Shown: one piece after another, positions 1 through 64,000 of the stretch | Position numbering within the stretch: position 1 is the first letter of the stretch | How the letters are laid out: each line of letters opens with the position of its first letter | NCBI RefSeq assembly: GCF_023149135.1 | Contig: NZ_JAIWJX010000002.1 | Location: forward strand, 620,001-684,000 | Direction: 5' to 3' | Source of the DNA: Fictibacillus marinisediminis | GTDB lineage: Bacteria > Bacillota > Bacilli > Bacillales > Fictibacillaceae | DNA: 64,000 nt | The notes under the pieces: generated by a model | What the model was told of the DNA's origin: nothing | Databases searched by the model: none | Seen by the model: the letters and a program-made list of their open reading frames with translations, nothing else | Translations under genes and position numbers: made by a program

Positions 1-3000
1 GTTTCAAGAGCAAGCGATTGAAGCGCAAAGCTTTCCAGAAAACGGCCTTCGGCTTTAAGCTGCTGTGCTCGTTCGCGGATGCCGCTTCCAGCTGTTACCG
101 CAAAGAACCCGACATAATCCATTTCGCCGCTGTCGACGGGCTTGGCGTAGTCTGCCAAGCAGAGGTTCGGTTCTCTTGTCTGGCGTGGAAACTCAAACGT
201 CTCAATGATACGGGATGTATCGTTTGGATCATAAATATAAAGTTTCTGCCCATCCGACTGTGAAGGGAAAAACTGATACAGTGCTGCTGGATCGATCAGT
301 TTTTTCTCCTGGCTCTCCCGAAGCAGTTCATCAACTATTCCTTTTATTTCCAGTGCTCGTTCATCTTTCTCGGCGAGCAGCCGTGAAACCTTTCCTTTCA
401 CTCCTAAATGGTGTCCGAGCAGCATCTGCAGATTAATGTACGGAACTACAGAAGAGAGCGGGAAAGACTTAAACACATGGCGTTCCGTATCTTTTGGAAC
501 AAATACTTTTAAACTCTGATTAACGGAAGGCCGGACTTTGACGGCCTCAGCAACAGCGGTGCCGGTACCTCCTCCGGACGGCGTGGCTTCTGAAGCAGGT
601 GCGGCAGGTGCTTTCGCCACAGGCTTTTGAAAAACTTCTCCTTTTTGAAGCTTGTTTGCAAGGCTCAATCCGTCCATCGCATCCTTGGCGTAAAGCACAG
701 TCCCCTGATATTCCTGAGCAATCCGGTTTTCTGTAAACTTGCGGGTCAAGGCGGCGCCTCCTACAAGAATCGGGACGGAAATACCCGACTCTCTCAGGTC
801 GGAAGCAGTAAGCACCATTTGCTGAGCTGATTTTACAAGCAATCCTGAAAGGCCGACCACATCGGGCTTCTCCCTCTGAATGGCCTGAATCAGTTCTTGC
901 GGCGTAACTTTAATTCCGAGATCCACCACTTCAAATCCATTATTGCCAAGGATAATATCTACAAGGTTTTTGCCGATATCATGGACGTCGCCTTTAACCG
1001 TGGCCAAAACGACCTTACCTTTCGTGCTGACCGCACCGCTGCTCTCCATATGGGGCTCAAGGTGGGCGACGGCAGCCTTCATCACTTCAGCGCTCTGCAG
1101 GACTTCAGCTACGATGAGCTGGTTATCGTTAAAGAGCCGGCCGACTTCTTCCATCCCGGACATAAGAGGTCCATTTATAATTTCCAAAGGCGCATCATAC
1201 TGTGCCAGAGCAAGGTCAAGATCCGGAATGAGTCCTTCTTTCGTTCCTTCGACCACGTAAAAGGCGAGGCGCTCAGCAAGAGGCAGTTCCAAGACAGGAG
1301 TTTTTGCCTCCTTTTTCTTCCCTCGGTAGAACTCTGTAAAGGATGCCAGGTTCTCGTCGTTCGTCTCAAACAGCAAGGCTTTTGCCATCTCTACTTCCTT
1401 TTCTGGGATAGAAGCATAGCGTTCCAGCTTTTCAGTGTTGACGATCGCGTAGTCGAGCCCAGCCTGTGTACAGGCATAAAGATATACCGCGTTTAAGATT
1501 TCCCGGCCGACCGGCGGGAGACCGAACGATACGTTACTGATGCCAAGGATCGTCTGGCATTCAGGAAGTGTTTCTTTCAGCTTTCTCAAACTTTCCACTG
1601 TCGCATTGGCAGAACCGATGTATTGTTCATCTCCTGTTCCGACAGGGAAGACGAGAGGATCAAAAATAATATCGCTCGGAGAGATTCCGTATTTGTTCAC
1701 TAGCAGATCGTAGGATCGTTTAGCGATCTCGAGCTTTCGGCCTGTTGTGACCCCCATGCCTTTTTCATCGATCGTACCGACAACAACGGCTGCTCCGTAA
1801 CGGGAGATGATAGGGGCAACTTTCCCAAACCGCTCCTCGCCGTCCTCTAGGTTAATAGAGTTGATAATGGCTTTTCCCTGCGAGTATTTCAGGGCTATCT
1901 CCAGCACCTCGTCGTCCGTTGAATCAATAACAAGAGGCACTTTCACTTTTTTTACAGCTTCCTTAATAAAATTCTCCATATCCTGAAGCTCTTCACGATC
2001 AGGATCCGCAAGGCAGATATCTATGACATGCGCACCTTTCTTTACTTGCGCGCGGGCGATCTCTGCCGCTTCTTCAAACTTGCCTTCGGCGATCAGCCGC
2101 TTAAATTTTCGTGAACCGATAACATTGGTACGTTCGCCGACCATCAAAGGGCGCATGGATGGATCATCATAGATCAGCGGCTCAATCCCTGACACGGCAT
2201 GGGAATGGCTTTCAGGGACAGTACGCGGCTTCAGCGGTTTTAGCGCTTCTGCGATGGCCCTTATATGGTCTGGTGTCGTGCCGCAGCAGCCGCCGGCGAT
2301 GTTGAGCCAGCCTTCTGCGGCAAAGGCGCTGATTTTCTTTGCGAGAGTTTCTGGTGTTTCATGATAGTTCCCGTCTTCATCCGGAAGGCCGGCATTCGGA
2401 TAACAGCTTACCGCTGAAAGAGACAGTGCGGATAAGGAGCGGATATGGTCGGTCATAAATTCCGGCCCCGTTGCACAGTTGAGCCCTACAGCCAAAGGTT
2501 TCATGTGCTCAAGCGAGATGTAAAAGGCTTCAATCGATTGGCCGGCCAGTGTCGTACCCATCGGCTCAATCGTGCCTGACACCATGAGCGGGACTTCCTT
2601 TCCGGCTGATTTAAACGCCCGTTTAATGCCGATAAAACCTGCTTTAACATTGAGCATATCCTGGCTGGTCTCGAGGAGAAGCAAATCAACCCCGCCGTCC
2701 AGAAGGCCTTTTACCTGTTCTTCATAGGAAGAGGTCAGCCCTTCAAATGTTGCGCCTCCTGTAACGCTCAACGTTTTTGTTGTTGGTCCCATTGATCCGG
2801 CAACGAAGCGGGGCCAATTAGGGGTGGAGACCTTATCGGCCGCTTCCCGCGCGATCTCTGCTGCTATTTTGTTCGTTTCATATGCTTTATAGCCGAGGCC
2901 GTATTCGTCGAGCACAATATCAGTGGCCCCGAACGTATTGGTTTCAACGATATCAGCACCTGCCTCTAAATATTGCAAATGGACATCCAGAATTACATCA

Positions 3001-3155
3001 GGACGGGTAAAGTTCAGGTTTTCATTGCAGCCATCCAGGTCTTCGCCGCCAAAGTCTTCGGCAGTCAGATTGGCTTGCTGGAGGATGGTGCCCATTGCCC
3101 CGTCCATGATCAGTATTTTATTCTTAAGCTGTTGTTCAAGGGTTTGATTAGACAT
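1..3155 (-). CDS. metH: Cobalamin-dependent methionine synthase MetH (C-terminus beyond window)
   Basis: Transfers the methyl group of 5-methyltetrahydrofolate via cobalamin to homocysteine, making methionine in the cytoplasm. About 1051 residues are visible, starting at ATG with an AGGAGG-type RBS. In order I see the homocysteine-binding domain with zinc cysteines (GLNC near residue 230, GGCCGTTP near 290), the pterin-binding domain ([11 protein letters not shown]), the cobalamin domain with the base-off histidine motif [10 protein letters not shown], a Pro/Ala/Gly-rich linker, and the start of the AdoMet reactivation domain. The usual length is about 1150 residues, so only the C-terminal end is missing. 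The start overlaps the upstream yitJ-like gene by 8 nt, implying translational coupling and shared control by the SAM riboswitch. Identification is very secure. Confidence 0.96.
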
Positions 3156-4994
3156 TCTGAATCCTCCTTGTTTTTTTGCGGTCAATTTCGTAGGCATACT
3201 CCGTCAGTTCAGCCGTCAATTCATATCGCATGAATGGGGTGATCAAATAGATGCCATTAAACAGTTCAGAAGCGGCATCTATCAGAGATTTTGAGATGGC
3301 AAGGCCTTCCCTTGCTCCAGAAACTGGGTCGTCTTTAAACTTCGCCATACGGCCGCGCACATCGTCTGTCAGTTTGATCCCCGGCACCTCATAATGAAGA
3401 AAGTCAGCGTTGCGGCTTGAGGTGAGAGGCATAATCCCAACGTAGAAAGGAACCGGCAGATCTTTTACAGCTTCGTGGAACTCCAGCAGTTTCTCTTCAG
3501 AGTACACCGGCTGGCTGATAAAGTAGTCCGCGCCGCTTTCTATTTTTTTCTCTGCCCTCTGAACTGCTCTTTCCAGTGACTTCACATTTGGATTAAAGGC
3601 GGCACCGACGGTAAATTGTGTTTTTTGTCCCAAGTCTTTTCCGGAAAGTGAAACCCCTTCGTTAAACTGTTTGATCATTTTAATCAGTTCTATGGAGGTA
3701 ACATCATAGACGCTTGAAGCTCCCGGAAAATCGCCTACCTTTGCCGGATCCCCAGTAATTGCCAAAATATCGTGAAGTCCGAGTGTATGCAGTCCCATGA
3801 GATGAGACTGCAGACCGATAATATTCCGGTCTCGGCAAGCGAGATGAACGATCGGCTGGACTCCTGTCTGTGCTTTAGCCAAAGAAGATAGGGAGGTATT
3901 GCAGATTCTTGGTGATGCCAACGAGTTGTCTGCAAGCGTAATGGCATCTGCTCCGGCTTCTTTCAATGCCTTTGCTCCTTCAAAAAAACGGGATGTATCA
4001 AGCTTGCGGGGAGGATCCAGCTCAACAATGACCGATCGCCTTTCTTTTAGAATATCAGGCAGGGAAATCTCAGGTTTCTGCCTCGTTTCAACAACGGCAA
4101 TAGGCTCTGGGCGCTGTCTGACTTCCTTTTCGGTAACAGGCTTCAGTCCATGAAGCTCTTCAGCGAAAGCTTCAATATGAGCAGGAGTTGTTCCGCAGCA
4201 GCCTCCGAGAAGGCGGATGCCTTGGTTTCTGAAAAGTGAAGCACTGTTCTTGAAATACTCCGCATCACCTTCATACTGAAATTTTCCATCCACATAGGAA
4301 GGAAGACTTGCATTCGGATAAGCGGAAAGATAGGCATGCTTTGGAATTTCTACTTCCTCAAGTGTCTTGATCATATGAAAGGGCCCAAGACGGCAATTCA
4401 GCCCTACGACATCCGCTCCTAAATCTTCTAGGCGTCTAATCGCTGTATTGATGGGTGTTCTGTCATTTAGAATACCGACTTCCTGCAAAGAAATCTGCGA
4501 GATGATCGGAATGCGGGTCTCGCTGCGTGCAATTTCAAGAACGGTTTCCAATTCTTCCAAATCGTAAAAGGTCTCAAGAAGAAGGCCATCCACTCCTTCC
4601 AACAGAAGACAGTAGAGCTGTTCCCTAAAACTTCTCTTTATTTCTTCAATCGTAAGTGAGCTTGGGCCCGTTCCACGGATTCCTCCGATGGTTCCCAGTA
4701 CATACGTTTCATTGGCAGCTGCTTTTTTGCAAGTCTTACAGCCGCACTATTCAGCTCTTTGACTTGCTCCTCCAATCCATATCTTTGCAGTTTAATATAG
4801 TTGGCGCTGTACGTATTGGTCTGAATGACATCTGCACCGGCCTGTATGTAAGCCTGGTGGATGGACTGAATCTGATCAGGGTGCGTCAGATTCAGCTGCT
4901 CAAAACAGCAATCCGTTCCATACGAGTAGAGAAGTGTTCCCATTGCCCCATCGGCAATCAAGATTTTGTCTTCAAGATCTTTCAATAATCCCAT
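3148..4994 (-). CDS. yitJ: Bifunctional homocysteine S-methyltransferase / methylenetetrahydrofolate reductase (YitJ-type), apparent frameshift
   Basis: The N-terminal half is a homocysteine S-methyltransferase (zinc cysteines GLNC and GGCCGTTP); the C-terminal half is a methylenetetrahydrofolate reductase that makes the methyl-THF used by MetH downstream. The product should be about 615 residues, but the frame breaks near residue 91. The first frame (4638-4994) starts at ATG 4994 behind AGGAGGAC and ends at 4638; the rest of the protein is in the -1 frame. The switch lies at an A6 run (T6 on the plus strand, 4723-4728), read in frame as A_AAA_AAG, the dnaX-type slippery heptamer; one extra A restores the conserved [16 protein letters not shown] region. 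Homopolymer error, true mutation, transcriptional slippage and -1 frameshifting are all possible. S-box riboswitch upstream; overlaps metH. Confidence 0.9.
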
Positions 4995-5042
4995 TATGCG
5001 GTCCTCCTGTTAGTTCGGTATCTTCCAGCGGCCCAATAAAAT

Positions 5043-5070
5043 AAAAAAAAGCCTTCTTAAAGAAGAAGAC
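5043..5070 (-). terminator. Intrinsic terminator of the S-box leader
   Basis: An 8-bp stem (GTCTTCTT with AAGAAGGC, loop CTTT) is followed by eight U on the minus strand, about 50 nt before the yitJ start. It is the expression platform of the SAM riboswitch: formed when SAM is bound, disrupted by the antiterminator when SAM is scarce. Confidence 0.88.
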
Positions 5071-5085
5071 TTTGAAAGTTCGAGG

Positions 5086-5210
5086 TCATTCTTCTTATCT
5101 TCCAAGTTCAATTCGAACTTGTTGGACTTAGCACCTTTTCAGCTGCAAAGCTGAAGGTTGCTGAGGTGTCAACGGGCCATTCCCTTAACCTCTCTGGATA
5201 AGAAACCAAA
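5086..5210 (-). promoter_or_regulatory. SAM-I (S-box) riboswitch aptamer
   Basis: Read on the minus strand, the leader has the canonical S-box order: CTTATCCAGAGAGG at its 5' side, then GGGAATGGCCC, GACACCTCAGCAACC, a variable hairpin (CAGCTTTGCAGCTG) and AAGGTGCTAA. It precedes a terminator and the yitJ-metH operon, the classic target of this class. SAM binding is expected to switch the operon off. Confidence 0.96.
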
Positions 5211-5317
5211 TCGCTATAAAATTAATTCTCTATACCTTACAATAATTGTTGGAAGATTTCAATAGCTTTTTCAAATGAAAAAATGGTTGAGCTTTTTATC
5301 ACAGGGGGACTCCGATT

Positions 5318-5608
5318 ATGAAGAATAAGTATACCAACCTTGACGGGATACAAAACACACATACATTTAAAGAATTGCTGCAGTGGAGAAGAGAAAGCGC
5401 GGCAACAAAAATATTTAGCTCAGCAGATTCCGCAAGGCCAGAAAAAGGATCAGCAGATTAAAAGAAAACCGGCAGCATCATTCCATCACATGGATCGGCC
5501 ATTCTGCTTTTCTCATTCAGATGGGCGGGTGCAGGCTTAAGGTACTGTTGCTCGGGGAGACATGGTGGAAAAGTGGAAAGGAGCAGCCGCAATAGCCTGA
5601 TTCCCGTT
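5318..5608 (+). pseudogene. Degraded MBL-fold metallohydrolase remnant
   Basis: An ATG with a GGGGGA-type RBS opens a frame resembling the N-terminus of RomA/UlaG-like MBL-fold hydrolases (YTNLDGIQ, then FKELLQWRRE). The frame shifts after about 30 codons (YLAQQIPQ, KKDQQIK continue in another frame) and again before the family motif TWIGHSAFLIQMGG in a third frame. The HxHxDH metal motif and the remaining two thirds of the protein are absent. I read this as a decayed fragment with at least two frameshifts and a 3' deletion. It lies just upstream of the sigma-K promoter of the next cluster. Confidence 0.7.
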
Positions 5609-5611
5609 TTT

Positions 5612-5640
5612 CACCTTTAAGGGACATTTATCATACACTA
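5612..5640 (+). promoter_or_regulatory. Sigma-K-type promoter
   Basis: CACC, a 16-nt spacer and CATACACTA match the mother-cell sigma-K consensus (mACm-N16-CATAnnnTA) exactly. It sits 30 nt upstream of the first GerPA/F-like start, in keeping with sigma-K control of gerP genes in B. subtilis. Confidence 0.72.
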
Positions 5641-5669
5641 CACTAACACTTTTAAAGGTGGAGATAGCA

Positions 5670-5912
5670 ATGGGGTGCATGGTTAATATTTACTATCTGA
5701 AGATAAATAGTCTGGCGAGCAACAGTTCATTGAATCTGGGATCAACCTTTCATAATAGCCATACAGCAAATACAAAATCTACAGGCGACAATAGTTCTGT
5801 TGGAGATCATTCACCAGCAGAAGCCATGATGAAAAACATGGTCTTTGATCCGGATGTTAATGATCAAAATGAATACGGAAATGCAGATACTTCGGTTGCA
5901 AACCAGCCTTAA
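5670..5912 (+). CDS. GerPA/GerPF-family spore protein, paralogue 1
   Basis: An 80-residue protein related to the GerPA/GerPF spore-germination family, which helps germinants pass the spore coat. The family signature is visible: an N-terminal NIYYLKINSL strand region, then a GSTFHNSHTANTKSTG segment and a final DPDVNDQN acidic tail. I chose ATG 5670 behind AAGGTGGAG rather than the upstream in-frame GTG at 5658. It is the first of three tandem paralogues and lies just downstream of a perfect sigma-K-type promoter, so mother-cell expression is likely. The exact role is unknown; the genuine gerP operon is 16 kb away. Confidence 0.8.
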   Translation: MGCMVNIYYLKINSLASNSSLNLGSTFHNSHTANTKSTGDNSSVGDHSPAEAMMKNMVFDPDVNDQNEYGNADTSVANQP

Positions 5913-5949
5913 TGAAATGGAGCAATAAAAGAAGAAGGGGGGTCACCTC

Positions 5950-6192
5950 ATGCCATATTTGTTTAATATTTTTAATATCAAAACGAATGGTGTGACCATG
6001 AACGGTAACATAGATATCGGCCCGACCGTCCATAACAGCCATACAGCCAATACAAAGTCAGTTGGTTCTACGATCTCTCTTGGAGACTTTTCTCCGTCAA
6101 CTGGATTTATGGTGAACAGCAACATCGATCCGGATATCAGCGACCAAGGCCAGGTAGCGAACCCGTCCGCTCCAGTCACTAACCAGCCTTAA
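5950..6192 (+). CDS. GerPA/GerPF-family spore protein, paralogue 2
   Basis: An 80-residue GerPA/GerPF-like protein starting at ATG after GAAGGGGGGTCACCTC. It keeps the same layout as its neighbours: N-terminal LFNIFNIKTNGV, a central HNSHTANTKSVGST, and a C-terminal DPDISDQGQ. The near-identical NSHTANTKS core across all three genes shows that they arose by tandem duplication. It is probably cotranscribed from the sigma-K promoter and placed in the coat or inner-coat region. Confidence 0.8.
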   Translation: MPYLFNIFNIKTNGVTMNGNIDIGPTVHNSHTANTKSVGSTISLGDFSPSTGFMVNSNIDPDISDQGQVANPSAPVTNQP

Positions 6193-6291
6193 CGTTCACC
6201 CGCCTGTTTTTACCGAAAGAGGGAGTCTGTCCAATCAGCTTTTTGTTCAAGCCATACACTGTAGGTAAAGAGCGAAAAGGATGGAACAGAT

Positions 6292-6525
6292 TTGCGTTTT
6301 TCTTTCAGAATAGGAAAAATCATCACAAATGGTGTGACTCAAAATGGAAACATCGATATTGGAAGTACCGTCCAGAACAGCCATACAGCCAATACCAAAT
6401 CGGTAGGGGCGGTTGTGGCGTTCGGTGACTGCTCAGATGCCTGTGCGTATATGATCAACTTCAACGAAGACAACGACGAAAATGATATGGGTCAAAGCGA
6501 AGGACAGGACGATCAGCAGAAATAA
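6292..6525 (+). CDS. GerPA/GerPF-family spore protein, paralogue 3 (TTG start)
   Basis: A 77-residue GerPA/GerPF-like protein. TTG 6292, behind AAAGGATGG, aligns residue for residue with the start of paralogue 2 (IKTNGV versus IITNGV), which settles the start. It keeps the QNSHTANTKSVG core but carries two cysteines (GDCSDACAY) and an acidic, Asp/Glu-rich tail absent from the others. A terminator follows directly, closing the three-gene unit. Assignment rests on the shared core; function is inferred. Confidence 0.75.
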   Translation: MRFSFRIGKIITNGVTQNGNIDIGSTVQNSHTANTKSVGAVVAFGDCSDACAYMINFNEDNDENDMGQSEGQDDQQK

Positions 6526-6530
6526 TGAAG

Positions 6531-6557
6531 GAGCGCTTAATGGGAGCGCTCTTTTTC
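6531..6557 (+). terminator. Terminator of the GerPA/F-like trio
   Basis: Stem GAGCGCT / AGCGCTC followed by a T-rich run immediately after the third gene. Confidence 0.8.
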
Positions 6558-6647
6558 TTTGGCCGAGAAGGATTTCTTTTCCCTAAAAAAGAAGCCTGGT
6601 GGTAGTGGTGGAGAATAATCTTAAAGGAGTTGCCATCGGATCTGAAA

Positions 6648-6731
6648 GAATACGCGCCGATTTCGTGAAAATACGATCCAATCTCAAAGAAATACGATCC
6701 GATCACTGCAAAATACAGATAAAATGCAATG
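6648..6731. repeat. Array A of 21-nt degenerate repeats
   Basis: Four consecutive 21-nt units begin at 6648, 6669, 6690 and 6711. The shared core is AATACGATCCgATC with a variable 3' part of each unit. It lies in the gap between a terminator and the serine hydrolase RBS. It is one of four such arrays in this window, each with a different core. Confidence 0.7.
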
Positions 6732-6754
6732 CACTTACTAGAAAGGAGCACGGA

Positions 6755-7549
6755 ATGAAGTTAAATGAACTGAATAACAGGGTAAATGACATTATTAGCG
6801 GCCAAAATGGAGATTATGCTTACTGGATTGAAACGGAGGATGGCCACATTGAGTATCAGGCAGATGAGGTATTCCCAGCCGCAAGCCTTATCAAGATACC
6901 AATTTTAATTGAAGCCTTTCGGCAGACAGAAGCAGGTCAAATCGATCTCGCTTCCCGTATTTCATTAAAACAGGAGGTAAGGGTTGGCGGTGCCGGGGTT
7001 CTCCAGCTTTTTTCTGATGAATCAGCTGTTACTGTAGCAGATATACTCACGTTAATGATCACTGTTTCTGATAACATGGCAGCCAACATTATGATTGAAA
7101 AAACAGGCATGGTGAGAATTAATGCTCTGCTGGCTGAATTGGGCTGCAGCCAGACATTGCTCCAGCGCAAGCTGATGGATTTCGAAGCTGTTAAGGAAGG
7201 AAAGAACAACTATACTTCAGCAAGAGATGTTATTCTTCAGCTGAAGGAGATTGACAGGGGAGGCAGGTTAAAGGCCAAGAGCAAACAAGCGATCATGAAC
7301 ATTCTTCAAAATCAGCAGTTTCGCTATAAGCTTCCCGCCTATATGGATGAAGAAAAGATAACCATCGCGAATAAAACTGGAGAATTGGAGGGAGTAGAGC
7401 ACGACGCAGGCATTTTCACATTTAAGAGAGAAAAGCTGTTTGCAGTGGTTCTAACGAAAAGTTTACCGAGTGAAGAAGAAGGAAGACAAGCCCTGGCGCT
7501 AATTGGGAAAGTACTGAATGACTATATGCTAAGTTATCAAAAAAATTAG
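6755..7549 (+). CDS. Serine hydrolase, class A beta-lactamase-like fold, cytoplasmic
   Basis: A 264-residue protein of the beta-lactamase-related (penicillin-binding fold) serine hydrolase family. Catalytic motifs are present in order: S44-x-x-K47 (SLIK), SDN near residue 105, and KTG near residue 207. There is no signal peptide or lipobox, unlike secreted beta-lactamases, so it probably acts inside the cell or is unrelated to drug resistance. ATG 6755 follows GAAAGGAG with good spacing; the longer frame upstream runs through a 21-nt repeat array and is not coding. Substrate unknown. Confidence 0.85.
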   Translation: MKLNELNNRVNDIISGQNGDYAYWIETEDGHIEYQADEVFPAASLIKIPILIEAFRQTEAGQIDLASRISLKQEVRVGGAGVLQLFSDESAVTVADILTLMITVSDNMAANIMIEKTGMVRINALLAELGCSQTLLQRKLMDFEAVKEGKNNYTSARDVILQLKEIDRGGRLKAKSKQAIMNILQNQQFRYKLPAYMDEEKITIANKTGELEGVEHDAGIFTFKREKLFAVVLTKSLPSEEEGRQALALIGKVLNDYMLSYQKN

Positions 7550-7639
7550 AAAAAATTGTTTTTGGCTTCTTCGACAAAAAATGATAAAATTATGAATACT
7601 TAATGAAAACGCATACATAACAACGACAGAGGTGAACAG

Positions 7640-9046
7640 ATGATTACGAATCAAAATGATCAAGGGCTCAAGCGAGGCATGAAAGCACGGCATTTATTTA
7701 TGATCTCCCTGGGTGGTGTAATCGGAACCGGATTCTTTCTCGGTTCGGGGATGACCATTCATGATGCCGGCCCGGCAGGCGCGGTGATTTCTTATCTCGT
7801 TGGCGGATTTATCATGTATTTGACGATGCTCTGTCTTGGTGAGCTTTCAGTTGCTATGCCTGTATCCGGTTCTTTCCAAACATATACGACTAAATTTATA
7901 GGGCCTGGAACAGGTTTTGCCGTCGGATGGCTCTACTGGCTAGGATGGGCGGTTACCGTAGCTCTTGAATTTTTCTCAGCTTCTGCTTTGATGCAGAGAT
8001 GGTTTCCTCATTCAGAACTTTGGATGTGGAGCTTAATTTTTGCGGGTGTATTATTTGCTTTGAACGCACTATCTGCGAAGGCTTTCGGAGAAACAGAATT
8101 TTGGTTTGCGAGCATAAAGGTTCTTGCCATTATTTTATTTATTATCCTTGGCGGTGCGGCGATTTTTGGCCTGATCGATATGAAAGGCGCCAGCTCGTCT
8201 CCAGGTTTCACAAATTTTGTTTCAGCGGGATGGTTTCCGAATGGATTCAGTGCTCTGTTTGTCACCATGATTGCTGTTAACTTCTCTTTCCAGGGAACCG
8301 AGCTGATTGGAATAGCATCTGGAGAAAGTGAAAATCCTGAAAAAACCATTCCACGTTCCATTCGTCAAACGGTTTGGAGAACACTTTTCTTTTTTGTTCT
8401 TGCGATTGGTGTGCTTGCCGCATTAATGCCAATGGCTAAAGCAGGAAAAGTGGAAAGCCCGTTTGTCGTCGTCTTTGACAGCATCGGAATACCGTATGCT
8501 GCGGATATTATGAACTTCGTTATCTTAACCGCGCTGTTGTCTGTTGCCAACTCAGGTTTGTATGCGGCAACTCGTATGCTCTACTCGCTTTCAAAAGAAG
8601 GAATGGCCAGTCCAGCTCTGGGAAGAGTAAACAAACGCGGTATTCCGATGAACGCGCTGTATATCACAATTGGCGTTGCCTTGCTTTCCTTATTGTCTGC
8701 ATTTAAAGCGGAAAAAACGGTGTTCGAATGGCTTCTGTCATTGGCAGGTTTGGGTGCGCAAGTGGGCTGGATTGCCATTACCGCTTCACAGTTCGCCTTT
8801 AGAAGAAAGTTCATCCGTGATGGAGGAAAGGTAGAGGATTTGAAGTTTAAAGTCCCATTGTTTCCGATCCTTCCGCTTTTCGCCACTACGCTGAACCTTG
8901 GTGTTTTGATCAGTATGGCCTTTGATCCTGCACAGCGTCTCGCTCTTTATTTAGGTGTCCCTTTCTTTATTGGCTGTTACCTGTACTATTACTTGGTCAT
9001 TAAGAAAAGAGAAAAAACAGCCGCTCTGCAGCGTAAAGCTATATAA
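7640..9046 (+). CDS. Amino acid permease, APC superfamily (YbxG/YbgF-like)
   Basis: A 468-residue integral membrane protein with about twelve hydrophobic segments, importing amino acids with protons across the cell membrane. The N-terminal family motif MISLGGVIGTGFFLGSG is clear, as is NFSFQGTELIGIASGESENP in the middle, typical of the amino acid transporter (AAT) branch that includes lysine, S-methylmethionine and threonine-type permeases. It starts at ATG behind GAGGTGAAC and is followed by a strong terminator, so it is probably monocistronic. Substrate cannot be told from sequence alone. Confidence 0.9.
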   Translation: MITNQNDQGLKRGMKARHLFMISLGGVIGTGFFLGSGMTIHDAGPAGAVISYLVGGFIMYLTMLCLGELSVAMPVSGSFQTYTTKFIGPGTGFAVGWLYWLGWAVTVALEFFSASALMQRWFPHSELWMWSLIFAGVLFALNALSAKAFGETEFWFASIKVLAIILFIILGGAAIFGLIDMKGASSSPGFTNFVSAGWFPNGFSALFVTMIAVNFSFQGTELIGIASGESENPEKTIPRSIRQTVWRTLFFFVLAIGVLAALMPMAKAGKVESPFVVVFDSIGIPYAADIMNFVILTALLSVANSGLYAATRMLYSLSKEGMASPALGRVNKRGIPMNALYITIGVALLSLLSAFKAEKTVFEWLLSLAGLGAQVGWIAITASQFAFRRKFIRDGGKVEDLKFKVPLFPILPLFATTLNLGVLISMAFDPAQRLALYLGVPFFIGCYLYYYLVIKKREKTAALQRKAI

Positions 9047-9050
9047 TGAA

Positions 9051-9083
9051 AAACAGCATCTCCACAGGGATGCTGTTTTTTTT
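9051..9083 (+). terminator. Terminator of the amino acid permease
   Basis: Stem AACAGCATC / GATGCTGTT followed by a run of eight or more T. Confidence 0.9.
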
Positions 9084-9096
9084 GTTTGGCTCTTTT

Positions 9097-9419
9097 CTAA
9101 AAGATTGTTGCTTTGGGGACATTTATGTATAGAAACTTCATTGATCAATTGATTGGAGTGCAAGGTGCGAGACTCCTCGAAAATGAATTTCACATTTTCT
9201 TCGTGCGATATAAACGCTGCCGAAGCCTTCCTTGTCCTGCGGGAGCAGCTGGACAGGTGAGACCCGCAGGCGCCTGCGCCGAGAAAGTAGGCGCTGGCGC
9301 CGGTAAAGCTCACCGCACGCCCCGCGAAAGTAGGCGTTTACGCCGGTAAAAGCGAGCAGCCTGAAACGGAAATCAACCACTCCCAAGAGCACCAAAGGTT
9401 ACGAAAACAGCCTTTTGTT
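9097..9419 (-). repeat. MITE-like interspersed repeat, copy 1 (longest form)
   Basis: About 320 bp, related in reverse orientation to the copies at 49.3 kb and 54.6-55.3 kb. The ends form imperfect inverted repeats (GGCTGTTTTCGTAACC... against ...AACAATCTTTTAGAAAA). It carries two extra palindromic inserts (ACCGGCGTAAACGCC and ACCGGCGCCAGCGCC) and a ~58-nt insert also present in the 49.3 kb copy. No transposase; open frames inside it are spurious. It fills most of the 500-bp gap before nhaC. Confidence 0.8.
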
Positions 9420-9445
9420 TTCATTTTCCAATTATTGTTTTTCGG

Positions 9446-9474
9446 TTGACAGAATAAAGAAAGTCCATTACTAT
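9446..9474 (+). promoter_or_regulatory. Sigma-A promoter of nhaC
   Basis: TTGACA, 17-nt spacer, TACTAT; 89 nt upstream of the nhaC start. Confidence 0.75.
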
Positions 9475-9562
9475 TGGATATTGTACAACAATGCTTCAAC
9501 GCATAAAAGCGTTTAAGTATATAAGTGAAACAAAATAGTATTGCATCAGGGAGAGGTCAAGC

Positions 9563-10960
9563 ATGAACAGTAAAATCAAACCTTCAGGAGTCATCCTGTT
9601 ATTTTTATTAATTGTAGCAACAATGTTTACAAGCCTTGTTGTTCTTAAGGTAGAACCCCATATACCGTTGTTTTTCTGTGTTATACTTACCGGTATTTTT
9701 GCCGTGTTCTGGGGAGCAGATTGGAAAACGATTGAGAAGGGGCTCATCTCAGGAGTAGTAAGCGGTATACAGCCCCTGCTGCTGTTGATTATGATCAGCT
9801 TTGTTATCGCAAGCTGGATGATGAGCGGAGCCGTTCCAACGCTTTTATTTTACGGCATGAATATCATTCAGCCCGAATGGTTCGCGCTGAGTGCTTTGTT
9901 TATTACCATATTGGTATCAACGTTTACGGGCAGCAGTTTTACGACCGCTAGTACGGTAGGAGTAGCTCTCATGGGAATCGCGCATGTGCTGAACGTGAAT
10001 CCTGGCTTAGCCGCCGGAGCAATCGTGTGTGGTGCGTGTTTTGGAGATAAGATGTCACCGCTGTCTGATTCCACTAATCTGGCTTCGGGTACGGTAGGTG
10101 TCAATTTATTTGAACACATTCGCCATATGATGTGGACCACTGTACCTGCTCTAATCATTACGGCAGTCATCTTTTTCTTTGCCGGCCATCAGCCGTCAGG
10201 AACGTCAATTGCACAGTTGGCTGAAATGAAAAAGACGTTGGGTGAACACTTTACCATTACACCGTTCACGCTTATTTCACCGTTAATCGTAATGGTGATG
10301 GCTTTCCGAAAGATGCCGATCATTCCAACGCTGCTTACAGGAGTGGTGACGGCTGCCCTCACGACCCTCATCCTCAATCCGGACTTTCCGATCGCTCATA
10401 TGATCAATGCGCTGGAAAATGGATTGAATATGAAGACAGGAAGCGATGCGGTTGATGCGATTGTGAACAAGGGCGGTCTTATCCCGATGATGTGGTCGGT
10501 TTCACTGATTATCATCGCCCTGTCACTAGGCGGTCTTCTTCAGGAACTAGGAATTATCGATATCATGATTCGTTCATTTGAAAACTCGCTTAAGAAAACA
10601 GGCCATCTGATTGCAGCAACGGCTGCGTCAGGGCTGGGAGTGAACCTTTTGACAGGGGAAATGTATCTTTCTATCATTCTGCCGGGGCAGGCCTTTAAAA
10701 AGCACTTTGAAAAAAACGGGGTCCCGTTAATAAATCTTACAAGAACGATGGAGGATGCGGGTACACTGATCAATCCTCTCGTTCCGTGGAGTGTGAGCGG
10801 TGCCTTTTTCGCAGCTACCCTCGGAGTATCTGCTCTTGATTACATCCCGTTCGCCTTTTTACTGTACTTGTCACCGCTGTTTACTCTGTTTTACGGGTAC
10901 ACAGGAATTGGATTAGCCAAGAAAAAAGATGATGCAAAAACACTATCTAAAGCTTCATAA
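9563..10960 (+). CDS. nhaC: Na+/H+ antiporter, NhaC family
   Basis: A 465-residue membrane antiporter with about eleven to twelve transmembrane segments, exchanging cytoplasmic Na+ for protons and so supporting pH and sodium homeostasis. The NhaC-family signature GDKMSPLSDSTNLASG lies near residue 160, and a second conserved stretch (LTGEMYLSIILPGQ) is near 370. The related MleN exchanges malate and lactate as well, so the organic-acid variant is an alternative. ATG follows GGGAGAGG. It has its own sigma-A promoter and terminator. Confidence 0.92.
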   Translation: MNSKIKPSGVILLFLLIVATMFTSLVVLKVEPHIPLFFCVILTGIFAVFWGADWKTIEKGLISGVVSGIQPLLLLIMISFVIASWMMSGAVPTLLFYGMNIIQPEWFALSALFITILVSTFTGSSFTTASTVGVALMGIAHVLNVNPGLAAGAIVCGACFGDKMSPLSDSTNLASGTVGVNLFEHIRHMMWTTVPALIITAVIFFFAGHQPSGTSIAQLAEMKKTLGEHFTITPFTLISPLIVMVMAFRKMPIIPTLLTGVVTAALTTLILNPDFPIAHMINALENGLNMKTGSDAVDAIVNKGGLIPMMWSVSLIIIALSLGGLLQELGIIDIMIRSFENSLKKTGHLIAATAASGLGVNLLTGEMYLSIILPGQAFKKHFEKNGVPLINLTRTMEDAGTLINPLVPWSVSGAFFAATLGVSALDYIPFAFLLYLSPLFTLFYGYTGIGLAKKKDDAKTLSKAS

Positions 10961-10967
10961 AAATGTT

Positions 10968-10997
10968 GCATCAGGATATCCTCCTGATGCTTTTTTT
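10968..10997 (+). terminator. Terminator of nhaC
   Basis: Stem GCATCAGGA / TCCTGATGC with a T7 run. Confidence 0.88.
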
Positions 10998-11087
10998 ATT
11001 TGGGTGAATGCAGGCTTCCTTTTGTTCATATGATGAAACGATAGATGTAAAATAAGCAGATCTTTAGGAAGAAGGGAGGCGGGAGTG

Positions 11088-12140
11088 ATGAAACAGGTTC
11101 GGGGTCAGAAAGTCTTTTTATCTGATGCTGTGCTGTCATCCCTGATCTACACTCACTATGGATTGACGGTTCAGTCCATTGAGCGCGTACTCGCCATTCC
11201 AAAGGTGCATACAGATCAAGGGATCTTTGGTTTTAAGAATGCCAATGAACTCAATGATCTGCCATTTGTCGCCCATTGTATAGAGTGGATGAAACAAAAC
11301 CATTTTTCTTTTATTCCGAGCGTCCTGCCTTGTCATAATGGACAGGTATATTTTGAACATGAGAATGAACTGTACTATATGGAAGAGTGGGCGAAGGGAA
11401 AGGATATCCTGTTTGCTGACCTTTCATTGTGTGAGAGGATAGGGGCAGCACTCGCTCATTTTCACCATGCAGCTGAAGGGGCCGTACCCCCGTCGGACAG
11501 CTCCCGGATGGAGTATGGCAGCCGGGTCCATAAACTGAATGGTGTTTATCAGGATATTCAAAAATGGAAAACAGAATATAAGCCTGTCCCGGAATGGACC
11601 TTCGAGCCGTGGATGCTGGATGTGCTTGAAACCAGATGCAGGCTGGCCTATTCTTATATCCACCGCCTTGAAGAAGAGCATGGAGAAGTGAAAGGAGCGC
11701 TATGCCACGGCAGTCTTCATCAAAGGAACATCCTGCTGGATGGGGATCAAAAGATTTATTTCATTGATGTGGAATCTTTGGTTTTTGCTGAACGGCCATA
11801 TGATCTGGCATCGTTCATCCATTATTATGCACCGTCCTACAATTGGAAGCCTGCAGTGATCCACCGGTTTATTAAAGGATATCAGGAACATTCCGTCCAG
11901 TCTCTCTCGTTTAATGAATGGAAGTTTTTATTCTCCTTTCTTGCTTTTCCGAGGAGAGTTGAAAGCTGGTGCTATCGCCATTTCGGGAGCCAAACACCTT
12001 CAGAATCAACTTATTTTAAACTTCTGGGCATCCTTGTTCACGATCAGCCAAAGGAAAGTCTGTTTACACAGTTTCATCCAGAAACTCTTGAGTCATCATT
12101 TCATTTGTTTTATGAAATGGTAAAGGGGAGGATGGGGTGA
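11088..12140 (+). CDS. CotS-family spore coat protein (kinase-like fold)
   Basis: A 350-residue member of the CotS/YsxE/YutH group, spore coat proteins built on an aminoglycoside phosphotransferase fold. The Brenner-like motif is altered to CHGSLHQRN near residue 206 (usually HGDxxxxN) and the metal-binding DxD-type site reads FIDVES near 224, so catalysis is doubtful. ATG 11088 sits well behind AAGGGAGGCGGGAG; a GTG one codon earlier is the alternative. It overlaps the PAP2 gene by 4 nt, suggesting a coupled sporulation operon. Confidence 0.85.
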   Translation: MKQVRGQKVFLSDAVLSSLIYTHYGLTVQSIERVLAIPKVHTDQGIFGFKNANELNDLPFVAHCIEWMKQNHFSFIPSVLPCHNGQVYFEHENELYYMEEWAKGKDILFADLSLCERIGAALAHFHHAAEGAVPPSDSSRMEYGSRVHKLNGVYQDIQKWKTEYKPVPEWTFEPWMLDVLETRCRLAYSYIHRLEEEHGEVKGALCHGSLHQRNILLDGDQKIYFIDVESLVFAERPYDLASFIHYYAPSYNWKPAVIHRFIKGYQEHSVQSLSFNEWKFLFSFLAFPRRVESWCYRHFGSQTPSESTYFKLLGILVHDQPKESLFTQFHPETLESSFHLFYEMVKGRMG

Positions 12141-12787
12141 GAAGGCAAGCTATTGCAAGAGGCTGCTCGAAGCCTTTTTATTTTCTTCTTTTCGCGCTGG
12201 TTTTTTGCGGGGCCTTTCTTGTTTTTTCCGTCTTTATTCATACACATCTGTTAAAAGAGTTCGACCGGTGGACGATGGCTGCTGTCTTATCGTTACGGAC
12301 ACCCAAATGGACGTCATTCTTTTTATTTATTCAGCAGCTGGGGTATAGGAAGGTCATCTTCCCAATGATTACTGTCATGGGGCTGTATCTTATGTTGTTT
12401 AAAAAGTTCAATGAATGCTTGTTTCTCTTTTCAACAGCGGCAGGGGCTTTAATTTTGAACGGATGGCTAAAAACCTATTTTCACCGGCCCCGGCCTTCTG
12501 TTCATGTTCTTATTACAGAAAATGGGTTCGGCTATCCGAGCAGACACACAATGCTGGCCCTTGCTCTTTACGGAAGCATCAGCTTTTTATTGTGGAGAAA
12601 ATTCCAGGAGGAAGGCGCTCATTTGGCAAAAAAGCTGCTTTCGTTAACAATTGGACTGGTACTGCTGGTTGGACTCAGTATGATTTATCTTGGAGTCCAC
12701 TATCCGACAGATATTTTCGGCGGTCTGTTAGCCGGAGCGGCCTGGCTCTGTTTATGCTGCGCCTGGTATCTGCACATAAAAGAATAA
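12137..12787 (+). CDS. PAP2-family membrane phosphatase
   Basis: A 216-residue membrane protein with about six hydrophobic segments. The three phosphatidic acid phosphatase motifs are visible: KTYFHRPRP (KX6RP), PSRH in place of the usual PSGH, and YLGVHYPTD. Such enzymes dephosphorylate lipid substrates such as undecaprenyl pyrophosphate or phosphatidylglycerophosphate. GTG start overlaps the CotS-like gene stop (GTGA), so it is translationally coupled. The Gly-to-Arg change in motif 2 is worth noting. Confidence 0.88.
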   Translation: MRRQAIARGCSKPFYFLLFALVFCGAFLVFSVFIHTHLLKEFDRWTMAAVLSLRTPKWTSFFLFIQQLGYRKVIFPMITVMGLYLMLFKKFNECLFLFSTAAGALILNGWLKTYFHRPRPSVHVLITENGFGYPSRHTMLALALYGSISFLLWRKFQEEGAHLAKKLLSLTIGLVLLVGLSMIYLGVHYPTDIFGGLLAGAAWLCLCCAWYLHIKE

Positions 12788-12909
12788 TGGCTTAGTAGGC
12801 GTTGGCATAAGCAAACAGCGCCTGATTGGACATACAATACAAAGGAGAACTGCAAGGAAAAACAGGAATTAAACGGTTTAATCTCATGGAAAGGAGCCAT
12901 CAGCAGAAA

Positions 12910-13146
12910 ATGAGCCATGGTTATGACCCTCAGAATAAAATGGAATACTACTACCAGCACTATAAATATCATGCAGAGATGTGTAAATATTATTATCAGC
13001 TCATGTTTGGCGAACAAAAAGAAACAGCAGAATATATGCTGCCTCCCAATATTGAGGTAAAAGAAAAATGGAAAACAAAAACATCCTATGAAAAGACCTA
13101 TGCCCCGATTCAAAACCTGCCTGATCCGGATCAACAGAAAGAATGA
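12910..13146 (+). CDS. Small Tyr/Lys-rich protein of unknown function
   Basis: A short hydrophilic protein, about 78 residues from ATG 12910, with a tyrosine-rich stretch (YYYQHYKYH, CKYYYQLMF) of the kind seen in coat-associated proteins. The start is uncertain: AAAGGAG lies 13 nt upstream of 12910; in-frame ATG 12886 and TTG 12826 are alternatives. It follows the CotS-like/PAP2 pair in the same direction and overlaps the next small gene, so a sporulation role is a reasonable guess only. Confidence 0.55.
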   Translation: MSHGYDPQNKMEYYYQHYKYHAEMCKYYYQLMFGEQKETAEYMLPPNIEVKEKWKTKTSYEKTYAPIQNLPDPDQQKE

Positions 13147-13415
13147 TGACGTACGACGATTATATATCTGCCCTGCTGATCTGGTGTGTTCAACTAAAAA
13201 GGGATGCCACGATGGCTGCAGAAGGGTGCCGTTTATTTCGAAACAAAGAGATGATAAAGGTCTATGAAAACCGGATTAGCTCCTTTATCAGCGGACTCTA
13301 TAGACTTCAGGAACTGAAAACAGCCCTTAAAATGAAAGAAATAGAGTCTGAAGCATGCTCTATATATCGGGAAGGATGCAGGATATGGCGGGTACTCGGA
13401 AAAAGCGCTCTGTAA
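13143..13415 (+). CDS. Small hypothetical protein
   Basis: A 90-residue, mainly helical, charged protein with three cysteines. I do not recognise it. Its ATG overlaps the stop of the preceding small gene by 4 nt, which supports real translation in an operon with the CotS-like cluster. It is followed by a short stem and a long T-run. Confidence 0.6.
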   Translation: MMTYDDYISALLIWCVQLKRDATMAAEGCRLFRNKEMIKVYENRISSFISGLYRLQELKTALKMKEIESEACSIYREGCRIWRVLGKSAL

Positions 13416-13472
13416 AAGGGCTATTTTTTTTTTGGCTTTTTACAAGGAGATTTTCTTTTTCCGTTTTCAGCA

Positions 13473-13501
13473 TTGAAAGTGCTTTCATGCGGTGGTATAG
13501 T
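13473..13501 (+). promoter_or_regulatory. Sigma-A promoter overlapped by a cre-like site
   Basis: TTGAAA, 17-nt spacer, TATAGT. The -35 region overlaps the palindrome TTGAAAGTGCTTTCA, one base off the ideal CcpA cre core (TGAAAGCGCTTTCA). This predicts catabolite repression of the regulator and probably the sugar operon. Confidence 0.68.
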
Positions 13502-13512
13502 AATTGTAATAA

Positions 13513-13533
13513 GTTTACGAAAACGTTTACGTA
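13513..13533 (+). promoter_or_regulatory. LacI-family operator upstream of its regulator
   Basis: GTTTACGAAAACGTTTACG just downstream of the -10 box contains the AAACGTTT core that recurs as a perfect palindrome at 14593. This fits autoregulation by the adjacent LacI-type protein. Confidence 0.68.
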
Positions 13534-13548
13534 GAAAGAAGGTTGTAA

Positions 13549-14547
13549 ATGTCTTATACGATTAAAGATGTGGCAAAAAAGGCTAACGTCTCGGTTGCTA
13601 CGGTTTCCAGAATCCTGAACAATCTTCCAGGCTACTCAGAGAAAACAAAGGAAAAGGTGCTTCGGGTTATCGCGGAAATGGGGTATCAGCCCAATGCGAT
13701 CGCAAGAGGTTTAATCAATAAAAAGACAAAGACGCTGGGTGTGCTGCTGCCGGCTGTTTCGGACACCTTCGCTTCCGTCGTGTTAAGCGGCATAGAAGAT
13801 ATGGCTCATGATCTTGATTACAGCGTAATGGTCTGCAATACGGATAAAGACGGAATTCGAACAATGAAATATTTACAGGCACTGCGGGAAAAACAGGTGG
13901 ACGGTATCATTTTTATCAGTGAATTTTTTAAGGATGAGTACTATAACGCCATTACAGCTATGAAACTTCCAATCGTGCTCGTATCGACCAAGTCTCCATA
14001 CGACATTCCGTTCATTAAAGTGGATGATGAGAAGGCCGTTTTTGATGGCGTGACCTATCTTCTCGACAGGGGACACCGTTCCATAGGGATGATCGCCGGA
14101 ACAAAAGGAGATACGATTGCCACCTTACCGAGGATTGAAGGCTACAAAAAGGCACTAAAAGAACAGAACATTGTATTTGAAACAAAGAAGGTCGTCTATG
14201 GTGACTTTGGTTTTGACAGCGGCATTGCAGCTGCTGAAGAACTTCTGGAACAGAACAAGGATCTCACCGCTATTTTTTGTTCAAGTGATGAGATGGCTGC
14301 AGGTGCTTTATCTTATTTATACCGCATGTCCATCCGTGTCCCAGATGAGATCTCTCTGATCGGCTATGATAATACGAAAGTGGCAGAAATGGCCATCCCG
14401 CCTTTGACTACAGTAGGACAGCCGCTCTATGAAATGGGGAAAAACTCTGTACGCATGCTTCTGGAATTGGAAGAGGGCAAAACGGAAAGCATGATCATGC
14501 CCCATAAAATAGCAGAAAGAGAAACGGTAAAATCCATTCGTAAATAA
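13549..14547 (+). CDS. LacI-family transcriptional regulator of the sugar operon
   Basis: A 332-residue repressor with an N-terminal helix-turn-helix (YTIKDVAKKANVSVATVSR, residues 3-21), the hinge helix region NAIARGLINKKT, and a periplasmic-binding-protein-like effector domain. It resembles the MsmR/MalR-type regulators found next to alpha-glucoside ABC importers. Palindromes with an AAACGTTT core flank it, one in its own promoter and one just before the solute-binding protein gene, so it probably represses both until an oligosaccharide binds. Confidence 0.88.
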   Translation: MSYTIKDVAKKANVSVATVSRILNNLPGYSEKTKEKVLRVIAEMGYQPNAIARGLINKKTKTLGVLLPAVSDTFASVVLSGIEDMAHDLDYSVMVCNTDKDGIRTMKYLQALREKQVDGIIFISEFFKDEYYNAITAMKLPIVLVSTKSPYDIPFIKVDDEKAVFDGVTYLLDRGHRSIGMIAGTKGDTIATLPRIEGYKKALKEQNIVFETKKVVYGDFGFDSGIAAAEELLEQNKDLTAIFCSSDEMAAGALSYLYRMSIRVPDEISLIGYDNTKVAEMAIPPLTTVGQPLYEMGKNSVRMLLELEEGKTESMIMPHKIAERETVKSIRK

Positions 14548-14552
14548 ACAAC

Positions 14553-14581
14553 AGAGTAAACGAAGGTTTGCTCTTTATTTT
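14553..14581 (+). terminator. Terminator or attenuator between regulator and transporter
   Basis: Stem AGAGTAAAC / GTTTGCTCT (one G-T pair, loop GAAG) followed by TTATTTT. It may limit read-through from the regulator into the transport genes. Confidence 0.6.
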
Positions 14582-14592
14582 AAAGGTTTTAC

Positions 14593-14604
14593 GTAAACGT
14601 TTAC
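14593..14604 (+). promoter_or_regulatory. Perfect palindromic LacI-family operator
   Basis: GTAAACGTTTAC, a 12-bp perfect palindrome 23 nt upstream of the solute-binding protein start. Confidence 0.75.
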
Positions 14605-14626
14605 TTAAAAAATGAGGTGAAATTAG

Positions 14627-15856
14627 ATGAAGAAAATGATGGTGATGGTGAGTGCTTTTTCTCTTTCAGTCTCGCTCCTTTCAGGCTGCTCCGGCAAAGA
14701 ATCAGACGATGAAAAAATTCATCTTGAATTTTTTCAAAACAAATCGGAAGCTGTGGGTACTTTTGATAAGCTGATCTCCAAGTTTGAAAAAGAACATCCC
14801 AATATTGATATTGAACAGAATAACGTCCCAGACTCTGAAACCGTTTTGAGAACAAGGCTGGTAAAAGAAGACGTTCCTGATATTCTTGGGATCGGCGGAA
14901 ATGCGACATACGGGGATATTGCTGAAGCAGATGTGTTTTATGACTTCACGAAAGACCCGGCCGTGGACAAGGTTATTCCAAACTATGTTCAGGCATTGAA
15001 TCAGCTGGCTGGCAAAAAAAATGAAGTGAATGGAATTCCATTCGCGACCAATGCCAATATGGTGCTGTACAACAAAGCCAAGTTCAGGAAACTTGGGCTT
15101 CAGGTGCCGCAAACATGGGACGAGCTGATCAGCACGGCGCAAAAGATTAAAAAGGAGGGACAGGTTCCCTTTTATCTTACTTTGAAGGATGCATGGACGG
15201 CGATGGTGCCGTTCAATTCACTAATAGCCAACACGCAGGGGGAGAACTTCTTCAAAGAAAGGGATGCTGATCGGACAACGTTTCAGAAACGGTACGGTGA
15301 AGCGTCAGAAAAGATGCTCACTCTCCTGAAATATGGCCACAAAGATAATTTCGGCAGGGACTACAACTCAGGGAACAAGGCATTCGCCAACGGGGAGTCG
15401 TTTATGTACCTGCAGGGAAACTGGGCCATTTCATCCATTAAATCACTCAACAAGAATATTGACATCGGAACGTTCCCGCTGCCTGCGACCAACGATCCTG
15501 CAAAGAACAAATTGGTTTCCGGAGTAGACACCGTATTGACCATGTCCAAAGATAATCCGCATAAAAAAGAATCACTCATGTTTATTAACTTTCTGCTTAA
15601 ACCGGAGAACACAAAAATGTATATGAAAGAGCAGAACAGTTTTTCAGCTGTCAAAGGTGTATACCAGGACGATCCTGCGCTTGCCAACTTGAATCCTTAT
15701 TTTAAGAAACAGCAGATCACGGGGTTCCCAGAACATTTCTTCCCGGCGGGCATCCCGATCGCCAACCTTTTGCAAGGCTTTCTGATTCAAAAGGAAGAAA
15801 AACCATTCCTGAAAAAACTTGACCGTGAATGGGACAAAGTAAAAGCCCGGCAATAG
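14627..15856 (+). CDS. Sugar ABC transporter substrate-binding lipoprotein
   Basis: A 409-residue family 1 extracellular solute-binding protein. The signal peptide ends in the lipobox LLSGC, so Cys21 should be lipidated and anchor the protein outside the membrane. The middle contains the conserved binding-protein stretch FMYLQGNWAISSIKS. With the two permeases and the alpha-glucosidase downstream, the ligand is probably an alpha-gluco-oligosaccharide such as maltose, isomaltose or a malto-oligomer. No ATPase gene is in the cluster, so a shared MsmX-like ATPase elsewhere is likely. Confidence 0.9.
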   Translation: MKKMMVMVSAFSLSVSLLSGCSGKESDDEKIHLEFFQNKSEAVGTFDKLISKFEKEHPNIDIEQNNVPDSETVLRTRLVKEDVPDILGIGGNATYGDIAEADVFYDFTKDPAVDKVIPNYVQALNQLAGKKNEVNGIPFATNANMVLYNKAKFRKLGLQVPQTWDELISTAQKIKKEGQVPFYLTLKDAWTAMVPFNSLIANTQGENFFKERDADRTTFQKRYGEASEKMLTLLKYGHKDNFGRDYNSGNKAFANGESFMYLQGNWAISSIKSLNKNIDIGTFPLPATNDPAKNKLVSGVDTVLTMSKDNPHKKESLMFINFLLKPENTKMYMKEQNSFSAVKGVYQDDPALANLNPYFKKQQITGFPEHFFPAGIPIANLLQGFLIQKEEKPFLKKLDREWDKVKARQ

Positions 15857-15881
15857 AAAGGGTAAAAAGGAGGAGAATTTA

Positions 15882-16745
15882 ATGAAAAAGAACAGCAAGG
15901 CTTTTTACTGGATGGCTCTGCCGGCGGTCTGTTTGTTTTTTATCTTCCATACGATCCCTGTCATCCAAGGGATCATCTACAGCTTCACCAATTATAAAGG
16001 CTATGGAGATTATGAGTTTATCGGATTGAAAAATTACTTGAACCTGTTTCAGGATGACCGTGTGTTCGCTTCTTACGGATTTACGTTTAAATTTGCAATC
16101 ATCGCTACGATTCTAGTAAACGTCATCAGCCTGATGATCGCGATGGGATTGAACGCCAGGATTAAGTACAGGAGTACACTGAGAGGGATTTTCTTTATCC
16201 CCAACATTTTAAGCATCTTGATTGTCGGTTATATTTTTAACTACATTTTTGCTTTCTTTGTGCCTCAGATCGCGGAAAAGGCAGGCATTAATTCACTCAC
16301 TGAAAACATACTCGGAAATCCCGACCTGGCTTGGATCGGAATCGTGATTGTAGCCGTCTGGCAGGCAGTAGCTTTCAATACTATTTTGTATCTGGCAGGC
16401 TTACAGACGATTCCCTCTGATCTGTACGAAGCAGCGAGCCTTGATGGGGCAGGGAAATGGCATTCGTTCCGCCATATCACCTTCCCGCTCATAGCGTCCT
16501 TTTTCACCATTAACATGGTGCTTGCGATGAAAAACTTCTTAATGGTGTTCGACCATATTATCGCACTGACAGGGGGAGGCCCTGGCCAGGCAACAGAAGC
16601 TATCTCAATCCTCATCTATAAAGGCGGCTTCCAGGGAGGAGAGTTTGCTTACCAGGCTGCGAACTCTGTCATATATTTCATCATCATCGTTGCTGTTTCC
16701 ATCATTCAAATTAAGTTTCTGCAGAAAAGAGAGGTGACCATGTAA
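15882..16745 (+). CDS. Sugar ABC transporter permease, MalF type
   Basis: A 287-residue membrane protein with six predicted transmembrane segments. The EAA loop that contacts the ATPase is visible as DLYEAASLDGAGKWHSFRHI near residue 180. It is the first of two permeases forming the membrane channel for the sugar importer. ATG follows AAGGAGGAG; the stop overlaps the next gene's ATG by one base. Confidence 0.92.
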   Translation: MKKNSKAFYWMALPAVCLFFIFHTIPVIQGIIYSFTNYKGYGDYEFIGLKNYLNLFQDDRVFASYGFTFKFAIIATILVNVISLMIAMGLNARIKYRSTLRGIFFIPNILSILIVGYIFNYIFAFFVPQIAEKAGINSLTENILGNPDLAWIGIVIVAVWQAVAFNTILYLAGLQTIPSDLYEAASLDGAGKWHSFRHITFPLIASFFTINMVLAMKNFLMVFDHIIALTGGGPGQATEAISILIYKGGFQGGEFAYQAANSVIYFIIIVAVSIIQIKFLQKREVTM

Positions 16746-17563
16746 TGAGCCGAAAAGTGAATTGGCCGCTGACCATTTTGTTGATCATCTGTTCACTGTT
16801 CATTTTATTTCCGCTGTATCTGACGGTGGTGACGGCATTAAAAACACCGGAGGAAATGGGGCAGTCTCTGCTCGACCTGCCTGAGAGCTTTCATTGGCAG
16901 AACTTTAAGGAAGCGATTAGGCTCACCAACTTCTTCCATGCGTTCCGGAACAGTGCACTTGTTACGGTGTTTACGGTCGCCTTCACGCTTTTGACCAATT
17001 CCATGGTCGCTTATGCGATTGCAAGGAACATGCACCGCAAGTTTTTCAAAATGCTGTACTACTATTTTGTCAGCGCGATGTTCGTCCCGTTCCCGATCAT
17101 TATGCTGCCGGTTGTAAAGGAAACGAGTTTCTTAGGTTTGAACAACATGGCGGGACTTATTTTTTTGTACATCGTGTACGGACTTGCTTTTAACATTTTT
17201 ATTTATGTCGGCTATATCAGGTCCATTCCCTATTCCCTTGAGGAAGCAGCCTATGTGGATGGCGCAAGCACGTGGAAGGTCTTTTGGAAAGTTATCTTTC
17301 CTCTCCTTGCCCCCATCAATGCGACGGTCGGCATCTTGACTTGTCTATGGGCTTGGAACGACTTCCTGCTGCCGCTCGTTATTCTAAACAATCGGGATTC
17401 GATGACACTGCCGCTCGTGCAGTATGTGTTTCAATCTCAGTTCACAACGAACTATAACCTGGCGTTTGCCTCGTATTTAATGGCGCTCTCGCCGATGATC
17501 ATCGTTTACCTTTTTGCGCAAAAATGGATCATCAGCGGTGTGACCCGCGGAGCTGTGAAATAA
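16745..17563 (+). CDS. Sugar ABC transporter permease, MalG type
   Basis: A 272-residue membrane protein, partner of the preceding permease. The EAA motif reads SLEEAAYVDGASTWKVFWKV near residue 167. The start ATG overlaps the preceding stop (TAATG), indicating coupled synthesis of the heterodimer. No ATP-binding subunit follows, which is normal for Bacillus carbohydrate importers energised by MsmX. Confidence 0.92.
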   Translation: MSRKVNWPLTILLIICSLFILFPLYLTVVTALKTPEEMGQSLLDLPESFHWQNFKEAIRLTNFFHAFRNSALVTVFTVAFTLLTNSMVAYAIARNMHRKFFKMLYYYFVSAMFVPFPIIMLPVVKETSFLGLNNMAGLIFLYIVYGLAFNIFIYVGYIRSIPYSLEEAAYVDGASTWKVFWKVIFPLLAPINATVGILTCLWAWNDFLLPLVILNNRDSMTLPLVQYVFQSQFTTNYNLAFASYLMALSPMIIVYLFAQKWIISGVTRGAVK

Positions 17564-17604
17564 GTTTTGCTAGTTTTATTCTATAAAATGGAGTGGGTCT
17601 ACTA

Positions 17605-19287
17605 ATGAAAAAGACATGGTGGAAAGATAGTACGGTCTATCAAATTTACCCTAGAAGTTTTAATGATTCAAATGGCGACGGGATTGGAGACATCAACGGA
17701 ATTATTGAAAAGCTGGATTATTTAAAGGATCTTGGCATCGATGTAATCTGGCTGTCGCCAGTCTATAAAAGCCCGAACGATGATAATGGCTATGATATCA
17801 GTGATTACAAAAAGATTATGGATGAATTTGGTACGATGGAGGATTGGGAGCGGCTGCTCGATGAAATGCATCAACGCGGCCTCAAGCTCATCATGGATCT
17901 TGTCGTCAATCATTCTTCCGACGAACATCCGTGGTTCCAGGAATCCCGAAAGTCAAAAGACAACCCTTACCGCGACTACTTTATCTGGCGTCCCGGCAAA
18001 GATGGTGCTGAACCGAACAACTGGGAATCATGTTTCAGCGGCTCGGCCTGGCAGTATGATGAAGCGACAGGAGAGTACTACCTGCACCTTTTCAGTAAGA
18101 AGCAGCCTGATCTCAACTGGGAGAATCCAAAACTGCGTGAAGAAGTATATGACATGATGAAGTTCTGGCTCGACAAAGGGATCGATGGCTTCCGCATGGA
18201 TGTGATCAACTTCATTTCTAAAGTGCCAGGTCTTCCTGAAGCACATAATCCAAGCGGTAAAACATACGCCTGGGGCGGTGACTATTTTATGAACGGACCG
18301 CGCATCCATGAATATATGCAGGAAATGAACAAAGAGGTGCTTTCCCATTATGACGTAATGACCGTAGGCGAGATGCCGGGCGTTGATACAGAAGAAGCAG
18401 CGCTCTATACCGCAGACGAGCGGGACGAGCTGAATATGGTGTTCCAGTTCGAGCATGTGGACCTTGATGCAGGCCCGGGTGGAAAGTGGGACTTGAAGCC
18501 TCTTGAACTGAAAGACTTAAAAGCTACGTTTACGAAATGGCAAAAAGGACTCGAAGGAAAGGGCTGGAACAGTTTATACCTGAATAACCATGACCAGCCG
18601 CGCATGGTTTCCCGTTTCGGCAACGACAAAGAATACCGTGTAGAATCGGCAAAAATGCTTGCGACTTTCCTTCATATGATGCAGGGAACGCCTTATGTGT
18701 ATCAAGGGGAAGAGATCGGTATGACCAACGTTCAATTTGAGACGATAGAGGAGTACCAGGACATTGAAACACTCAATATGTACCATGAAAAAGTGATAGA
18801 TGGCGGTGAGGACCCAGGCCAGGTCATGGAATCCATCTATGTTAAAGGACGAGACAATGCCCGTACGCCCATCCAATGGGATGACAGTGAAAATGCAGGT
18901 TTCACGGAAGGAACACCTTGGCTTAAGGTGAATCCGAACTACAAAGAGATCAACGCGAAGCAAGCGGTAGAAGATCCTGTTTCTGTCTACCACTACTATA
19001 AGAAGCTGATCCAGCTGCGCAAAGAAAACGAGATTATCGTTTATGGCAGCTATGACCTCATCTTAGAGGATCATCCTCAAATCTATGCGTATACGAGAAC
19101 ACTTGGTGATGAGAAGCTAGTAGTGATCCTGAACTTCTCTGGAGACCGCCCGGTGTTTGAGATGCCGGAGCATGTGGCGTATGAAGCACATGAACTTTTG
19201 ATCAACAACTATGAGGTCGATGATCAAGAGCAGATTCAGTCCATTGAGTTGAAACCATATGAAGCCCGCGTCTACCGATTGAAGTAA
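17605..19287 (+). CDS. GH13 alpha-glucosidase (oligo-1,6-glucosidase / MalL type)
   Basis: A 560-residue cytoplasmic glycoside hydrolase that would cleave glucose from imported isomaltose- or maltose-type oligosaccharides. GH13 regions are in order: region I DLVVNHSSDEH, nucleophile region GFRMDVIN (Asp about residue 199), acid region VGEMPG (Glu about 256), and NNHDQPR near 328. The Val after the nucleophile region is characteristic of alpha-1,6-active enzymes (MDVIN). ATG 17605 is preceded by ATGGAGTGGG; GTG 17593 is a weaker alternative. It is the last gene of the sugar operon. Confidence 0.93.
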   Translation: MKKTWWKDSTVYQIYPRSFNDSNGDGIGDINGIIEKLDYLKDLGIDVIWLSPVYKSPNDDNGYDISDYKKIMDEFGTMEDWERLLDEMHQRGLKLIMDLVVNHSSDEHPWFQESRKSKDNPYRDYFIWRPGKDGAEPNNWESCFSGSAWQYDEATGEYYLHLFSKKQPDLNWENPKLREEVYDMMKFWLDKGIDGFRMDVINFISKVPGLPEAHNPSGKTYAWGGDYFMNGPRIHEYMQEMNKEVLSHYDVMTVGEMPGVDTEEAALYTADERDELNMVFQFEHVDLDAGPGGKWDLKPLELKDLKATFTKWQKGLEGKGWNSLYLNNHDQPRMVSRFGNDKEYRVESAKMLATFLHMMQGTPYVYQGEEIGMTNVQFETIEEYQDIETLNMYHEKVIDGGEDPGQVMESIYVKGRDNARTPIQWDDSENAGFTEGTPWLKVNPNYKEINAKQAVEDPVSVYHYYKKLIQLRKENEIIVYGSYDLILEDHPQIYAYTRTLGDEKLVVILNFSGDRPVFEMPEHVAYEAHELLINNYEVDDQEQIQSIELKPYEARVYRLK

Positions 19288-19295
19288 TGGTAGGG

Positions 19296-19344
19296 AGCTG
19301 ACTCTTGCACGCCGTTTATCCGGCTGGCGGGTCAGCTTTTTTTT
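19296..19344 (+). terminator. Terminator of the sugar operon
   Basis: Outer stem AGCTGAC / GTCAGCT enclosing a smaller GCCG/CGGC hairpin, followed by T8. Confidence 0.8.
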
Positions 19345-19389
19345 GTAGTTGAGGTGGATCGGGTGATACCGTTTAGTTTACATAATATC

Positions 19390-19490
19390 CGTTTGGCGGG
19401 TAAAGCTGTAATTTCGGCGGGTATTTTATGATTTTGGACAGTATTTTCTTCATTTCGGCTTGTAAATTCTTCATTTCCGCTTGTAAATGA
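19390..19490. repeat. Array B of ~21-nt degenerate repeats
   Basis: Five units with core TTTCGGCkkGTAAAT, cores near 19392, 19412, 19433, 19453 and 19474 (spacing 20-21 nt). It occupies the convergent gap between the alpha-glucosidase terminator and the peroxiredoxin. I see no gene in 19345-19669 otherwise; the minus-strand open frame there merely translates the repeat. Confidence 0.68.
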
Positions 19491-19669
19491 AAATCCAGCG
19501 GCTGTTCCTTACCATTGGACAGGCTATTTAGCAAAAAAAAGCTCCGATTTCCCAAACAACAGCGTTTTTACAAGAAAAACAGAGGGAAATCAGAGCGGAA
19601 AAGACTAATTACTTCCTTTTTAACTAATCAGACGCTAGTCGGGTCTTAACGGACCCTTCAGCATTTCTG

Positions 19670-20311
19670 TCAAAACCTTCCAATATCTTCGGTGTTCATG
19701 GTGAGGCCGGGCATGCCTGGAACCCAGTTTGCCGGGATGCTTGTTTTGGAGTTTTCACCGTATTGGAGGGCTTGAATTAGCCGCAGAATTTCGTATGCAT
19801 TCCGGCCGACATCGGAAGGATAGATGAGTTTGCTGGCAATAAAGCCGTCGGGGCCGACGATGATTGTAGCCCGGACGGAAGCACCGCTTTGGACATCCAG
19901 CACTCTGTAGGCGCGGCTGATGAGATGGTTCCGGTCGCTGACGAGCGGATATTGTACTTTACCAGCGAGAGGAGAAACTTCTTTAAATACTTTATGAGAA
20001 AACACGCTGTCTGTACTGATGCCGAGCACTTCGGTTTTCAACTTCTTGAACTCACCGTATAAAGCGGCGACCGCCGCTAGTTCTGTTGGTCAGACGAAGG
20101 TGAAGTCACTGCCGTAAAAGAATAAAATGACCCACTTGCCGCGGTAATCCTCCAGGCGAACATCCTTGATCTCGCCGTCTTGAATAGAAGGTGCAGTAAA
20201 CACGGGAGCGATATCGCCAAGCCCCGCGCAATAAGGCTGAGGGCTGCACGTGTTGAATTGTTCCACGGATGGTTTTGGATAAGGCTGATTCCCATCATAC
20301 GGCATGCTCAT
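19670..20311 (-). CDS. Peroxiredoxin (AhpC/TSA family) with in-frame UGA at the peroxidatic cysteine; candidate selenoprotein
   Basis: A 213-residue Prx1/AhpC-type peroxiredoxin, reducing peroxides with thiols. ATG 20311 follows AAAGGAGGG. The frame is intact except for UGA at 20090-20092, codon 74, exactly where the family's DFTFVCPTEL motif has its catalytic cysteine (here DFTFV-UGA-PTEL). Conserved sequence continues in frame on both sides (FFYGSDFTFV; GISTDSVFSH; the late PANWVPGMPG). Starting 11 nt after UGA is the stem AGCGGC/GCCGCU with loop GGUC, resembling a bacterial SECIS. The C-terminal resolving cysteine is replaced (SIPANW), while two cysteines sit in the N-terminal extension (NTCSPQPYC). 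Read as Sec, it is a functional selenoperoxiredoxin; otherwise a nonsense mutant. No sel genes are in the window. Confidence 0.85.
20063..20078 (-). promoter_or_regulatory. Candidate bacterial SECIS hairpin
   Basis: On the minus strand, six perfect base pairs (AGCGGC with GCCGCU) enclose the loop GGUC; the loop starts 17 nt after the in-frame UGA. In the E. coli fdhF SECIS the apical loop is also GGUC, about 18 nt after UGA. Repeated Ala codons could produce the stem by chance. Confidence 0.55.
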
Positions 20312-20465
20312 TCCAATCCCTCCTTTCCGTATAGGTGTATGCTGTGTCTATCTATCGTATGAAGGGAAGGAGGAGAAGTGATTTATATCATGGGTATGTA
20401 AAATAGAAAGAAAAAAGGTGAAATTAGGATTATCTAACATTCCGAAAATAAAGCGGGGAATCAGT

Positions 20466-20555
20466 ATGATGAATTTTAAGCAAGATCGGAATACCGCATT
20501 CCCGGACAAACGCGCCTGCAAACCGGGAGCCCTGTTATGGAATCAGGACAAATAG
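20466..20555 (+). CDS. Possible 29-residue small ORF
   Basis: A short frame beginning MMNFKQDRN and containing one cysteine, preceded by GCGGGGAA. It sits between divergent and convergent neighbours and ends just before a strong hairpin. There is no homology I recognise; coding is uncertain. Confidence 0.25.
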   Translation: MMNFKQDRNTAFPDKRACKPGALLWNQDK

Positions 20556-20577
20556 TTTGGCAGACTACGATGTAAAA

Positions 20578-20613
20578 AAGCAACCGGAGCGGTCTCCGGT
20601 TGCTTTTTTTATC
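20578..20613 (-). terminator. Bidirectional terminator after the coat-like gene
   Basis: Ten-bp stem GCAACCGGAG / CTCCGGTTGC flanked by T7 on the plus side and T6 on the minus side. Confidence 0.88.
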
Positions 20614-20875
20614 TGCCTCCACAGCCGCATCCTCCGCCGCCTTGAGGCGGTTTTGTGTACTGCTGAGGGTATGCAGGATTCTGTATAGGGTAGCCTCCGT
20701 AAACACCTTGGCCATAGCCCGGGGCCATACCAGGATAACCTGCTACCGGATATCCGCCCGGGCCGTAAGCTTGGCCAGGATAACCGGGATAGCCTGGCTG
20801 TCCATAGCCCATTCCAGGCTGCATGCCGTACTGCTGCGGATACTGTCCGTACCCGTAAGGATTCATCTGACGCAT
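20609..20875 (-). CDS. Gly/Tyr/Pro-rich coat-like protein
   Basis: An 88-residue low-complexity protein made of GYGQYPQQYG- and GYPG-like repeats ending in GGGGCGCGGR. Such Gly-Tyr-Pro composition with a terminal Gly/Cys cluster is typical of Bacillaceae spore coat or exosporium-type structural proteins. ATG 20875 (MRQMNPYGYG) is preferred over upstream non-ATG starts; the RBS is weak. Coding is supported by composition, frame and a terminator at its end. Function inferred only. Confidence 0.65.
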   Translation of the reverse strand: MRQMNPYGYGQYPQQYGMQPGMGYGQPGYPGYPGQAYGPGGYPVAGYPGMAPGYGQGVYGGYPIQNPAYPQQYTKPPQGGGGCGCGGR

Positions 20876-21039
20876 GAAATCGTTCCAATCTATTTTATAT
20901 TTTATTTCTGTAGTTATAGCATATGCAGGGCTGACGAGAGTGTACAAGATATACAACCTAGTAAAAAGTAATTAATTTTATGTACGGATGAGTAAGCCTG
21001 GAATAATAAAAGCCGGCTGGTTTGTGAAGGAGCCCGAAT

Positions 21040-21145
21040 TTTTAGTTAGGCTCATTTATTTCGAGTTTGGCTCAATTCCTGATCAGTTTGGCTCAATTAT
21101 CTCTGTCTTTCGCTCAATTATGTCTTCCTGCCGCTCTTTTATGAA
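21040..21145. repeat. Array C of 21-nt degenerate repeats
   Basis: Five units with core GTTTGGCTCAATT; cores GGCTCA or CGCTCA start at 21049, 21069, 21090, 21111 and 21132 (spacings 20, 21, 21, 21). The 20876-21259 gap holds this array and the terminator of the following small heat-shock gene and no convincing gene. Confidence 0.7.
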
Positions 21146-21185
21146 AAAAAGAACTCTCCCGGATCTCCTTCCACTGTAAAAAAAC

Positions 21186-21232
21186 CTAAAAAACAGAGAG
21201 GCACAAGCACAAGCTCGCGGATTCCCTCTGCT
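21186..21232 (-). terminator. Probable terminator of the small heat-shock gene
   Basis: On the minus strand CAGAGGG pairs with CCTCTCTG around a large loop, followed by T6. Confidence 0.5.
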
Positions 21233-21259
21233 TTTCAGATGGCGGTTCAATCACAAGGG

Positions 21260-21721
21260 TTATCCTTCAATTTCAGGCTGAATATCAATATAGTGGGCTG
21301 AAGGCTTTCTTTTTTTAACACGTATTTTTAAGACACCGTTCCCATACGTGGCTCGCACGTCTTCCTGTTTTACAGCAAAAGGAAGCGGGACAAGTCGCTC
21401 GACTCGTTTATTCGCCTGTTTGTATTGAGTGATATTGTTTTTATCATCGGCAAAGCGATTGGATTCAGAAGCAAATGCAATAATTTTAAGTGCTCGTTCC
21501 AGCACCTCGATCTGAATTTGGCTTTGATCATAGTTTTCGAGGTTGGCGTAGGCAATAAACTCATTTTTGGTCTCCTGAATCTCTAATGGAAACGATAAAT
21601 GGTCGACCATTGTCTGGTAATGCTCAAAGCTTTTATCAATGAATTGTTCTAAAGATTTTACCCACGTTCCCAATGACTTTTCATTAAAGAATGGCATGAT
21701 GGGTCCGCCATTTTCAGGCAT
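21260..21721 (-). CDS. Hsp20/alpha-crystallin family protein
   Basis: A 153-residue small heat-shock protein. The alpha-crystallin core spans about residues 45-140, ending in the family motif ATYGNGVLKIRVKK (the A-x-x-x-n-G-v-L box). ATG follows AAGGAGGGG. It is adjacent to and codirectional with the GerPF-like gene, and a second Hsp20 gene lies at the far end of the gerP cluster, so both may be coat-associated chaperones like CotM/CotP of B. subtilis. Confidence 0.85.
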   Translation of the reverse strand: MPENGGPIMPFFNEKSLGTWVKSLEQFIDKSFEHYQTMVDHLSFPLEIQETKNEFIAYANLENYDQSQIQIEVLERALKIIAFASESNRFADDKNNITQYKQANKRVERLVPLPFAVKQEDVRATYGNGVLKIRVKKRKPSAHYIDIQPEIEG

Positions 21722-21746
21722 GATTTACCCCTCCTTATTCAGTAAA

Positions 21747-21971
21747 TTAGGCGTTGCCGGCAACGTTCGAATCAACAGCATCTGTATCTAATGTGTTGGT
21801 CGAACTGATAAATGTAACGGTTTGCAGGAAATTGCCTGTATTTCCGCCTCCAGAGCCGCTATACCCTTTGCTTGTGCTTTTAGGGTTAATGACAAGGGTG
21901 TCACCAAAGTTAACTACTCCATCGGCTTGCACAGAGGAAATGGTTACAGGCCCCACGATCAGTGATGGCAA
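21747..21971 (-). CDS. GerPF/GerPA-family spore germination protein
   Basis: A 74-residue protein with the family pattern MPSLIVGPVTISSV, then VNFGDTLVINPKSTSK, YSGSGGGNTG, and a C-terminal DTDAVDSNVAGNA. GerP proteins help germinants reach receptors through the spore coat. Unlike B. subtilis, where gerPF is last in one operon, this gene is divergent from the rest. A perfect sigma-K-type promoter lies upstream. Whether it is gerPF proper or a GerPA-like copy is not decidable by eye. Confidence 0.85.
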   Translation of the reverse strand: MPSLIVGPVTISSVQADGVVNFGDTLVINPKSTSKGYSGSGGGNTGNFLQTVTFISSTNTLDTDAVDSNVAGNA

Positions 21972-22023
21972 GAGAACGAACCTCCCTTTTAGAAGTACCG
22001 TATAGATTGCATGCTGCTCTTAT

Positions 22024-22052
22024 TAATGTATGTGCAAATTCTTCAAAGGGTG
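22024..22052 (-). promoter_or_regulatory. Sigma-K-type promoter of the GerPF-like gene
   Basis: On the minus strand CACC, 16-nt spacer, CATACATTA: an exact match to mACm-N16-CATAnnnTA. Confidence 0.72.
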
Positions 22053-22068
22053 AGCAGATAAGAGGGTG

Positions 22069-22096
22069 AACACCTAGGAAAAAGTGACATATGATA
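22069..22096 (+). promoter_or_regulatory. Sigma-K-type promoter of the gerPA operon
   Basis: AACA, 15-nt spacer, CATATGATA; the -10 fits the sigma-K consensus exactly, with the spacer one base short. It is divergent from the GerPF-like promoter. Confidence 0.62.
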
Positions 22097-22127
22097 TGAG
22101 GAGACTGTTGGCAGGGGGTGGTTTGAA

Positions 22128-22349
22128 TTGCCTGGAATCGTAGGGAGTATTAATATTGCCTCAGTTTCGAGCAGCTCCATTGTCCATATCGGGGATGTTC
22201 AGGCCATCAATCCTATCAGCAATGCGAAGACCTTTGCAGGCGCTGGGTCGTTTAACACGGGCGAGAACATAAGGACGAACACGGGCTACAACCTCACGAA
22301 TACGTACGATATGGATCAGTTCGATAATACGAATATTGCAAATAACTAG
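22128..22349 (+). CDS. gerPA: Spore germination protein GerPA
   Basis: A 73-residue GerPA-type protein: MPGIVGSINIASV, SSIVHIGDVQAINP, a glycine-rich AGAGSFNTGEN turn and a terminal YDMDQFDNTNIANN. It begins at TTG behind AGGGGGTGG. It is first in a plus-strand cluster gerPA-C-D-E-B under a sigma-K-type promoter, acting in the coat of the developing spore to keep it permeable to germinants. Confidence 0.88.
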   Translation: MPGIVGSINIASVSSSSIVHIGDVQAINPISNAKTFAGAGSFNTGENIRTNTGYNLTNTYDMDQFDNTNIANN

Positions 22350-22414
22350 AAGTGTTGATTTTAAAAGCAAATTTAAAGCAGATCCGGCATAAAACTAAGT
22401 AAGGAGATGATGTT

Positions 22415-23053
22415 ATGTCGGATAGCTATAATCAATACTATTATATCCAGCAGATGCAGGGGCAGCTTCAATGCCTGCAAGATAAAGTTTGTGAACTGGA
22501 AAAGCAGATTGAAGAATTGACCAAGGATATGAAGAAAGTAAAAGACCAGCCGACCACACAAATCCAATATTCTTTTGATCAGCTGAAAATTGAGAGGCTT
22601 GACGGAACGCTGAACATTGGGCTGAGCTCTGAAAGTGACGGCAAAAACATGGTGGATGATTTTTCAGTGGGTGGAGAATCCATCGCAGTTGGCGGCAGCA
22701 AACCACCCTCGGACGCCCTGAGTTCAAGTCGGGAATACACAGAAATCTTGGCAAACCTTGAAGAATACATGAACATTGAGGCACCGGAAGACATAACCAA
22801 AATAGAAGAGGAACAAGAACATAAACTGGATGAATCTTATCGTGAACTGATTTTGAATGATATACGGACACAGCTTCCGGGAAGGCTGGAGCATTACCTT
22901 CAAAAATATTCTCCGCAAAACCAAGAGGGCATATTGCTCGTTGAGAATAAAGTCAAAGGTGATGTTTACAAAGGAATCGAGCATTTCATCATAAGCTTAA
23001 AGAACAATAACATCGGAGGCGAGAATCATGAGATTTCAAGTGATCAATCATGA
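22415..23053 (+). CDS. gerPC: Spore germination protein GerPC
   Basis: A 212-residue protein. Residues about 10-45 form a coiled coil (QMQGQLQCLQDKVCELEKQ), as in GerPC, followed by the conserved QYSFDQLKIERLDGTLNIGL strand region and a helical C-terminal domain (residues ~120-205). ATG follows AAGGAGATG. Its end overlaps the start of gerPD by 26 nt. It directly follows gerPA because gerPB has moved to the end of this cluster. Confidence 0.92.
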   Translation: MSDSYNQYYYIQQMQGQLQCLQDKVCELEKQIEELTKDMKKVKDQPTTQIQYSFDQLKIERLDGTLNIGLSSESDGKNMVDDFSVGGESIAVGGSKPPSDALSSSREYTEILANLEEYMNIEAPEDITKIEEEQEHKLDESYRELILNDIRTQLPGRLEHYLQKYSPQNQEGILLVENKVKGDVYKGIEHFIISLKNNNIGGENHEISSDQS

Positions 23054-23204
23054 GCTGACTGTTGATTATCTCAGAATGGTTGGGGTGAGCAGCTCTTCAC
23101 TCGTATTGGTTGGGGACGCGGGACATATCATGCTGGCTTCCATGTTTGATACTCCTCCGGAATCAATCGTGGTCGGAACTTCTCTCGTTCCATTAGGAAT
23201 CTAG
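23028..23204 (+). CDS. gerPD: Spore germination protein GerPD
   Basis: A 58-residue protein beginning MRFQVINHELTVDYLRMVG and continuing SSSSLVLVGDAGHI, the typical GerPD pattern. ATG follows CGGAGGCG inside the end of gerPC. One base separates its stop from gerPE. Small, hydrophobic and presumably in the coat layers. Confidence 0.9.
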   Translation: MRFQVINHELTVDYLRMVGVSSSSLVLVGDAGHIMLASMFDTPPESIVVGTSLVPLGI

Positions 23205-23205
23205 T

Positions 23206-23670
23206 ATGATCCCGAGGACATCAGAAGTCAAACATATCAATATCCGTTCGATTTTGTTTTCATCCATCGTAAATATTGGGGATACAGACCAGTTTGCTGC
23301 CTTTTCACAGGCACTGGCCATTCAGAAATATGAACCGACTTACGATTCGGCGTTAAGCGGAATCATCAATTTTCCAAACTACCAGGCGTTTACTATACCG
23401 CGTCCAAGGGTTACGCCGCCGAAAGAAGTCACTATGGAATCATATAATGATCCTGCTTATATCCGAGTAGGGGTTATTGATATTTTGGGTATATCAGCAG
23501 CCGCAATGCTTCATGTTGGCGGTATTCAAAACATCGACCTCGAGTCAAGGGTTAAGCATATAAGGGATTATCGAACCAATCCTGACCCGAAAAACCTGGA
23601 GCTCGTTACTTTATCACCGGTTTCAAGATATCGGCAACTCCAAGTGGAAGTGAGGGAGGAATCACCTTGA
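23206..23670 (+). CDS. gerPE: Spore germination protein GerPE
   Basis: A 154-residue protein with a duplicated GerP-like strand: RSILFSSIVNIGD near residue 17 and VIDILGISAAAMLHVGG near residue 90. This matches GerPE, whose position after gerPD is kept as in B. subtilis. ATG 23206; the stop overlaps the TTG start of gerPB. Confidence 0.9.
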   Translation: MIPRTSEVKHINIRSILFSSIVNIGDTDQFAAFSQALAIQKYEPTYDSALSGIINFPNYQAFTIPRPRVTPPKEVTMESYNDPAYIRVGVIDILGISAAAMLHVGGIQNIDLESRVKHIRDYRTNPDPKNLELVTLSPVSRYRQLQVEVREESP

Positions 23671-23861
23671 ATCTGTTTGTTAACCAGACGATAACCATCT
23701 ACCAGTTAAAGGTACAGGGGATTCAGAATTCATCTGTCTTGCAGATCGGCAGTGCGGGCATGATCCGGCCTGTTTCCAACTTGTACAATACAGGAGGCTT
23801 CACCGGGGAAGCCCCTCCGCTTGCTGCGGCCCCTACTGTCGAACTCCCTGCACCTTCCTAA
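23667..23861 (+). CDS. gerPB: Spore germination protein GerPB
   Basis: A 64-residue protein with the GerPB pattern: NLFVNQTITIYQLKV, NSSVLQIGSAGMI and SNLYNTGGF, then a Pro/Ala-rich tail. TTG 23667 overlaps the gerPE stop (TTGA) and has GAGGGAGGA upstream. In B. subtilis gerPB is second in the operon; here it is last, a rearrangement of the cluster. Confidence 0.88.
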   Translation: MNLFVNQTITIYQLKVQGIQNSSVLQIGSAGMIRPVSNLYNTGGFTGEAPPLAAAPTVELPAPS

Positions 23862-23898
23862 AGCCCTGCACTAATAAACAAAGAAAGGAGGAATTCGA

Positions 23899-24366
23899 TT
23901 GGACTCATGGAAACAGATGATGGAGTGGAAGAAATTTGCTGATCAGTACCTTGGCCAAAATTTCTTTTCTCCTTACCAGCAGCAGGAAGATACACAGAGG
24001 CAGCAGCAGTCCCAGCCTCAAGAAGAGCGGGGATTTCCGGCTGTTAATATTTATGAATCTGAGAACGAGCTTTTATGCATTGCTGCCATTCCAGGCCTTG
24101 AGAAAGCGGAAGATGTGGATGTGTATGTGGATGACAGGTGCGTTCATCTAAAAGGAAAAACCAACTTGATCGGCGGAAAATATAGAATAGCCAAGGAGGA
24201 GTTCGGTTCAGGAGCCTTTAGCAGAGAAGTGGAACTGCCGTATCGGGTCCGCAGTGACACCATTCATGCGACGTATAAGAAAGGATTCTTGTACATTAAG
24301 CTTTATCGGCTGCCCGCCGATCGTCAAAAACCAAAAAAAGTAGACATCCGAAGATTTGATGATTGA
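23899..24366 (+). CDS. Hsp20/alpha-crystallin family protein (CotM/CotP-like)
   Basis: A 155-residue small heat-shock protein with a Gln-rich N-terminal stretch (residues 28-45) and an alpha-crystallin domain, about residues 48-150, ending in ATYKKGFLYIKL. TTG start behind AAAGGAGGAATT. It lies 37 nt after gerPB with no terminator between, so it is probably part of the sigma-K gerP transcript. The mirror-image Hsp20 gene at 21.3 kb flanks the other side of the cluster. Confidence 0.85.
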   Translation: MDSWKQMMEWKKFADQYLGQNFFSPYQQQEDTQRQQQSQPQEERGFPAVNIYESENELLCIAAIPGLEKAEDVDVYVDDRCVHLKGKTNLIGGKYRIAKEEFGSGAFSREVELPYRVRSDTIHATYKKGFLYIKLYRLPADRQKPKKVDIRRFDD

Positions 24367-24370
24367 CTGA

Positions 24371-24399
24371 TTGACATTTATGGAAAATTCAACTAAACT
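24371..24399 (+). promoter_or_regulatory. Sigma-A promoter of the ABC-F gene
   Basis: TTGACA, 17-nt spacer, TAAACT. The start would give a leader of about 215 nt before the coding region, long enough for the hairpins described next. Confidence 0.75.
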
Positions 24400-24405
24400 G
24401 ATGGA

Positions 24406-24620
24406 GATAAAACTAGAAAGGAACAGGTGTATCGTCCAATGCGTAACTAACTCCTATTTTAATTGAACTTTATATTCATTTTTGAATCTAAACTTCGGAT
24501 AGGATTAGTTTGCCCATTTTTCATACCTGTTTTTTTTACGTGATTCCCGGTTTTACGGGACAGGTATCGTTATTTATGTGCGAATTTTTTCCTCTCTGAT
24601 CTAAACAGGGAGGTTTTTTT
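24406..24620 (+). promoter_or_regulatory. Structured attenuator leader with three-codon uORF
   Basis: ATGCGTAACTAA (24439-24450; Met-Arg-Asn) follows AGGTG. Its stop overlaps a long stem (24445-24457 with 24499-24510). ACAGGTGTAT (24423) can pair with ATACCTGT (24523), giving a hairpin followed by T8; ATACCTGT can instead pair with ACAGGTAT (24560). This suggests ribosome-stalling attenuation of antibiotic-inducible type, as known for vmlR and similar ABC-F genes. Confidence 0.7.
24591..24620 (+). terminator. Second intrinsic terminator, abutting the ABC-F start codon
   Basis: CCTCTCTG pairs with CAGGGAGG (8 bp) followed by T7 and then directly the ATG. The Shine-Dalgarno GGGAGG is the 3' arm, so the hairpin would block both transcription and translation. 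Confidence 0.75.
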
Positions 24621-26258
24621 ATGCTTTTATTAGAAGCCGCAAATATTGAAAAATCATATCGTGATCGATTGATTATAAAACTTTTGGAGCCGCTGAAAAT
24701 CAACAGAGGGGACAGGATTGGCATCGTTGGATTGAACGGAGCCGGAAAATCAACGCTGATGAACATTTTAGCAAAAGAAGAAGCCGCAGATACAGGCAGT
24801 GTTCATGTCTTCGGAAGAATTTCTTCTGTATTGCAATTTGGAGATGAGCTGGTAGAAAAGCCGTCGGAAGCTTTGCAAAGAACCTGGGGAATCAGGGACA
24901 AAGCACTGCCTACTATGAGCGGGGGTGAGAAAACCCGCTTGAAAATCGCCTCTGCCCTGGAGCAGAGGCCGGACCTTTTATTTCTGGATGAGCCTACAAG
25001 CCATCTTGATCTGCAGGGGATTCAGCAGCTGGAGACCGAACTGAAGAATTTTGATGGAGGCGTTGTGCTAATCTCGCATGACCGGACGTTTCTCGATGAA
25101 ATCTGTACGAAGATTTTAGAGATTGAAAATACAGTTCCCACATTCTATTCAGGAAACTACTCAGCGTACCGGGAACAAAAAGAGCATGAACGAACCCGCC
25201 AATACTTCGAGTACGAGGAATACACGAAAGAGAAGCAGAGACTCCTTGAGGCTGCCCGGGAAAAGACACAGAAAGTAAAAAGTATGAAGAAAAAGCCTAG
25301 CCGGATGAGCTATAAAGAAGCCAATCTCGGGAGGGGGCGAGTTAAAAGCAAGCAAGCTGCGATGATGAAGAATGTCAAAGCAATGGAAAAACGGGTAGAA
25401 CAATTGGACAAAAAGGAAAAGCCGCGTGAGATGGATGCCGTCCAGTTTGATATCCAGCAATTTACCCCTGTGCATGCCAAGCTAGCAATTCAGGTAAAGG
25501 ACGCTGAAAAAAATATAGAAGATCAGTTATTGTTTGCCGGCATTTCATTTACTGTGAAACCTGGCAGCAGAATCGCTCTTGCAGGCCACAACGGCTGTGG
25601 AAAATCAACACTGATCAGCATGATTAAGACGGACCACCCGGCAGTAACCTTATCAAAGGCTCTAAAGATTGGTTATTTCAATCAGCAGCTAAATATATTG
25701 AATGAAGAGCTTTCCATCTTGGAGAACATTTCTGAAAACAGCCCGTATACTGAAGAGTTTATTCGGACCATACTTGCACGGCTTTTATTTAAAAGAGAAG
25801 ATGTTCACAAGAAAGTGAGTGTGCTGAGCGGTGGAGAAAAGGTAAAAACGGCGCTTACGAAGGTTTTCCTTGGAGATTATAATCTTCTTTTGCTTGATGA
25901 GCCGACAAACTACCTGGACATTTTTACAAGAGAAGCGCTTGAATCGGTTTTACAAGAATACCCCGGAACGATCGTGTTTGCCACACATGACCGGCAGTTG
26001 ATGAATGCATTGGCAGATCATGTCCTTGTATTTCAAAATAAAAGTGCTTTGTTTTCTGAAGGAAATTATGACGCCTTTCAGCAGAGAGCCATTACGCCGG
26101 AAAATGCCCCATCGATCAATCAGGGGGAACGATTGGCTCTTGAGCTCGAGCTTGCCGATATCATAGGGCGGTTATCCATGCCGAGGAAAGGAGACCAAAA
26201 AGAGGCTCTTGAAGCACGCTACAACGAGCTGATATGCAAGAAAAAGCAGGGATCCTAG
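24621..26258 (+). CDS. ABC-F type ribosomal protection protein (Vga/Lsa/VmlR-like)
   Basis: A 545-residue soluble protein with two ATP-binding cassettes and no membrane segments. Walker A motifs are GLNGAGKST (residues 37-45) and GHNGCGKST near 330; signatures MSGGEK and LSGGEK; Walker B LLFLDEPTSHLD and LLLLDEPTNYLD. The charged inter-domain linker (about 190-290) is long, as in antibiotic-resistance ABC-F proteins, which enter the ribosomal E site and displace drugs such as lincosamides, streptogramins or pleuromutilins. The attenuator leader supports drug-inducible expression. Drug range cannot be read from sequence. Confidence 0.9.
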   Translation: MLLLEAANIEKSYRDRLIIKLLEPLKINRGDRIGIVGLNGAGKSTLMNILAKEEAADTGSVHVFGRISSVLQFGDELVEKPSEALQRTWGIRDKALPTMSGGEKTRLKIASALEQRPDLLFLDEPTSHLDLQGIQQLETELKNFDGGVVLISHDRTFLDEICTKILEIENTVPTFYSGNYSAYREQKEHERTRQYFEYEEYTKEKQRLLEAAREKTQKVKSMKKKPSRMSYKEANLGRGRVKSKQAAMMKNVKAMEKRVEQLDKKEKPREMDAVQFDIQQFTPVHAKLAIQVKDAEKNIEDQLLFAGISFTVKPGSRIALAGHNGCGKSTLISMIKTDHPAVTLSKALKIGYFNQQLNILNEELSILENISENSPYTEEFIRTILARLLFKREDVHKKVSVLSGGEKVKTALTKVFLGDYNLLLLDEPTNYLDIFTREALESVLQEYPGTIVFATHDRQLMNALADHVLVFQNKSALFSEGNYDAFQQRAITPENAPSINQGERLALELELADIIGRLSMPRKGDQKEALEARYNELICKKKQGS

Positions 26259-26274
26259 ATGACCCTGCTTTTCT
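26244..26274 (+). terminator. Terminator of the ABC-F gene
   Basis: Stem AAGCAGGG / CCCTGCTT with a following T-rich stretch; overlaps the end of the coding region. Confidence 0.75.
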
Positions 26275-26285
26275 CTGTTTGGTTT

Positions 26286-26474
26286 TTAATCCTTTTCTTT
26301 TTCATCCTGTCGGATTGGAGGCTCTTCTTGTCCTCCGATTTCTGTTGAATAGCTGATCTGTTTTAAGTCGTATTCATGAGCGACAGAACCGCCGGCCATG
26401 CCTTCGTTAATCATCCGGTCGATATCAAGGTAAAGCTCTTTTCGGCCTTCATAATCTGTTTCTTTTTCTGACAT
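26286..26474 (-). CDS. Small acidic hypothetical protein
   Basis: A 62-residue very hydrophilic protein (MSEKETDYEGRKELYLDID at the start; acidic/Pro-rich end). I do not recognise the family. ATG 26474 has GGAGGG about 12 nt upstream, longer than ideal. Convergent to the ABC-F gene. Its composition resembles small sporulation or stress proteins, but this is only an impression. Confidence 0.6.
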   Translation of the reverse strand: MSEKETDYEGRKELYLDIDRMINEGMAGGSVAHEYDLKQISYSTEIGGQEEPPIRQDEKEKD

Positions 26475-26589
26475 AACGACATGATCCCTCCTTTTTCAAT
26501 ATCTTGCCCAAAATTGCGGAAAATGAGCTTAGAAAAAAACAATAAAGGGTATTAGAGATTATCTTTGTAACTTTGAGGAGGAGCATCAC

Positions 26590-26757
26590 ATGGCAGATTA
26601 CAGCCAGGTTGTCGAGAAGTACTTTTTTATTATTCGGAAAAGACACCTGAAAGGCGCTTTGAACATAAAAGAGTACAATAAAAAAGTAGAACTGATTAAT
26701 TTGTGGTTTATACGTCATACCTTGCGTTCCGGATTGGCAAAAAAGGGAGTGCAGTAA
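26590..26757 (+). CDS. Small basic protein of unknown function
   Basis: A 55-residue lysine-rich, helical protein (MADYSQVVEKYFFIIRKRH at the start). It has a strong RBS, TTGAGGAGGAGC, before ATG and a clear terminator after the stop, so it looks like an independent small gene. I know no homologue with a function. Confidence 0.62.
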   Translation: MADYSQVVEKYFFIIRKRHLKGALNIKEYNKKVELINLWFIRHTLRSGLAKKGVQ

Positions 26758-26783
26758 GGGTTTTTCATATAGCGGCATACTTT

Positions 26784-26816
26784 GAAACTTCCGATAGCAA
26801 GTTCGGAAGTTTTTTT
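26784..26816 (+). terminator. Terminator of the 55-residue gene
   Basis: Stem AACTTCCGA / TCGGAAGTT followed by T6-7. Confidence 0.85.
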
Positions 26817-26922
26817 AAATACAGGAAAATAGCCAGAGAATGACGTATTCTTATAGTGAAACTTATCAGCGAATCACTCGTAGAAAAGGTAGGTACTTTT
26901 ACATACTTTAGGAGGGAAAGAA

Positions 26923-27702
26923 ATGAACAATCATGAGATCGATTATAAAATCCATGGAGATGACATGCAGTTTGTTGAGGTGGAGCTTGATCCAAGTGAA
27001 ACAGTAGTCGCTGAGGCAGGTGCCTTGATGATGATGGAAGACGGGATCAGCATGGAAACCATATTTGGAGACGGATCAAGCCAAGGTTCCGGATTGATGG
27101 GCAAGCTGTTTAATGCCGGAAAAAGGATGCTGACAGGGGAAAGCCTGTTTATGACAACCTTTACGAACGATGCTTCAGGCAAAAAACATGTTTCCTTTGC
27201 TTCACCTTATCCAGGTAAAATCATTCCGATGGATTTGAGTGAACACGGCGGTAAGATCATTTGCCAGAAGGATGCTTTTTTGGCTGCCGCAAAAGGTGTC
27301 TCGGTAGGAATTGAACTCCAGCGAAAACTTGGAACAGGGTTCTTTGGCGGTGAAGGATTCATCATGCAGAAGCTTGAAGGGGACGGTATGGCTTTCGTTC
27401 ACGCCGGCGGAACCATTCATGAAAAAACGCTTCAGCCTGGAGAAGTGCTGCGAGTGGATACGGGCTGTCTCGTTGCAATGACACAGGACGTGGACTACAG
27501 CATCGAGATGGTAAAGGGTGTTAAAACAGCTCTATTCGGCGGTGAAGGGTTATTCTTTGCTACCTTAAGAGGTCCCGGAAAAGTGTGGATTCAGTCCTTG
27601 CCGTTCAGCAGACTCGCAAGCAGGGTATTCGCTGCGATTCCTCAGTCCAAAGATGAAGGAAGCCTCGCCAAAGGTCTCTTTAATATTTTTGATGGTGATT
27701 GA
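26923..27702 (+). CDS. AIM24 family protein (TIGR00266)
   Basis: A 259-residue all-beta protein of the AIM24/TIGR00266 family, widespread and of unknown biochemical role. Typical features are glycine-rich turns ([43 protein letters not shown]) and a C-terminal PFSRLASR stretch. ATG follows TAGGAGGGA. Flanked by its own terminator; no operon partner. Confidence 0.9.
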
Positions 27703-27716
27703 TCCTACTGGAAATG

Positions 27717-27753
27717 AAGAAGGGGTTGCGCTAAAACGCGCAATCCCTTCTTT
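27717..27753 (+). terminator. Terminator after the AIM24-family gene
   Basis: Perfect 15-bp stem AAGAAGGGGTTGCGC / GCGCAATCCCTTCTT (one G-T). Confidence 0.85.
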
Positions 27754-27770
27754 ATGCTGTACCCTATGTA

Positions 27771-28010
27771 TTAGTCCTGAACCATATAAGGATCAATTTC
27801 CCTTTTTGATTGAAGGTGAATCAGGCGTTCAAGCTTTTCATTGGTAAGGCGGTCCGCCTCATTTTTCCGTTTCATAAAGCCCATAGCTTTAAAGATAAAA
27901 ACAATTGTTAATACAACCATGAATAATGCCACTAAAACATAAAGAACACCAAACAAACCGAAAAATACGCCGAGTGCATCGAATGGATCATTGGACTGCA
28001 TCATATCCAT
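27771..28010 (-). CDS. Small single-span membrane protein
   Basis: A 79-residue protein with a long hydrophobic segment (about residues 15-42) followed by a basic, charged C-terminal tail (KRKNEADRLTNEKLERLIHL) likely in the cytoplasm. ATG 28010 is chosen because GGAGGGG lies 8 nt upstream. Family not recognised; convergent with the AIM24-family gene. Confidence 0.65.
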   Translation of the reverse strand: MDMMQSNDPFDALGVFFGLFGVLYVLVALFMVVLTIVFIFKAMGFMKRKNEADRLTNEKLERLIHLQSKREIDPYMVQD

Positions 28011-28214
28011 AACAAATTCCCCTCCTTTCTCCATATTGGGACAATAGATAAATTGCCGTAATTCCTTCTCATTAAACCACATTTTAGAAATTTTTTCCTT
28101 TGAATTTTAATCAAAGCCCATAAAAAAGAGGCTTCAAGCTCACTATCGTTCTTCCAGCCGGTGATCTTTGTTACAATAGGAAGAGATAACTAATGATATG
28201 AGGTATGAGTGAAA

Positions 28215-30113
28215 ATGAGTATACTATCGGTTGAAAATATATCAAAAAGCTATGGGGACAAAACCCTTTTTAATGAGATATCCTTTACGGTCAGCGAAAA
28301 ACAAAGAATCGGTATCATTGGAGTCAACGGAACAGGGAAATCAACTCTTCTTAAAATAATTGCGGGAATGGAAACAGGAGATACGGGAGGAATTGTTCAC
28401 GCCAATGAATTTCATATCGAATACCTGCCGCAGTCTCCGGTCTTTGAAGACGGAGTAACGGTACTTGAAGCTGTTTTTTATGGAAGTTCTCCGTTAATGC
28501 AGCTGCTTAGGGAATATGAAACGGCGATTAAAAAGCTGGAAAGCGAACCGCAAAACGAAAAATTCCAAAAGCAGCTGTTTTCTCTTCAGCAGAAGATGGA
28601 TGCAATGGATGCATGGGACACGAATACAACAGCAAAAACGGTCCTCAACAGGCTTGGAATTGCCTCTTTGGAGCAACAGGTGAGCACCCTTTCAGGTGGC
28701 CAGCAAAAACGGATAGCCATTGCACGGGCGCTCATTCAGCCTGCCGATCTGCTGATTTTGGATGAGCCGACCAACCATATTGATAATGAAACGGTAGAGT
28801 GGCTGGAGGATTTCCTTGCCAAATATCGTGGCGCTCTGCTGATGGTGACACATGACCGCTACTTTTTGAACCGGGTAACGAACCGCATGATCGAGCTCGA
28901 TGAAGGAAACCTTTACAGCTATGAAGGAAACTATGAAATGTTTCTGGAGAAAAAAGCAGAGCGAGAGGAGCGGGAAGCTTCCTCGGAACAGAAAAGGCAG
29001 AACCTGCTTCGCCGTGAGCTGGCTTGGCTGAGAAGAGGAGCGAAAGCAAGGACGACGAAACAAAAAGCAAGAATTCAACGTGCGGAAACTCTTCAGGAGC
29101 ATTCGGGCCCTGCACAGAAGGGCCAGATGGAAATGGCTATAGGCTCAGCCAGGCTTGGCAAAAAAGTCATGGAGATTGAAGGAATCTCTAAATCGTTCGG
29201 AGAGAAAACTCTCTTTACTGATTTCAGCTATCTTATGATGCCTGATGACAGGCTTGGAATCATCGGTAAGAACGGTAGCGGGAAAACAACACTGTTGAAC
29301 ATCCTGGCCGGCAAGATTCTTCCGGATTCGGGCCAAGTTGAAACCGGCCCCACGGTTAAACTGGGATTCTATACGCAAAACCATGAAGAAATGGATGAGA
29401 ACTTAAGAGTGATTGAGTATATTCGTGAAGCAGCGGACGTCATTTATACGAAGGACGGGCATTCGATTACCGCTTCGCAGATGCTCGAACGTTTCCTTTT
29501 TCCGCCGAGCGCCCAGTGGACATACATCTCCCGATTGTCGGGAGGGGAAAGAAGGCGCCTCTATTTGCTGCGTGTTCTAATGGGTGAACCGAATGTTCTG
29601 TTTCTGGATGAGCCGACGAATGACCTGGATATTGAAACATTATCCGTATTAGAGGATTATCTGGAGCACTTCCCTGGAGCTGTTGTCACTGTATCACATG
29701 ACCGTTATTTCCTTGACCGTACGATGGAACATCTTTTTGCGCTTGAGGGCAACGGGGAAGTCAGACGATTTGATGGAGATTATTCAGCTTATCTCGAACA
29801 GAAGAGACAAGAGGACGAAATGGCCTCCACTGTAAAAACAGAGACTCCAGCAGAAGTTAAACCGAAAAAAGAAAAAGCACGCCGGCTCTCCTATAAAGAA
29901 CAAAAAGAATGGGAGACCATCGAGAACGTCATTGCTGAATTAGAAGAGAAACACGAAGAAATCGAATCTCAGATTGCTTCAGCAGGAAGCGATTTCGGCA
30001 AGATTGATGGTTTGTTCCGTGAGCAGCAGGAAGTTGCGGATAAGCTGGAAGAAGCGATGAACCGGTGGGAAGAGCTTTCAGAGATTGTAGAAGAAATCGA
30101 ACGAAATAAATAA
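28215..30113 (+). CDS. yfmR: ABC-F ATPase YfmR
   Basis: A 632-residue soluble protein with two ATPase domains (Walker A GVNGTGKST and GKNGSGKTT; signatures LSGGQQKR and LSGGERRR) and a C-terminal coiled coil rich in Lys/Glu (about 540-630). Sequence runs such as RQNLLRRELAWLRRGAKAR and the C-terminal arm are characteristic of YfmR/Uup, housekeeping ABC-F factors that rescue ribosomes stalled at difficult sequences. ATG 28215 matches the YfmR N-terminus (MSIL); GTG 28209 with closer GAGG spacing is an alternative. Confidence 0.93.
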   Translation: MSILSVENISKSYGDKTLFNEISFTVSEKQRIGIIGVNGTGKSTLLKIIAGMETGDTGGIVHANEFHIEYLPQSPVFEDGVTVLEAVFYGSSPLMQLLREYETAIKKLESEPQNEKFQKQLFSLQQKMDAMDAWDTNTTAKTVLNRLGIASLEQQVSTLSGGQQKRIAIARALIQPADLLILDEPTNHIDNETVEWLEDFLAKYRGALLMVTHDRYFLNRVTNRMIELDEGNLYSYEGNYEMFLEKKAEREEREASSEQKRQNLLRRELAWLRRGAKARTTKQKARIQRAETLQEHSGPAQKGQMEMAIGSARLGKKVMEIEGISKSFGEKTLFTDFSYLMMPDDRLGIIGKNGSGKTTLLNILAGKILPDSGQVETGPTVKLGFYTQNHEEMDENLRVIEYIREAADVIYTKDGHSITASQMLERFLFPPSAQWTYISRLSGGERRRLYLLRVLMGEPNVLFLDEPTNDLDIETLSVLEDYLEHFPGAVVTVSHDRYFLDRTMEHLFALEGNGEVRRFDGDYSAYLEQKRQEDEMASTVKTETPAEVKPKKEKARRLSYKEQKEWETIENVIAELEEKHEEIESQIASAGSDFGKIDGLFREQQEVADKLEEAMNRWEELSEIVEEIERNK

Positions 30114-30120
30114 GTATGAG

Positions 30121-30152
30121 AAAAACCGCTCCTTTTACAGGTGCGGTTTTTC
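30121..30152 (+). terminator. Shared terminator of convergent yfmR and Mpo1-like genes
   Basis: AAAAACCGCTCC... GGTGCGGTTTTT, a stem with T-runs on both strands. Confidence 0.78.
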
Positions 30153-30443
30153 TGTTTGCTCTTTTTTAAAGGCTTTTCCTGTAAGAATATTTTTAACGTA
30201 CCAGACCGGCCCGACAAGAAGATAGACAGGGTTGCTGAGAAAAGAGGGTTTTTTGCCCTCAAAGAGGTGTCCGATAAATTGAAGCACCCAGCCGAGGATA
30301 AATAAAGCGAGCGCTGTTTTCCACATCCAGAAAAAAAGTGGAAGCGAAACAACGATCATTGGTATACCGATGGTGTGTGTAAGTTTATTCATGGGATGCT
30401 GATGATCTTCTTTATACTTTTCAACGAAAGATTTTGCAGCCAT
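30135..30443 (-). CDS. Mpo1-like / DUF962 membrane protein
   Basis: A 102-residue protein with three to four hydrophobic segments. The metal-binding histidine pattern of the DUF962/Mpo1 family is clear: YKEDHQHPMNKLTHTIGIP near the N-terminus and FIGHLFEGKKPSF in the middle. Yeast Mpo1 is an Fe(II)-dependent dioxygenase of 2-hydroxy fatty acids; the bacterial role is inferred. ATG follows AAAGGAGGG. Confidence 0.85.
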   Translation of the reverse strand: MAAKSFVEKYKEDHQHPMNKLTHTIGIPMIVVSLPLFFWMWKTALALFILGWVLQFIGHLFEGKKPSFLSNPVYLLVGPVWYVKNILTGKAFKKEQTEKPHL

Positions 30444-30603
30444 CTTTCATCCCTCCTTTTCTAAGTTCTATTCTTGTTACTGGCTTCCCATTCCTTCTAA
30501 TGAAGTCATTTATAGGAATATTCGACTATTTTTTCAAGTTACCGACATAAAACGCACATATCGACAGTATCTTTTATATAGACAAAGGAAGGGGGGTGAA
30601 ACG

Positions 30604-31464
30604 ATGAAAAGAATAAGCTATTTTATCGCAGGAGCAGCTGCCGCGGCTCTTCTCTTCCTTCCGCAGCAAGTATCAGCGGCGAAAGAAAATCAACATTCCT
30701 TACAGCAGCCTCAGCAAAAGCTGGAAAAGGTGCAAAAGGTAAATCGAGCGGCAGAGGAAAAAGATCAACAAACGAAGAACAGCAGTAAAACGGTTAAAAA
30801 CATTCCTCATCAGAAAGAAAAGACGACTCCTGCAAAACCAATACGGAATCATAAGGAAAAGGTTAATAAGAGGGCCGCTCACCGTCCTGTAAAGGCGGAA
30901 AAAGCTCCTCAAAAAACCAAAACACTTCCTCCAACTCCTGCAGCCGGCCGTCAGCCGGAACGAAATAAAGGGGATTTCAAGAAGGCTGTTCAACCGGTCA
31001 AACCCATACAGCAAAAAAAGAAAGACATGAAACCTGCTGTTACGAGACCGTCTGGCAAAGAAAAGATTGAAGTACAAAAGGAAGTCCCTCCTGTTTCTTC
31101 TATAAAAAAGGAAAGCCGTCAAGCAACAAAGGCTGCCGAACATAAAGAACCCAGGAATCATCTGGAGAAAGTGCCGAGCAGCCCTTTGAAACCGTTATCA
31201 AAGAAGATTCCTGTAAACCCATCTTCTAAGTTGATTTTACCGGGTGCTTCGCCTTCTTCCGGCCACTCTGGCAGCAACGGGGACAGCGGAGGACAATCAT
31301 CCACTCTTTTTACTTTTAAAGCATACATAATGGACAGTGATCGAATGACTGGCTCTTCAGCAAAGCTGCTGGGTGCGTCAAACAGGGATTTTCTTAAAAG
31401 CCAATGGGTGAATGCTCCTCCATCTCAGCCGCCCAAAATGCTCTTTCAAATCTTTTATAAATAA
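30604..31464 (+). CDS. Secreted Lys/Pro-rich low-complexity protein
   Basis: A 286-residue protein with a signal peptide (basic start, hydrophobic core AAAAALLFLP, cleavage near VSA-A) and a strongly basic, Lys/Pro/Gln-rich body (for example PVKPIQQKKK). Near the C-terminus there is a Gly/Ser linker and a short less biased tail. No known domain. ATG follows GGAAGGGGGG. It precedes a second secreted, charge-biased protein in the same direction and two InhA-type proteases. Function unknown; cell-wall binding is plausible given the cationic body. Confidence 0.75.
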   Translation: MKRISYFIAGAAAAALLFLPQQVSAAKENQHSLQQPQQKLEKVQKVNRAAEEKDQQTKNSSKTVKNIPHQKEKTTPAKPIRNHKEKVNKRAAHRPVKAEKAPQKTKTLPPTPAAGRQPERNKGDFKKAVQPVKPIQQKKKDMKPAVTRPSGKEKIEVQKEVPPVSSIKKESRQATKAAEHKEPRNHLEKVPSSPLKPLSKKIPVNPSSKLILPGASPSSGHSGSNGDSGGQSSTLFTFKAYIMDSDRMTGSSAKLLGASNRDFLKSQWVNAPPSQPPKMLFQIFYK

Positions 31465-31505
31465 ATCAATCAAAAAATAAAAAAGAATTGAAGGAGCAAA
31501 CAATC

Positions 31506-32429
31506 ATGAAAAAAATGAACGGTATGTTAATTAAATCTTTCGTATTTGCAGGAACACTTTCTATTGCAGCATTAGCTGGAGGAGAAGCAACTTCGGCAGC
31601 ACCAGGCCATCACAGTGAAAAAGAAGTAAAAACACATGTGACAACTCACGTTAAAACTCATGCAGCAACACCTCAAGCACCGCAAAAAGCGAGTGAGAAA
31701 GCAAAAGAAAAAGCAAACAAACACTCTGCAGTCCACGGGGTTAAACATGAAGAAAAAGTGAAAAAGCCAATCGTGCACAAGTCCGAAGAAAAAGAAGTAA
31801 AAGCAGAAAAAGTAAAGGTAAAAAAAGTGAAGCCTGTAAAAGAAGTAAAAGTAAAGAAAGAAAAGAAAGAAAAGAAAGAAAAAACAAATCCTTCTTCTGA
31901 AAATAAAGCTCATTCTCAAGCCTATCATGCAAGTGAGAATGCGAAAAAAAATGCAGCCCCTAACTCAGCAGTACATGCTGCTGTGCCAGCAGTGAAACCG
32001 TCTGAACCAGTGAAACAAGAAGATCTCAAAGATCAAGAAGAAGCGGATACAGAGATGGTTGTAACCGTTCCAGAAGATCTTGAAGACGAAAAAGAAGTCA
32101 AAGATGAAGATCAAAAGGTTACAGAGCCAGTAAAAGATGAAGACGAAGATGCAGTGAGAGAGGAAGAAACAGAGAAGGAAGACGCTGTGAAAGTTGAAGA
32201 CGAAGAAAAACAGTGTACATCTGAAAAGGAAAGCGAAAAAGCCGAAAAATCTGATGATACTGTAGCGCCTGCAGCTAATCAGCAAGAAGACGAAGATCAA
32301 GACTATGATCAAGATTATGATCATGATCAAAACAATGAAGATGAAGATCATGATTCAGAAGATGTGAACAAGAATGTAATTCTGCCAACTGTTCGCTCTA
32401 CTGAAGATCAAGATTCTTCAGACGAGTAA
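31506..32429 (+). CDS. Secreted charge-segregated protein (basic N-half, acidic C-half)
   Basis: A 307-residue exported protein with a signal peptide (MKKMNGMLIK start, AGTLSIAALAGG core, cleavage around TSA-A). Residues ~35-150 are Lys/His-rich (KVKKVKPVKEVKVKK), while residues ~165-307 are Asp/Glu-rich (EDEDAVREEETEKED, DQDYDQDYDHDQ), giving two blocks of opposite charge. One cysteine. No known domain. ATG 31506 behind GAAGGAG is preferred to the upstream TTG. Followed by a strong terminator. Confidence 0.75.
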   Translation: MKKMNGMLIKSFVFAGTLSIAALAGGEATSAAPGHHSEKEVKTHVTTHVKTHAATPQAPQKASEKAKEKANKHSAVHGVKHEEKVKKPIVHKSEEKEVKAEKVKVKKVKPVKEVKVKKEKKEKKEKTNPSSENKAHSQAYHASENAKKNAAPNSAVHAAVPAVKPSEPVKQEDLKDQEEADTEMVVTVPEDLEDEKEVKDEDQKVTEPVKDEDEDAVREEETEKEDAVKVEDEEKQCTSEKESEKAEKSDDTVAPAANQQEDEDQDYDQDYDHDQNNEDEDHDSEDVNKNVILPTVRSTEDQDSSDE

Positions 32430-32433
32430 GCAG

Positions 32434-32464
32434 CAGCCAGGGGATAATCCCCTGGCTTTTTCTT
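32434..32464 (+). terminator. Terminator of the polyelectrolyte gene pair
   Basis: Perfect GCCAGGGGA / TCCCCTGGC-type stem with T-run. Confidence 0.88.
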
Positions 32465-32664
32465 TTCAAAAATACGGCATAAGAAGCCTGTGGACTCTAG
32501 CCTATGAGGCTGGAGTCCCCTCTATATGCACAAATGTATTTTCAAACTAGTAAAAATATTCTAATAATAGTAAATTAGTAGCATTTCAAAATACTGGGGA
32601 TGTGATACTTTTAGATAGCAAGAAATAACAAAATTTTCATTATATTCTATCAGGAGGGGTACAT

Positions 32665-35064
32665 TTGGGAAAGTGGAGTAAGAGATTGGGAGCATCATTG
32701 GCGATTACTGGGCTATCGTTAGGTTTAGTTTCCACATCGGTGTTTACAGGGTCTTTAGACGCAAAAGCGAAAACGGCGATGCAGAAAACGGTTGCAAATC
32801 ATTACGGCAATAGTCATTCCGCACTAGATCTGGCTATTGTGAACGATGATAAATTAATAGATTTGCTCATTAGAGAAGGAGTCATCTCCAAAGATGCTTC
32901 TGAAAAGGAAAAACAAAAAGCGCTTCATGCTTACCTTGAGCTAAAAGGAAAGCAGGATACTGTGAAAGAAAAGGATCCGCTTGCTCCAAAAGTAAAAGCA
33001 GCCGCTGCTGAAAAACAGCGTGAGTTCAAAGGGTTCACGAACGGTCTCCTTCATGGGAACGGCAAAAAGAAAGGGCAATATAAGAAACAGCCGGATCCAG
33101 TAAATGATCATGGACCAGATAAGGTAGTTAAAGAAGGAAAGCTACTGACGCTGACGGTTGAATTCGCAGACACCCCACATAATACGATTAAGCCAAATGA
33201 GACGGATAACTACTACAAAGACTATAACCTGCAGCATTATGAAGATATGATTTTCGGTGAAAACGGAGTTGAAGGGCCTAACGGTGAAAACTTTGTATCT
33301 CAAAAGCAATTCTATGAAGAGCAGTCCGGAGGTACATATACTGTGAATGGTAAAGCGTACGGATGGCTGAAGGTTCCAGGAACCGCTGCCTTCTATGGAG
33401 CTGATAGAGCTTCCGGCGGCCACGATAATGTTAGCCCAGGAGGATCCAAGCAGCTTGTAAAAGATACATTAGATGCTGCAAAGGCCGCGGGTGTACCGCT
33501 TGGGGATTACGATCTTGAAGATCCGCATGATTTGGATGGAGACGGCAACTACTGGGAGGCGGATGGTCTAGTAGACCACTTACAGATTATCCATGCCGGA
33601 ATGGGGCAGGAAGCCGGTGGAGGATCTCTTGGCAACAATGCGATTTGGTCGCACAGATCTGCTGTTTTCTATGATCCTGATGGACTTGGAAAAGGTCTTC
33701 CAGGATTCTATGATTACACAATGATGCCAGAAGATGGGGCGACAGGCGTTTTCGCCCATGAATACGGTCATGATCTTGGTCTTCCGGATGAATATGATAC
33801 GGTTTACTCCGGCACAGGTGAAGCAATTGGATACTGGTCCATCATGGCAAGCGGATCGTGGGCAGGTAAGGTACCTGGTGCAGAACCGACTGGATTCTCA
33901 CCTTGGGCGAAGTCTTATTTCCAATCCACGCTCGGCGGAAACTGGACAACTCCAACCATTGTGGACTGGAAAGATGTTTCAACGAAAGGCGCCCAGTTCC
34001 TTTTAGATCAAGCCAATACACCAAATGGTGATAACCACCAAGCGATTCAGGTGAATTTGCCGAAGAAAAAGACGCCAATTAACACCCCAGCAGCTGGCTC
34101 TTATCAATACTGGGGCGGACAAGCAGATGAGATGGACAACTCTATGGTTACGAACGTAGATCTTACGGGCAAGCAATCTGCTACTCTTACTTTTGATGCA
34201 TGGTATGACATGGAAGAACAATGGGACTTTGCTTTTGTTCAAGTGTCAACAGACAACGGTGCTACATGGAAATCCCTTGGAAACAGCCATACTCGTTCTG
34301 ACGTGGTTCCTGAAGGCTACCCTACTATTCTTGACTCTATGCCTGGATTTACAGGAAACTCAAACGGCTGGCAAGCACAATCATTTGATCTGTCTGCTTA
34401 CAAAGGACAAAAAATTCAGCTTCGCCTTCGTTCTGCTACTGACTGGGGGACAAGCCAGGCCGGATTCTTCGCCGATAACATTAAAGTCGTAGCTGACGGA
34501 ACAACCCTGGTAGATGATGGAGCAGAAAAAGACCCTTCTGCATTTACGCTAAAAGGCTTTGAAAAGTCAGACGGCAACAAGTACAGCGATCACTACTACT
34601 TGCTTGAATGGAGAAACCATCAAGGTGTGGATAAAGGTCTTGGCCACATTGCACGTGGAAAATCCTTGATGAGCTATGATGGCGGTCTAGTCGTATGGTA
34701 TGTGGATCCGACGTATACTGACAACTGGACAGGTGTTCATCCTGGAGATGGTTTCCTAGGAGTGGTAGATTCTCACATCAATGATTTGAAATGGAATACG
34801 GGCGCAGAGGCAAGCACACGATTCCATATTGCGGATGCAGCATTTGGATTGGATAAAACATCCGGTCTGAATCTTGATTATCCAGGTGTTCAAACACTGA
34901 CAGCTCCAAGTCAATCAGCCGTATCACTGTTTGACGACAGCAACTCCTTCAAAAACCCATTTATGCCGGATGCGGGCCGCAATACAGACAACTATGGTCT
35001 GAAGGTTCGTGTGAACGGGGAAGCTTCTGATGATTCAGTAGGAGCAATTGTAATCTATAAGTAA
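32665..35064 (+). CDS. Immune inhibitor A-type M6 metalloprotease, copy 1
   Basis: A 799-residue secreted zinc protease of the InhA family. N-terminal signal peptide (LGASLAITGLSLGLVSTSV), a propeptide, then the catalytic domain with [14 protein letters not shown] near residues 365-378 (HExxHxxGxxD zinc site), followed by beta-rich domains typical of InhA (DAWYDMEEQWDFAFVQVS). InhA proteins cleave host antimicrobial peptides and matrix proteins, and are exosporium-linked in B. cereus. TTG start behind AGGAGGGG; no ATG nearby. Strong hairpin terminator after it. Confidence 0.92.
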   Translation: MGKWSKRLGASLAITGLSLGLVSTSVFTGSLDAKAKTAMQKTVANHYGNSHSALDLAIVNDDKLIDLLIREGVISKDASEKEKQKALHAYLELKGKQDTVKEKDPLAPKVKAAAAEKQREFKGFTNGLLHGNGKKKGQYKKQPDPVNDHGPDKVVKEGKLLTLTVEFADTPHNTIKPNETDNYYKDYNLQHYEDMIFGENGVEGPNGENFVSQKQFYEEQSGGTYTVNGKAYGWLKVPGTAAFYGADRASGGHDNVSPGGSKQLVKDTLDAAKAAGVPLGDYDLEDPHDLDGDGNYWEADGLVDHLQIIHAGMGQEAGGGSLGNNAIWSHRSAVFYDPDGLGKGLPGFYDYTMMPEDGATGVFAHEYGHDLGLPDEYDTVYSGTGEAIGYWSIMASGSWAGKVPGAEPTGFSPWAKSYFQSTLGGNWTTPTIVDWKDVSTKGAQFLLDQANTPNGDNHQAIQVNLPKKKTPINTPAAGSYQYWGGQADEMDNSMVTNVDLTGKQSATLTFDAWYDMEEQWDFAFVQVSTDNGATWKSLGNSHTRSDVVPEGYPTILDSMPGFTGNSNGWQAQSFDLSAYKGQKIQLRLRSATDWGTSQAGFFADNIKVVADGTTLVDDGAEKDPSAFTLKGFEKSDGNKYSDHYYLLEWRNHQGVDKGLGHIARGKSLMSYDGGLVVWYVDPTYTDNWTGVHPGDGFLGVVDSHINDLKWNTGAEASTRFHIADAAFGLDKTSGLNLDYPGVQTLTAPSQSAVSLFDDSNSFKNPFMPDAGRNTDNYGLKVRVNGEASDDSVGAIVIYK

Positions 35065-35113
35065 ACTATAAAGCTCTTCTATTTTCTAATAGAAGAGCTT
35101 TATAGTTCTTTTT
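35064..35113 (+). terminator. Long hairpin terminator between the two InhA-type genes
   Basis: About 19 bp of perfect stem (ACTATAAAGCTCTTCTATT and its complement) followed by a T-rich run. Confidence 0.9.
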
Positions 35114-35146
35114 ACCTATTAAAATATGAGAAAAATTTGCCATTTT

Positions 35147-35187
35147 AGTAATATAGTACATCCTCTTTACCTAAGTAATATGGTACC
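35147..35187 (+). repeat. Direct repeat in the second InhA promoter region
   Basis: AGTAATATAGTACA at 35147 and AGTAATATGGTACC at 35174, start-to-start 27 nt, 55 to 95 nt before the start codon. Possible regulator binding sites. Confidence 0.4.
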
Positions 35188-35241
35188 TTTAGAAAGAAAG
35201 ATTACAGAAAATTCATGCTGTTCAAAACAGGAGGGGTTACA

Positions 35242-37662
35242 TTGGGAAATTGGTCTAAGAAATTAGGCTCATCGCTCTTGATCACAGGGCTTTCATTGAG
35301 TCTAATGTCACCTGCAGCATTTGCTAGCAATGCACAGCCGGAAAAAGGAAAATCGACGCAGTTTGCACCAATCGATTTGAACGTGGTGGATCAGGACAGG
35401 CTTGCCAAAGCTTTGAAAGACCGAGGGATTATCTCAAAGAATGCTTCAAAAGTTGATACTGCCAAAGCCGTTCAAAAGTACATAGCACGAAAAAATGAAA
35501 AAGTGGGCGGAGTTCAAGTAAATGCTTCCTCAGCATCAAGCAAGAAAAATTTTGACCTTAAAGCAAAAGATTTCCTTTATAAACAGAAACAGAAGCTATC
35601 AAAAAAATTAAATAAAAGCCAATCCAAAATGCAAAAAGGTCTTCCGAATGGGTTCGTAAAAGTAGACCCTGCAAAAGGAAAAAAATATGATGGCCCTGTC
35701 CGCAAAGATAAGGTGCTTGTCCTTTTGGCCGAGTATTCTGATTTTAAACATAATAACATCGACCAGGAACCTGGCTATATGTATTCCAAGGATTTCAACC
35801 AGCAGCATTACCAAGATATGCTGTTCGGGGACAAGCCTTTTGAGTTGTTTGATGGCTCAAAGGTAGAAACCTTTAAGCAATATTACGAAGAGCAATCCGG
35901 AGGAAGCTATACAGTTGAAGGAACAGTTTCACCGTGGTTGACTGTCCCTGGTAAAGCAGCTGATTATGGAGATGATTCTCCAAAAGGCGGTAACGATAAC
36001 CAGGCACCACTAGGGCCTCGTGATTTTATTAAGGATTCTTTAAATGCAGCAGCGGCAAGCGGAATTAACCTTGCTGACTATGATAATTTGGATATTTATG
36101 ATCTTGATGGCGATGGAAATATTAATGAGCCAGACGGATTAGTTGACCACTTGATGGTTATCCATGCAGGCAGTGGACAGGAAGCAGGCGGCGGAAAGCT
36201 TGGAGACAATGCGATCTGGTCCCACCGCTGGACGATTGGAAATGCACCTTACAAAGTTCCAGGAACAACTGCAACTGTACCTTATTGGGGCGGACAAATG
36301 GCTGCTTTCGACTACACAGTTGAACCTGAAGATGGGGCAGTTGGTGTATTTGCCCACGAATTCGGACATGATCTAGGTCTGCCGGATGAGTATGACACTC
36401 AATATACAGGTGACGGTGAACCGGTTGCTTCCTGGTCCATCATGAGCGGCGGAAGCTGGAACGGTAATATTGCGGGAACAACGCCAACAAGCTTTTCACC
36501 GCAAAACAAAGATTTCTTCCAAAACACAATTGGCGGGAATTGGGCGAACGTACAGGAAGTAGATTACAGCAAAATCAATAAAATTGGTCTTCTCACAAAA
36601 GTTGACCAGTCTGTAACCAAATCGAACAACCCGGGTATTGTTAAAGTAAATCTGCCGGATAAAAAGGTTCAAGGCATTAAGCCAGCTTTCGGTGAGAAAT
36701 ACTTTTACAGTACAAAAGGTGATGACCTGCATACTACGATGACCACACCGGAGATTGATTTGACTAATGCATCAAATGCAAAAATCGACTTTAAAACACT
36801 TTATGAAATTGAAGCAGATTATGACTACCTATATGTTAAAGTAGTGAAAGCTGACGGAACTACCGAAACGATTGATACATTTGGTGATGAGGTTGTAGAT
36901 GAAGACAAAGGCGCAGATACAACTAAGGACCAATGGATAGACAAATCTTATGACCTTTCTGCTTATAAAGGCCAAAAAGTAAAAGTTCAATTTGAGTATG
37001 TTACAGATGGTGGTCTTGCGATGAACGGCTTTGCAATGGATAACTTATCTGTAACTGTGGATGGAAATGTTGTACTATCCGATGATGCTGAAGGAACTCC
37101 AAAATTAACATTCTCTGGTGGTGCTAAGACTTCTGATGGAATCGACTTTAAGAAAAACAACTACTACATCGAATGGAGAAACTACGCTGGTGCAGATAAG
37201 GCCCTTCAATTTGCGCGCGGAGTAAAATACAACACTGGTATGCTCGTATGGTATGCGGATGACAGCTTCTCTGATAACTGGACTGGACCGCATCCAGGTG
37301 AAGGCTTCCTTGGAGTAGTAGACTCTCATCCGAAAGCAATTGTCGGTACGTTGAATGGCAAGCCTTCAGTTGAGGATTCTACACGTTACCAAGTAGCAGA
37401 TGCTGCATTCTCGTTTGATAAAGCTCCGGCTTGGTACATCAACTCTCCATCCAGAGGAATCTTTGACTACAAAGGTTCTAATGGAGTAACATCATTCGAT
37501 GACTCTAAACAATACATCGATATGACTGATTATAATGGCAGCGAAGAAGACGGTGTCATCGATGACGCAGGACGCAAGGTTCCTAATCTAGGACTGCAGT
37601 TCCAAGTGATTGGCGAAGCGAAGGACAACTCTGCTGGTGCGGTCTGGATCCGTCACAGATAA
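35242..37662 (+). CDS. Immune inhibitor A-type M6 metalloprotease, copy 2
   Basis: An 806-residue secreted paralogue of the preceding protease. Signal peptide ([18 protein letters not shown]), Lys-rich propeptide, zinc site [14 protein letters not shown] near 372-385, and the same downstream beta-domains. TTG 35242 behind CAGGAGGGG aligns with the start of copy 1 (GKWSKRLG versus GNWSKKLG), so the in-frame upstream ATG at 35215 is unlikely. The pair are tandem duplicates with separate terminators and promoters. Confidence 0.92.
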
Positions 37663-37680
37663 TTACGTTAACATGAATAA

Positions 37681-37716
37681 AACCTGAATGGCTTCAGCCA
37701 TTCAGGTTTATTTTTT
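37681..37716 (+). terminator. Terminator of the second InhA-type gene
   Basis: AACCTGAATGGCT / AGCCATTCAGGTT stem plus T-rich tail. Confidence 0.88.
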
Positions 37717-37799
37717 GAATTTTTGAATAACCTATTTACAAATCCTGCATACTTATACTATAGTTAGATTATTAAATAGTCTTTAAGGAGGTATGTTAT

Positions 37800-37874
37800 A
37801 TGAGTATTGTTACGGAATACGCCATTACTGTTGTTAATTTCATATTACAGCCCTCCGGGAATCAGGACATTTAA
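37800..37874 (+). CDS. Orphan 24-residue microprotein
   Basis: A 24-codon ORF starting MSIVTEYAITVVNFIL, with a hydrophobic central stretch, preceded by AAGGAGGT, a full match to the anti-SD core, 8 nt before the ATG. A terminator (37909) follows, so this looks like a complete tiny transcription unit between two terminators. No homology recognised; toxin-like or secreted peptide roles are only speculation. Confidence 0.5.
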   Translation: MSIVTEYAITVVNFILQPSGNQDI

Positions 37875-37908
37875 TTTCTTTGAAATATTTCAATGGTTAA
37901 GTGATTAT

Positions 37909-37942
37909 ACCCGTGGGCTGTGAACAGTTCACGGGTTTTTTA
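37909..37942 (+). terminator. Terminator after the 24-residue ORF
   Basis: Stem ACCCGTG / CACGGGT with T6. Confidence 0.85.
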
Positions 37943-37977
37943 ATGCAAAGGAATTCTGTCATTATGCAGATCTCCAA

Positions 37978-38001
37978 AAGACCGGTGCGCCGGTCTTTTT
38001 T
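37978..38001 (+). terminator. Additional terminator before rsgA
   Basis: Stem AAGACCGG / CCGGTCTT with T6; 43 nt before the rsgA start, so it may attenuate read-through. Confidence 0.8.
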
Positions 38002-38043
38002 ATTTTATTAAAATTAATCATTTAATCATTGGAGGAAAACAAA

Positions 38044-39105
38044 TTGAATTTAAAACAATTAGGCTGGGACTTATTTTTTGAAGAAGGATACGCATCATTC
38101 GATAAGGAAAGCTTTACGGTCGGCAGGGTAGCTCTTGAGCATAAGGGAATGTACCGATTGTTCACGGAGCACGGGGAACTTCTCGCCGAGGTGACCGGAA
38201 AGCTCCGCCATATGGCGTCGGAACGGCAGGATTTTCCGGCTGTGGGGGATTGGGTAGTGATTACGGCAAGGCCTGAAGAGCATAAGGCTTCCATTCATGC
38301 CATTCTTCCCCGGAAAAGCAAATTTTCAAGAAAAGCGGCAGGACATACGACAGAAGAGCAGATTGTCGCGGCCAATGTGGATACCGTTCTTCTTGTAAAC
38401 GCATTGAATACAGATTTTAATTTAAGACGGATTGAAAGGTACTTGCTGATGGCTTGGGAAAGCGGAGCCAACCCAGTAATCGTACTAAGTAAAGCTGATC
38501 TTTGTGAAGATATCGAGGAAAAGTTCAGGGAAGTGGAAGAAGTGGCGATGGGTGTTCCCATCCATGCAATCAGTGCGGAAAAAGAAGAAGGTTTGGAGCA
38601 GCTTGCCGCCTATCTTGAAGAGGGTAAGACGGTTGCCTTGCTCGGTTCCTCCGGGGTAGGTAAATCCACGTTGACGAATGCTCTCTATGGAGAAAAGAAG
38701 CAGGATGTCAAAACCATCAGGGAAGACGATGACAAAGGGCGGCATACGACGACGCATCGCGAACTCATCGTTTTAAAAAGCGGAGGAATTGTCATTGATA
38801 CTCCTGGAATGCGTGAGCTGCAGTTGTGGGAAGCAGAAGAAGGAGTAGGGCACAGCTTTTCGGATATTGAAGGGCTTGCAGAGCAATGCAGGTTCCGGGA
38901 TTGCAGTCATAATAATGAGCCAGGCTGTGCGGTTCAGCAGGCGATTAAGGATGAAACACTCGATGAAGGCCGCTATAACAGTTACGTTAAACTGCAGAGA
39001 GAGCTGGCTTTCCTGGCAAGAAAAGAAGATCAGCGTGCGGCTTTGGCTGAAAAAGCAAAGTGGAAAAAGATTGCCGGTGACCGAACACGCGTCAATCGTA
39101 AATAA
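38044..39105 (+). CDS. rsgA: RsgA-type circularly permuted ribosome GTPase
   Basis: A 353-residue GTPase of the RsgA/YjeQ family, which checks 30S subunit maturation. The permuted motif order is seen: G4 LSKAD near residue 150, then G1 GSSGVGKST near 201, then G3 DTPGMRE near 253, followed by a zinc-binding Cys-rich segment ([14 protein letters not shown]). TTG 38044 has GGAGG 8 nt upstream; the earlier TTG at 38029 lies before the RBS. Its setting as a lone gene, not next to a PP2C/PASTA kinase pair, suggests it could be a second RsgA-like paralogue. Confidence 0.9.
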
Positions 39106-39107
39106 GA

Positions 39108-39136
39108 AAAAAGAGCTGCCTGAGGGCAGCTCTTTT
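39108..39136 (+). terminator. Terminator after rsgA
   Basis: AAAAGAGCTGCC / GGCAGCTCTTTT stem, active toward both convergent genes. Confidence 0.85.
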
Positions 39137-39137
39137 G

Positions 39138-39914
39138 TTAAGCATGGCATTCTTTAATTTCTTGAAGGACACCGTCCCATAGTTTGATACGCATTTCCAA
39201 GGATTCCATGGCGGCCGTTTTGGCTTGCTGAAGTTTCTCCGGGTCATCACCGCATACCGAAAGCAGGAGCCTTTCAGCCAGAGGACCATGTTCATCTCCG
39301 TCGAGCTCAATATGGCGGTGAAGATAATATTTCAGCCATTTTGCTTCAATTCCGTTTGCAGAAACTTCATCGACCAGTACCTGGAACATGTCAGGAATGA
39401 GATCTTCGCGCCCGAAAAAGAATGCAGCTGCTACTTCGTGTACTTCTCCTCGTTGTGCCAGCTTTAGGCTGTGACGCGTGAAATCAGCTGCACTGGCTGG
39501 AACCTCGTCCGATTCAAGAGCCAGAAGAGAATCTTCACCTTCTTTTACTCGTGTGAGATAAGTGACGATAGGATTCGTATCGGCTTTTACTTCTTTCATG
39601 GCTTTTAAATAAAGTTCGAAGTGGCTGATATAATCGCCTTCACCATCTTCATCAGTTTCTTCTCCCAAAACGATTTCATTGATGAAGCGGGCATACTCCG
39701 GGTGCGGCTGCGGCATCCAGGGAAGAGAAACGCTGGTTAGTTCAATCTGAAGTTTCTTCAGCAGACTCATGAAATCCCAAACAGCGAACACATGGTGTTT
39801 CATAAGAATTTTTACCCGATCTGCGTTAGTCAGTTCCTTGTACAGCGGGTGGCTGATCAACTTTTCTCGTACAGCAGTCAGTTCGTTAAAAGCAGCATGT
39901 TCCAAAATAAGCAT
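39138..39914 (-). CDS. DUF3050 protein (heme-oxygenase-like fold)
   Basis: A 258-residue all-helical protein of the DUF3050 family. Conserved signatures are HHVFAVWDFMSLLK near residue 40 and YYLHRHIELDGDEHGP near 205, both rich in His/Glu that could bind metal, consistent with a heme-oxygenase-like diiron fold. Function unknown. Upstream sequence AAAGGATGC serves as RBS. Single gene, divergent from the YjbQ-like gene. Confidence 0.85.
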   Translation of the reverse strand: MLILEHAAFNELTAVREKLISHPLYKELTNADRVKILMKHHVFAVWDFMSLLKKLQIELTSVSLPWMPQPHPEYARFINEIVLGEETDEDGEGDYISHFELYLKAMKEVKADTNPIVTYLTRVKEGEDSLLALESDEVPASAADFTRHSLKLAQRGEVHEVAAAFFFGREDLIPDMFQVLVDEVSANGIEAKWLKYYLHRHIELDGDEHGPLAERLLLSVCGDDPEKLQQAKTAAMESLEMRIKLWDGVLQEIKECHA

Positions 39915-39997
39915 CCTTTCTTTATTCTGGTGTTTGATGCAGAACCAGAATGGTAATGTTTATAAGATAACGGAAAAACATAGCGAGGTGATCAGTT

Positions 39998-40399
39998 TTG
40001 CTGCAAAAATTCACAATAAAGACACACCATCGGGACGAAATGATCGATGTAACGGATACGGTCCGTGCTTATGTTCAAGAGCAAGGGGTACAGGAAGGGC
40101 TGTTGTATGTCTATTGTTCCCATACTACAGCGGGGATAACAATCAATGAGAATGCTGACCCTGATGTGAAGTCGGACATGCTGATGAGGCTGGATGAGGT
40201 TTATCCTTGGGAGCATCCAAAGTACCAGCATGCGGAAGGCAACACAGCGTCACATTTAAAAGCGAGTACAGTAGGATCTTCACAGATGGTTTTTATTCAT
40301 AACGGTGACCTGGTGCTTGGCACATGGCAGGGGATCTATTTCTGTGAGTTTGACGGCCCGCGTTCCCGCAATTATTTTATAAAGGTTATCGCCGATTAA
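39998..40399 (+). CDS. UPF0047/YjbQ-family protein (YugU-like)
   Basis: A 133-residue protein of the YjbQ/UPF0047 family, reported to have weak thiamine-phosphate synthase activity. Signature residues HTTAGITINENADPDV (residues ~48-63) and the late FCEFDGPRSRNYF are present. TTG start behind GCGAGGTGA. Followed by a long bidirectional terminator. Confidence 0.9.
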   Translation: MLQKFTIKTHHRDEMIDVTDTVRAYVQEQGVQEGLLYVYCSHTTAGITINENADPDVKSDMLMRLDEVYPWEHPKYQHAEGNTASHLKASTVGSSQMVFIHNGDLVLGTWQGIYFCEFDGPRSRNYFIKVIAD

Positions 40400-40404
40400 A
40401 GAAA

Positions 40405-40444
40405 AAAGAAATCCTCTTTTTTCTAAAAGAGGATTTCTTTATTT
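40405..40444 (+). terminator. Shared terminator of convergent genes
   Basis: Stem AAAGAAATCCTCTTTT / AAAAGAGGATTTCTTT with T-rich flanks on both strands. Confidence 0.88.
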
Positions 40445-40461
40445 TATCTAACGGAAAACAA

Positions 40462-42405
40462 TTATTGAACGCTTCCTCCAGCCATCTGATAGCGGGCTAG
40501 AAACTCCTGTTTAAATTGATTAGCAATAGCTGCATCATGAACGAATAAAGAATTTTCATCGTTTACATCGTTCCCGTTTGTACTCCAATTCGTTGATCCA
40601 GTAATCACTGTAGGGTCACTGGATGTATCAGCATCCACAATCATGTATTTATGATGCAGCTTACGAACTTCTTTATCCATGTATACAGGTGCAGGGTTTT
40701 TCCAGCGGGTATTTGGATTATTTGTACTCGTTTGGCTTGCTGTTCGGCCGGTCATGTCCACTGATGCAGACCACCACATGTTCCAATAGGAATCTTCAAA
40801 CACACCTTTTAAGTCAAAGCCGGTTAATGCACCTTGTAAATCTTGATCCGACCCCTCCCATTTTACTTTTAAAGCATCTACTAGCTCTTGGTCTGACCAG
40901 GCGAAAATAGAAAAATACGTATTTTCATTAGCAGACGTTTTTATGAAATCAATCATCTGTGGAACAGCATTGTCTCCGGGAGAAAAATAAACATCCACCA
41001 TTTTGCCGCCTACCGTTACATGATGAGGAGTATTATCCGACTTTCTTGGTCCAAAGTTGGCGTTTACTGGATCAGGAGAAAAAGTAGTACCTCCCCACAT
41101 TTCTTCAAATTCTGTTTTATATACAGCTGCCAGTTCCGGAGAATGAAATTCGATGGAATGATTGGAGTTTCCATCAAGAATTCCGCTTTCTCTGTTTGCA
41201 TCCGTTCCATACAGGCCGGATGTGGTGAAATTCCAGCTTCCTGTAAATGTCCATGTACCATCAATGAGTACAAACTTGTTGTGCATTTGATTATCAGGTG
41301 CATAATACGCGTTGGAAGATTTGGATTCACCATCTACCAGTAAATAGCCTGTTTGGCTGGATGAACCAACTGTAACGATCTTTTGTGTAAAGTCAGTATA
41401 TCCGTCCGCTGGAAGTCCATATTGCTGTCTTTTCGCTGGATCTTCAACGGCAAACATAACCGAGTCAGAAAAAATAGATGCATCATCTGAAGTATGAAGA
41501 ACGCCATCTTTTCCGCGAAGAAGCTTTTCAAGATCGGCTCTCATTAATTCATAGCGTTCATCATGTTCTGGATCACTCGGTCCTTTCGCATCCGCAATGA
41601 TTCGGACTCGAACACCCGAAGCAGCCCTATTGATTAAGGCATCCACGACTTTTGGCAAATTGATTTCATATGACGCCATATCAATTGTGGCTGTGGCCGA
41701 GTTAATTCGGTTGATCAGTCTGTTTTCCAGGTTGATATTATAATTCGCTTGGTTGTTTGAAGAGGAAAATTCCGGCAGTGCAGATTTGTTGAAGTAAACG
41801 TTCATAGCTCCAGTGCCGTTCTGTACACTGTTTAGGTGTTCGGTTTGGCTGCCTTGTGAAACAGCGGCGGACAGGGGTGTACCAAAACCAACGTCATAAG
41901 CTGCGGTAGAAGTAACCCAATTTGAGGCTTCATTTCCTGTTGAAGCTGCATCTTTTCTTTCCATTGTGGCCTTTGTTGCTGCATCACCTGCATACCAGGA
42001 TCCTATTGAATCCTGAATAGTATTCTGTGGATCGATTAATTCAAGTGTTTCTCCAGTATTTGATAAAGCTCCCGTATAAATCATATTGGCCTTTATTCCT
42101 GGAACAGTAGTATCATCCGAACGTTCGAGCAAATAGTAGCCGTTTGGTTCTATTTTTCCTGTCAGCTGGATGGAAGGTGTGCCGTCTGCGGATTTAAGGA
42201 CCCATCCTGATAAGTCGACAGGAACTTGTGAAGGGTTATACAATTCAATCCATTCATCATTTGCATCAGCTGTTGTTCCCATCCAAGCCACTTCATTAAT
42301 GACAGGATGAGTGGTGACAGCCTCTGCTTTTTGCCCCTGATAAAAAGTGCCTAAAAAACTGGTTGTACATAAAGAAATGATTAATCCAAGTTTACTCCAG
42401 TTCAT
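40462..42405 (-). CDS. Secreted lamin-tail plus phospholipase D-like protein
   Basis: A 647-residue exported protein. After a signal peptide comes a lamin-tail domain (VINEVAWMGTTADANDEWIELYNPS, split here only for description: VINEVAWMG and DEWIELYNPS), about residues 30-130. Two PLD half-sites follow: HNKFVLIDGTW near 374 and HHKYMIVD near 583, each with the downstream GSxN (FTGSWNFT; ITGSTNWS). This points to an extracellular phosphodiesterase, either nuclease or phospholipase. ATG 42405 has AAAGGGG 8 nt upstream. Monocistronic. Confidence 0.88.
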   Translation of the reverse strand: MNWSKLGLIISLCTTSFLGTFYQGQKAEAVTTHPVINEVAWMGTTADANDEWIELYNPSQVPVDLSGWVLKSADGTPSIQLTGKIEPNGYYLLERSDDTTVPGIKANMIYTGALSNTGETLELIDPQNTIQDSIGSWYAGDAATKATMERKDAASTGNEASNWVTSTAAYDVGFGTPLSAAVSQGSQTEHLNSVQNGTGAMNVYFNKSALPEFSSSNNQANYNINLENRLINRINSATATIDMASYEINLPKVVDALINRAASGVRVRIIADAKGPSDPEHDERYELMRADLEKLLRGKDGVLHTSDDASIFSDSVMFAVEDPAKRQQYGLPADGYTDFTQKIVTVGSSSQTGYLLVDGESKSSNAYYAPDNQMHNKFVLIDGTWTFTGSWNFTTSGLYGTDANRESGILDGNSNHSIEFHSPELAAVYKTEFEEMWGGTTFSPDPVNANFGPRKSDNTPHHVTVGGKMVDVYFSPGDNAVPQMIDFIKTSANENTYFSIFAWSDQELVDALKVKWEGSDQDLQGALTGFDLKGVFEDSYWNMWWSASVDMTGRTASQTSTNNPNTRWKNPAPVYMDKEVRKLHHKYMIVDADTSSDPTVITGSTNWSTNGNDVNDENSLFVHDAAIANQFKQEFLARYQMAGGSVQ

Positions 42406-42589
42406 TCCCATTCCCCTTTTTCTGTTTGCTGAATTGCAAAGTAAATATAGCACAAGGAAAGAAGGGGAAAGCTGGGAATTTTGAATTGTAAATAAAGATA
42501 GTGCTTTGAGAGGGTAAAACAGAAATGTTAAAAGTTTTATTTGAAATATTTTTTAAGAAACGTAGGCGATTGGAAGCAGTGGAAAAAAT

Positions 42590-43312
42590 TTACCGAACCA
42601 AGAGGTTTTCTACTTCTAATAATGAGTCTTTTGCACTGGAGTAAATGGATAGATCAAAAAGATGATCAAGTGCTGTTGGCTCTTTATTTATTAATACCGT
42701 CTTGCCTTTCGTCATAGCAGGAAGCTGGTTCACGGGATAAACTTGAAGGCTGGTTCCGATGACTACTACCAAATCAGATTGTTCGATGGCTGTTATCGCT
42801 TGCTGCCAAATATGTTCTGGCAGCATCTCCCCAAAGAGAACGATTGACGGACGAAGTTTTCCTCCACAGGAACACGCTGTTCCATCTTTAAATGCTTCAA
42901 TTGAATGTTCTTGGCTGCACGTGTGACAGTAAATTTTTCTTAAAGATCCGTGGAGTTCATAAACATTCTGGCTACCTGAACGGAGATGAAAACCATCAAC
43001 GTTCTGGGTAGCAATTGCATGAATTAGGCCTTGTACCTGTAACCGCGATAATACTTCGTAACCTTGATGGGGAAAACGTGTCTCAACGTCCTGCAGTCTA
43101 AGCGAATAGAATTCGTGAAACAAATGATAGTGATCCTCCAAAGCATCAACAGATGACACATAAGCGGGATCGAAATTTTTCCATAAGCCGTTCTGGGATC
43201 TGAAATCCGGTATCCCGCTCTCGGTTGACATTCCAGCCCCAGTTAACAGAACGGTATACGATGAACCTTTCACCCATTCAGCAAGCTGTTCAAGTGCTTG
43301 TCGATTTGCCAT
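42590..43312 (-). CDS. NAD-dependent protein deacylase, sirtuin family
   Basis: A 240-residue Sir2 protein removing acyl groups from lysines with NAD+. NAD-binding motifs GAGMS (residues 25-29) and TQNVDGFH (near 100, with catalytic His in ELHGS) are present, along with two zinc-binding pairs CHTC and CSCG and the later GTSLQVYP. It corresponds to SrtN/CobB of Bacillus. ATG follows AAAGGAGATGAGC. Confidence 0.92.
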   Translation of the reverse strand: MANRQALEQLAEWVKGSSYTVLLTGAGMSTESGIPDFRSQNGLWKNFDPAYVSSVDALEDHYHLFHEFYSLRLQDVETRFPHQGYEVLSRLQVQGLIHAIATQNVDGFHLRSGSQNVYELHGSLRKIYCHTCSQEHSIEAFKDGTACSCGGKLRPSIVLFGEMLPEHIWQQAITAIEQSDLVVVIGTSLQVYPVNQLPAMTKGKTVLINKEPTALDHLFDLSIYSSAKDSLLEVENLLVR

Positions 43313-43426
43313 CCGCTCATCTCCTTTTTACTGCAATTATAATACAGGCAAATGAGTTCTCCTTATTTTTTTACACAATTAACGGTATACTTTAATGTAA
43401 CAGCAATAAAGAGATGGGGGATTACT

Positions 43427-43897
43427 ATGGTGAAAGTTTTATTTGTATGTCTTGGAAATATATGCCGTTCACCTATGGCTGAAGCGATATTCAAGGATAT
43501 GGTTCAAAAAAGAGGCTTGGATGACAAGATTTCAGTGGACTCTGCCGGAACGGGAAACTGGCATGTCGGTGAACCGCCGCATGAAGGAACACGGGATTTA
43601 TTAACGAAGAAAAATATTTCGTTTGAAGGATTGAAAGCAAGGCAGGTTGTTGCTGGAGATCTTACGGAATATGACTATGTTATCGGGATGGATGCTAAAA
43701 ATATTGGTGATCTTCAGCAGCTGGCAGGCCATGTAGCTGCGAACCATGTGGCAAGGCTGATGGATTATGTTCCTGAAAGTAAAGCAGAAGATGTGCCGGA
43801 TCCTTATTTTACAGGAAACTTTGATGAGGTTTATGAACTGGTCACAGAGGGATGCCATCATTTGCTTGAAGATATAGCGCTCCGCGAAAACTTGTAG
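43427..43897 (+). CDS. yfkJ: Low molecular weight protein tyrosine phosphatase (YfkJ-type)
   Basis: A 156-residue phosphatase with the P-loop CLGNICRS at residues 8-15 (nucleophile Cys8, Arg14) and general-acid Asp in VPDPYF near 123. The sequence around it closely recalls B. subtilis YfkJ, as does its position near a YtxH-type and a YihY-type gene. ATG 43427 follows AGATGGGGG; the longer frame upstream lacks an RBS. Confidence 0.92.
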   Translation: MVKVLFVCLGNICRSPMAEAIFKDMVQKRGLDDKISVDSAGTGNWHVGEPPHEGTRDLLTKKNISFEGLKARQVVAGDLTEYDYVIGMDAKNIGDLQQLAGHVAANHVARLMDYVPESKAEDVPDPYFTGNFDEVYELVTEGCHHLLEDIALRENL

Positions 43898-43910
43898 AGG
43901 AGATGGGTGA

Positions 43911-44423
43911 ATGGGGATCATACGTCAACTTTCAACGGAAAAGGAAATAAAGGGAGCTTTTCCTGTTATGAAACAGCTTCGTCCGCATTTAACCGAGGCG
44001 TTATTTTTTGCTTTAAATGAAGAAATGCAGACTAACGGGTATACGCTGCTTGGCTGTTATGATGATGAAACACTTGTGGCTGTAGCGGGTTTTGCCATAT
44101 TGACAAACCTTTATTACGGAAAACATGTGTGGGTGTATGATTTGGTGACTGACGGAAACCTTCGCTCAAGAGGGTTCGGGGAAGAACTTCTTTCGTTTAT
44201 CGAATCATTTGCTCTTCATAACAGCTGCAACTGCGTGGCTCTGTCATCAGGAATTGCCAGAAAAGATGCCCATCGCTTCTATGAAGGCAAGATGGGATAT
44301 GACTGTGTCAGCCATGTTTTTAAAAGGATTTTGGAAACTAAAAAAAAAACGGTACGCCATTTGGCGTACCGTTTTTTTTTGATGCTTATGCGTTTCGTCT
44401 CATACCACGAAGGATGGCACTGA
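43911..44423 (+). CDS. GNAT family N-acetyltransferase
   Basis: A 170-residue acetyltransferase-fold protein, with the acetyl-CoA binding region [18 protein letters not shown] (R-x-x-G-x-G/A type) near residue 80 and the typical C-terminal [14 protein letters not shown] 43911 follows AGAGGAGATGGG. The frame runs over a strong terminator and 38 nt into the convergent stress gene; the C-terminal 25 residues after an A10 run look unlike a natural end, so a homopolymer length error near 44340 is possible. Substrate unknown. Confidence 0.82.
44346..44380 (+). terminator. Bidirectional terminator inside the end of the GNAT frame
   Basis: Perfect 10-bp stem ACGGTACGCC / GGCGTACCGT with T8 on the plus side and T9-10 on the minus side. 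Confidence 0.88.
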
Positions 44424-44640
44424 CGATTAATACTACGACGATTGCACCAATGATGGCAGGGACAATTGCGAAACCTGCAACATCAGGACCCCAATCTCCT
44501 AGGACTAATCCTCCAAGCCACGCACCGACAAAACCAGCAATAATGTTTCCAATGATTCCGCCCGGAACGTCACGTCCTGTAATTACTCCTGCTAACCAAC
44601 CAATGATACCACCTATAATAAGTGCCCAAAGAAAACTCAT
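44386..44640 (-). CDS. GlsB/YeaQ/YmgE-family stress membrane protein
   Basis: An 84-residue glycine-rich protein with about three transmembrane helices ([19 protein letters not shown], then [14 protein letters not shown]). The family is induced by general stress. A textbook sigma-B-type promoter precedes it. ATG follows AAAGGAGGAAC. Confidence 0.9.
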
Positions 44641-44693
44641 TTTGTGTGTTCCTCCTTTGAAATTTTGTTTTGTTATTGTGCTGTACCGTTAAG

Positions 44694-44719
44694 ATACCCA
44701 TCACTTAAAAAAAATAAAC
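44694..44719 (-). promoter_or_regulatory. Sigma-B-type promoter of the GlsB/YeaQ-like gene
   Basis: On the minus strand GTTTAT, 14-nt spacer, GGGTAT, one base from the consensus GTTTAA-N14-GGGTAT. Confidence 0.75.
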
Positions 44720-44733
44720 AAAAACAAAAAAAT

Positions 44734-44759
44734 GTTTTTTTGTCCCAACCATGGGGAAT
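44734..44759 (+). promoter_or_regulatory. Possible divergent sigma-B-type promoter
   Basis: GTTTTT, 14-nt spacer, GGGAAT, 46 nt before the YtxH-like start. Weaker than its divergent neighbour but at the same spacing. Confidence 0.5.
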
Positions 44760-44804
44760 GTAAACCATACTAAATGGTACTTTAATAAAGGAGAGATGTT
44801 TTTT

Positions 44805-45314
44805 ATGTCGTACAAAACATTTGATACTTATGAAAGAAATGACAGCAAACTTGTGAAGGGACTCCTTATTGGAGCAGCAGTGGGAGCAGCAATTGCTATG
44901 CTTGACCGCTCTACCCGGCAAACCGTAAAGCGTAAAACGTTGGATGTAAAAGATCAGACGGTTACTATTGCAAAAAATGTGAAAGATAATCCTCAATCGC
45001 TCGCAGGCGGAGTAAAAGAGACCTTTCAATCCGCTTCTTCAGCTGTTAGTGATGTTATGGATGATATCAAACAGCTCATGTCTACAATGGAAGATGTAAA
45101 AAATACATCAATGGAAGCCATGCAGCAAGTAAGAGGGGCAAGCAGTGAGCTTGTAAAAATAGGAAGCAAGTTGAAAGATGCAGGACAGAATGTTAAAGAG
45201 CATGGTAAAGATGTTGTAGGCGAAGTAAGCGAAAAGGATTCGATTCCAGCTCCATCTTATTCCGACCTTCAAAACAAACCGCATGTGGTTACACCAAATG
45301 AGGGCAGCTATTAA
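44805..45314 (+). CDS. YtxH-like general stress protein
   Basis: A 169-residue protein with an N-terminal hydrophobic segment (LVKGLLIGAAVGAAIAMLD, residues 16-34) and a long charged, probably helical tail, the YtxH/DUF948 general-stress layout. ATG 44805 behind AAAGGAGAG. Position between LMW phosphatase and YihY genes matches the yfkJ-yfkI-yfkH order of B. subtilis. Confidence 0.8.
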   Translation: MSYKTFDTYERNDSKLVKGLLIGAAVGAAIAMLDRSTRQTVKRKTLDVKDQTVTIAKNVKDNPQSLAGGVKETFQSASSAVSDVMDDIKQLMSTMEDVKNTSMEAMQQVRGASSELVKIGSKLKDAGQNVKEHGKDVVGEVSEKDSIPAPSYSDLQNKPHVVTPNEGSY

Positions 45315-45367
45315 GTTGCCCTTCTTTTTTCAGTATACGGATCGTTTAAAACAGCGAGGTGAAACAG

Positions 45368-46243
45368 ATGAAATTGTTCCATGAACTGAAGAATATATCC
45401 CCAAAGTCATTTGCCATTGAACTTATGCACAGCTTTAAAAAGAGTGATGTTCCGGACCTGGCTGCACAGCTGGCATATTATTTTTTGCTGTCGCTTTTTC
45501 CGTTCCTCATCTTTTTAATAACCCTTGGCGGTATCTTTATTTCTCCGGAAGACGCTGTAAAAGTTCTTAATAATGTCGTACCTGGACAATCGATGGAGTT
45601 GATTAGAGAGAACCTGAAGGCTGTGCTTGAATCTAAAAAAGGCGGGCTGCTTTCTTTCGGGATTATCGCCTCCCTCTGGTCAGCCTCCAATGGAGTCAAC
45701 GCGGTGATTAAGGCATTAAATGAAGCCTATGGTGTGGAAGAATGCCGTTCGTTTATCATGGCAAGGATTTTGGCTATCTTTCTTACCATTGGATTAATTA
45801 TCTCTATCGTTGTTTCTTTGGTTCTTCCTGTCTTCGGAAAAATGCTTGGGGAATTTATCTTCTCTTATCTGGGACTCGATCAGTTCTTCCTGAGCATGTG
45901 GAGCTTGTTGAGATGGGTCATCAGTTTTGTGGTTATTGCTATTGTTTTTTCTGTGTTGTACTTTATGGGGCCTTGCAAACGGCTAAAATATAGTGAAGTC
46001 TGGTACGGTGCCATTTTTTCTACCGTTGCCTGGCTGCTTGTCTCGCTTTGCTTTGCTTTTTATGTTGACAGTTTCGGCAATTATTCAGCCACATATGGGA
46101 GCCTTGGAGCCATTATTGTACTTATGCTATGGTTTTATTTAACGGGGATGGTCATCATCCTTGGCGGTGTCATCAATGCCACGTTTCATAAGTTCAAGAT
46201 TGACCAGGCGTATGAGAAGGGTTTATTGACAAAAACCAAATAA
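45368..46243 (+). CDS. YihY/BrkB-family membrane protein
   Basis: A 291-residue membrane protein with six transmembrane segments and the family motif LAAQLAYYFLLSLFPFLIFL near residue 35, then NNVVPGQ. Function uncertain, although the family was once misnamed RNase BN. ATG 45368 is chosen behind GCGAGGTGA. It follows the YtxH-like gene closely and is probably part of the same stress-induced operon, as B. subtilis yfkH is. Confidence 0.9.
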   Translation: MKLFHELKNISPKSFAIELMHSFKKSDVPDLAAQLAYYFLLSLFPFLIFLITLGGIFISPEDAVKVLNNVVPGQSMELIRENLKAVLESKKGGLLSFGIIASLWSASNGVNAVIKALNEAYGVEECRSFIMARILAIFLTIGLIISIVVSLVLPVFGKMLGEFIFSYLGLDQFFLSMWSLLRWVISFVVIAIVFSVLYFMGPCKRLKYSEVWYGAIFSTVAWLLVSLCFAFYVDSFGNYSATYGSLGAIIVLMLWFYLTGMVIILGGVINATFHKFKIDQAYEKGLLTKTK

Positions 46244-46254
46244 GATTTCCGATT

Positions 46255-46284
46255 CAAAAACCGCCTCAATGGCGGCTTTTTTTT
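46255..46284 (+). terminator. Terminator of the YtxH-YihY unit
   Basis: AAAACCGCC / GGCGGCTTTT stem with T8. Confidence 0.85.
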
Positions 46285-46414
46285 GGACAAATTAACATCA
46301 TCATGTATGATTACTTACGGATTTCATATGGTATAATGGACGGGGCTTTTTCAGCTGACTCAAATGAAATGTCATGCAATTGGCCGGGATTAAGCACGTG
46401 AATGGAGAATGATG

Positions 46415-46897
46415 ATGAAGAAGAACAAAAAGCTCAACAAGAAAAAAGCCCGGCTAAAATGGAGAAATATCGGTTGGCTTATGTTCATAGGGTATTTGGC
46501 TATTCTGATTTATGCAACATTGTTTACATACAACCACTATGTGTATGGAAAATCAATGAACCTTGTGCTCTTTGACAGTATTCGATTAATGTGGAAGAGC
46601 CGTGATTACTGGCTGATTTTTAAAAATATAATTGGCAATGTCATTCTTTTCTTTCCGCTGGGCTTTCTGCCACCGTTGATTAACCGTTCGTTATCAAAAT
46701 GGTGGCTCATGTTTGTGATCGGATTTGGGACGAGCTCTGTAATTGAAGTCATCCAGTATAATTACGCTCACCGGATCTTTGATATTGATGACATCCTATT
46801 GAACGGATTCGGCACGATGGTCGGTCTTGCGGTGTTTAAACTGTGTGCACTTATCTACCGCATTGTTGAAAATAATATTCTAAGAAGAAAAAGGTAG
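46415..46897 (+). CDS. VanZ-family membrane protein
   Basis: A 160-residue protein with a basic N-terminus and about four to five transmembrane segments; the VanZ signature NVILFFPLGFLPPL and the later SSVIEVIQY...FDIDDILLNGFG are present. VanZ proteins modify teicoplanin sensitivity in some species, but most homologues have no known role. Three in-frame ATGs occur; 46415 has GGAG at the best distance. Confidence 0.85.
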   Translation: MKKNKKLNKKKARLKWRNIGWLMFIGYLAILIYATLFTYNHYVYGKSMNLVLFDSIRLMWKSRDYWLIFKNIIGNVILFFPLGFLPPLINRSLSKWWLMFVIGFGTSSVIEVIQYNYAHRIFDIDDILLNGFGTMVGLAVFKLCALIYRIVENNILRRKR

Positions 46898-46931
46898 ACG
46901 TGGGCGATCCCCGGAAGCCTTTTTAGTATAA

Positions 46932-46965
46932 AAAACCCCTGTTGGCCAATTCCAACAGGGGTTTT
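46932..46965 (+). terminator. Bidirectional terminator
   Basis: AAAACCCCTGTTGG / CCAACAGGGGTTTT, a 14-bp stem between convergent genes. Confidence 0.88.
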
Positions 46966-47010
46966 GATTTCAGCTTTTCTCGATTAAACGGACACCTCAG
47001 CTTTTCGAAC

Positions 47011-47460
47011 TTACTTCGTTTCTTTTCCTAGTACGCGGTTGACGCGTTTGGTTAGCATTTTCATGCCATCGCCGCCGGCTTGGAAGTGGCGGAGTTTGCC
47101 TTCGTTATCAAATACATAGTAAGCAGGTACATATTGGTTTTCGAATGCATCTGTAAGGTTGTGCTGGTTATCGACAAAGATCGGCTGAGTGATGTCGTGC
47201 TCTTTTGCTACTTCTTTGATTTGGTCGATGTCCAGGTCCTTTTCAGAACGAGGCATATGAACAGCAATAACGTTTAGTTCGTCTTTGTAATCATCACGGA
47301 ATTTATTGATGTTTGGCATTGCTTCTTTACAGAGTCCGCAGCTTACAGACCAAAAATGAATAAGTGTTGGTTTGTTGCCGATTAGATCAGATTTTGTTAC
47401 TTCACCATTTAACCATTCAGTTGCACCATTTAGTTCAGGCATTTCGTCGCGTAGTTTCAT
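47011..47460 (-). CDS. Thioredoxin-like TlpA/ResA-family oxidoreductase
   Basis: A 149-residue thioredoxin-fold protein with active site CGLC (in WSVSCGLCKEAMPN, residues ~40-44) and cis-proline region VPAYYVFD. No signal peptide or membrane anchor, so unlike ResA/StoA it appears cytoplasmic. ATG follows AAAAGGAGT. A PerR-like box lies about 30 nt upstream, suggesting peroxide control. Confidence 0.88.
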   Translation of the reverse strand: MKLRDEMPELNGATEWLNGEVTKSDLIGNKPTLIHFWSVSCGLCKEAMPNINKFRDDYKDELNVIAVHMPRSEKDLDIDQIKEVAKEHDITQPIFVDNQHNLTDAFENQYVPAYYVFDNEGKLRHFQAGGDGMKMLTKRVNRVLGKETK

Positions 47461-47489
47461 GAAGAATAACTCCTTTTTAAGAAAATTAT

Positions 47490-47504
47490 TTATAATAATT
47501 ATTA
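47490..47504 (-). promoter_or_regulatory. PerR/Fur-like box upstream of the thioredoxin-like gene
   Basis: TTATAATAATTATTA matches 14 of 15 positions of the PerR box TTATAATnATTATAA. Fur binds near-identical sequences, so which regulator acts is open. Confidence 0.6.
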
Positions 47505-47597
47505 TTTAATTTCAATTATAGTATAAGGAATTCTGGCCGAGAATGCAAAAATATTGCTTTCTTTAGTATGCATTACTGCTGGTTTATTATTGGCATT

Positions 47598-48782
47598 TTA
47601 GGATGCATTTTTTTGAGCAGCGGAACGTATGCCTGTTCCTTTATGTATAAAGGTAATCACCAGCAGGATCAGCAGCATTCCGCTTATTGCATAAACAAAA
47701 GCGCCTGATTCAAAGGTATCTATGAACCATCCTCCGATGAGCGGACCGCACATACTGCCTGCACTGAACGCGATGCCTGCCAGGATATTGCCTACAGGAA
47801 GAAGGTGCAGGGGGAGCAAGTCGCTCATATAGGTAATCCCTAATGAAAACAGAGATCCGACGAACATCCCGGCAATAAAAAAAAGGAGGAGAAATAACGG
47901 CATATGTTCCCCTGCAAACAATGTAGCAGTAAATGCCGCAAAGCCCATGAAAAGACAAACTAAAAGAACATTTCTTCTTCCAAATCGGTCGCTCCATAAT
48001 CCGAGTGGAAGCTGGAACACCAGACTTCCGACAATAAAGGAAGGCAGTAAGATGGATACCCAGTCGATCGGTATGCCATGTCGTAATGCATAAACAGGGA
48101 AGGAACCATTTAAGGAGGCTTCAAGAAAACCGTAGCCGAACGCTGGAAGCAGAGCGACCCAGGCTAGACGTATTACCTCACGATAACGGCTGAGCGTGTT
48201 CATACCAGCTTCTTTAAAGCTTTCTGTCTCTGGATATTCATTTTGGATAAAGGTCATAACAAACAGAGAGATCAGGCAGAACCCTCCTGAAATCATAAAG
48301 GGAAGCGCTTCACTAAATACTGCCAGCCGGGTCATCAATGGACCAATCCCGAAACCAGCACCAAAAGCTATCCCATAAAGTGCGATATTCCGACCTCTTT
48401 TATCGGCAGGACTGTTGGAGGTTACCCATACCTGGGTGGAAAAATGAAGCATATGGTCTCCGACACCGATGATCATGCGCAGAGCGAACCAGAACCAGAA
48501 CGCTTTCCACCATGGAAATAAAAATAGTGATACGGTGACGAGAATAAGCCCGGTTACAATGATTTTTTTGTAGCCGAACATTCGCACCGGTTTTTCAATA
48601 AAAGGCGAGGCGAGAACGATACCGATATAGAGGGCGGTCGCGTTTAATCCGTTCAAGGTAGAAGAGGTTCCCGACTCTTCCAGCAAAATAGCGATCAAAG
48701 GCAGGAGCATCCCCTGAGAAAACCCCGAAATGAAGACAATACTGACTAACACGGAAAATTTCGATTTTGTTAATACAGCCAT
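47598..48782 (-). CDS. MFS transporter
   Basis: A 394-residue membrane transporter with twelve predicted spans. The Major Facilitator loop motif appears as LGLWSDRFGRRNVLL near residue 250. Substrate not evident; drug or sugar efflux are both possible. ATG 48782 is preferred over the TTG two codons upstream, with GGATG as RBS. Stands alone on the minus strand. Confidence 0.85.
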   Translation of the reverse strand: MAVLTKSKFSVLVSIVFISGFSQGMLLPLIAILLEESGTSSTLNGLNATALYIGIVLASPFIEKPVRMFGYKKIIVTGLILVTVSLFLFPWWKAFWFWFALRMIIGVGDHMLHFSTQVWVTSNSPADKRGRNIALYGIAFGAGFGIGPLMTRLAVFSEALPFMISGGFCLISLFVMTFIQNEYPETESFKEAGMNTLSRYREVIRLAWVALLPAFGYGFLEASLNGSFPVYALRHGIPIDWVSILLPSFIVGSLVFQLPLGLWSDRFGRRNVLLVCLFMGFAAFTATLFAGEHMPLFLLLFFIAGMFVGSLFSLGITYMSDLLPLHLLPVGNILAGIAFSAGSMCGPLIGGWFIDTFESGAFVYAISGMLLILLVITFIHKGTGIRSAAQKNAS

Positions 48783-48914
48783 AAGCAATACATCCTTTTT
48801 TCAAATCTACTCTCATTTTACAATGAATATTTTGTTCTTGCCTTGCTAAGACGAAATTTTTGTAAAAACAAATACAAATTGTTTAAACTATAAAAAATAA
48901 GAGGTGATGCAATA

Positions 48915-49298
48915 ATGGAATTTAAAATGAAAGAGAAAGGTTTTCAAACTCAATTTGAATACGGCAAGCTTGATATTTCGGGTGATGAACAATATGGCTT
49001 CCGTCCGTATCAGTTGATGGTATCATCCGTAGCTGTCTGCAGCGGGGGTGTACTGCGAAAAGTCCTCGCTAAAATGAGAATTGAGGTTGAGGATATTACC
49101 ATACATACACAGGTCATTCGAAATAAGGAAGAGGCGGACCGGATAGAAAGCATTCATATGCACTTTATTATAAAAGGATTCAATCTTTCTTCTGAGAAAA
49201 TCGAAAAAGCATTGCGGGTTACAGAAAAGAACTGCTCCATGGTTCAATCCGTTAAAGGAAGCATAGCGATTACAGATTCGTTCGAATTGATCGTATAA
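48915..49298 (+). CDS. OsmC/Ohr-family protein
   Basis: A 127-residue protein of the OsmC family, whose members reduce organic peroxides using two cysteines. Cys in AVCSGGVL near residue 42 and EKNCSMVQSV near residue 107 are in the expected places. ATG behind AAGAGGTG. A repeat element begins right after the stop. Confidence 0.88.
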   Translation: MEFKMKEKGFQTQFEYGKLDISGDEQYGFRPYQLMVSSVAVCSGGVLRKVLAKMRIEVEDITIHTQVIRNKEEADRIESIHMHFIIKGFNLSSEKIEKALRVTEKNCSMVQSVKGSIAITDSFELIV

Positions 49299-49302
49299 GA
49301 AA

Positions 49303-49568
49303 AAGGCTGTTTCGTAACCTCTGTTGCTCTTAGAAGTGGTTGATTTCCGTTCCAGGATGGCCTACTTTCTCGGCGCAGGCGCCTGCGTAGTCTCACCTGT
49401 CACGCTTTTCCCGCAGGACAAGGAAGGCTTCGGCAGCGTTATATCGCACGAAGAAAATGTGAAATTCATTTTCGAGGAGTCTCGCACCTTGCACTTCAAT
49501 CAACTTGTCAATGAAGCCTTATTTACAAAAATGTTCATAAAGCAACAATCTTATAGAAAACAGCCAAG
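49303..49568 (+). repeat. MITE-like interspersed repeat, copy 2
   Basis: About 265 bp, opposite in orientation to the 9.1 kb copy. Ends are imperfect inverted repeats (GGCTGTTTCGTAACC against TATAGAAAACAGCC). It has the same ~58-nt insert between CCCGCAG and GAGTCTCGCACC as copy 1, but has lost the first palindrome block. No coding capacity. It fills the gap between the OsmC gene and the next terminator. Confidence 0.8.
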
Positions 49569-49570
49569 AA

Positions 49571-49612
49571 AAAAGCATTCCGAGAGAAAATCCCCTCGGA
49601 ATGCTTTTTTTG
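49571..49612 (-). terminator. Terminator of the general stress 26-like gene
   Basis: AAAGCATTCCGAG / CTCGGAATGCTTT stem with T6-7 flanks on both sides. Confidence 0.85.
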
Positions 49613-49621
49613 AGTTCCGGC

Positions 49622-50038
49622 TTAGAGTTCCATCTCTACAGGCTCACGCTCTTTCGTGTTCATCAGCCGGTAGACAGAAGGTTTAATCTCCAGAATGATA
49701 TAGTTTGGATCTTCCGGACCGGAGAACCAATTCTTCATCATGTCATGCCAGAAATCTTCCTTCAGCTCCTTATCATCACGCACTGTTACTGTACCTTGAA
49801 GCTCAATATAAGGATCGTTCCAGTCTTCGTATCCTAATAGGACATGGACATTCGGATTCTCCTGAATTTCTTCCACTTTATGAGTTTGTTTGCTGGTTGC
49901 TGTAAAAAGGGTGATATCTTCACGCTGAAAGGACATGTACCGAGAGTGCGGTTTGTTGCCTGATATGGTTGAAAGGGTGCCAATTGGGTTTGAATCTACA
50001 ATGTCTTTGATTTTTTGTTTGAACTCTTCTTGATTCAT
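49622..50038 (-). CDS. Pyridoxamine 5'-phosphate oxidase-like general stress protein (YdaG/GS26-like)
   Basis: A 138-residue split-barrel flavin-binding protein, of the general stress protein 26 group. Features are IGTLSTISGNKPHSRYMSF near residue 19 and the conserved NPNVHVLLGYED region. Probably binds FMN; physiological substrate unknown. ATG follows AAAGGAGAATGGAAGA. Confidence 0.88.
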   Translation of the reverse strand: MNQEEFKQKIKDIVDSNPIGTLSTISGNKPHSRYMSFQREDITLFTATSKQTHKVEEIQENPNVHVLLGYEDWNDPYIELQGTVTVRDDKELKEDFWHDMMKNWFSGPEDPNYIILEIKPSVYRLMNTKEREPVEMEL

Positions 50039-50218
50039 TCTTCCATTCTCCTTTCAAAATTAGCCTGTTATCATGTTTCCACCAATTTTAAAAGAGTAAA
50101 CACAAAGACACTTGATAAACATGAAGTGTCTGTTTTATGTGTTAAAAATTGTTATTCCTCTACTATGGATAAATTTCTTCAACAAGAAAAAAATAGGTAT
50201 ATAAAGGAGGCAATTCAT

Positions 50219-51001
50219 ATGAAACGGAACCGCACATTCCTTGTTATAATCATGCTTTTTTCCCTGCTGGCCCAAGCAGATACTGCTGCAGCAAGTCCTT
50301 CCAGGATACCTAACTCTGTTGTCAGCATTTCAAAAGAAAATACGTATCCCAATTCCGCTCAGGATCTGCCTTACCTCGAGCCAAGCAAGCTTGCTAAATC
50401 CATGCTGAAAACATCCAATGTATCCATTGCAAATCCGGATTTAATCCGTATTCTGAACGAGTCGGTAATCAATCCATCAAAATTAGCCATCGGGTACAGA
50501 GCCAGAATTTTCCTTGGACAATGGCCATTGTCCTATCAGTCCACGGAAACTACCGTCAATTGGGAGTACCAGCAGATCAACCTTAATCGTTTGGATAACC
50601 GAGGCGGAAAAACAATGGCTCAGCTCAGATATCAACAGCAGGCACATAAACGGATTACCGGCGGCTTGACTGCTGAAATTCCGAATAGTGATGCTGTAAA
50701 AAAGATGATGCTGATTGCAGCAGGAGAGAAAACAAAGCTTCCTCTTTCTTTTCAGACCAATGTGGGGGCAGGAACAAGGAAAAGCAACGTCTATAATATT
50801 TCCCCTAAGCAGGTCGGTTACCTTTCAAGCTATGCGCCAGCTGTTAATGAAAGAGGAAGAGTGACATATGGAGAAGTCTATATCGTATTGAAGGGAAGCA
50901 AAAGAAAGCTTGAGGTACAGAATGTTACCCAGCAGGGAATCGGGGCCTGGATCCCGGTTCAAGAGCATGTTTCCTTCAGATTCCATTCTTCCAATATGTA
51001 A
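50219..51001 (+). CDS. yfkD: YfkD-family exported protein
   Basis: A 260-residue exported protein matching the YfkD family of Bacillus: signal peptide (FLVIIMLFSLLAQADTAAA), then NSVVSISKENTYPN, DLPYLEPS, and the C-terminal QGIGAWIPVQEHVSF. Function unknown. ATG 50219 sits behind AAAGGAGGC. Its neighbours yfkJ-type, YihY-type and YfkAB support synteny with the yfk region. Confidence 0.9.
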   Translation: MKRNRTFLVIIMLFSLLAQADTAAASPSRIPNSVVSISKENTYPNSAQDLPYLEPSKLAKSMLKTSNVSIANPDLIRILNESVINPSKLAIGYRARIFLGQWPLSYQSTETTVNWEYQQINLNRLDNRGGKTMAQLRYQQQAHKRITGGLTAEIPNSDAVKKMMLIAAGEKTKLPLSFQTNVGAGTRKSNVYNISPKQVGYLSSYAPAVNERGRVTYGEVYIVLKGSKRKLEVQNVTQQGIGAWIPVQEHVSFRFHSSNM

Positions 51002-51003
51002 AA

Positions 51004-51036
51004 TAAAACAGCTCCTTTAAGGAGCTGTTTTATTTT
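51004..51036 (+). terminator. Bidirectional terminator after yfkD
   Basis: AAAACAGCTCC / GGAGCTGTTTT stem with T-rich flank, overlapping the end of the convergent HxlR gene. Confidence 0.85.
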
Positions 51037-51359
51037 TGAAGTTCGCAATTCTCAACCCATTCTTCACTCCAGCTTTGAATTGCATCAATTACGGAGCGCA
51101 GGGATTTTCCTTTTTCGGTAAGATCATACTCAATCCGAACTGGTGTTTCGGGATAAACATGGCGGGCAACGATGCCCACAGCTTCGAGTTCTTTCATTCG
51201 TTCTGTGAGCATTCTGTCACTCATCTCAGGAATCTGCTTTTTTATATCCTTGAATCTTCGGGATCCACCCAATAATACACGGATGATCAGCCCCGTCCAC
51301 TTTTTACCGATAATATCTATAGTAACTTCATATTTGGGACACATGGTATTGTAATCCAT
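51030..51359 (-). CDS. HxlR-family transcriptional regulator
   Basis: A 109-residue winged-helix regulator: CPKYEVTIDIIGKKWTGLI at the start (the Cys is the redox-sensing position of YodB/HypR types) and RRFKDIKKQIPEMSDRMLTERM as the recognition region. ATG 51359 follows TGAGGTG; the longer frame upstream is not supported. Target unknown; a quinone- or disulfide-stress role is possible because of Cys8. Confidence 0.88.
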   Translation of the reverse strand: MDYNTMCPKYEVTIDIIGKKWTGLIIRVLLGGSRRFKDIKKQIPEMSDRMLTERMKELEAVGIVARHVYPETPVRIEYDLTEKGKSLRSVIDAIQSWSEEWVENCELQK

Positions 51360-51476
51360 ACAACAATTCACCTCATTGCATTGATCTTTTTCGGCTGAAA
51401 AGCCTGTTAGATATAGTCTTTCCTTTGATAATACTCTCAAAACTTACTAATGTAAAGTTTATAACTTTTTAAAAAG

Positions 51477-52586
51477 TTATATTTTGGAAGAACGGAGGGA
51501 AAAGTCCATTTCTCTATAATACGTATCTTTCACCAGCAGGTTGGGACCCAGGCATTTTACAGCTGGACAATGGCAATTCAGTGATTTTGCTGTGTCGGTT
51601 TTGTTCCATTTTTCATAGGCTTCTAAAAAAGAAGTGTTTTGTATGTTGCCGAGTGAAGGAGTGTCGCCAAAGTCGGTTACGATGATCTCTCCGTCAAACA
51701 GATTGACGTTCAGCCGTGACCTTCCATCGGGATCATTCCTTACGGTTACGTTTTCTTCTGCAAACAGGCGTTTTAAAAGTTGTTGATCTTCAGTGGAGGA
51801 AGAACATGCATAGAACGGCAGTGTGCCAAACAGCATCCATATATCCTTGTTGCGGATATCAAGCAGCCGGTGAATGGCAGAGCGCGTCTCATCGAGCGAC
51901 AGGACTTGAAGGGAGCTTGCGAAATCGCTCGGATACATAGGATGAATTTCGTGCCTTTGACACCCCATTTCCTGGATATGTTCATGAATTTTTTCAAGAT
52001 AAGGAAGAGTGGTCTTATTCAGCATGGTTTCCGCAGACACAAGGACGCCTTGTTTTGTGAGTTCCTGCGCATTATGTACCATCCGGTCAAACAAAGCTGT
52101 TCGCTGTTCCATGGAAGGTTTGCGTTCCATCACGGCAAAACCGATCTCTGCAAAATCTTGTGGAGTTCCCCAGTTATGAGAGATGTGAAGGACATCCAAG
52201 TAAGGAAGGATGGGCTCATACCGTTTGAGATCCAGCGTCAAATTGGAATTAATCTGAGTTCTGACTCCTCGTGATGATGCGTATTGAAGAAGAGGCACAA
52301 CATACTGATCCACCGATTTTTTCGACATCATCGGCTCTCCGCCTGTGATCGAGAAAGAACGCAGATCCGGAATCTCATCGAGTCTGCGGATGAGAAGATC
52401 GAGCGGCAGGGGTTCAGGGTCTTTCACATTTAAGGTATATCCGACTGCACAATGGGCGCATCTCATGTTACAGAGGGTAGTCGTTGTTACTTCAATATTG
52501 GTTAGCTTCATGGAACCGTACTGTTCTACATCCATGTAGGCTTCCCAAGGGTCATATTGAACGGAAATTGGTTCTTTTACCATCAT
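51477..52586 (-). CDS. yfkAB: Radical SAM/CxCxxxxC protein YfkAB
   Basis: A 369-residue radical SAM protein. The iron-sulfur cluster motif CNMRCAHC (CxxxCxxC) is at residues ~39-46, and the defining CHCPAVKC motif (CxCxxxxC) is close to the C-terminus. Substrate unknown; the family is confined mostly to Bacillales. ATG 52586 follows AAAGGAG; the upstream frame lacks an RBS. Confidence 0.92.
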   Translation of the reverse strand: MMVKEPISVQYDPWEAYMDVEQYGSMKLTNIEVTTTTLCNMRCAHCAVGYTLNVKDPEPLPLDLLIRRLDEIPDLRSFSITGGEPMMSKKSVDQYVVPLLQYASSRGVRTQINSNLTLDLKRYEPILPYLDVLHISHNWGTPQDFAEIGFAVMERKPSMEQRTALFDRMVHNAQELTKQGVLVSAETMLNKTTLPYLEKIHEHIQEMGCQRHEIHPMYPSDFASSLQVLSLDETRSAIHRLLDIRNKDIWMLFGTLPFYACSSSTEDQQLLKRLFAEENVTVRNDPDGRSRLNVNLFDGEIIVTDFGDTPSLGNIQNTSFLEAYEKWNKTDTAKSLNCHCPAVKCLGPNLLVKDTYYREMDFSLRSSKI

Positions 52587-52756
52587 TATAAAAAACTCCT
52601 TTTTAAATAAAACGGGTAAAAATAAAGGGCTGCGATAATCTATAAATACACCATATGATAACTCAATCAGAAGCAAAGAAAAAGAGCCTGAATTTCAAGT
52701 TTAAATTGGCAGACAAATGATCCTTTGATACAGTATGAAGGAAAGGAGAGGTTAAT

Positions 52757-52969
52757 GTGGGTAAATCGATTGAAGATAGATCATCTCAGAAAGAGTATAT
52801 TGTGCAGCGGGTGGACATGCTGCTGCAGGTGCTTGATTCCATTGATGCAGAAACAGCAGGAATAGAAGAAATCGACCGAATCATCGGAATGCTGGATGAC
52901 CTGGAGTTTAAGTGCAAGCAGTTCCGAAATCATTGGGAAGAAAAAGAGCAGATCAAAAACGAAAAGTAA
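52757..52969 (+). CDS. SE1561-family small protein
   Basis: A 70-residue acidic helical protein resembling the SE1561 family of Bacillales, which lies near yfkA in related genomes. GTG start behind GAAAGGAGAGG. Function unknown. Confidence 0.7.
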   Translation: MGKSIEDRSSQKEYIVQRVDMLLQVLDSIDAETAGIEEIDRIIGMLDDLEFKCKQFRNHWEEKEQIKNEK

Positions 52970-53050
52970 GCGCTATTTTATCCTTTTTGTTATAATGGAA
53001 ATGGTTTTAATACGACAAAATTATTCTTCTATAATAAAAGGGGTTAGAGC

Positions 53051-54595
53051 ATGGAAAAGTTTCAGGAGAGCATGTATAAGCTGATCGTGGAAACATCCAC
53101 AAACTTGCCGAAAGACGTACGTAGAGCCATTGCGGCAGCAAAGATACGGGAGAACGCAGGAACCCGTGCTGCGATGTCTCTAGAAACGATTACAAAAAAC
53201 ATTAAGATGGCGGATGAAAATGTTTCGCCGATCTGTCAGGATACTGGGCTGCCGACGTTTAAAATTAAGGTTCCGGTCAATGTGAACCAGATTGAAATGA
53301 AAAAGGCGATCAAAAAAGCAGTTGCTGAAGCGACCAGTGATGCCAAGCTGCGCCCGAACTCTGTTGACTCCATAACCGGGGATAACAGCGGAGACAATTT
53401 GGGTGAAGGTACACCTGTTATTAAATTTGAACAATGGGAAGAAGATTACATTGATGTTCGTTTAATTTTAAAAGGCGGCGGCTGTGAGAATAAAAATATT
53501 CAATACAGCCTTCCTGCGGAGCTTGAAGGCCTTGGACGTGCTGGACGTGACCTGGATGGCATCAGAAAATGCATCATGCATTCCGTTTATCAGGCACAAG
53601 GACAGGGATGCAGCGCTGGCTTCATCGGTGTCGGCATCGGCGGAGACCGTACAAGCGGATATGAACTGGCAAAAGAAATGCTTTTCCGTTCTGCGGAAGA
53701 TGTAAATCCTAACGAAAATCTTCGCAAGCTTGAAGAATACGTGATGGAAAACGCCAACAAGCTTGGAATCGGAACGATGGGCTTTGGTGGAGAAACAACG
53801 CTTCTTGGCTGTAAAGTTGGAGTCATCAATCGTATTCCTGCCAGCTTTTTTGTATCTGTAGCTTACAATTGCTGGGCTTACCGCCGTCTAGGCGTTAAAG
53901 TTGATCCGGTTTCCGGTGAAATTCAAGAATGGCTCTACCAAGAAGGTGAAGAAGTCGACTTCGACAAGATGAAAGAAGAAGCGGCAGCTGCCCTTGAAGA
54001 AAAAGCAGAAGTCCGTCAAGTGACACTCGAAGCACCGATTACGGAAGAACAAATCCGTGAGCTTCGTGTCGGTGATGTTGTCACCATCAATGGCATGATG
54101 CATACGGGCCGTGACGCAATCCATAAATATTTAACAGATCATGACGCACCAGTTGATTTGAACGGTCAGATCATCTACCATTGCGGTCCGGTAATGGCGA
54201 AGGATGAAGAAGGAAACTGGGTCGTAAAAGCTGCTGGTCCTACGACATCTATTCGTGAAGAGCCGTATCAAGGTGACATCATGAAAAAGTTTGGTATTCG
54301 TGCGGTTATCGGTAAAGGCGGAATGGGCAAAAAGACTCTTCAGGCGCTTGGCGATCATGGCGGTGTTTATTTGAATGCCATCGGCGGAGCTGCCCAATAC
54401 TATGCGGAATGCATGCAGAAGGTAGAAGGCGTAGACCTGATGGAATTCGGTATTCCAGAAGCAATGTGGCACATTAACGTTAAAGGTTTCACAGCGGTTG
54501 TTACAATGGATTCTCATGGAAACAGCCTTCATCAAGATGTGGAAAGCTCTTCTCTTGAGAAGCTTTCACAATTTAAGGAACCTGTATTCAAATAA
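53051..54595 (+). CDS. Fumarate hydratase class I
   Basis: A 514-residue iron-sulfur-dependent fumarase converting fumarate to malate in the TCA cycle. Motifs include PICQDTGLPTFKI with its cluster cysteine near residue 61, the GGGCENKN stretch near 142, and a C-terminal swivel domain (LRVGDVVTINGMMHTGRDAIHKY). Alpha and beta parts are fused, as in FumA/FumB, unlike the class II FumC of B. subtilis. ATG follows AAAGGGGTTAGAGC. Own terminator. Confidence 0.93.
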   Translation: MEKFQESMYKLIVETSTNLPKDVRRAIAAAKIRENAGTRAAMSLETITKNIKMADENVSPICQDTGLPTFKIKVPVNVNQIEMKKAIKKAVAEATSDAKLRPNSVDSITGDNSGDNLGEGTPVIKFEQWEEDYIDVRLILKGGGCENKNIQYSLPAELEGLGRAGRDLDGIRKCIMHSVYQAQGQGCSAGFIGVGIGGDRTSGYELAKEMLFRSAEDVNPNENLRKLEEYVMENANKLGIGTMGFGGETTLLGCKVGVINRIPASFFVSVAYNCWAYRRLGVKVDPVSGEIQEWLYQEGEEVDFDKMKEEAAAALEEKAEVRQVTLEAPITEEQIRELRVGDVVTINGMMHTGRDAIHKYLTDHDAPVDLNGQIIYHCGPVMAKDEEGNWVVKAAGPTTSIREEPYQGDIMKKFGIRAVIGKGGMGKKTLQALGDHGGVYLNAIGGAAQYYAECMQKVEGVDLMEFGIPEAMWHINVKGFTAVVTMDSHGNSLHQDVESSSLEKLSQFKEPVFK

Positions 54596-54602
54596 GGTAA
54601 GA

Positions 54603-54636
54603 TTGAAGCCGCCTCTCAGGAGCGGCTTTTTTTATT
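54603..54636 (+). terminator. Terminator of the fumarase gene
   Basis: AAGCCGC / GCGGCTT stem with loop and T7. Confidence 0.85.
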
Positions 54637-54854
54637 TGGCTGTTTTCGCAACCTTTGTTTGTTGCTATTGAAAGTGGTTGATCTCCGTTTCAGGCTGCTC
54701 GCTTTCCGCGGGGCGAGCGCTGAGCCACTCGGCGCAAGCGCCTGCGTGTCTCATCTGCCACGCTTCCCCGCAGGAGTCTCGCACCTTACACTCCAATCAA
54801 CTTGCCAATGAAGATTCTTTGCAAAAATGTTCCCTAAGTAACAATCTTTTAGAA
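54637..54854 (+). repeat. MITE-like repeat, copy 3 (first of tandem block)
   Basis: About 217 bp, starting GGCTGTTTTCGCAACC and ending AACAATCTTTTAGAA. It has the compact form: CTCGCTTTCCGCGGGGCG, then a palindromic CGGCGCAAGCGCC, then CCCGCAGGAGTCTCGCACC, with no 58-nt insert. Diverged from the next two copies. Confidence 0.8.
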
Positions 54855-55069
54855 AGGCTGTTTCGTAACCATTGTTGCTCCTTAGGAGTGGTTGATTTTC
54901 GTTTCAGGCTACTCGCTTTCCGCGGGGCGTGCGTTAAGCCCCACGGCGCAAGCGCCTTTGGGTCTTACCTGTCACGCTACCCCCGCAGGAGTCTCGCACC
55001 TTACACTCCAATCAACTTGCCAATGAAGATTCTTTGCAAAAATGTTCCCTAAGCAACAATCTTTTAGAA
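54855..55069 (+). repeat. MITE-like repeat, copy 4
   Basis: 215 bp, nearly identical to copy 5 (they differ by a few bases near the 3' end), so this tandem duplication is recent. Confidence 0.82.
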
Positions 55070-55278
55070 AGGCTGTTTCGTAACCATTGTTGCTCCTTAG
55101 GAGTGGTTGATTTTCGTTTCAGGCTACTCGCTTTCCGCGGGGCGTGCGTTAAGCCCCACGGCGCAAGCGCCTTTGGGTCTTACCTGTCACGCTACCCCCG
55201 CAGGAGTCTCGCACCTTGCACTCCAATCAACTGATCAATGAATGTTTTTCACAAAATGTTCCCTAAGCAACAATCTTT
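55070..55278 (+). repeat. MITE-like repeat, copy 5
   Basis: About 209 bp with the same order of motifs as copy 4; its 3' end lacks the TAGAAA tail and runs into a T-rich stretch. Long open frames over copies 3-5 are spurious translations of repeats. Confidence 0.82.
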
Positions 55279-55349
55279 TTTTATTTTTAATTTGATTGCG
55301 CATTCGACAAATTCAACGTGGCTAAATGCGTCGAATGATGTCGCGTATA

Positions 55350-55420
55350 AACGGTTCGAGAATAAAAGGATGTGTTAGTCTTTTTCGAGAATAAACAAGC
55401 TCATTTCGAGAATGAAAACG
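55350..55420. repeat. Array D of degenerate repeats
   Basis: TTCGAGAATAAA-type cores at 55355, 55384 and 55405 (spacings 29 and 21), preceded by looser ATTCGACAAATTC and GTCGAATGATG motifs at 55303 and 55330. It fills the gap between the tandem repeat block and pdaA. Confidence 0.5.
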
Positions 55421-55536
55421 GTCCTAACAAGTGTTTTTACTAGCCAACATGGCAGATACTCCCTTGTATGCTTTTAAATCAGAAAAAGAAAACTAATAGT
55501 ACATGATATAAAAAGCATGGAGAGGAGTGAACGGAC

Positions 55537-56360
55537 ATGAAAAAATGGGGAATTCATTTAATAATTGCCGCTGTTTTTCTCATGATCGCCAGCAATACAG
55601 CACAAGCTGCACATGGGGATTCTTCTAATACACGGTACGAATGGTATTTCCAGAAGAGAGGAAATGAAGTACCGCCGACGACGGATCAACGCTATGTGCT
55701 GCTGTTGAAAAGATATGATGGCATGTATATTGGTGATCCCAATCGAAAAGAAATTTATCTCACATTTGATAACGGATACGAGAACGGCTACACAGACGAT
55801 GTCCTCGACACGCTAAAGAGCAGAAAAGTTCCGGCGGCATTCTTTGTTACCGGACATTTTATTAACACTCACCCTGATCTGATTAAACGAATGGCAAATG
55901 AAGGCCATATTGTCGGAAACCATACCAATCATCATCCGGATATGACGACAATCAGCGGGCAGCGTATGGAAGAAGAATTGACAGCGGTTAAGGATAAATA
56001 CACAAAGCTAACTGGAAAAAAGATATGCATTATCTTCGTCCGCCAAGAGGTGTATTCAGTGAGCGTTCAATCGCTCTATCCAAACAATTGGGATATACGC
56101 ATGTGTTTTGGTCGCTCGCGTTTGTTGATTGGGATGTTAACCGCCAGCAAGGATGGCAATACTCCTATAACCACATCATGAAACAAATTCACCCTGGTTG
56201 TATTCTTTTGCTGCACACTGTTTCAAGAGACAATGCTGAAGCTCTCGGAAAAGCGATAGATGATCTTAAGAAGCGGGGATACACTTTCAGGAGCCTGGAT
56301 GATCTGGCTTCAAAAAACAAGTTGGATAAACCTTTGAAGCAAACACCTAAAAAGCCTTGA
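55537..56360 (+). CDS. pdaA: Peptidoglycan N-acetylmuramic acid deacetylase PdaA, apparent frameshift
   Basis: PdaA deacetylates muramic acid to form muramic delta-lactam in spore cortex, needed for germination. The first frame (55537-56181) has a signal peptide and the NodB-type motifs TFDNGYENGY and HTNHHPDMT; the conserved C-terminal part (LRPPRGVFSE, LLHTVSRDNAEALG) continues in the -1 frame to 56360. The switch is at A6 (56016-56021), read as A_AAA_AAG; one more A restores TGKKDMHYLRPP. The expected product is about 274 residues. Homopolymer error, mutation and slippage are all open, and an intact enzyme is probable. Confidence 0.88.
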
Positions 56361-56459
56361 TCAAGGCTTTTTTTCATCTGTTTGGACATGTTAGTGGGAA
56401 CAAGGTGTAAACAATGCTATAATGGATCGAAAAAATTATTTTGAGAGAAGTGAATGGCT

Positions 56460-57860
56460 ATGGCAAAAGAAACAGCCAACCACAAACAAAAAACAGCATT
56501 AAATAAAGGGCAAACCATCTCACTCAAAATTAAACGCCTCGGCATTAATGGTGAGGGAGTTGGTTTTTATAAACGCACGGTTGTTTTTGTTCCAGGTGCT
56601 CTTCCTGGGGAAGAAATAACCGCGCAGATTGAAAATGTTTATCCCAATCGGGCGGAAGCAAAAGTAAAAAGCATCCGCAAAAAATCAAAAGACCGGGTTG
56701 ATCCGCCTTGTCCGATTTATGAACAATGCGGCGGCTGCCAGCTTCAGCATCTCAGCTATGCAGGACAGCTGAGAGAGAAGCAGGATGTAGTCCGTCAGGC
56801 CTTTGAGCGCTATACGAAAATAAAACCGGAAGATCTGCCGCTTAAATCAACCATTGGCATGGAACACCCTTGGGAATACCGCAACAAGAGCCAGCTTCAA
56901 GCAGCTAAAGATAAAGACAAGGTCATCGCGGGGCTCTATGGACTAAATTCTCATCACATTATCGATCTAGATCAGTGCATGGTACAGCATCCCGAGACGG
57001 TTCGCGTAACCAATGCTGTGAAAAAAATTCTGGAGGATCTGAACATCTCCATTTATCATGAGAAAAAACGCACGGGGATCATCAGAACGATCGTCGTAAG
57101 GACAGGCTTTGAAACAGGGGAAACACAGCTGGTCTTAGTAACGGCTCAAAAAAAGATTCCTCGTAAAGAACTGCTTGTGTCAGAAATCAAGAAACGGATT
57201 CCGAATATTACTTCCATCGTTCAAAACGTGAATGATAAGAAAACATCCATCATTTTCGGCGATCAAACGATTTCATTGGAAGGACCGGAAACCATCGGTG
57301 AACAATTAGGTGAATTGTCATTTGATCTGTCGGCTCGTGCATTCTTTCAGCTGAATCCTAAGCAAACGGTAAAATTGTATGATGAGGCGAAGAAAGCTGC
57401 GAAACTGACTGGTACAGAAAAAATTGTGGACGCGTATTGCGGAGCTGGAACGATCGGGCTCTGGCTTGCTCCAGATGCGCGTGAAGTCAGAGGGATGGAC
57501 GTCATCGATGAGTCGATACGAAATGCAAAAGAAAACGCGAAAAGGCATGGATTTTCGAACACACATTATGAGACGGGCAAAGCAGAGGAAATTCTTCCGA
57601 TGTGGCTGAAAGAAGGATGGCAGCCGGACGTTATTGTGGTTGATCCTCCTAGAACGGGCTGTGATCAGGCCTTCTTAAAAACAGTAGGGAAGATTAAGCC
57701 GAAGAGAATGGTTTATGTTTCATGCAACCCATCCACCTTGGCAAAAGATGTCCACATGTTGATAAGTGAAGGGTTTAAAGTTGAAAGCCTGACACCTGTG
57801 GATATGTTTCCTCATACGGCTCATGTCGAAGTGGTTTGTTCACTTGTCTGGGAGAAATAA
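56460..57860 (+). CDS. yfjO: 23S rRNA (uracil-5-)-methyltransferase, RlmCD/YfjO type
   Basis: A 466-residue protein of the RumA/TrmA group. An N-terminal TRAM domain (about 12-70) is followed by the iron-sulfur cysteines [10 protein letters not shown], the AdoMet-binding [14 protein letters not shown] near residue 320, and the catalytic-cysteine motif [12 protein letters not shown] near 420. Paralogues in Firmicutes methylate uridines of 23S rRNA. ATG 56460 or 56454 are both possible, behind GAGAGAAG. Confidence 0.9.
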
Positions 57861-58022
57861 AAGAGAAAGGGAGTCATTCCCTTTCTCTTTTACATGGATA
57901 TAGAGATGGAGGCAATAACCTGCAATACCCACGATCAGACTTGGCCATGGAAGATCCTTGCTTAATGCGCTAATCGTTAAGATGACATAGATAAAAAGAT
58001 AAACCTTTCTGAATATCCTCAT
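57840..58022 (-). CDS. Possible small membrane protein
   Basis: A 60-residue frame with two hydrophobic segments, no clear Shine-Dalgarno and a C-terminus running through the terminator of the convergent gene. It may be a real small membrane protein or chance. Confidence 0.35.
57858..57892 (+). terminator. Terminator of the YfjO-type gene
   Basis: AAAAGAGAAAGGGA / TCCCTTTCTCTTTT, a long stem between convergent frames. Confidence 0.85.
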
Positions 58023-58106
58023 TGTTCAGCTTACTTTATGTTAATATTTTCTAATTATAACCATAAAGATACTGACCTTCAAGACAGGCAGGAAGGTAGG
58101 GTTCTG

Positions 58107-58313
58107 TTATCCACAATGTTTGTTGAAAAGTATTTTATAAATCGATATTTTCTGACATATTCACACAATCCACAATGTTATCCACTGCTTGTGCATATGT
58201 AAAATAATGAAAAAATTATAAAAGCCCCAATATTCGTCAAAAAATTTACAAAGTCTATAAAAAGAATAAAAGTTATCCACGATATTAACATCCTGTGGAT
58301 AACATTACCCACA
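58107..58313. promoter_or_regulatory. DnaA-box cluster
   Basis: Two perfect TTATCCACA boxes (58107 forward; 58294-58302 reverse) plus TTATCCACT (58178), TTATCCACG (58273), ATATTCACA (58157) and TTACCCACA (58305), each one base off, within ~205 bp of AT-rich intergenic DNA. The 58023-58382 stretch contains no other feature except the following terminator. Confidence 0.72.
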
Positions 58314-58345
58314 AGCCATAAAGTTTCCCATAAAAGTTTTTTAGA

Positions 58346-58376
58346 AAAAGCCCTTCCTATCGAGGAAGAGCTTTTC
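58346..58376 (-). terminator. Terminator of yfhD
   Basis: AAGCTCTTCC / GGAAGGGCTT stem followed by T4-5 on the minus strand. Confidence 0.8.
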
Positions 58377-58382
58377 ACATCT

Positions 58383-58553
58383 TTATTGATTAAGTTGGCG
58401 GCGATCTGCTTCTTCGGCACGTTCTAATGCTTCACGGTCGTCCTGGTCAGCAACCTCAGAAGAGTATTGAACATCTACACCCTGAGGCTGCATCTGATCT
58501 GCTTCTGTCAGGCCATCCTGTGCATTACTTAACTGGTTCTTTTCATGATCCAT
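58383..58553 (-). CDS. yfhD: YfhD-family small protein
   Basis: A 56-residue acidic protein with the YfhD-family signature VQYSSEVADQDDREALERAE. ATG follows GAGGAGG. It sits next to yfhE-like and near yfhF-like genes, matching the yfhD-yfhE-yfhF neighbourhood of B. subtilis. Function unknown. Confidence 0.75.
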   Translation of the reverse strand: MDHEKNQLSNAQDGLTEADQMQPQGVDVQYSSEVADQDDREALERAEEADRRQLNQ

Positions 58554-58588
58554 GAGTGAAGCCTCCTCATTAGGTACTTTTTTTAAAG

Positions 58589-58726
58589 CTATCTTGTTTG
58601 CTGGGAAGAAGGGGACGCGTTTTTCCCTGCTCCATCTGCTGATTTCATTTCTTCTTTATAGAGCATTTCCTGTGTTTTGGTCAGATCGGCGTTCCGCTCT
58701 TCAGCTTGGCGTTTTTTACTTTTCAT
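58589..58726 (-). CDS. yfhE: YfhE-family small protein
   Basis: A 45-residue basic protein with the YfhE-like signature LTKTQEMLYKEEMKSAD. ATG follows AAGGGGGAAAC. 35 nt upstream of yfhD in the same direction. Function unknown. Confidence 0.72.
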   Translation of the reverse strand: MKSKKRQAEERNADLTKTQEMLYKEEMKSADGAGKNASPSSQQTR

Positions 58727-58827
58727 GCCCGTTTCCCCCTTCTAGAAAATAAAAAGAAGATAACCCGGCAAGTTTATAACTTACTGAGCCATCCCCTTTA
58801 TAGTTTGGCTTAAACGACGCCAATTAT

Positions 58828-59394
58828 TTAAGCTTCTTTCAGGTGATTTTCTTCATAAACATCTGTCTGATTTTGATTTCTTAACTGATGAAGCATGTAG
58901 TTGTCTTTTTCAATCTGATACAGGTTATAAAGATCCTCTTTACGGTTCAGCTGCTCATAGATGTCAGCCCGTGATTCATTCGCTAATGTGACATACGGAA
59001 TTTTTTCTGCCGCTTTTCGCGAACGCAGATTGTTTTTCCGAATCCGCATAAAGACCGTTTGAATATCCTTTTCGTAAAACAGTTCGGACAGAAAACTTTC
59101 TTTGGCAAGTTTATTGTAGCCCTTGCCAAAATACGGCTGCCCAATCCATGTGCCCAGAAATCCACAGCCTTCTTGAATATCGTACAAGCTGATGGCTCCG
59201 ATTGGGTTATACCACTCATCCATAATGGTTCTGGAAATCGTTTCCCCTCGCTCTTCTTCTTCAATCGTTTGCTTCGTAAGAAACATAAACTCCTCAAAAG
59301 AATCGGTTTTTTGCCGAACAAAAGGAAAGACATCCGGGTGCGCCATTAAATTGAAAAGAACATGACAATCGTTTAAATCACGCTTTTTTAACAA
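58828..59394 (-). CDS. GNAT family N-acetyltransferase under a structured leader
   Basis: A 188-residue RimJ/RimL-like GNAT protein. Features include NPIGAISLYDI, GTWIGQPYFGKGYNKLAKE (acetyl-CoA binding, residues ~90-108) and RKNNLRSRKAAEKI near residue 128. TTG 59394 has AGGAGGGG 6 nt upstream; this start places the Shine-Dalgarno inside a small hairpin (CCCTC/GAGGG). The leader carries a strong terminator overlapping a tRNA-like element. Substrate unknown; protein, metabolite or aminoacyl-tRNA acetylation are all possible for such enzymes. Confidence 0.85.
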   Translation of the reverse strand: MLKKRDLNDCHVLFNLMAHPDVFPFVRQKTDSFEEFMFLTKQTIEEEERGETISRTIMDEWYNPIGAISLYDIQEGCGFLGTWIGQPYFGKGYNKLAKESFLSELFYEKDIQTVFMRIRKNNLRSRKAAEKIPYVTLANESRADIYEQLNRKEDLYNLYQIEKDNYMLHQLRNQNQTDVYEENHLKEA

Positions 59395-59414
59395 TTTAAC
59401 CCCTCCTAGAGGGC
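59395..59414 (-). promoter_or_regulatory. Shine-Dalgarno hairpin of the GNAT gene
   Basis: CCCTC pairs with GAGGG around the loop TAG, hiding the AGGAGGGG ribosome-binding site of the TTG start. Confidence 0.6.
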
Positions 59415-59416
59415 AG

Positions 59417-59462
59417 AAAAATCCCACCCTCGAATTAAGAATAAAAATTAATTCGGGGTGGG
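59417..59462 (-). terminator. Terminator in the leader of the GNAT gene
   Basis: CCCACCCCGAATTAA pairs with TTAATTCGAGGGTGGG (15 bp, one bulged A, 9-nt loop) followed by ATTTTT, 23 nt before the start codon. Its 5' arm is shared with a tRNA-like T arm, so the two folds exclude each other. Confidence 0.75.
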
Positions 59463-59517
59463 AATCGAACCCACTAGGACCAGAAATTCTGGTGGCGCAC
59501 CAATTGCCTTCCCTATG
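59450..59517 (-). ncRNA. tRNA-like element in the GNAT leader
   Basis: On the minus strand: a D-arm-like GGC-AATTGGTGC-GCC, an ACCAG-AATTT-CTGGT arm with a 5-nt loop, and a perfect T arm GTGGG-TTCGATT-CCCAC, followed by CCCGAAT. The acceptor pairs poorly and the anticodon loop is too short, so it is not a functional tRNA gene; a pseudo-tRNA or tRNA mimic is more likely. Confidence 0.5.
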
Positions 59518-59584
59518 GTTTTTGCATATTCATTTATACTTGAATCATAAGATATTTTTCTAAAAAAGAAAATAGTTTTTTTGT

Positions 59585-60727
59585 TTATTTTTTGTGAAAA
59601 TATTGGTTATTTTTATACATTATTTTTCCATCGATCATGGTCATTACCGGAAGGGAAGAAAAATGAAAAGGATGCTCCGTCCAGAGGCTGATATCCGCAT
59701 CTTTTCCGGGCTCAAGGCTGCCGATTCGGTCGGCTACGCCAAGGTTCTTTGCTGGGTTGATGGTAATCCCCCGCAGGGCATTTTCTTCACTTAGGCCTTC
59801 GCGGACGGAAAGAGCCGCGCAGACATTCAAGTAATGAATCGGCGTATATGGATGATCCGTTGTAATGGATACTTCAATGCCGTGATCTGCCAAGATCTTA
59901 TACGTTTCCCATGTCTTGTTCTTTAGCTCAATCTTGGATCTTCTCGTTAGGGTTGGACCTACTGAAACTTGGAGACCCCGGCCAGACAGCTCCTCGGCAA
60001 CTAAATGGCCTTCCGTGCAATGTTCAATACGGAGATCAAGATGGAATTCATCTGCCAGCCGCAGGGCCGAAAGGATATCATCCGCACGATGAGCGTGAAT
60101 CCTTACAGGAATTTCACGGTTCAAAGCTGCTAGCAGGGGGGCAATCCTTAAATCCTCTGTAAAAGAAGAGCTTTTTGCATGGTAAAAAGCTTCCCGGAGC
60201 ATCCCCATGATTCCCATCCGTGTAATGGAGTTATTTTCCCTGCCGCTGTGAATCCGTTTCGGATTTTCACCGAGTGCGAGCTTCAACCCTGCGAGCTCTT
60301 TAATCAGCATTTTTCGAATGTCTTTTCCAGCTGTCTTGATGACGGATGTCGTACCTCCGATTACATTAGCACTGCCAGGCATAATGTGGACGGTTGTAAT
60401 GCCATGCTTGATGGCATCCTGAAACCCGCTGTCCAGCGGATGGCAGCCATCGATCGCCCGAATATGGGGAGTAAGTACTTCGTTTGTTTCATTCGCATCG
60501 TTACCGGCCCAGCCTGTGCCTTCATCATACAAGCCCAAATGAGTATGAACGTCGATCAGTCCTGGCAGGAGATAGTTGCCTTTCGCATGGATTATTTCCA
60601 TATCCGATGTCTCAACAATAGAAGGTGCGAGTTGTTTAATTTTTCCGTTTTGGATTAAAATATCACCTTTTTGCAATACGGGAGAGGTGATCGGATAAAT
60701 TTTTGCCCCTTTGATCAGTATTTTCAA
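59585..60727 (-). CDS. Amidohydrolase family protein (imidazolonepropionase/dihydroorotase-like)
   Basis: A 380-residue metal-dependent hydrolase. Metal ligands appear in order: DVHTHLG (HxH, near 61), a lysine in the K of the middle strand, HAHRADD near 210, EHCTEGH near 233 and the Asp in TTDHPYTP near 288. A C-terminal GKDADISLW is typical. Substrate unknown. ATG 60727 follows AATTAGGTGAATGCAG. Confidence 0.87.
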   Translation of the reverse strand: MKILIKGAKIYPITSPVLQKGDILIQNGKIKQLAPSIVETSDMEIIHAKGNYLLPGLIDVHTHLGLYDEGTGWAGNDANETNEVLTPHIRAIDGCHPLDSGFQDAIKHGITTVHIMPGSANVIGGTTSVIKTAGKDIRKMLIKELAGLKLALGENPKRIHSGRENNSITRMGIMGMLREAFYHAKSSSFTEDLRIAPLLAALNREIPVRIHAHRADDILSALRLADEFHLDLRIEHCTEGHLVAEELSGRGLQVSVGPTLTRRSKIELKNKTWETYKILADHGIEVSITTDHPYTPIHYLNVCAALSVREGLSEENALRGITINPAKNLGVADRIGSLEPGKDADISLWTEHPFHFSSLPVMTMIDGKIMYKNNQYFHKK

Positions 60728-60772
60728 TCTGCATTCACCTAATTTTCTTTTTATTCCTAGTTATATTGTATC

Positions 60773-61669
60773 TTATTTCAGTAAATTCTTTAATGCTTCC
60801 TGAAGTCTTGGAAAGCGGAATTGAAACCCGCCTTGAAGCGCTTTTTCAGGATAGGCATGCTGTCCTTCAAGGATGAGTACACTCATCTCACCGAGCAAGG
60901 CTCTGATTGCGAAAGCGGGAGCGGGCAGCCAGTGAGGACGTTCTATGGTTTCTCCCAATTCTTTTCCGAAATCATTGTTCTGTACAGGAAAAGGTGCAGT
61001 AACATTTAATGGGCCCTCAATGTCTGATTCAATAGCATATGCAATAAGCCTTGCCGCGTCTTCAAGATGAATCCATGATATCCACTGTCTTCCGGATCCG
61101 ATTCTGCCCCCGGCAAAGAACTTATAGGGCATTTCAATCTGGGAGAGAGCTCCTCCTTTTTCACTGAGGATTACTCCAAAACGAGTGAATACAGTCCTGA
61201 TTTCCAGCTCAGATGCCTTCTCCGCTTTTTGTTCCCACTTTTGTGCCACTTCTGATAAAAAATTTTCATTTTTAGGTTCCGATCGTTCTGTAAAGCGCTC
61301 CTGTTCAGCAGTGCCGTAGTAACCAACAGCTGAAGCATTGACCAGTACAGAAGGTTTTTCAGGGAGTTTGGCAAGAATGCGGAGGACCTCATCCGTTGCT
61401 TTCATTCGGCTTTTCATAATTTTTTTCTTTTTTTCCTCCGTCCAGCGGCCATTGATGCTTTCACCCGCAAGGTTAATAAAGGCGTCGATACCGGAAAGCT
61501 CTTTTTCAGGAACACTGGAATCTCCAAGCCACTCTACATAATGCAATTTTGAGTCAACAGCCTCTTTTTTTGACCGTGTTAAGATGTATACATCATGATT
61601 CTTGGAAAGAAGGAGGTTTGTTACTGCCGAGCCGATCAGCCCGGTACCTCCTGTAATTGCAATCTTCAT
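60773..61669 (-). CDS. yfhF: TIGR01777-family epimerase (YfhF)
   Basis: A 298-residue short-chain dehydrogenase-like protein: NAD(P)-binding GGTGLIGSAV at residues 7-16, LAGESINGRWTEEKK near 67, YYGTAEQERFTE near 120, and the DUF1731-type C-terminal tail with RPHWLPAPAFAIR. It matches YfhF. ATG behind AAGGAGGA. Substrate unknown. Confidence 0.92.
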   Translation of the reverse strand: MKIAITGGTGLIGSAVTNLLLSKNHDVYILTRSKKEAVDSKLHYVEWLGDSSVPEKELSGIDAFINLAGESINGRWTEEKKKKIMKSRMKATDEVLRILAKLPEKPSVLVNASAVGYYGTAEQERFTERSEPKNENFLSEVAQKWEQKAEKASELEIRTVFTRFGVILSEKGGALSQIEMPYKFFAGGRIGSGRQWISWIHLEDAARLIAYAIESDIEGPLNVTAPFPVQNNDFGKELGETIERPHWLPAPAFAIRALLGEMSVLILEGQHAYPEKALQGGFQFRFPRLQEALKNLLK

Positions 61670-61770
61670 GCTATATCCTCCTTCAGCCGAAATTTCAAGT
61701 TATTTTAAATATTAAGAATATTTGTTATAATTGTCCCTGTAATTATATCAATCTTTTAAGGGGGAGCATA

Positions 61771-63873
61771 ATGGAAACACAGCCGAGCACCATTAAAAAG
61801 AAAAGCAATCCTTTCACAAAGACAATTATTTGGATTGCGATCGCTCTTGCAGGGGGATTAAGTCTGTCCGTCATTGCCCTGCAGAGGGACGAGCACATTA
61901 ATGCCATTTGGTTTGTCGTGGCATCGCTGGCTACATACGCAGTTGCTTACCGGTTTTATTCCCGTTTTATCTCAAATAAAATCTTTGGTTTGGATAAAAA
62001 ACGGGCCACACCTGCAGAGAGATACAGTGATGGAAAGGATTATGTGCCTACCAACAAGTGGGTGCTCTACGGACATCATTTTGCCGCGATTGCTGGAGCT
62101 GGACCCCTTGTAGGTCCTACGCTTGCCGCACAGATGGGGTATCTTCCGGGAACAATCTGGATTATTGCGGGAGCCGTGCTTGCGGGCTGTGTCCAGGATT
62201 TCGTCATTTTAATCATCTCCATGCGCCGAAAAGGCAAATCGATCGGTGAAATTGCAAGGGAAGAAATAGGGCCTGTTGGAGGCTATCTTGCCCTTGTCGG
62301 AGTATTTGCAATCATGATCATTCTCATTGCTGTTTTAGGGCTTGTTGTTGTAAACGCTTTAAAAGCGAGTCCATGGGGCATGTACACCATTGCAATGACG
62401 ATTCCGATCGCTTTATTTATGGGTATCTATATGAAATTTCTCCGGCCGGGAAAGGTAGGAGAAGCCTCCCTCATTGGATTTGCTCTTTTGATTTTTGCTT
62501 TGCTGAGCGGCCAGTGGGTGGCTGACTCTGCAACCCTGGCTCCAATGTTTACATTTGAAGGCAAAACAATTGCCATCATGATGATTGTTTACGGTTTTCT
62601 TGCCTCTGTACTTCCCGTCTGGCTCCTTTTGGCCCCAAGGGATTACTTGAGCACCTTCTTAAAGGTAGGAGTTATAGCTATGCTCGCTATCGGCATCTTT
62701 ATCGTTATGCCTGAAATTAAAATGCCGGCTCTAACAAAATTTGTGGATGGAACAGGACCAGTATTTTCAGGAAACTTATTTCCGTTCCTCTTTATTACGA
62801 TTGCCTGCGGTGCGGTTTCTGGATTCCATTCTTTGATATCATCCGGGACGACACCAAAGCTGATCGCTAATGAAAAGCATGCCAACATGATCGGTTACGG
62901 AGGGATGCTGACAGAATCTTTTGTAGCGGTGATGGCTCTTGTAGCAGCCACTCTTTTATCACCGGGAGTATACTTTGCCATTAACTCTCCTGCTGCAGCG
63001 ATTGGGACCGAGGTGAGCGCCGCAGCAACCACTATTTCTTCCTGGGGATTCTCTGTCAATGCAGATGAGATTAACACGATCGCCCAGCAGGTGGATGAAG
63101 AGTCGATTCTTTCAAGGACGGGAGGAGCGCCATCGCTTGCTGTGGGGATGGCCCACATCTTTTCTAAGATCGTAGGCGGTCCAGAACTCATGGCCTTCTG
63201 GTATCATTTTGCTATTCTTTTTGAAGCAGTGTTCATATTAACGACCATTGATGCCGGAACAAGGGTGGGGAGGTTCATGCTGCAGGATCTGCTGGGCAAC
63301 ATCTATAAACCGCTTGGCAGAACAGACTGGATGCCTGCTGTTTATATCACCAGTGCCCTTGTTGTCGCCGGATGGGGCTACTTCCTTGTCGTGGGAGTGA
63401 CCGATCCGCTTGGCGGAATCAACACGCTTTGGCCGTTATTCGGAATCACGAATCAGATGCTCGCTGCGATCGCTTTAATCGTAGCCACGACAGTCATCAT
63501 AAAAATGGGCAAGACCAAGTACTGCTGGGTAACACTGGCTCCGCTGGCTTGGCTGATGATTGTAACGTTTACAGCAGGATGGCAGAAAATTTTCTCCTCG
63601 CTTCCCAAAATCGGCTTTTTGAAACAAGCTGAAGTCACTCAGCAAGCGCTGGATGCCGGGAAATTGCCGCCGACTATTCCAACTGCAGAAGCGGCCAAGC
63701 AGATTATTTTCAACAACCAGCTTAATGCTGTGCTGACTGGAATCTTCATGCTTCTTATTCTTGGAGTGTTGATTGATGCTATGAGAATATGGGGGAAAGT
63801 ATGGTTTAAAAAGGAAGAACTTCCGACAAGTGAGGAGCCGTTTAAGCAAACCAATATAAGCGAGGTGTCTTAA
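61771..63873 (+). CDS. cstA: Carbon starvation protein CstA (pyruvate/peptide transporter family)
   Basis: A 700-residue membrane protein with about sixteen to eighteen spans. CstA signatures are clear: YGHHFAAIAGAGPLVGPTLA (residues ~100), GAVLAGCVQDFVIL, and TTIDAGTRVGRFMLQD near 495. In E. coli CstA and its relatives import pyruvate or peptides during starvation. ATG 61771 follows AAGGGGGAG; the longer frame is untenable. Its stop overlaps the next start (TAATG). Confidence 0.95.
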   Translation: METQPSTIKKKSNPFTKTIIWIAIALAGGLSLSVIALQRDEHINAIWFVVASLATYAVAYRFYSRFISNKIFGLDKKRATPAERYSDGKDYVPTNKWVLYGHHFAAIAGAGPLVGPTLAAQMGYLPGTIWIIAGAVLAGCVQDFVILIISMRRKGKSIGEIAREEIGPVGGYLALVGVFAIMIILIAVLGLVVVNALKASPWGMYTIAMTIPIALFMGIYMKFLRPGKVGEASLIGFALLIFALLSGQWVADSATLAPMFTFEGKTIAIMMIVYGFLASVLPVWLLLAPRDYLSTFLKVGVIAMLAIGIFIVMPEIKMPALTKFVDGTGPVFSGNLFPFLFITIACGAVSGFHSLISSGTTPKLIANEKHANMIGYGGMLTESFVAVMALVAATLLSPGVYFAINSPAAAIGTEVSAAATTISSWGFSVNADEINTIAQQVDEESILSRTGGAPSLAVGMAHIFSKIVGGPELMAFWYHFAILFEAVFILTTIDAGTRVGRFMLQDLLGNIYKPLGRTDWMPAVYITSALVVAGWGYFLVVGVTDPLGGINTLWPLFGITNQMLAAIALIVATTVIIKMGKTKYCWVTLAPLAWLMIVTFTAGWQKIFSSLPKIGFLKQAEVTQQALDAGKLPPTIPTAEAAKQIIFNNQLNAVLTGIFMLLILGVLIDAMRIWGKVWFKKEELPTSEEPFKQTNISEVS

Positions 63874-64000
63874 TGAAACAGCAAAATCTCCGTTCCGTCA
63901 TCAAGAGGATCAGAGACGTTGCAGGCGTGATCCGAAAAATCAGCAAAGGAATCTCCAATCTTCCGGACTATGAATCCTATGTCAAACACATTCAAATGAA
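63873..64000 (+). CDS. YbdD/YjiX-family CstA-associated protein (partial)
   Basis: The first 42 codons of a small protein overlapping the cstA stop. The segment KGISNLPDYESYVKHIQMK matches the YbdD/YjiX family, whose genes commonly follow cstA and assist transport. Cut off by the right edge. Confidence 0.85.
   Translation, partial: MKQQNLRSVIKRIRDVAGVIRKISKGISNLPDYESYVKHIQM

Follow-up and report, generated by a model that had tools for sequence, protein, structure and literature searches.

A peroxiredoxin gene with an in-frame UGA

The window, that is the whole stretch of 64,000 nucleotides of Fictibacillus marinisediminis DNA that was analysed, carries on its minus strand a reading frame of 213 residues plus stop (20311-19670) which, by direct reading and translation, encodes a peroxiredoxin of the AhpC/Prx1 type (Table 1). 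The frame opens with an ATG at 20311-20309, closes with a TGA at 19672-19670 and contains a further TGA at codon 74, in the context FFYGSDFTFV-U-PTELAAVAALY. The halves on either side of this codon are in the same frame and jointly match the Pfam family AhpC-TSA (PF00578) over residues 32-159 (profile positions 2-122 of 124; 122.5 bits against a gathering score of 26), in agreement with an earlier note on this DNA, which had placed the UGA exactly at the peroxidatic Cys with both flanks in frame. An AlphaFold model of the read-through protein (pLDDT 83.7, pTM 0.83) has as its nearest PDB structures Arabidopsis PrxA (5zte) and Salmonella AhpC (1n8j, TM 0.93 by target), and in this model UGA74 falls in the first helix turn, where PrxA and AhpC carry their peroxidatic Cys. 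An ordinary 2-Cys AhpC, with both cysteines present, is encoded elsewhere in the same genome. The database entries of the relatives hold just the part following the UGA, as fragments of 119-136 amino acids annotated as peroxiredoxin (e.g., in Fictibacillus sp. S7).

Table 1. Features of the candidate selenoprotein locus, in window coordinates.
Feature	Position	Strand	Basis
Predicted Sec-peroxiredoxin gene, UGA in frame at codon 74	19670..20311	-	sequence, translation, Pfam match
Ribosome-binding site AAAGGAGG	20319..20326	-	sequence, just 5' of the ATG
Putative Sec UGA codon, residue 74, peroxidatic position	20090..20092	-	sequence; UGA kept in relatives
Predicted bacterial SECIS hairpin AGCGGC-GGUC-GCCGCU, stem 12-17/22-27 after the UGA	20063..20078	-	sequence, stem pairing in relatives, synonymous-site test
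Apical loop of the predicted SECIS, GGUC (AGUU in 10/56 relatives' genes)	20069..20072	-	sequence, comparison
Ile192, where AhpC has its C-terminal resolving Cys	19736..19738	-	alignment
Gly67, at the Pro position of the PxxxTxxC motif	20111..20113	-	translation, alignment
Cys22, first N-terminal cysteine	20246..20248	-	translation
Cys28, second N-terminal cysteine, candidate resolving residue	20228..20230	-	translation, alignment
Sigma-K-like promoter AC-N16-CATACGATA, 41 nt before the ATG	20353..20379	-	match to a presumed sigma-K consensus

Selenocysteine machinery and conservation of the UGA

A search of the genome (4.57 Mb in four contigs) for the Sec machinery found selA, selB, selD and tRNA-Sec, all clustered within one 18 kb stretch, and nothing in this result speaks against Sec decoding. 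The tRNA-Sec scores 54.9 bits, above the Rfam cut-off, and has the anticodon TCA according to ARAGORN. The selD gene carries its own in-frame UGA at GGUGCK (locus L009, about 12756-11629, minus strand, outside the window), a usual Sec site of SelD, and probably encodes a selenoprotein too.

The UGA at the position of codon 74 is shared by 74 fetched loci, corresponding to 56 distinct coding sequences, with frames intact on both sides in 55. Close relatives have TGA at this codon, not TGC: 13 of the 34 genomes in the family sample match at E<=1e-40 and the codon is UGA in 13/13, while in the class sample it is UGA in all 14 genomes matching at E<=1e-60. At 1e-25, 342 of the 398 class-sample genomes match, mostly through ordinary Cys homologues of at most 48% identity. 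In an order-level sample around Salipaludibacillus, 41 of 299 genomes match at 1e-45, of which 40 have UGA (11 of these 40 known from the stop column of the search output, their loci not having been fetched) and one, G614, has TGT. Among named genomes, the UGA is found in 16 of 18 loci, from Fictibacillus, Salsuginibacillus, Salipaludibacillus, Ammoniphilus, Mesobacillus, Alicyclobacillaceae, Melghirimyces and others, and the remaining two are distant Cys proteins of 36-40% identity. The Melghirimyces gene (L037/L055, one gene) retains UGA and hairpin with a frame that breaks later, by decay or assembly error; it is omitted from the tree, and L105 and L108 were dropped as repeats. Three loci with one TGA each in the class listing and no match to the active-site pattern (L054, L058 and L065) were excluded. 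Two genomes that already hold the main form also have a second, more distant copy whose match contains one TGA (G203:C23:846184-846711, 48% identity; G182:C6:172392-172922, 43%); these loci were not fetched and may be further Sec paralogues.

In the family sample selB is present in 32/34 genomes, and because it is so common there its co-occurrence with the peroxiredoxin (P 0.37) is uninformative, so that the class sample was used: 85 of its 398 genomes have selB above the cut-off, including all 14 with a peroxiredoxin match at E<=1e-60, an overlap with a chance of 1.7e-10 if genomes were independent, which relatives are not. At the order level, selB is above the cut-off in 39 of the 41 genomes with a peroxiredoxin match. 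The two others are G614, the sole Cys form, and G635, which has the UGA form; since the selA of G635 lies 352 bases from a contig end, an assembly gap is the likely explanation for its missing selB. Weak matches of ~400 residues to the selB model, seen in most of the other 40 order-level genomes, are probably EF-Tu.

Genome G614, identified as Alteribacter keqinensis through the identical named protein P0007, offers a natural control. Its gene, the only Cys form found inside the clade, has TGT at the site of codon 74 in an unbroken frame; the genome is without selA and its match to the selB model is weak (5e-55, below the cut-off). The hairpin has decayed, with -3.3 kcal/mol compared to -10.5 in the window and a Val to Met change at the loop codon. 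In the free tree this gene forms a long branch nested among the UGA forms, so that it has the appearance of a Sec-to-Cys reversal following loss of the Sec trait.

The hairpin downstream of the UGA

The hairpin begins 11 nt past the UGA, with 17 nt between UGA and loop, and the stem, loop and distances given in the earlier note are confirmed by direct reading. With numbering from the first base past the UGA, the loop occupies positions 18-21, and the entire predicted SECIS element is encoded by the codons for PTELAAVAA. The bSECIS model described in the available text of a 2026 review calls for G in the first two loop positions, a spacing of 16-37 nt, a stable stem and pairing loop ends (PMC13188914); the window hairpin has every one of these features and no notable difference from that description. 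An Rfam scan of 19600-20600 at E<=1 returned no match.

The concern had been raised that repeated Ala codons could give the hairpin by chance. This holds for four of the six stem pairs (13-26, 14-25, 16-23 and 17-22), which are forced by the codons GCN GCN GTN GCN GCN and prove little, so that the informative sites are the third codon positions; at these free positions, on the other hand, selection is apparent. Pair 15-24 is formed in 56/56 genes by varying bases (G-C in 13, A-U in 34, G-U in 8 and U-A in 1), which 0 of 20000 shuffles match, pair 12-27 is formed in 49/56 genes, with 115 of 20000 shuffles equally good, and the loop ends 18/21 are G..C in 46 genes and A..U in 10, always linked. 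These shuffle tests ignore kinship, and the tree-based independent pairs are too few for significance (for 15-24 a mean of 1.4 agree, 0 disagree and 2.6 are the same; for 18-21 there is one pair). Four-fold-degenerate codons were compared at 30 columns in which at least 50 of the 55 genes share one residue, and synonymous entropy is lowest at the five hairpin codons +9, +6, +7, +8 and +5 (0.57-1.06 bits, the next lowest codon having 1.32; 7e-6 as a random draw; 55 genes). The loop codons are GCG GTC or GCA GTT in 55/55 genes, against 0.119 expected per gene from the genes' own codon usage. The minimum free energy of the hairpin is -7.5 or lower in 55/55 genes (-10.5 kcal/mol in the window), and the stem is contained in the minimum-energy fold of 40 nt in 52/55. 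Judged by these comparative tests, selection on synonymous sites maintains the hairpin, and the synonymous-site test rejects its being a mere by-product of Ala codons as the full answer.

Decoding of the UGA

The Sec genes, the UGA in relatives and the selection on the hairpin together support the proposal of the earlier note that Sec is inserted at codon 74; Sec insertion itself, and likewise peroxidase activity, is what we infer. With a probability of about 95%, the gene encodes a selenoprotein, a peroxiredoxin of the AhpC/Prx1 fold that would use Sec as its peroxidatic residue. The alternative of a normal Cys peroxiredoxin hit by a nonsense mutation or a sequencing error had also been considered, as TGC and TGA differ by one base and the normal 2-Cys AhpC elsewhere in the genome would make a loss tolerable; a pseudogene or error of this kind is refuted by the conservation of the same UGA across independent assemblies, in 56 distinct genes of which 55 have intact flanking frames, and goes against the selection on synonymous sites of the hairpin, which reduces its probability to practically nil. 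The UGA might otherwise terminate a short product, the C-terminal part being made separately by re-initiation, as the annotated downstream fragments could suggest. The break, however, lies exactly at the active site and would leave the catalytic residue in neither half, the hairpin selection and the Sec genes would have no explanation, and the sole Cys genome has an unbroken frame and is without selA, all of which makes separate synthesis very improbable. No more credible is a reading of the UGA as another residue, such as Trp, by reassignment or leaky read-through: the metagenome copies P0002-P0006, P0010 and P0013 are translated with Trp here by their source, but this is the code choice of the gene-caller, UGA serves as a stop in this genome, as at the end of this very gene, and Trp cannot serve as a peroxidatic residue.

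Active site and catalytic cycle

The C-terminal resolving Cys is missing, as had been claimed, the sequence here being KTS-I-PANW where AhpC has GL-C-PANW. It is absent from 55/55 genes of the clade and from 14/14 PrxU-type loci (in L124 a Cys stands one place later), and present in 31/31 Cys homologues; in the set examined, predicted Sec at the peroxidatic place thus accompanies loss of the resolving Cys. The Cys form of Alteribacter is also without it, so that the presumed reversal has not regained this residue. Within the active-site motif, the Pro at -7 is found in 13/55 clade genes and absent in 42/55, compared with 31/31 Cys forms and 13/14 PrxU; the window protein has Gly there, a change that the earlier note had left unmentioned, like the two N-terminal cysteines. 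The Thr at -3 is kept in 53/55 clade genes, with Ser in the other two, and an R[AGTS] motif occurs in 55/55. An N-terminal Cys, 44-60 residues before the Sec position, occurs in 50/55 clade genes, and 5/55 have no Cys between -60 and the C-terminal end, the start on which these N-terminal counts depend being backed by a ribosome-binding site in 43/55 genes.

In the proposed cycle, the hairpin 17 nt downstream would direct SelB with Sec-tRNA(Sec) to read UGA74. Together with the conserved Thr (position -3) and Arg, the selenolate would then reduce the peroxide and become a selenenic acid, which, because the C-terminal resolving Cys is absent, must be reduced in another way. Resolution of the selenenic acid could fall to an N-terminal Cys (here Cys28 or Cys22) within the same decamer or, alternatively, to a thiol acting directly, be it a small molecule or a protein, such as bacillithiol or thioredoxin; in the five relatives without a Cys from -60 to the end, only an external thiol could do so. 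For the clade as a whole, peroxide reduction at Sec followed by resolution through an N-terminal Cys, in members that have one, or directly through bacillithiol or thioredoxin is the likely cycle, both cycle and reductant being inferred.

Relation to PrxU and AhpC

Sec peroxiredoxins occur in some Gram-positive bacteria, as the earlier note had correctly stated, which lowers the novelty of the present one; the first to be described was reportedly PrxU, by Sohling et al. in 2001. The window protein scores below the cut-off both of the PrxU model NF040737 (165.9 bits against 270) and of the AhpC model TIGR03137 (152.5 against 272). It resembles AhpC in fold (1n8j) and in the active-site Thr and Arg, but AhpC has Cys in place of the predicted Sec and retains the resolving Cys. 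In a sample of the clostridial class, 13 of 391 genomes have a match to the PrxU model over its cut-off, each with one UGA. PrxU and the window clade have in common the AhpC/Prx1 fold, a peroxidatic residue that is Sec (as predicted for the window clade), the absence of the C-terminal resolving Cys and a hairpin directly past the UGA. They differ in the residues after Sec (PTEL in the Bacillales clade, ATE in 7/14 PrxU), in the Pro at -7, common in PrxU and infrequent in the Bacillales clade, and in the N-terminal Cys of most Bacillales members.

Whether the clade is a Bacillales branch of clostridial PrxU, with a single origin of Sec, or arose separately is evenly balanced on the present evidence. 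In one PrxU group (L111-L117) the hairpin has an AGUU loop and matches that of the window clade in its place relative to the UGA, both Sec groups are without the C-terminal resolving Cys, and the AU test does not reject a tree joining them (p 0.523; log-likelihood 1.53 higher). The free tree, in contrast, groups PrxU (SH-aLRT 97) with clostridial Cys forms (87) and sets the Bacillales group apart (95), the window protein stays under the PrxU cut-off, and the hairpin of another PrxU group (L118-L123) differs. This second hairpin lies ~7 nt further from the UGA and has a GUA loop, which suggests that the SECIS has moved within PrxU. By model score and in the free tree, the window gene belongs to a separate Bacillales clade of predicted Sec-peroxiredoxins, under the cut-off of the PrxU model.

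Upstream region and a possible link to sporulation

In seven loci of the Fictibacillus group, the sole well-kept far-upstream stretch is CATACGATA (CATATGATA in one), preceded by AC at 16-17 nt. The pattern AC-N16/17-CATANNNTA, which we take to be the sigma-K consensus (no paper giving it was found in the open-access literature), occurs upstream of 14/55 clade genes, against 1/55 on the reverse strand and a mean of 0.5 (highest 2) in shuffled sequences, and in the comparison sets upstream of 0/14 AhpC genes, 0/16 clostridial Cys forms and 1/13 PrxU. Seven of the 14 motif-bearing genes form one clade, and some motifs are at odd distances from the start. A sigma-G-like pattern was found in 0/55 clade upstream regions, and a sigma-E-like pattern, found in 3/55 against a shuffled mean of 0.25, was rejected. 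By eye, the gene adjoins a reading frame for a Gly/Tyr-rich, coat-like protein (20609-20956, minus strand), and small GerP-like proteins are encoded nearby (21747-22349); among the neighbour genes of 14 named loci, also judged by eye, no common neighbourhood is seen outside the Fictibacillus loci.

Given the sigma-K-like motif and the GerP-like and coat-like neighbours, a role of the predicted Sec-peroxiredoxin in sporulation is possible. The fuller proposal, of a mother-cell Sec peroxiredoxin of aerobic spore-formers under sigma-K control, a 1-Sec enzyme without resolving Cys or motif Pro that perhaps takes part in spore-coat maturation, is put forward tentatively and is rather unlikely as a whole. 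In CotE of Clostridioides difficile, a protein of the spore coat, a peroxiredoxin part is combined with a chitinase part. The window protein may likewise be a peroxiredoxin linked to spore formation, a link suggested here by the promoter-like motif only, and its comparison with CotE is at the level of the fold. No paper linking a Sec peroxiredoxin to spores was found in the open-access literature.

Discussion

Two sources treat Sec peroxiredoxins, in their available text, as an established family of selenoproteins (PMC13188914, PMC9312934). Peroxiredoxin selenoproteins have been counted in 78 organisms, which are unnamed in the accessible part of that text (PMC5029168), and three selenoproteins have been counted in Bacillales, again according to an accessible part (PMC1794560). 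As far as these partial texts reach, members of the Bacillales clade may already be among those counted (PMC1794560; PMC5029168). In the open-access literature, no paper was found tying Sec peroxiredoxin or selenocysteine to Fictibacillus.

The gene described here adds a distinct clade of predicted Sec-peroxiredoxins in Bacillales, a group made up largely of aerobic spore-formers, the members of the clade being present in databases as fragments, and with Alteribacter it provides what looks like a natural Sec-to-Cys reversal in which machinery and hairpin have been lost. It makes testable both the recycling of a Sec-peroxiredoxin without a C-terminal resolving residue and a role of selenium in spore formation. 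If the protein were indeed a sporulation selenoprotein under sigma-K, selenium supply would affect spore quality.
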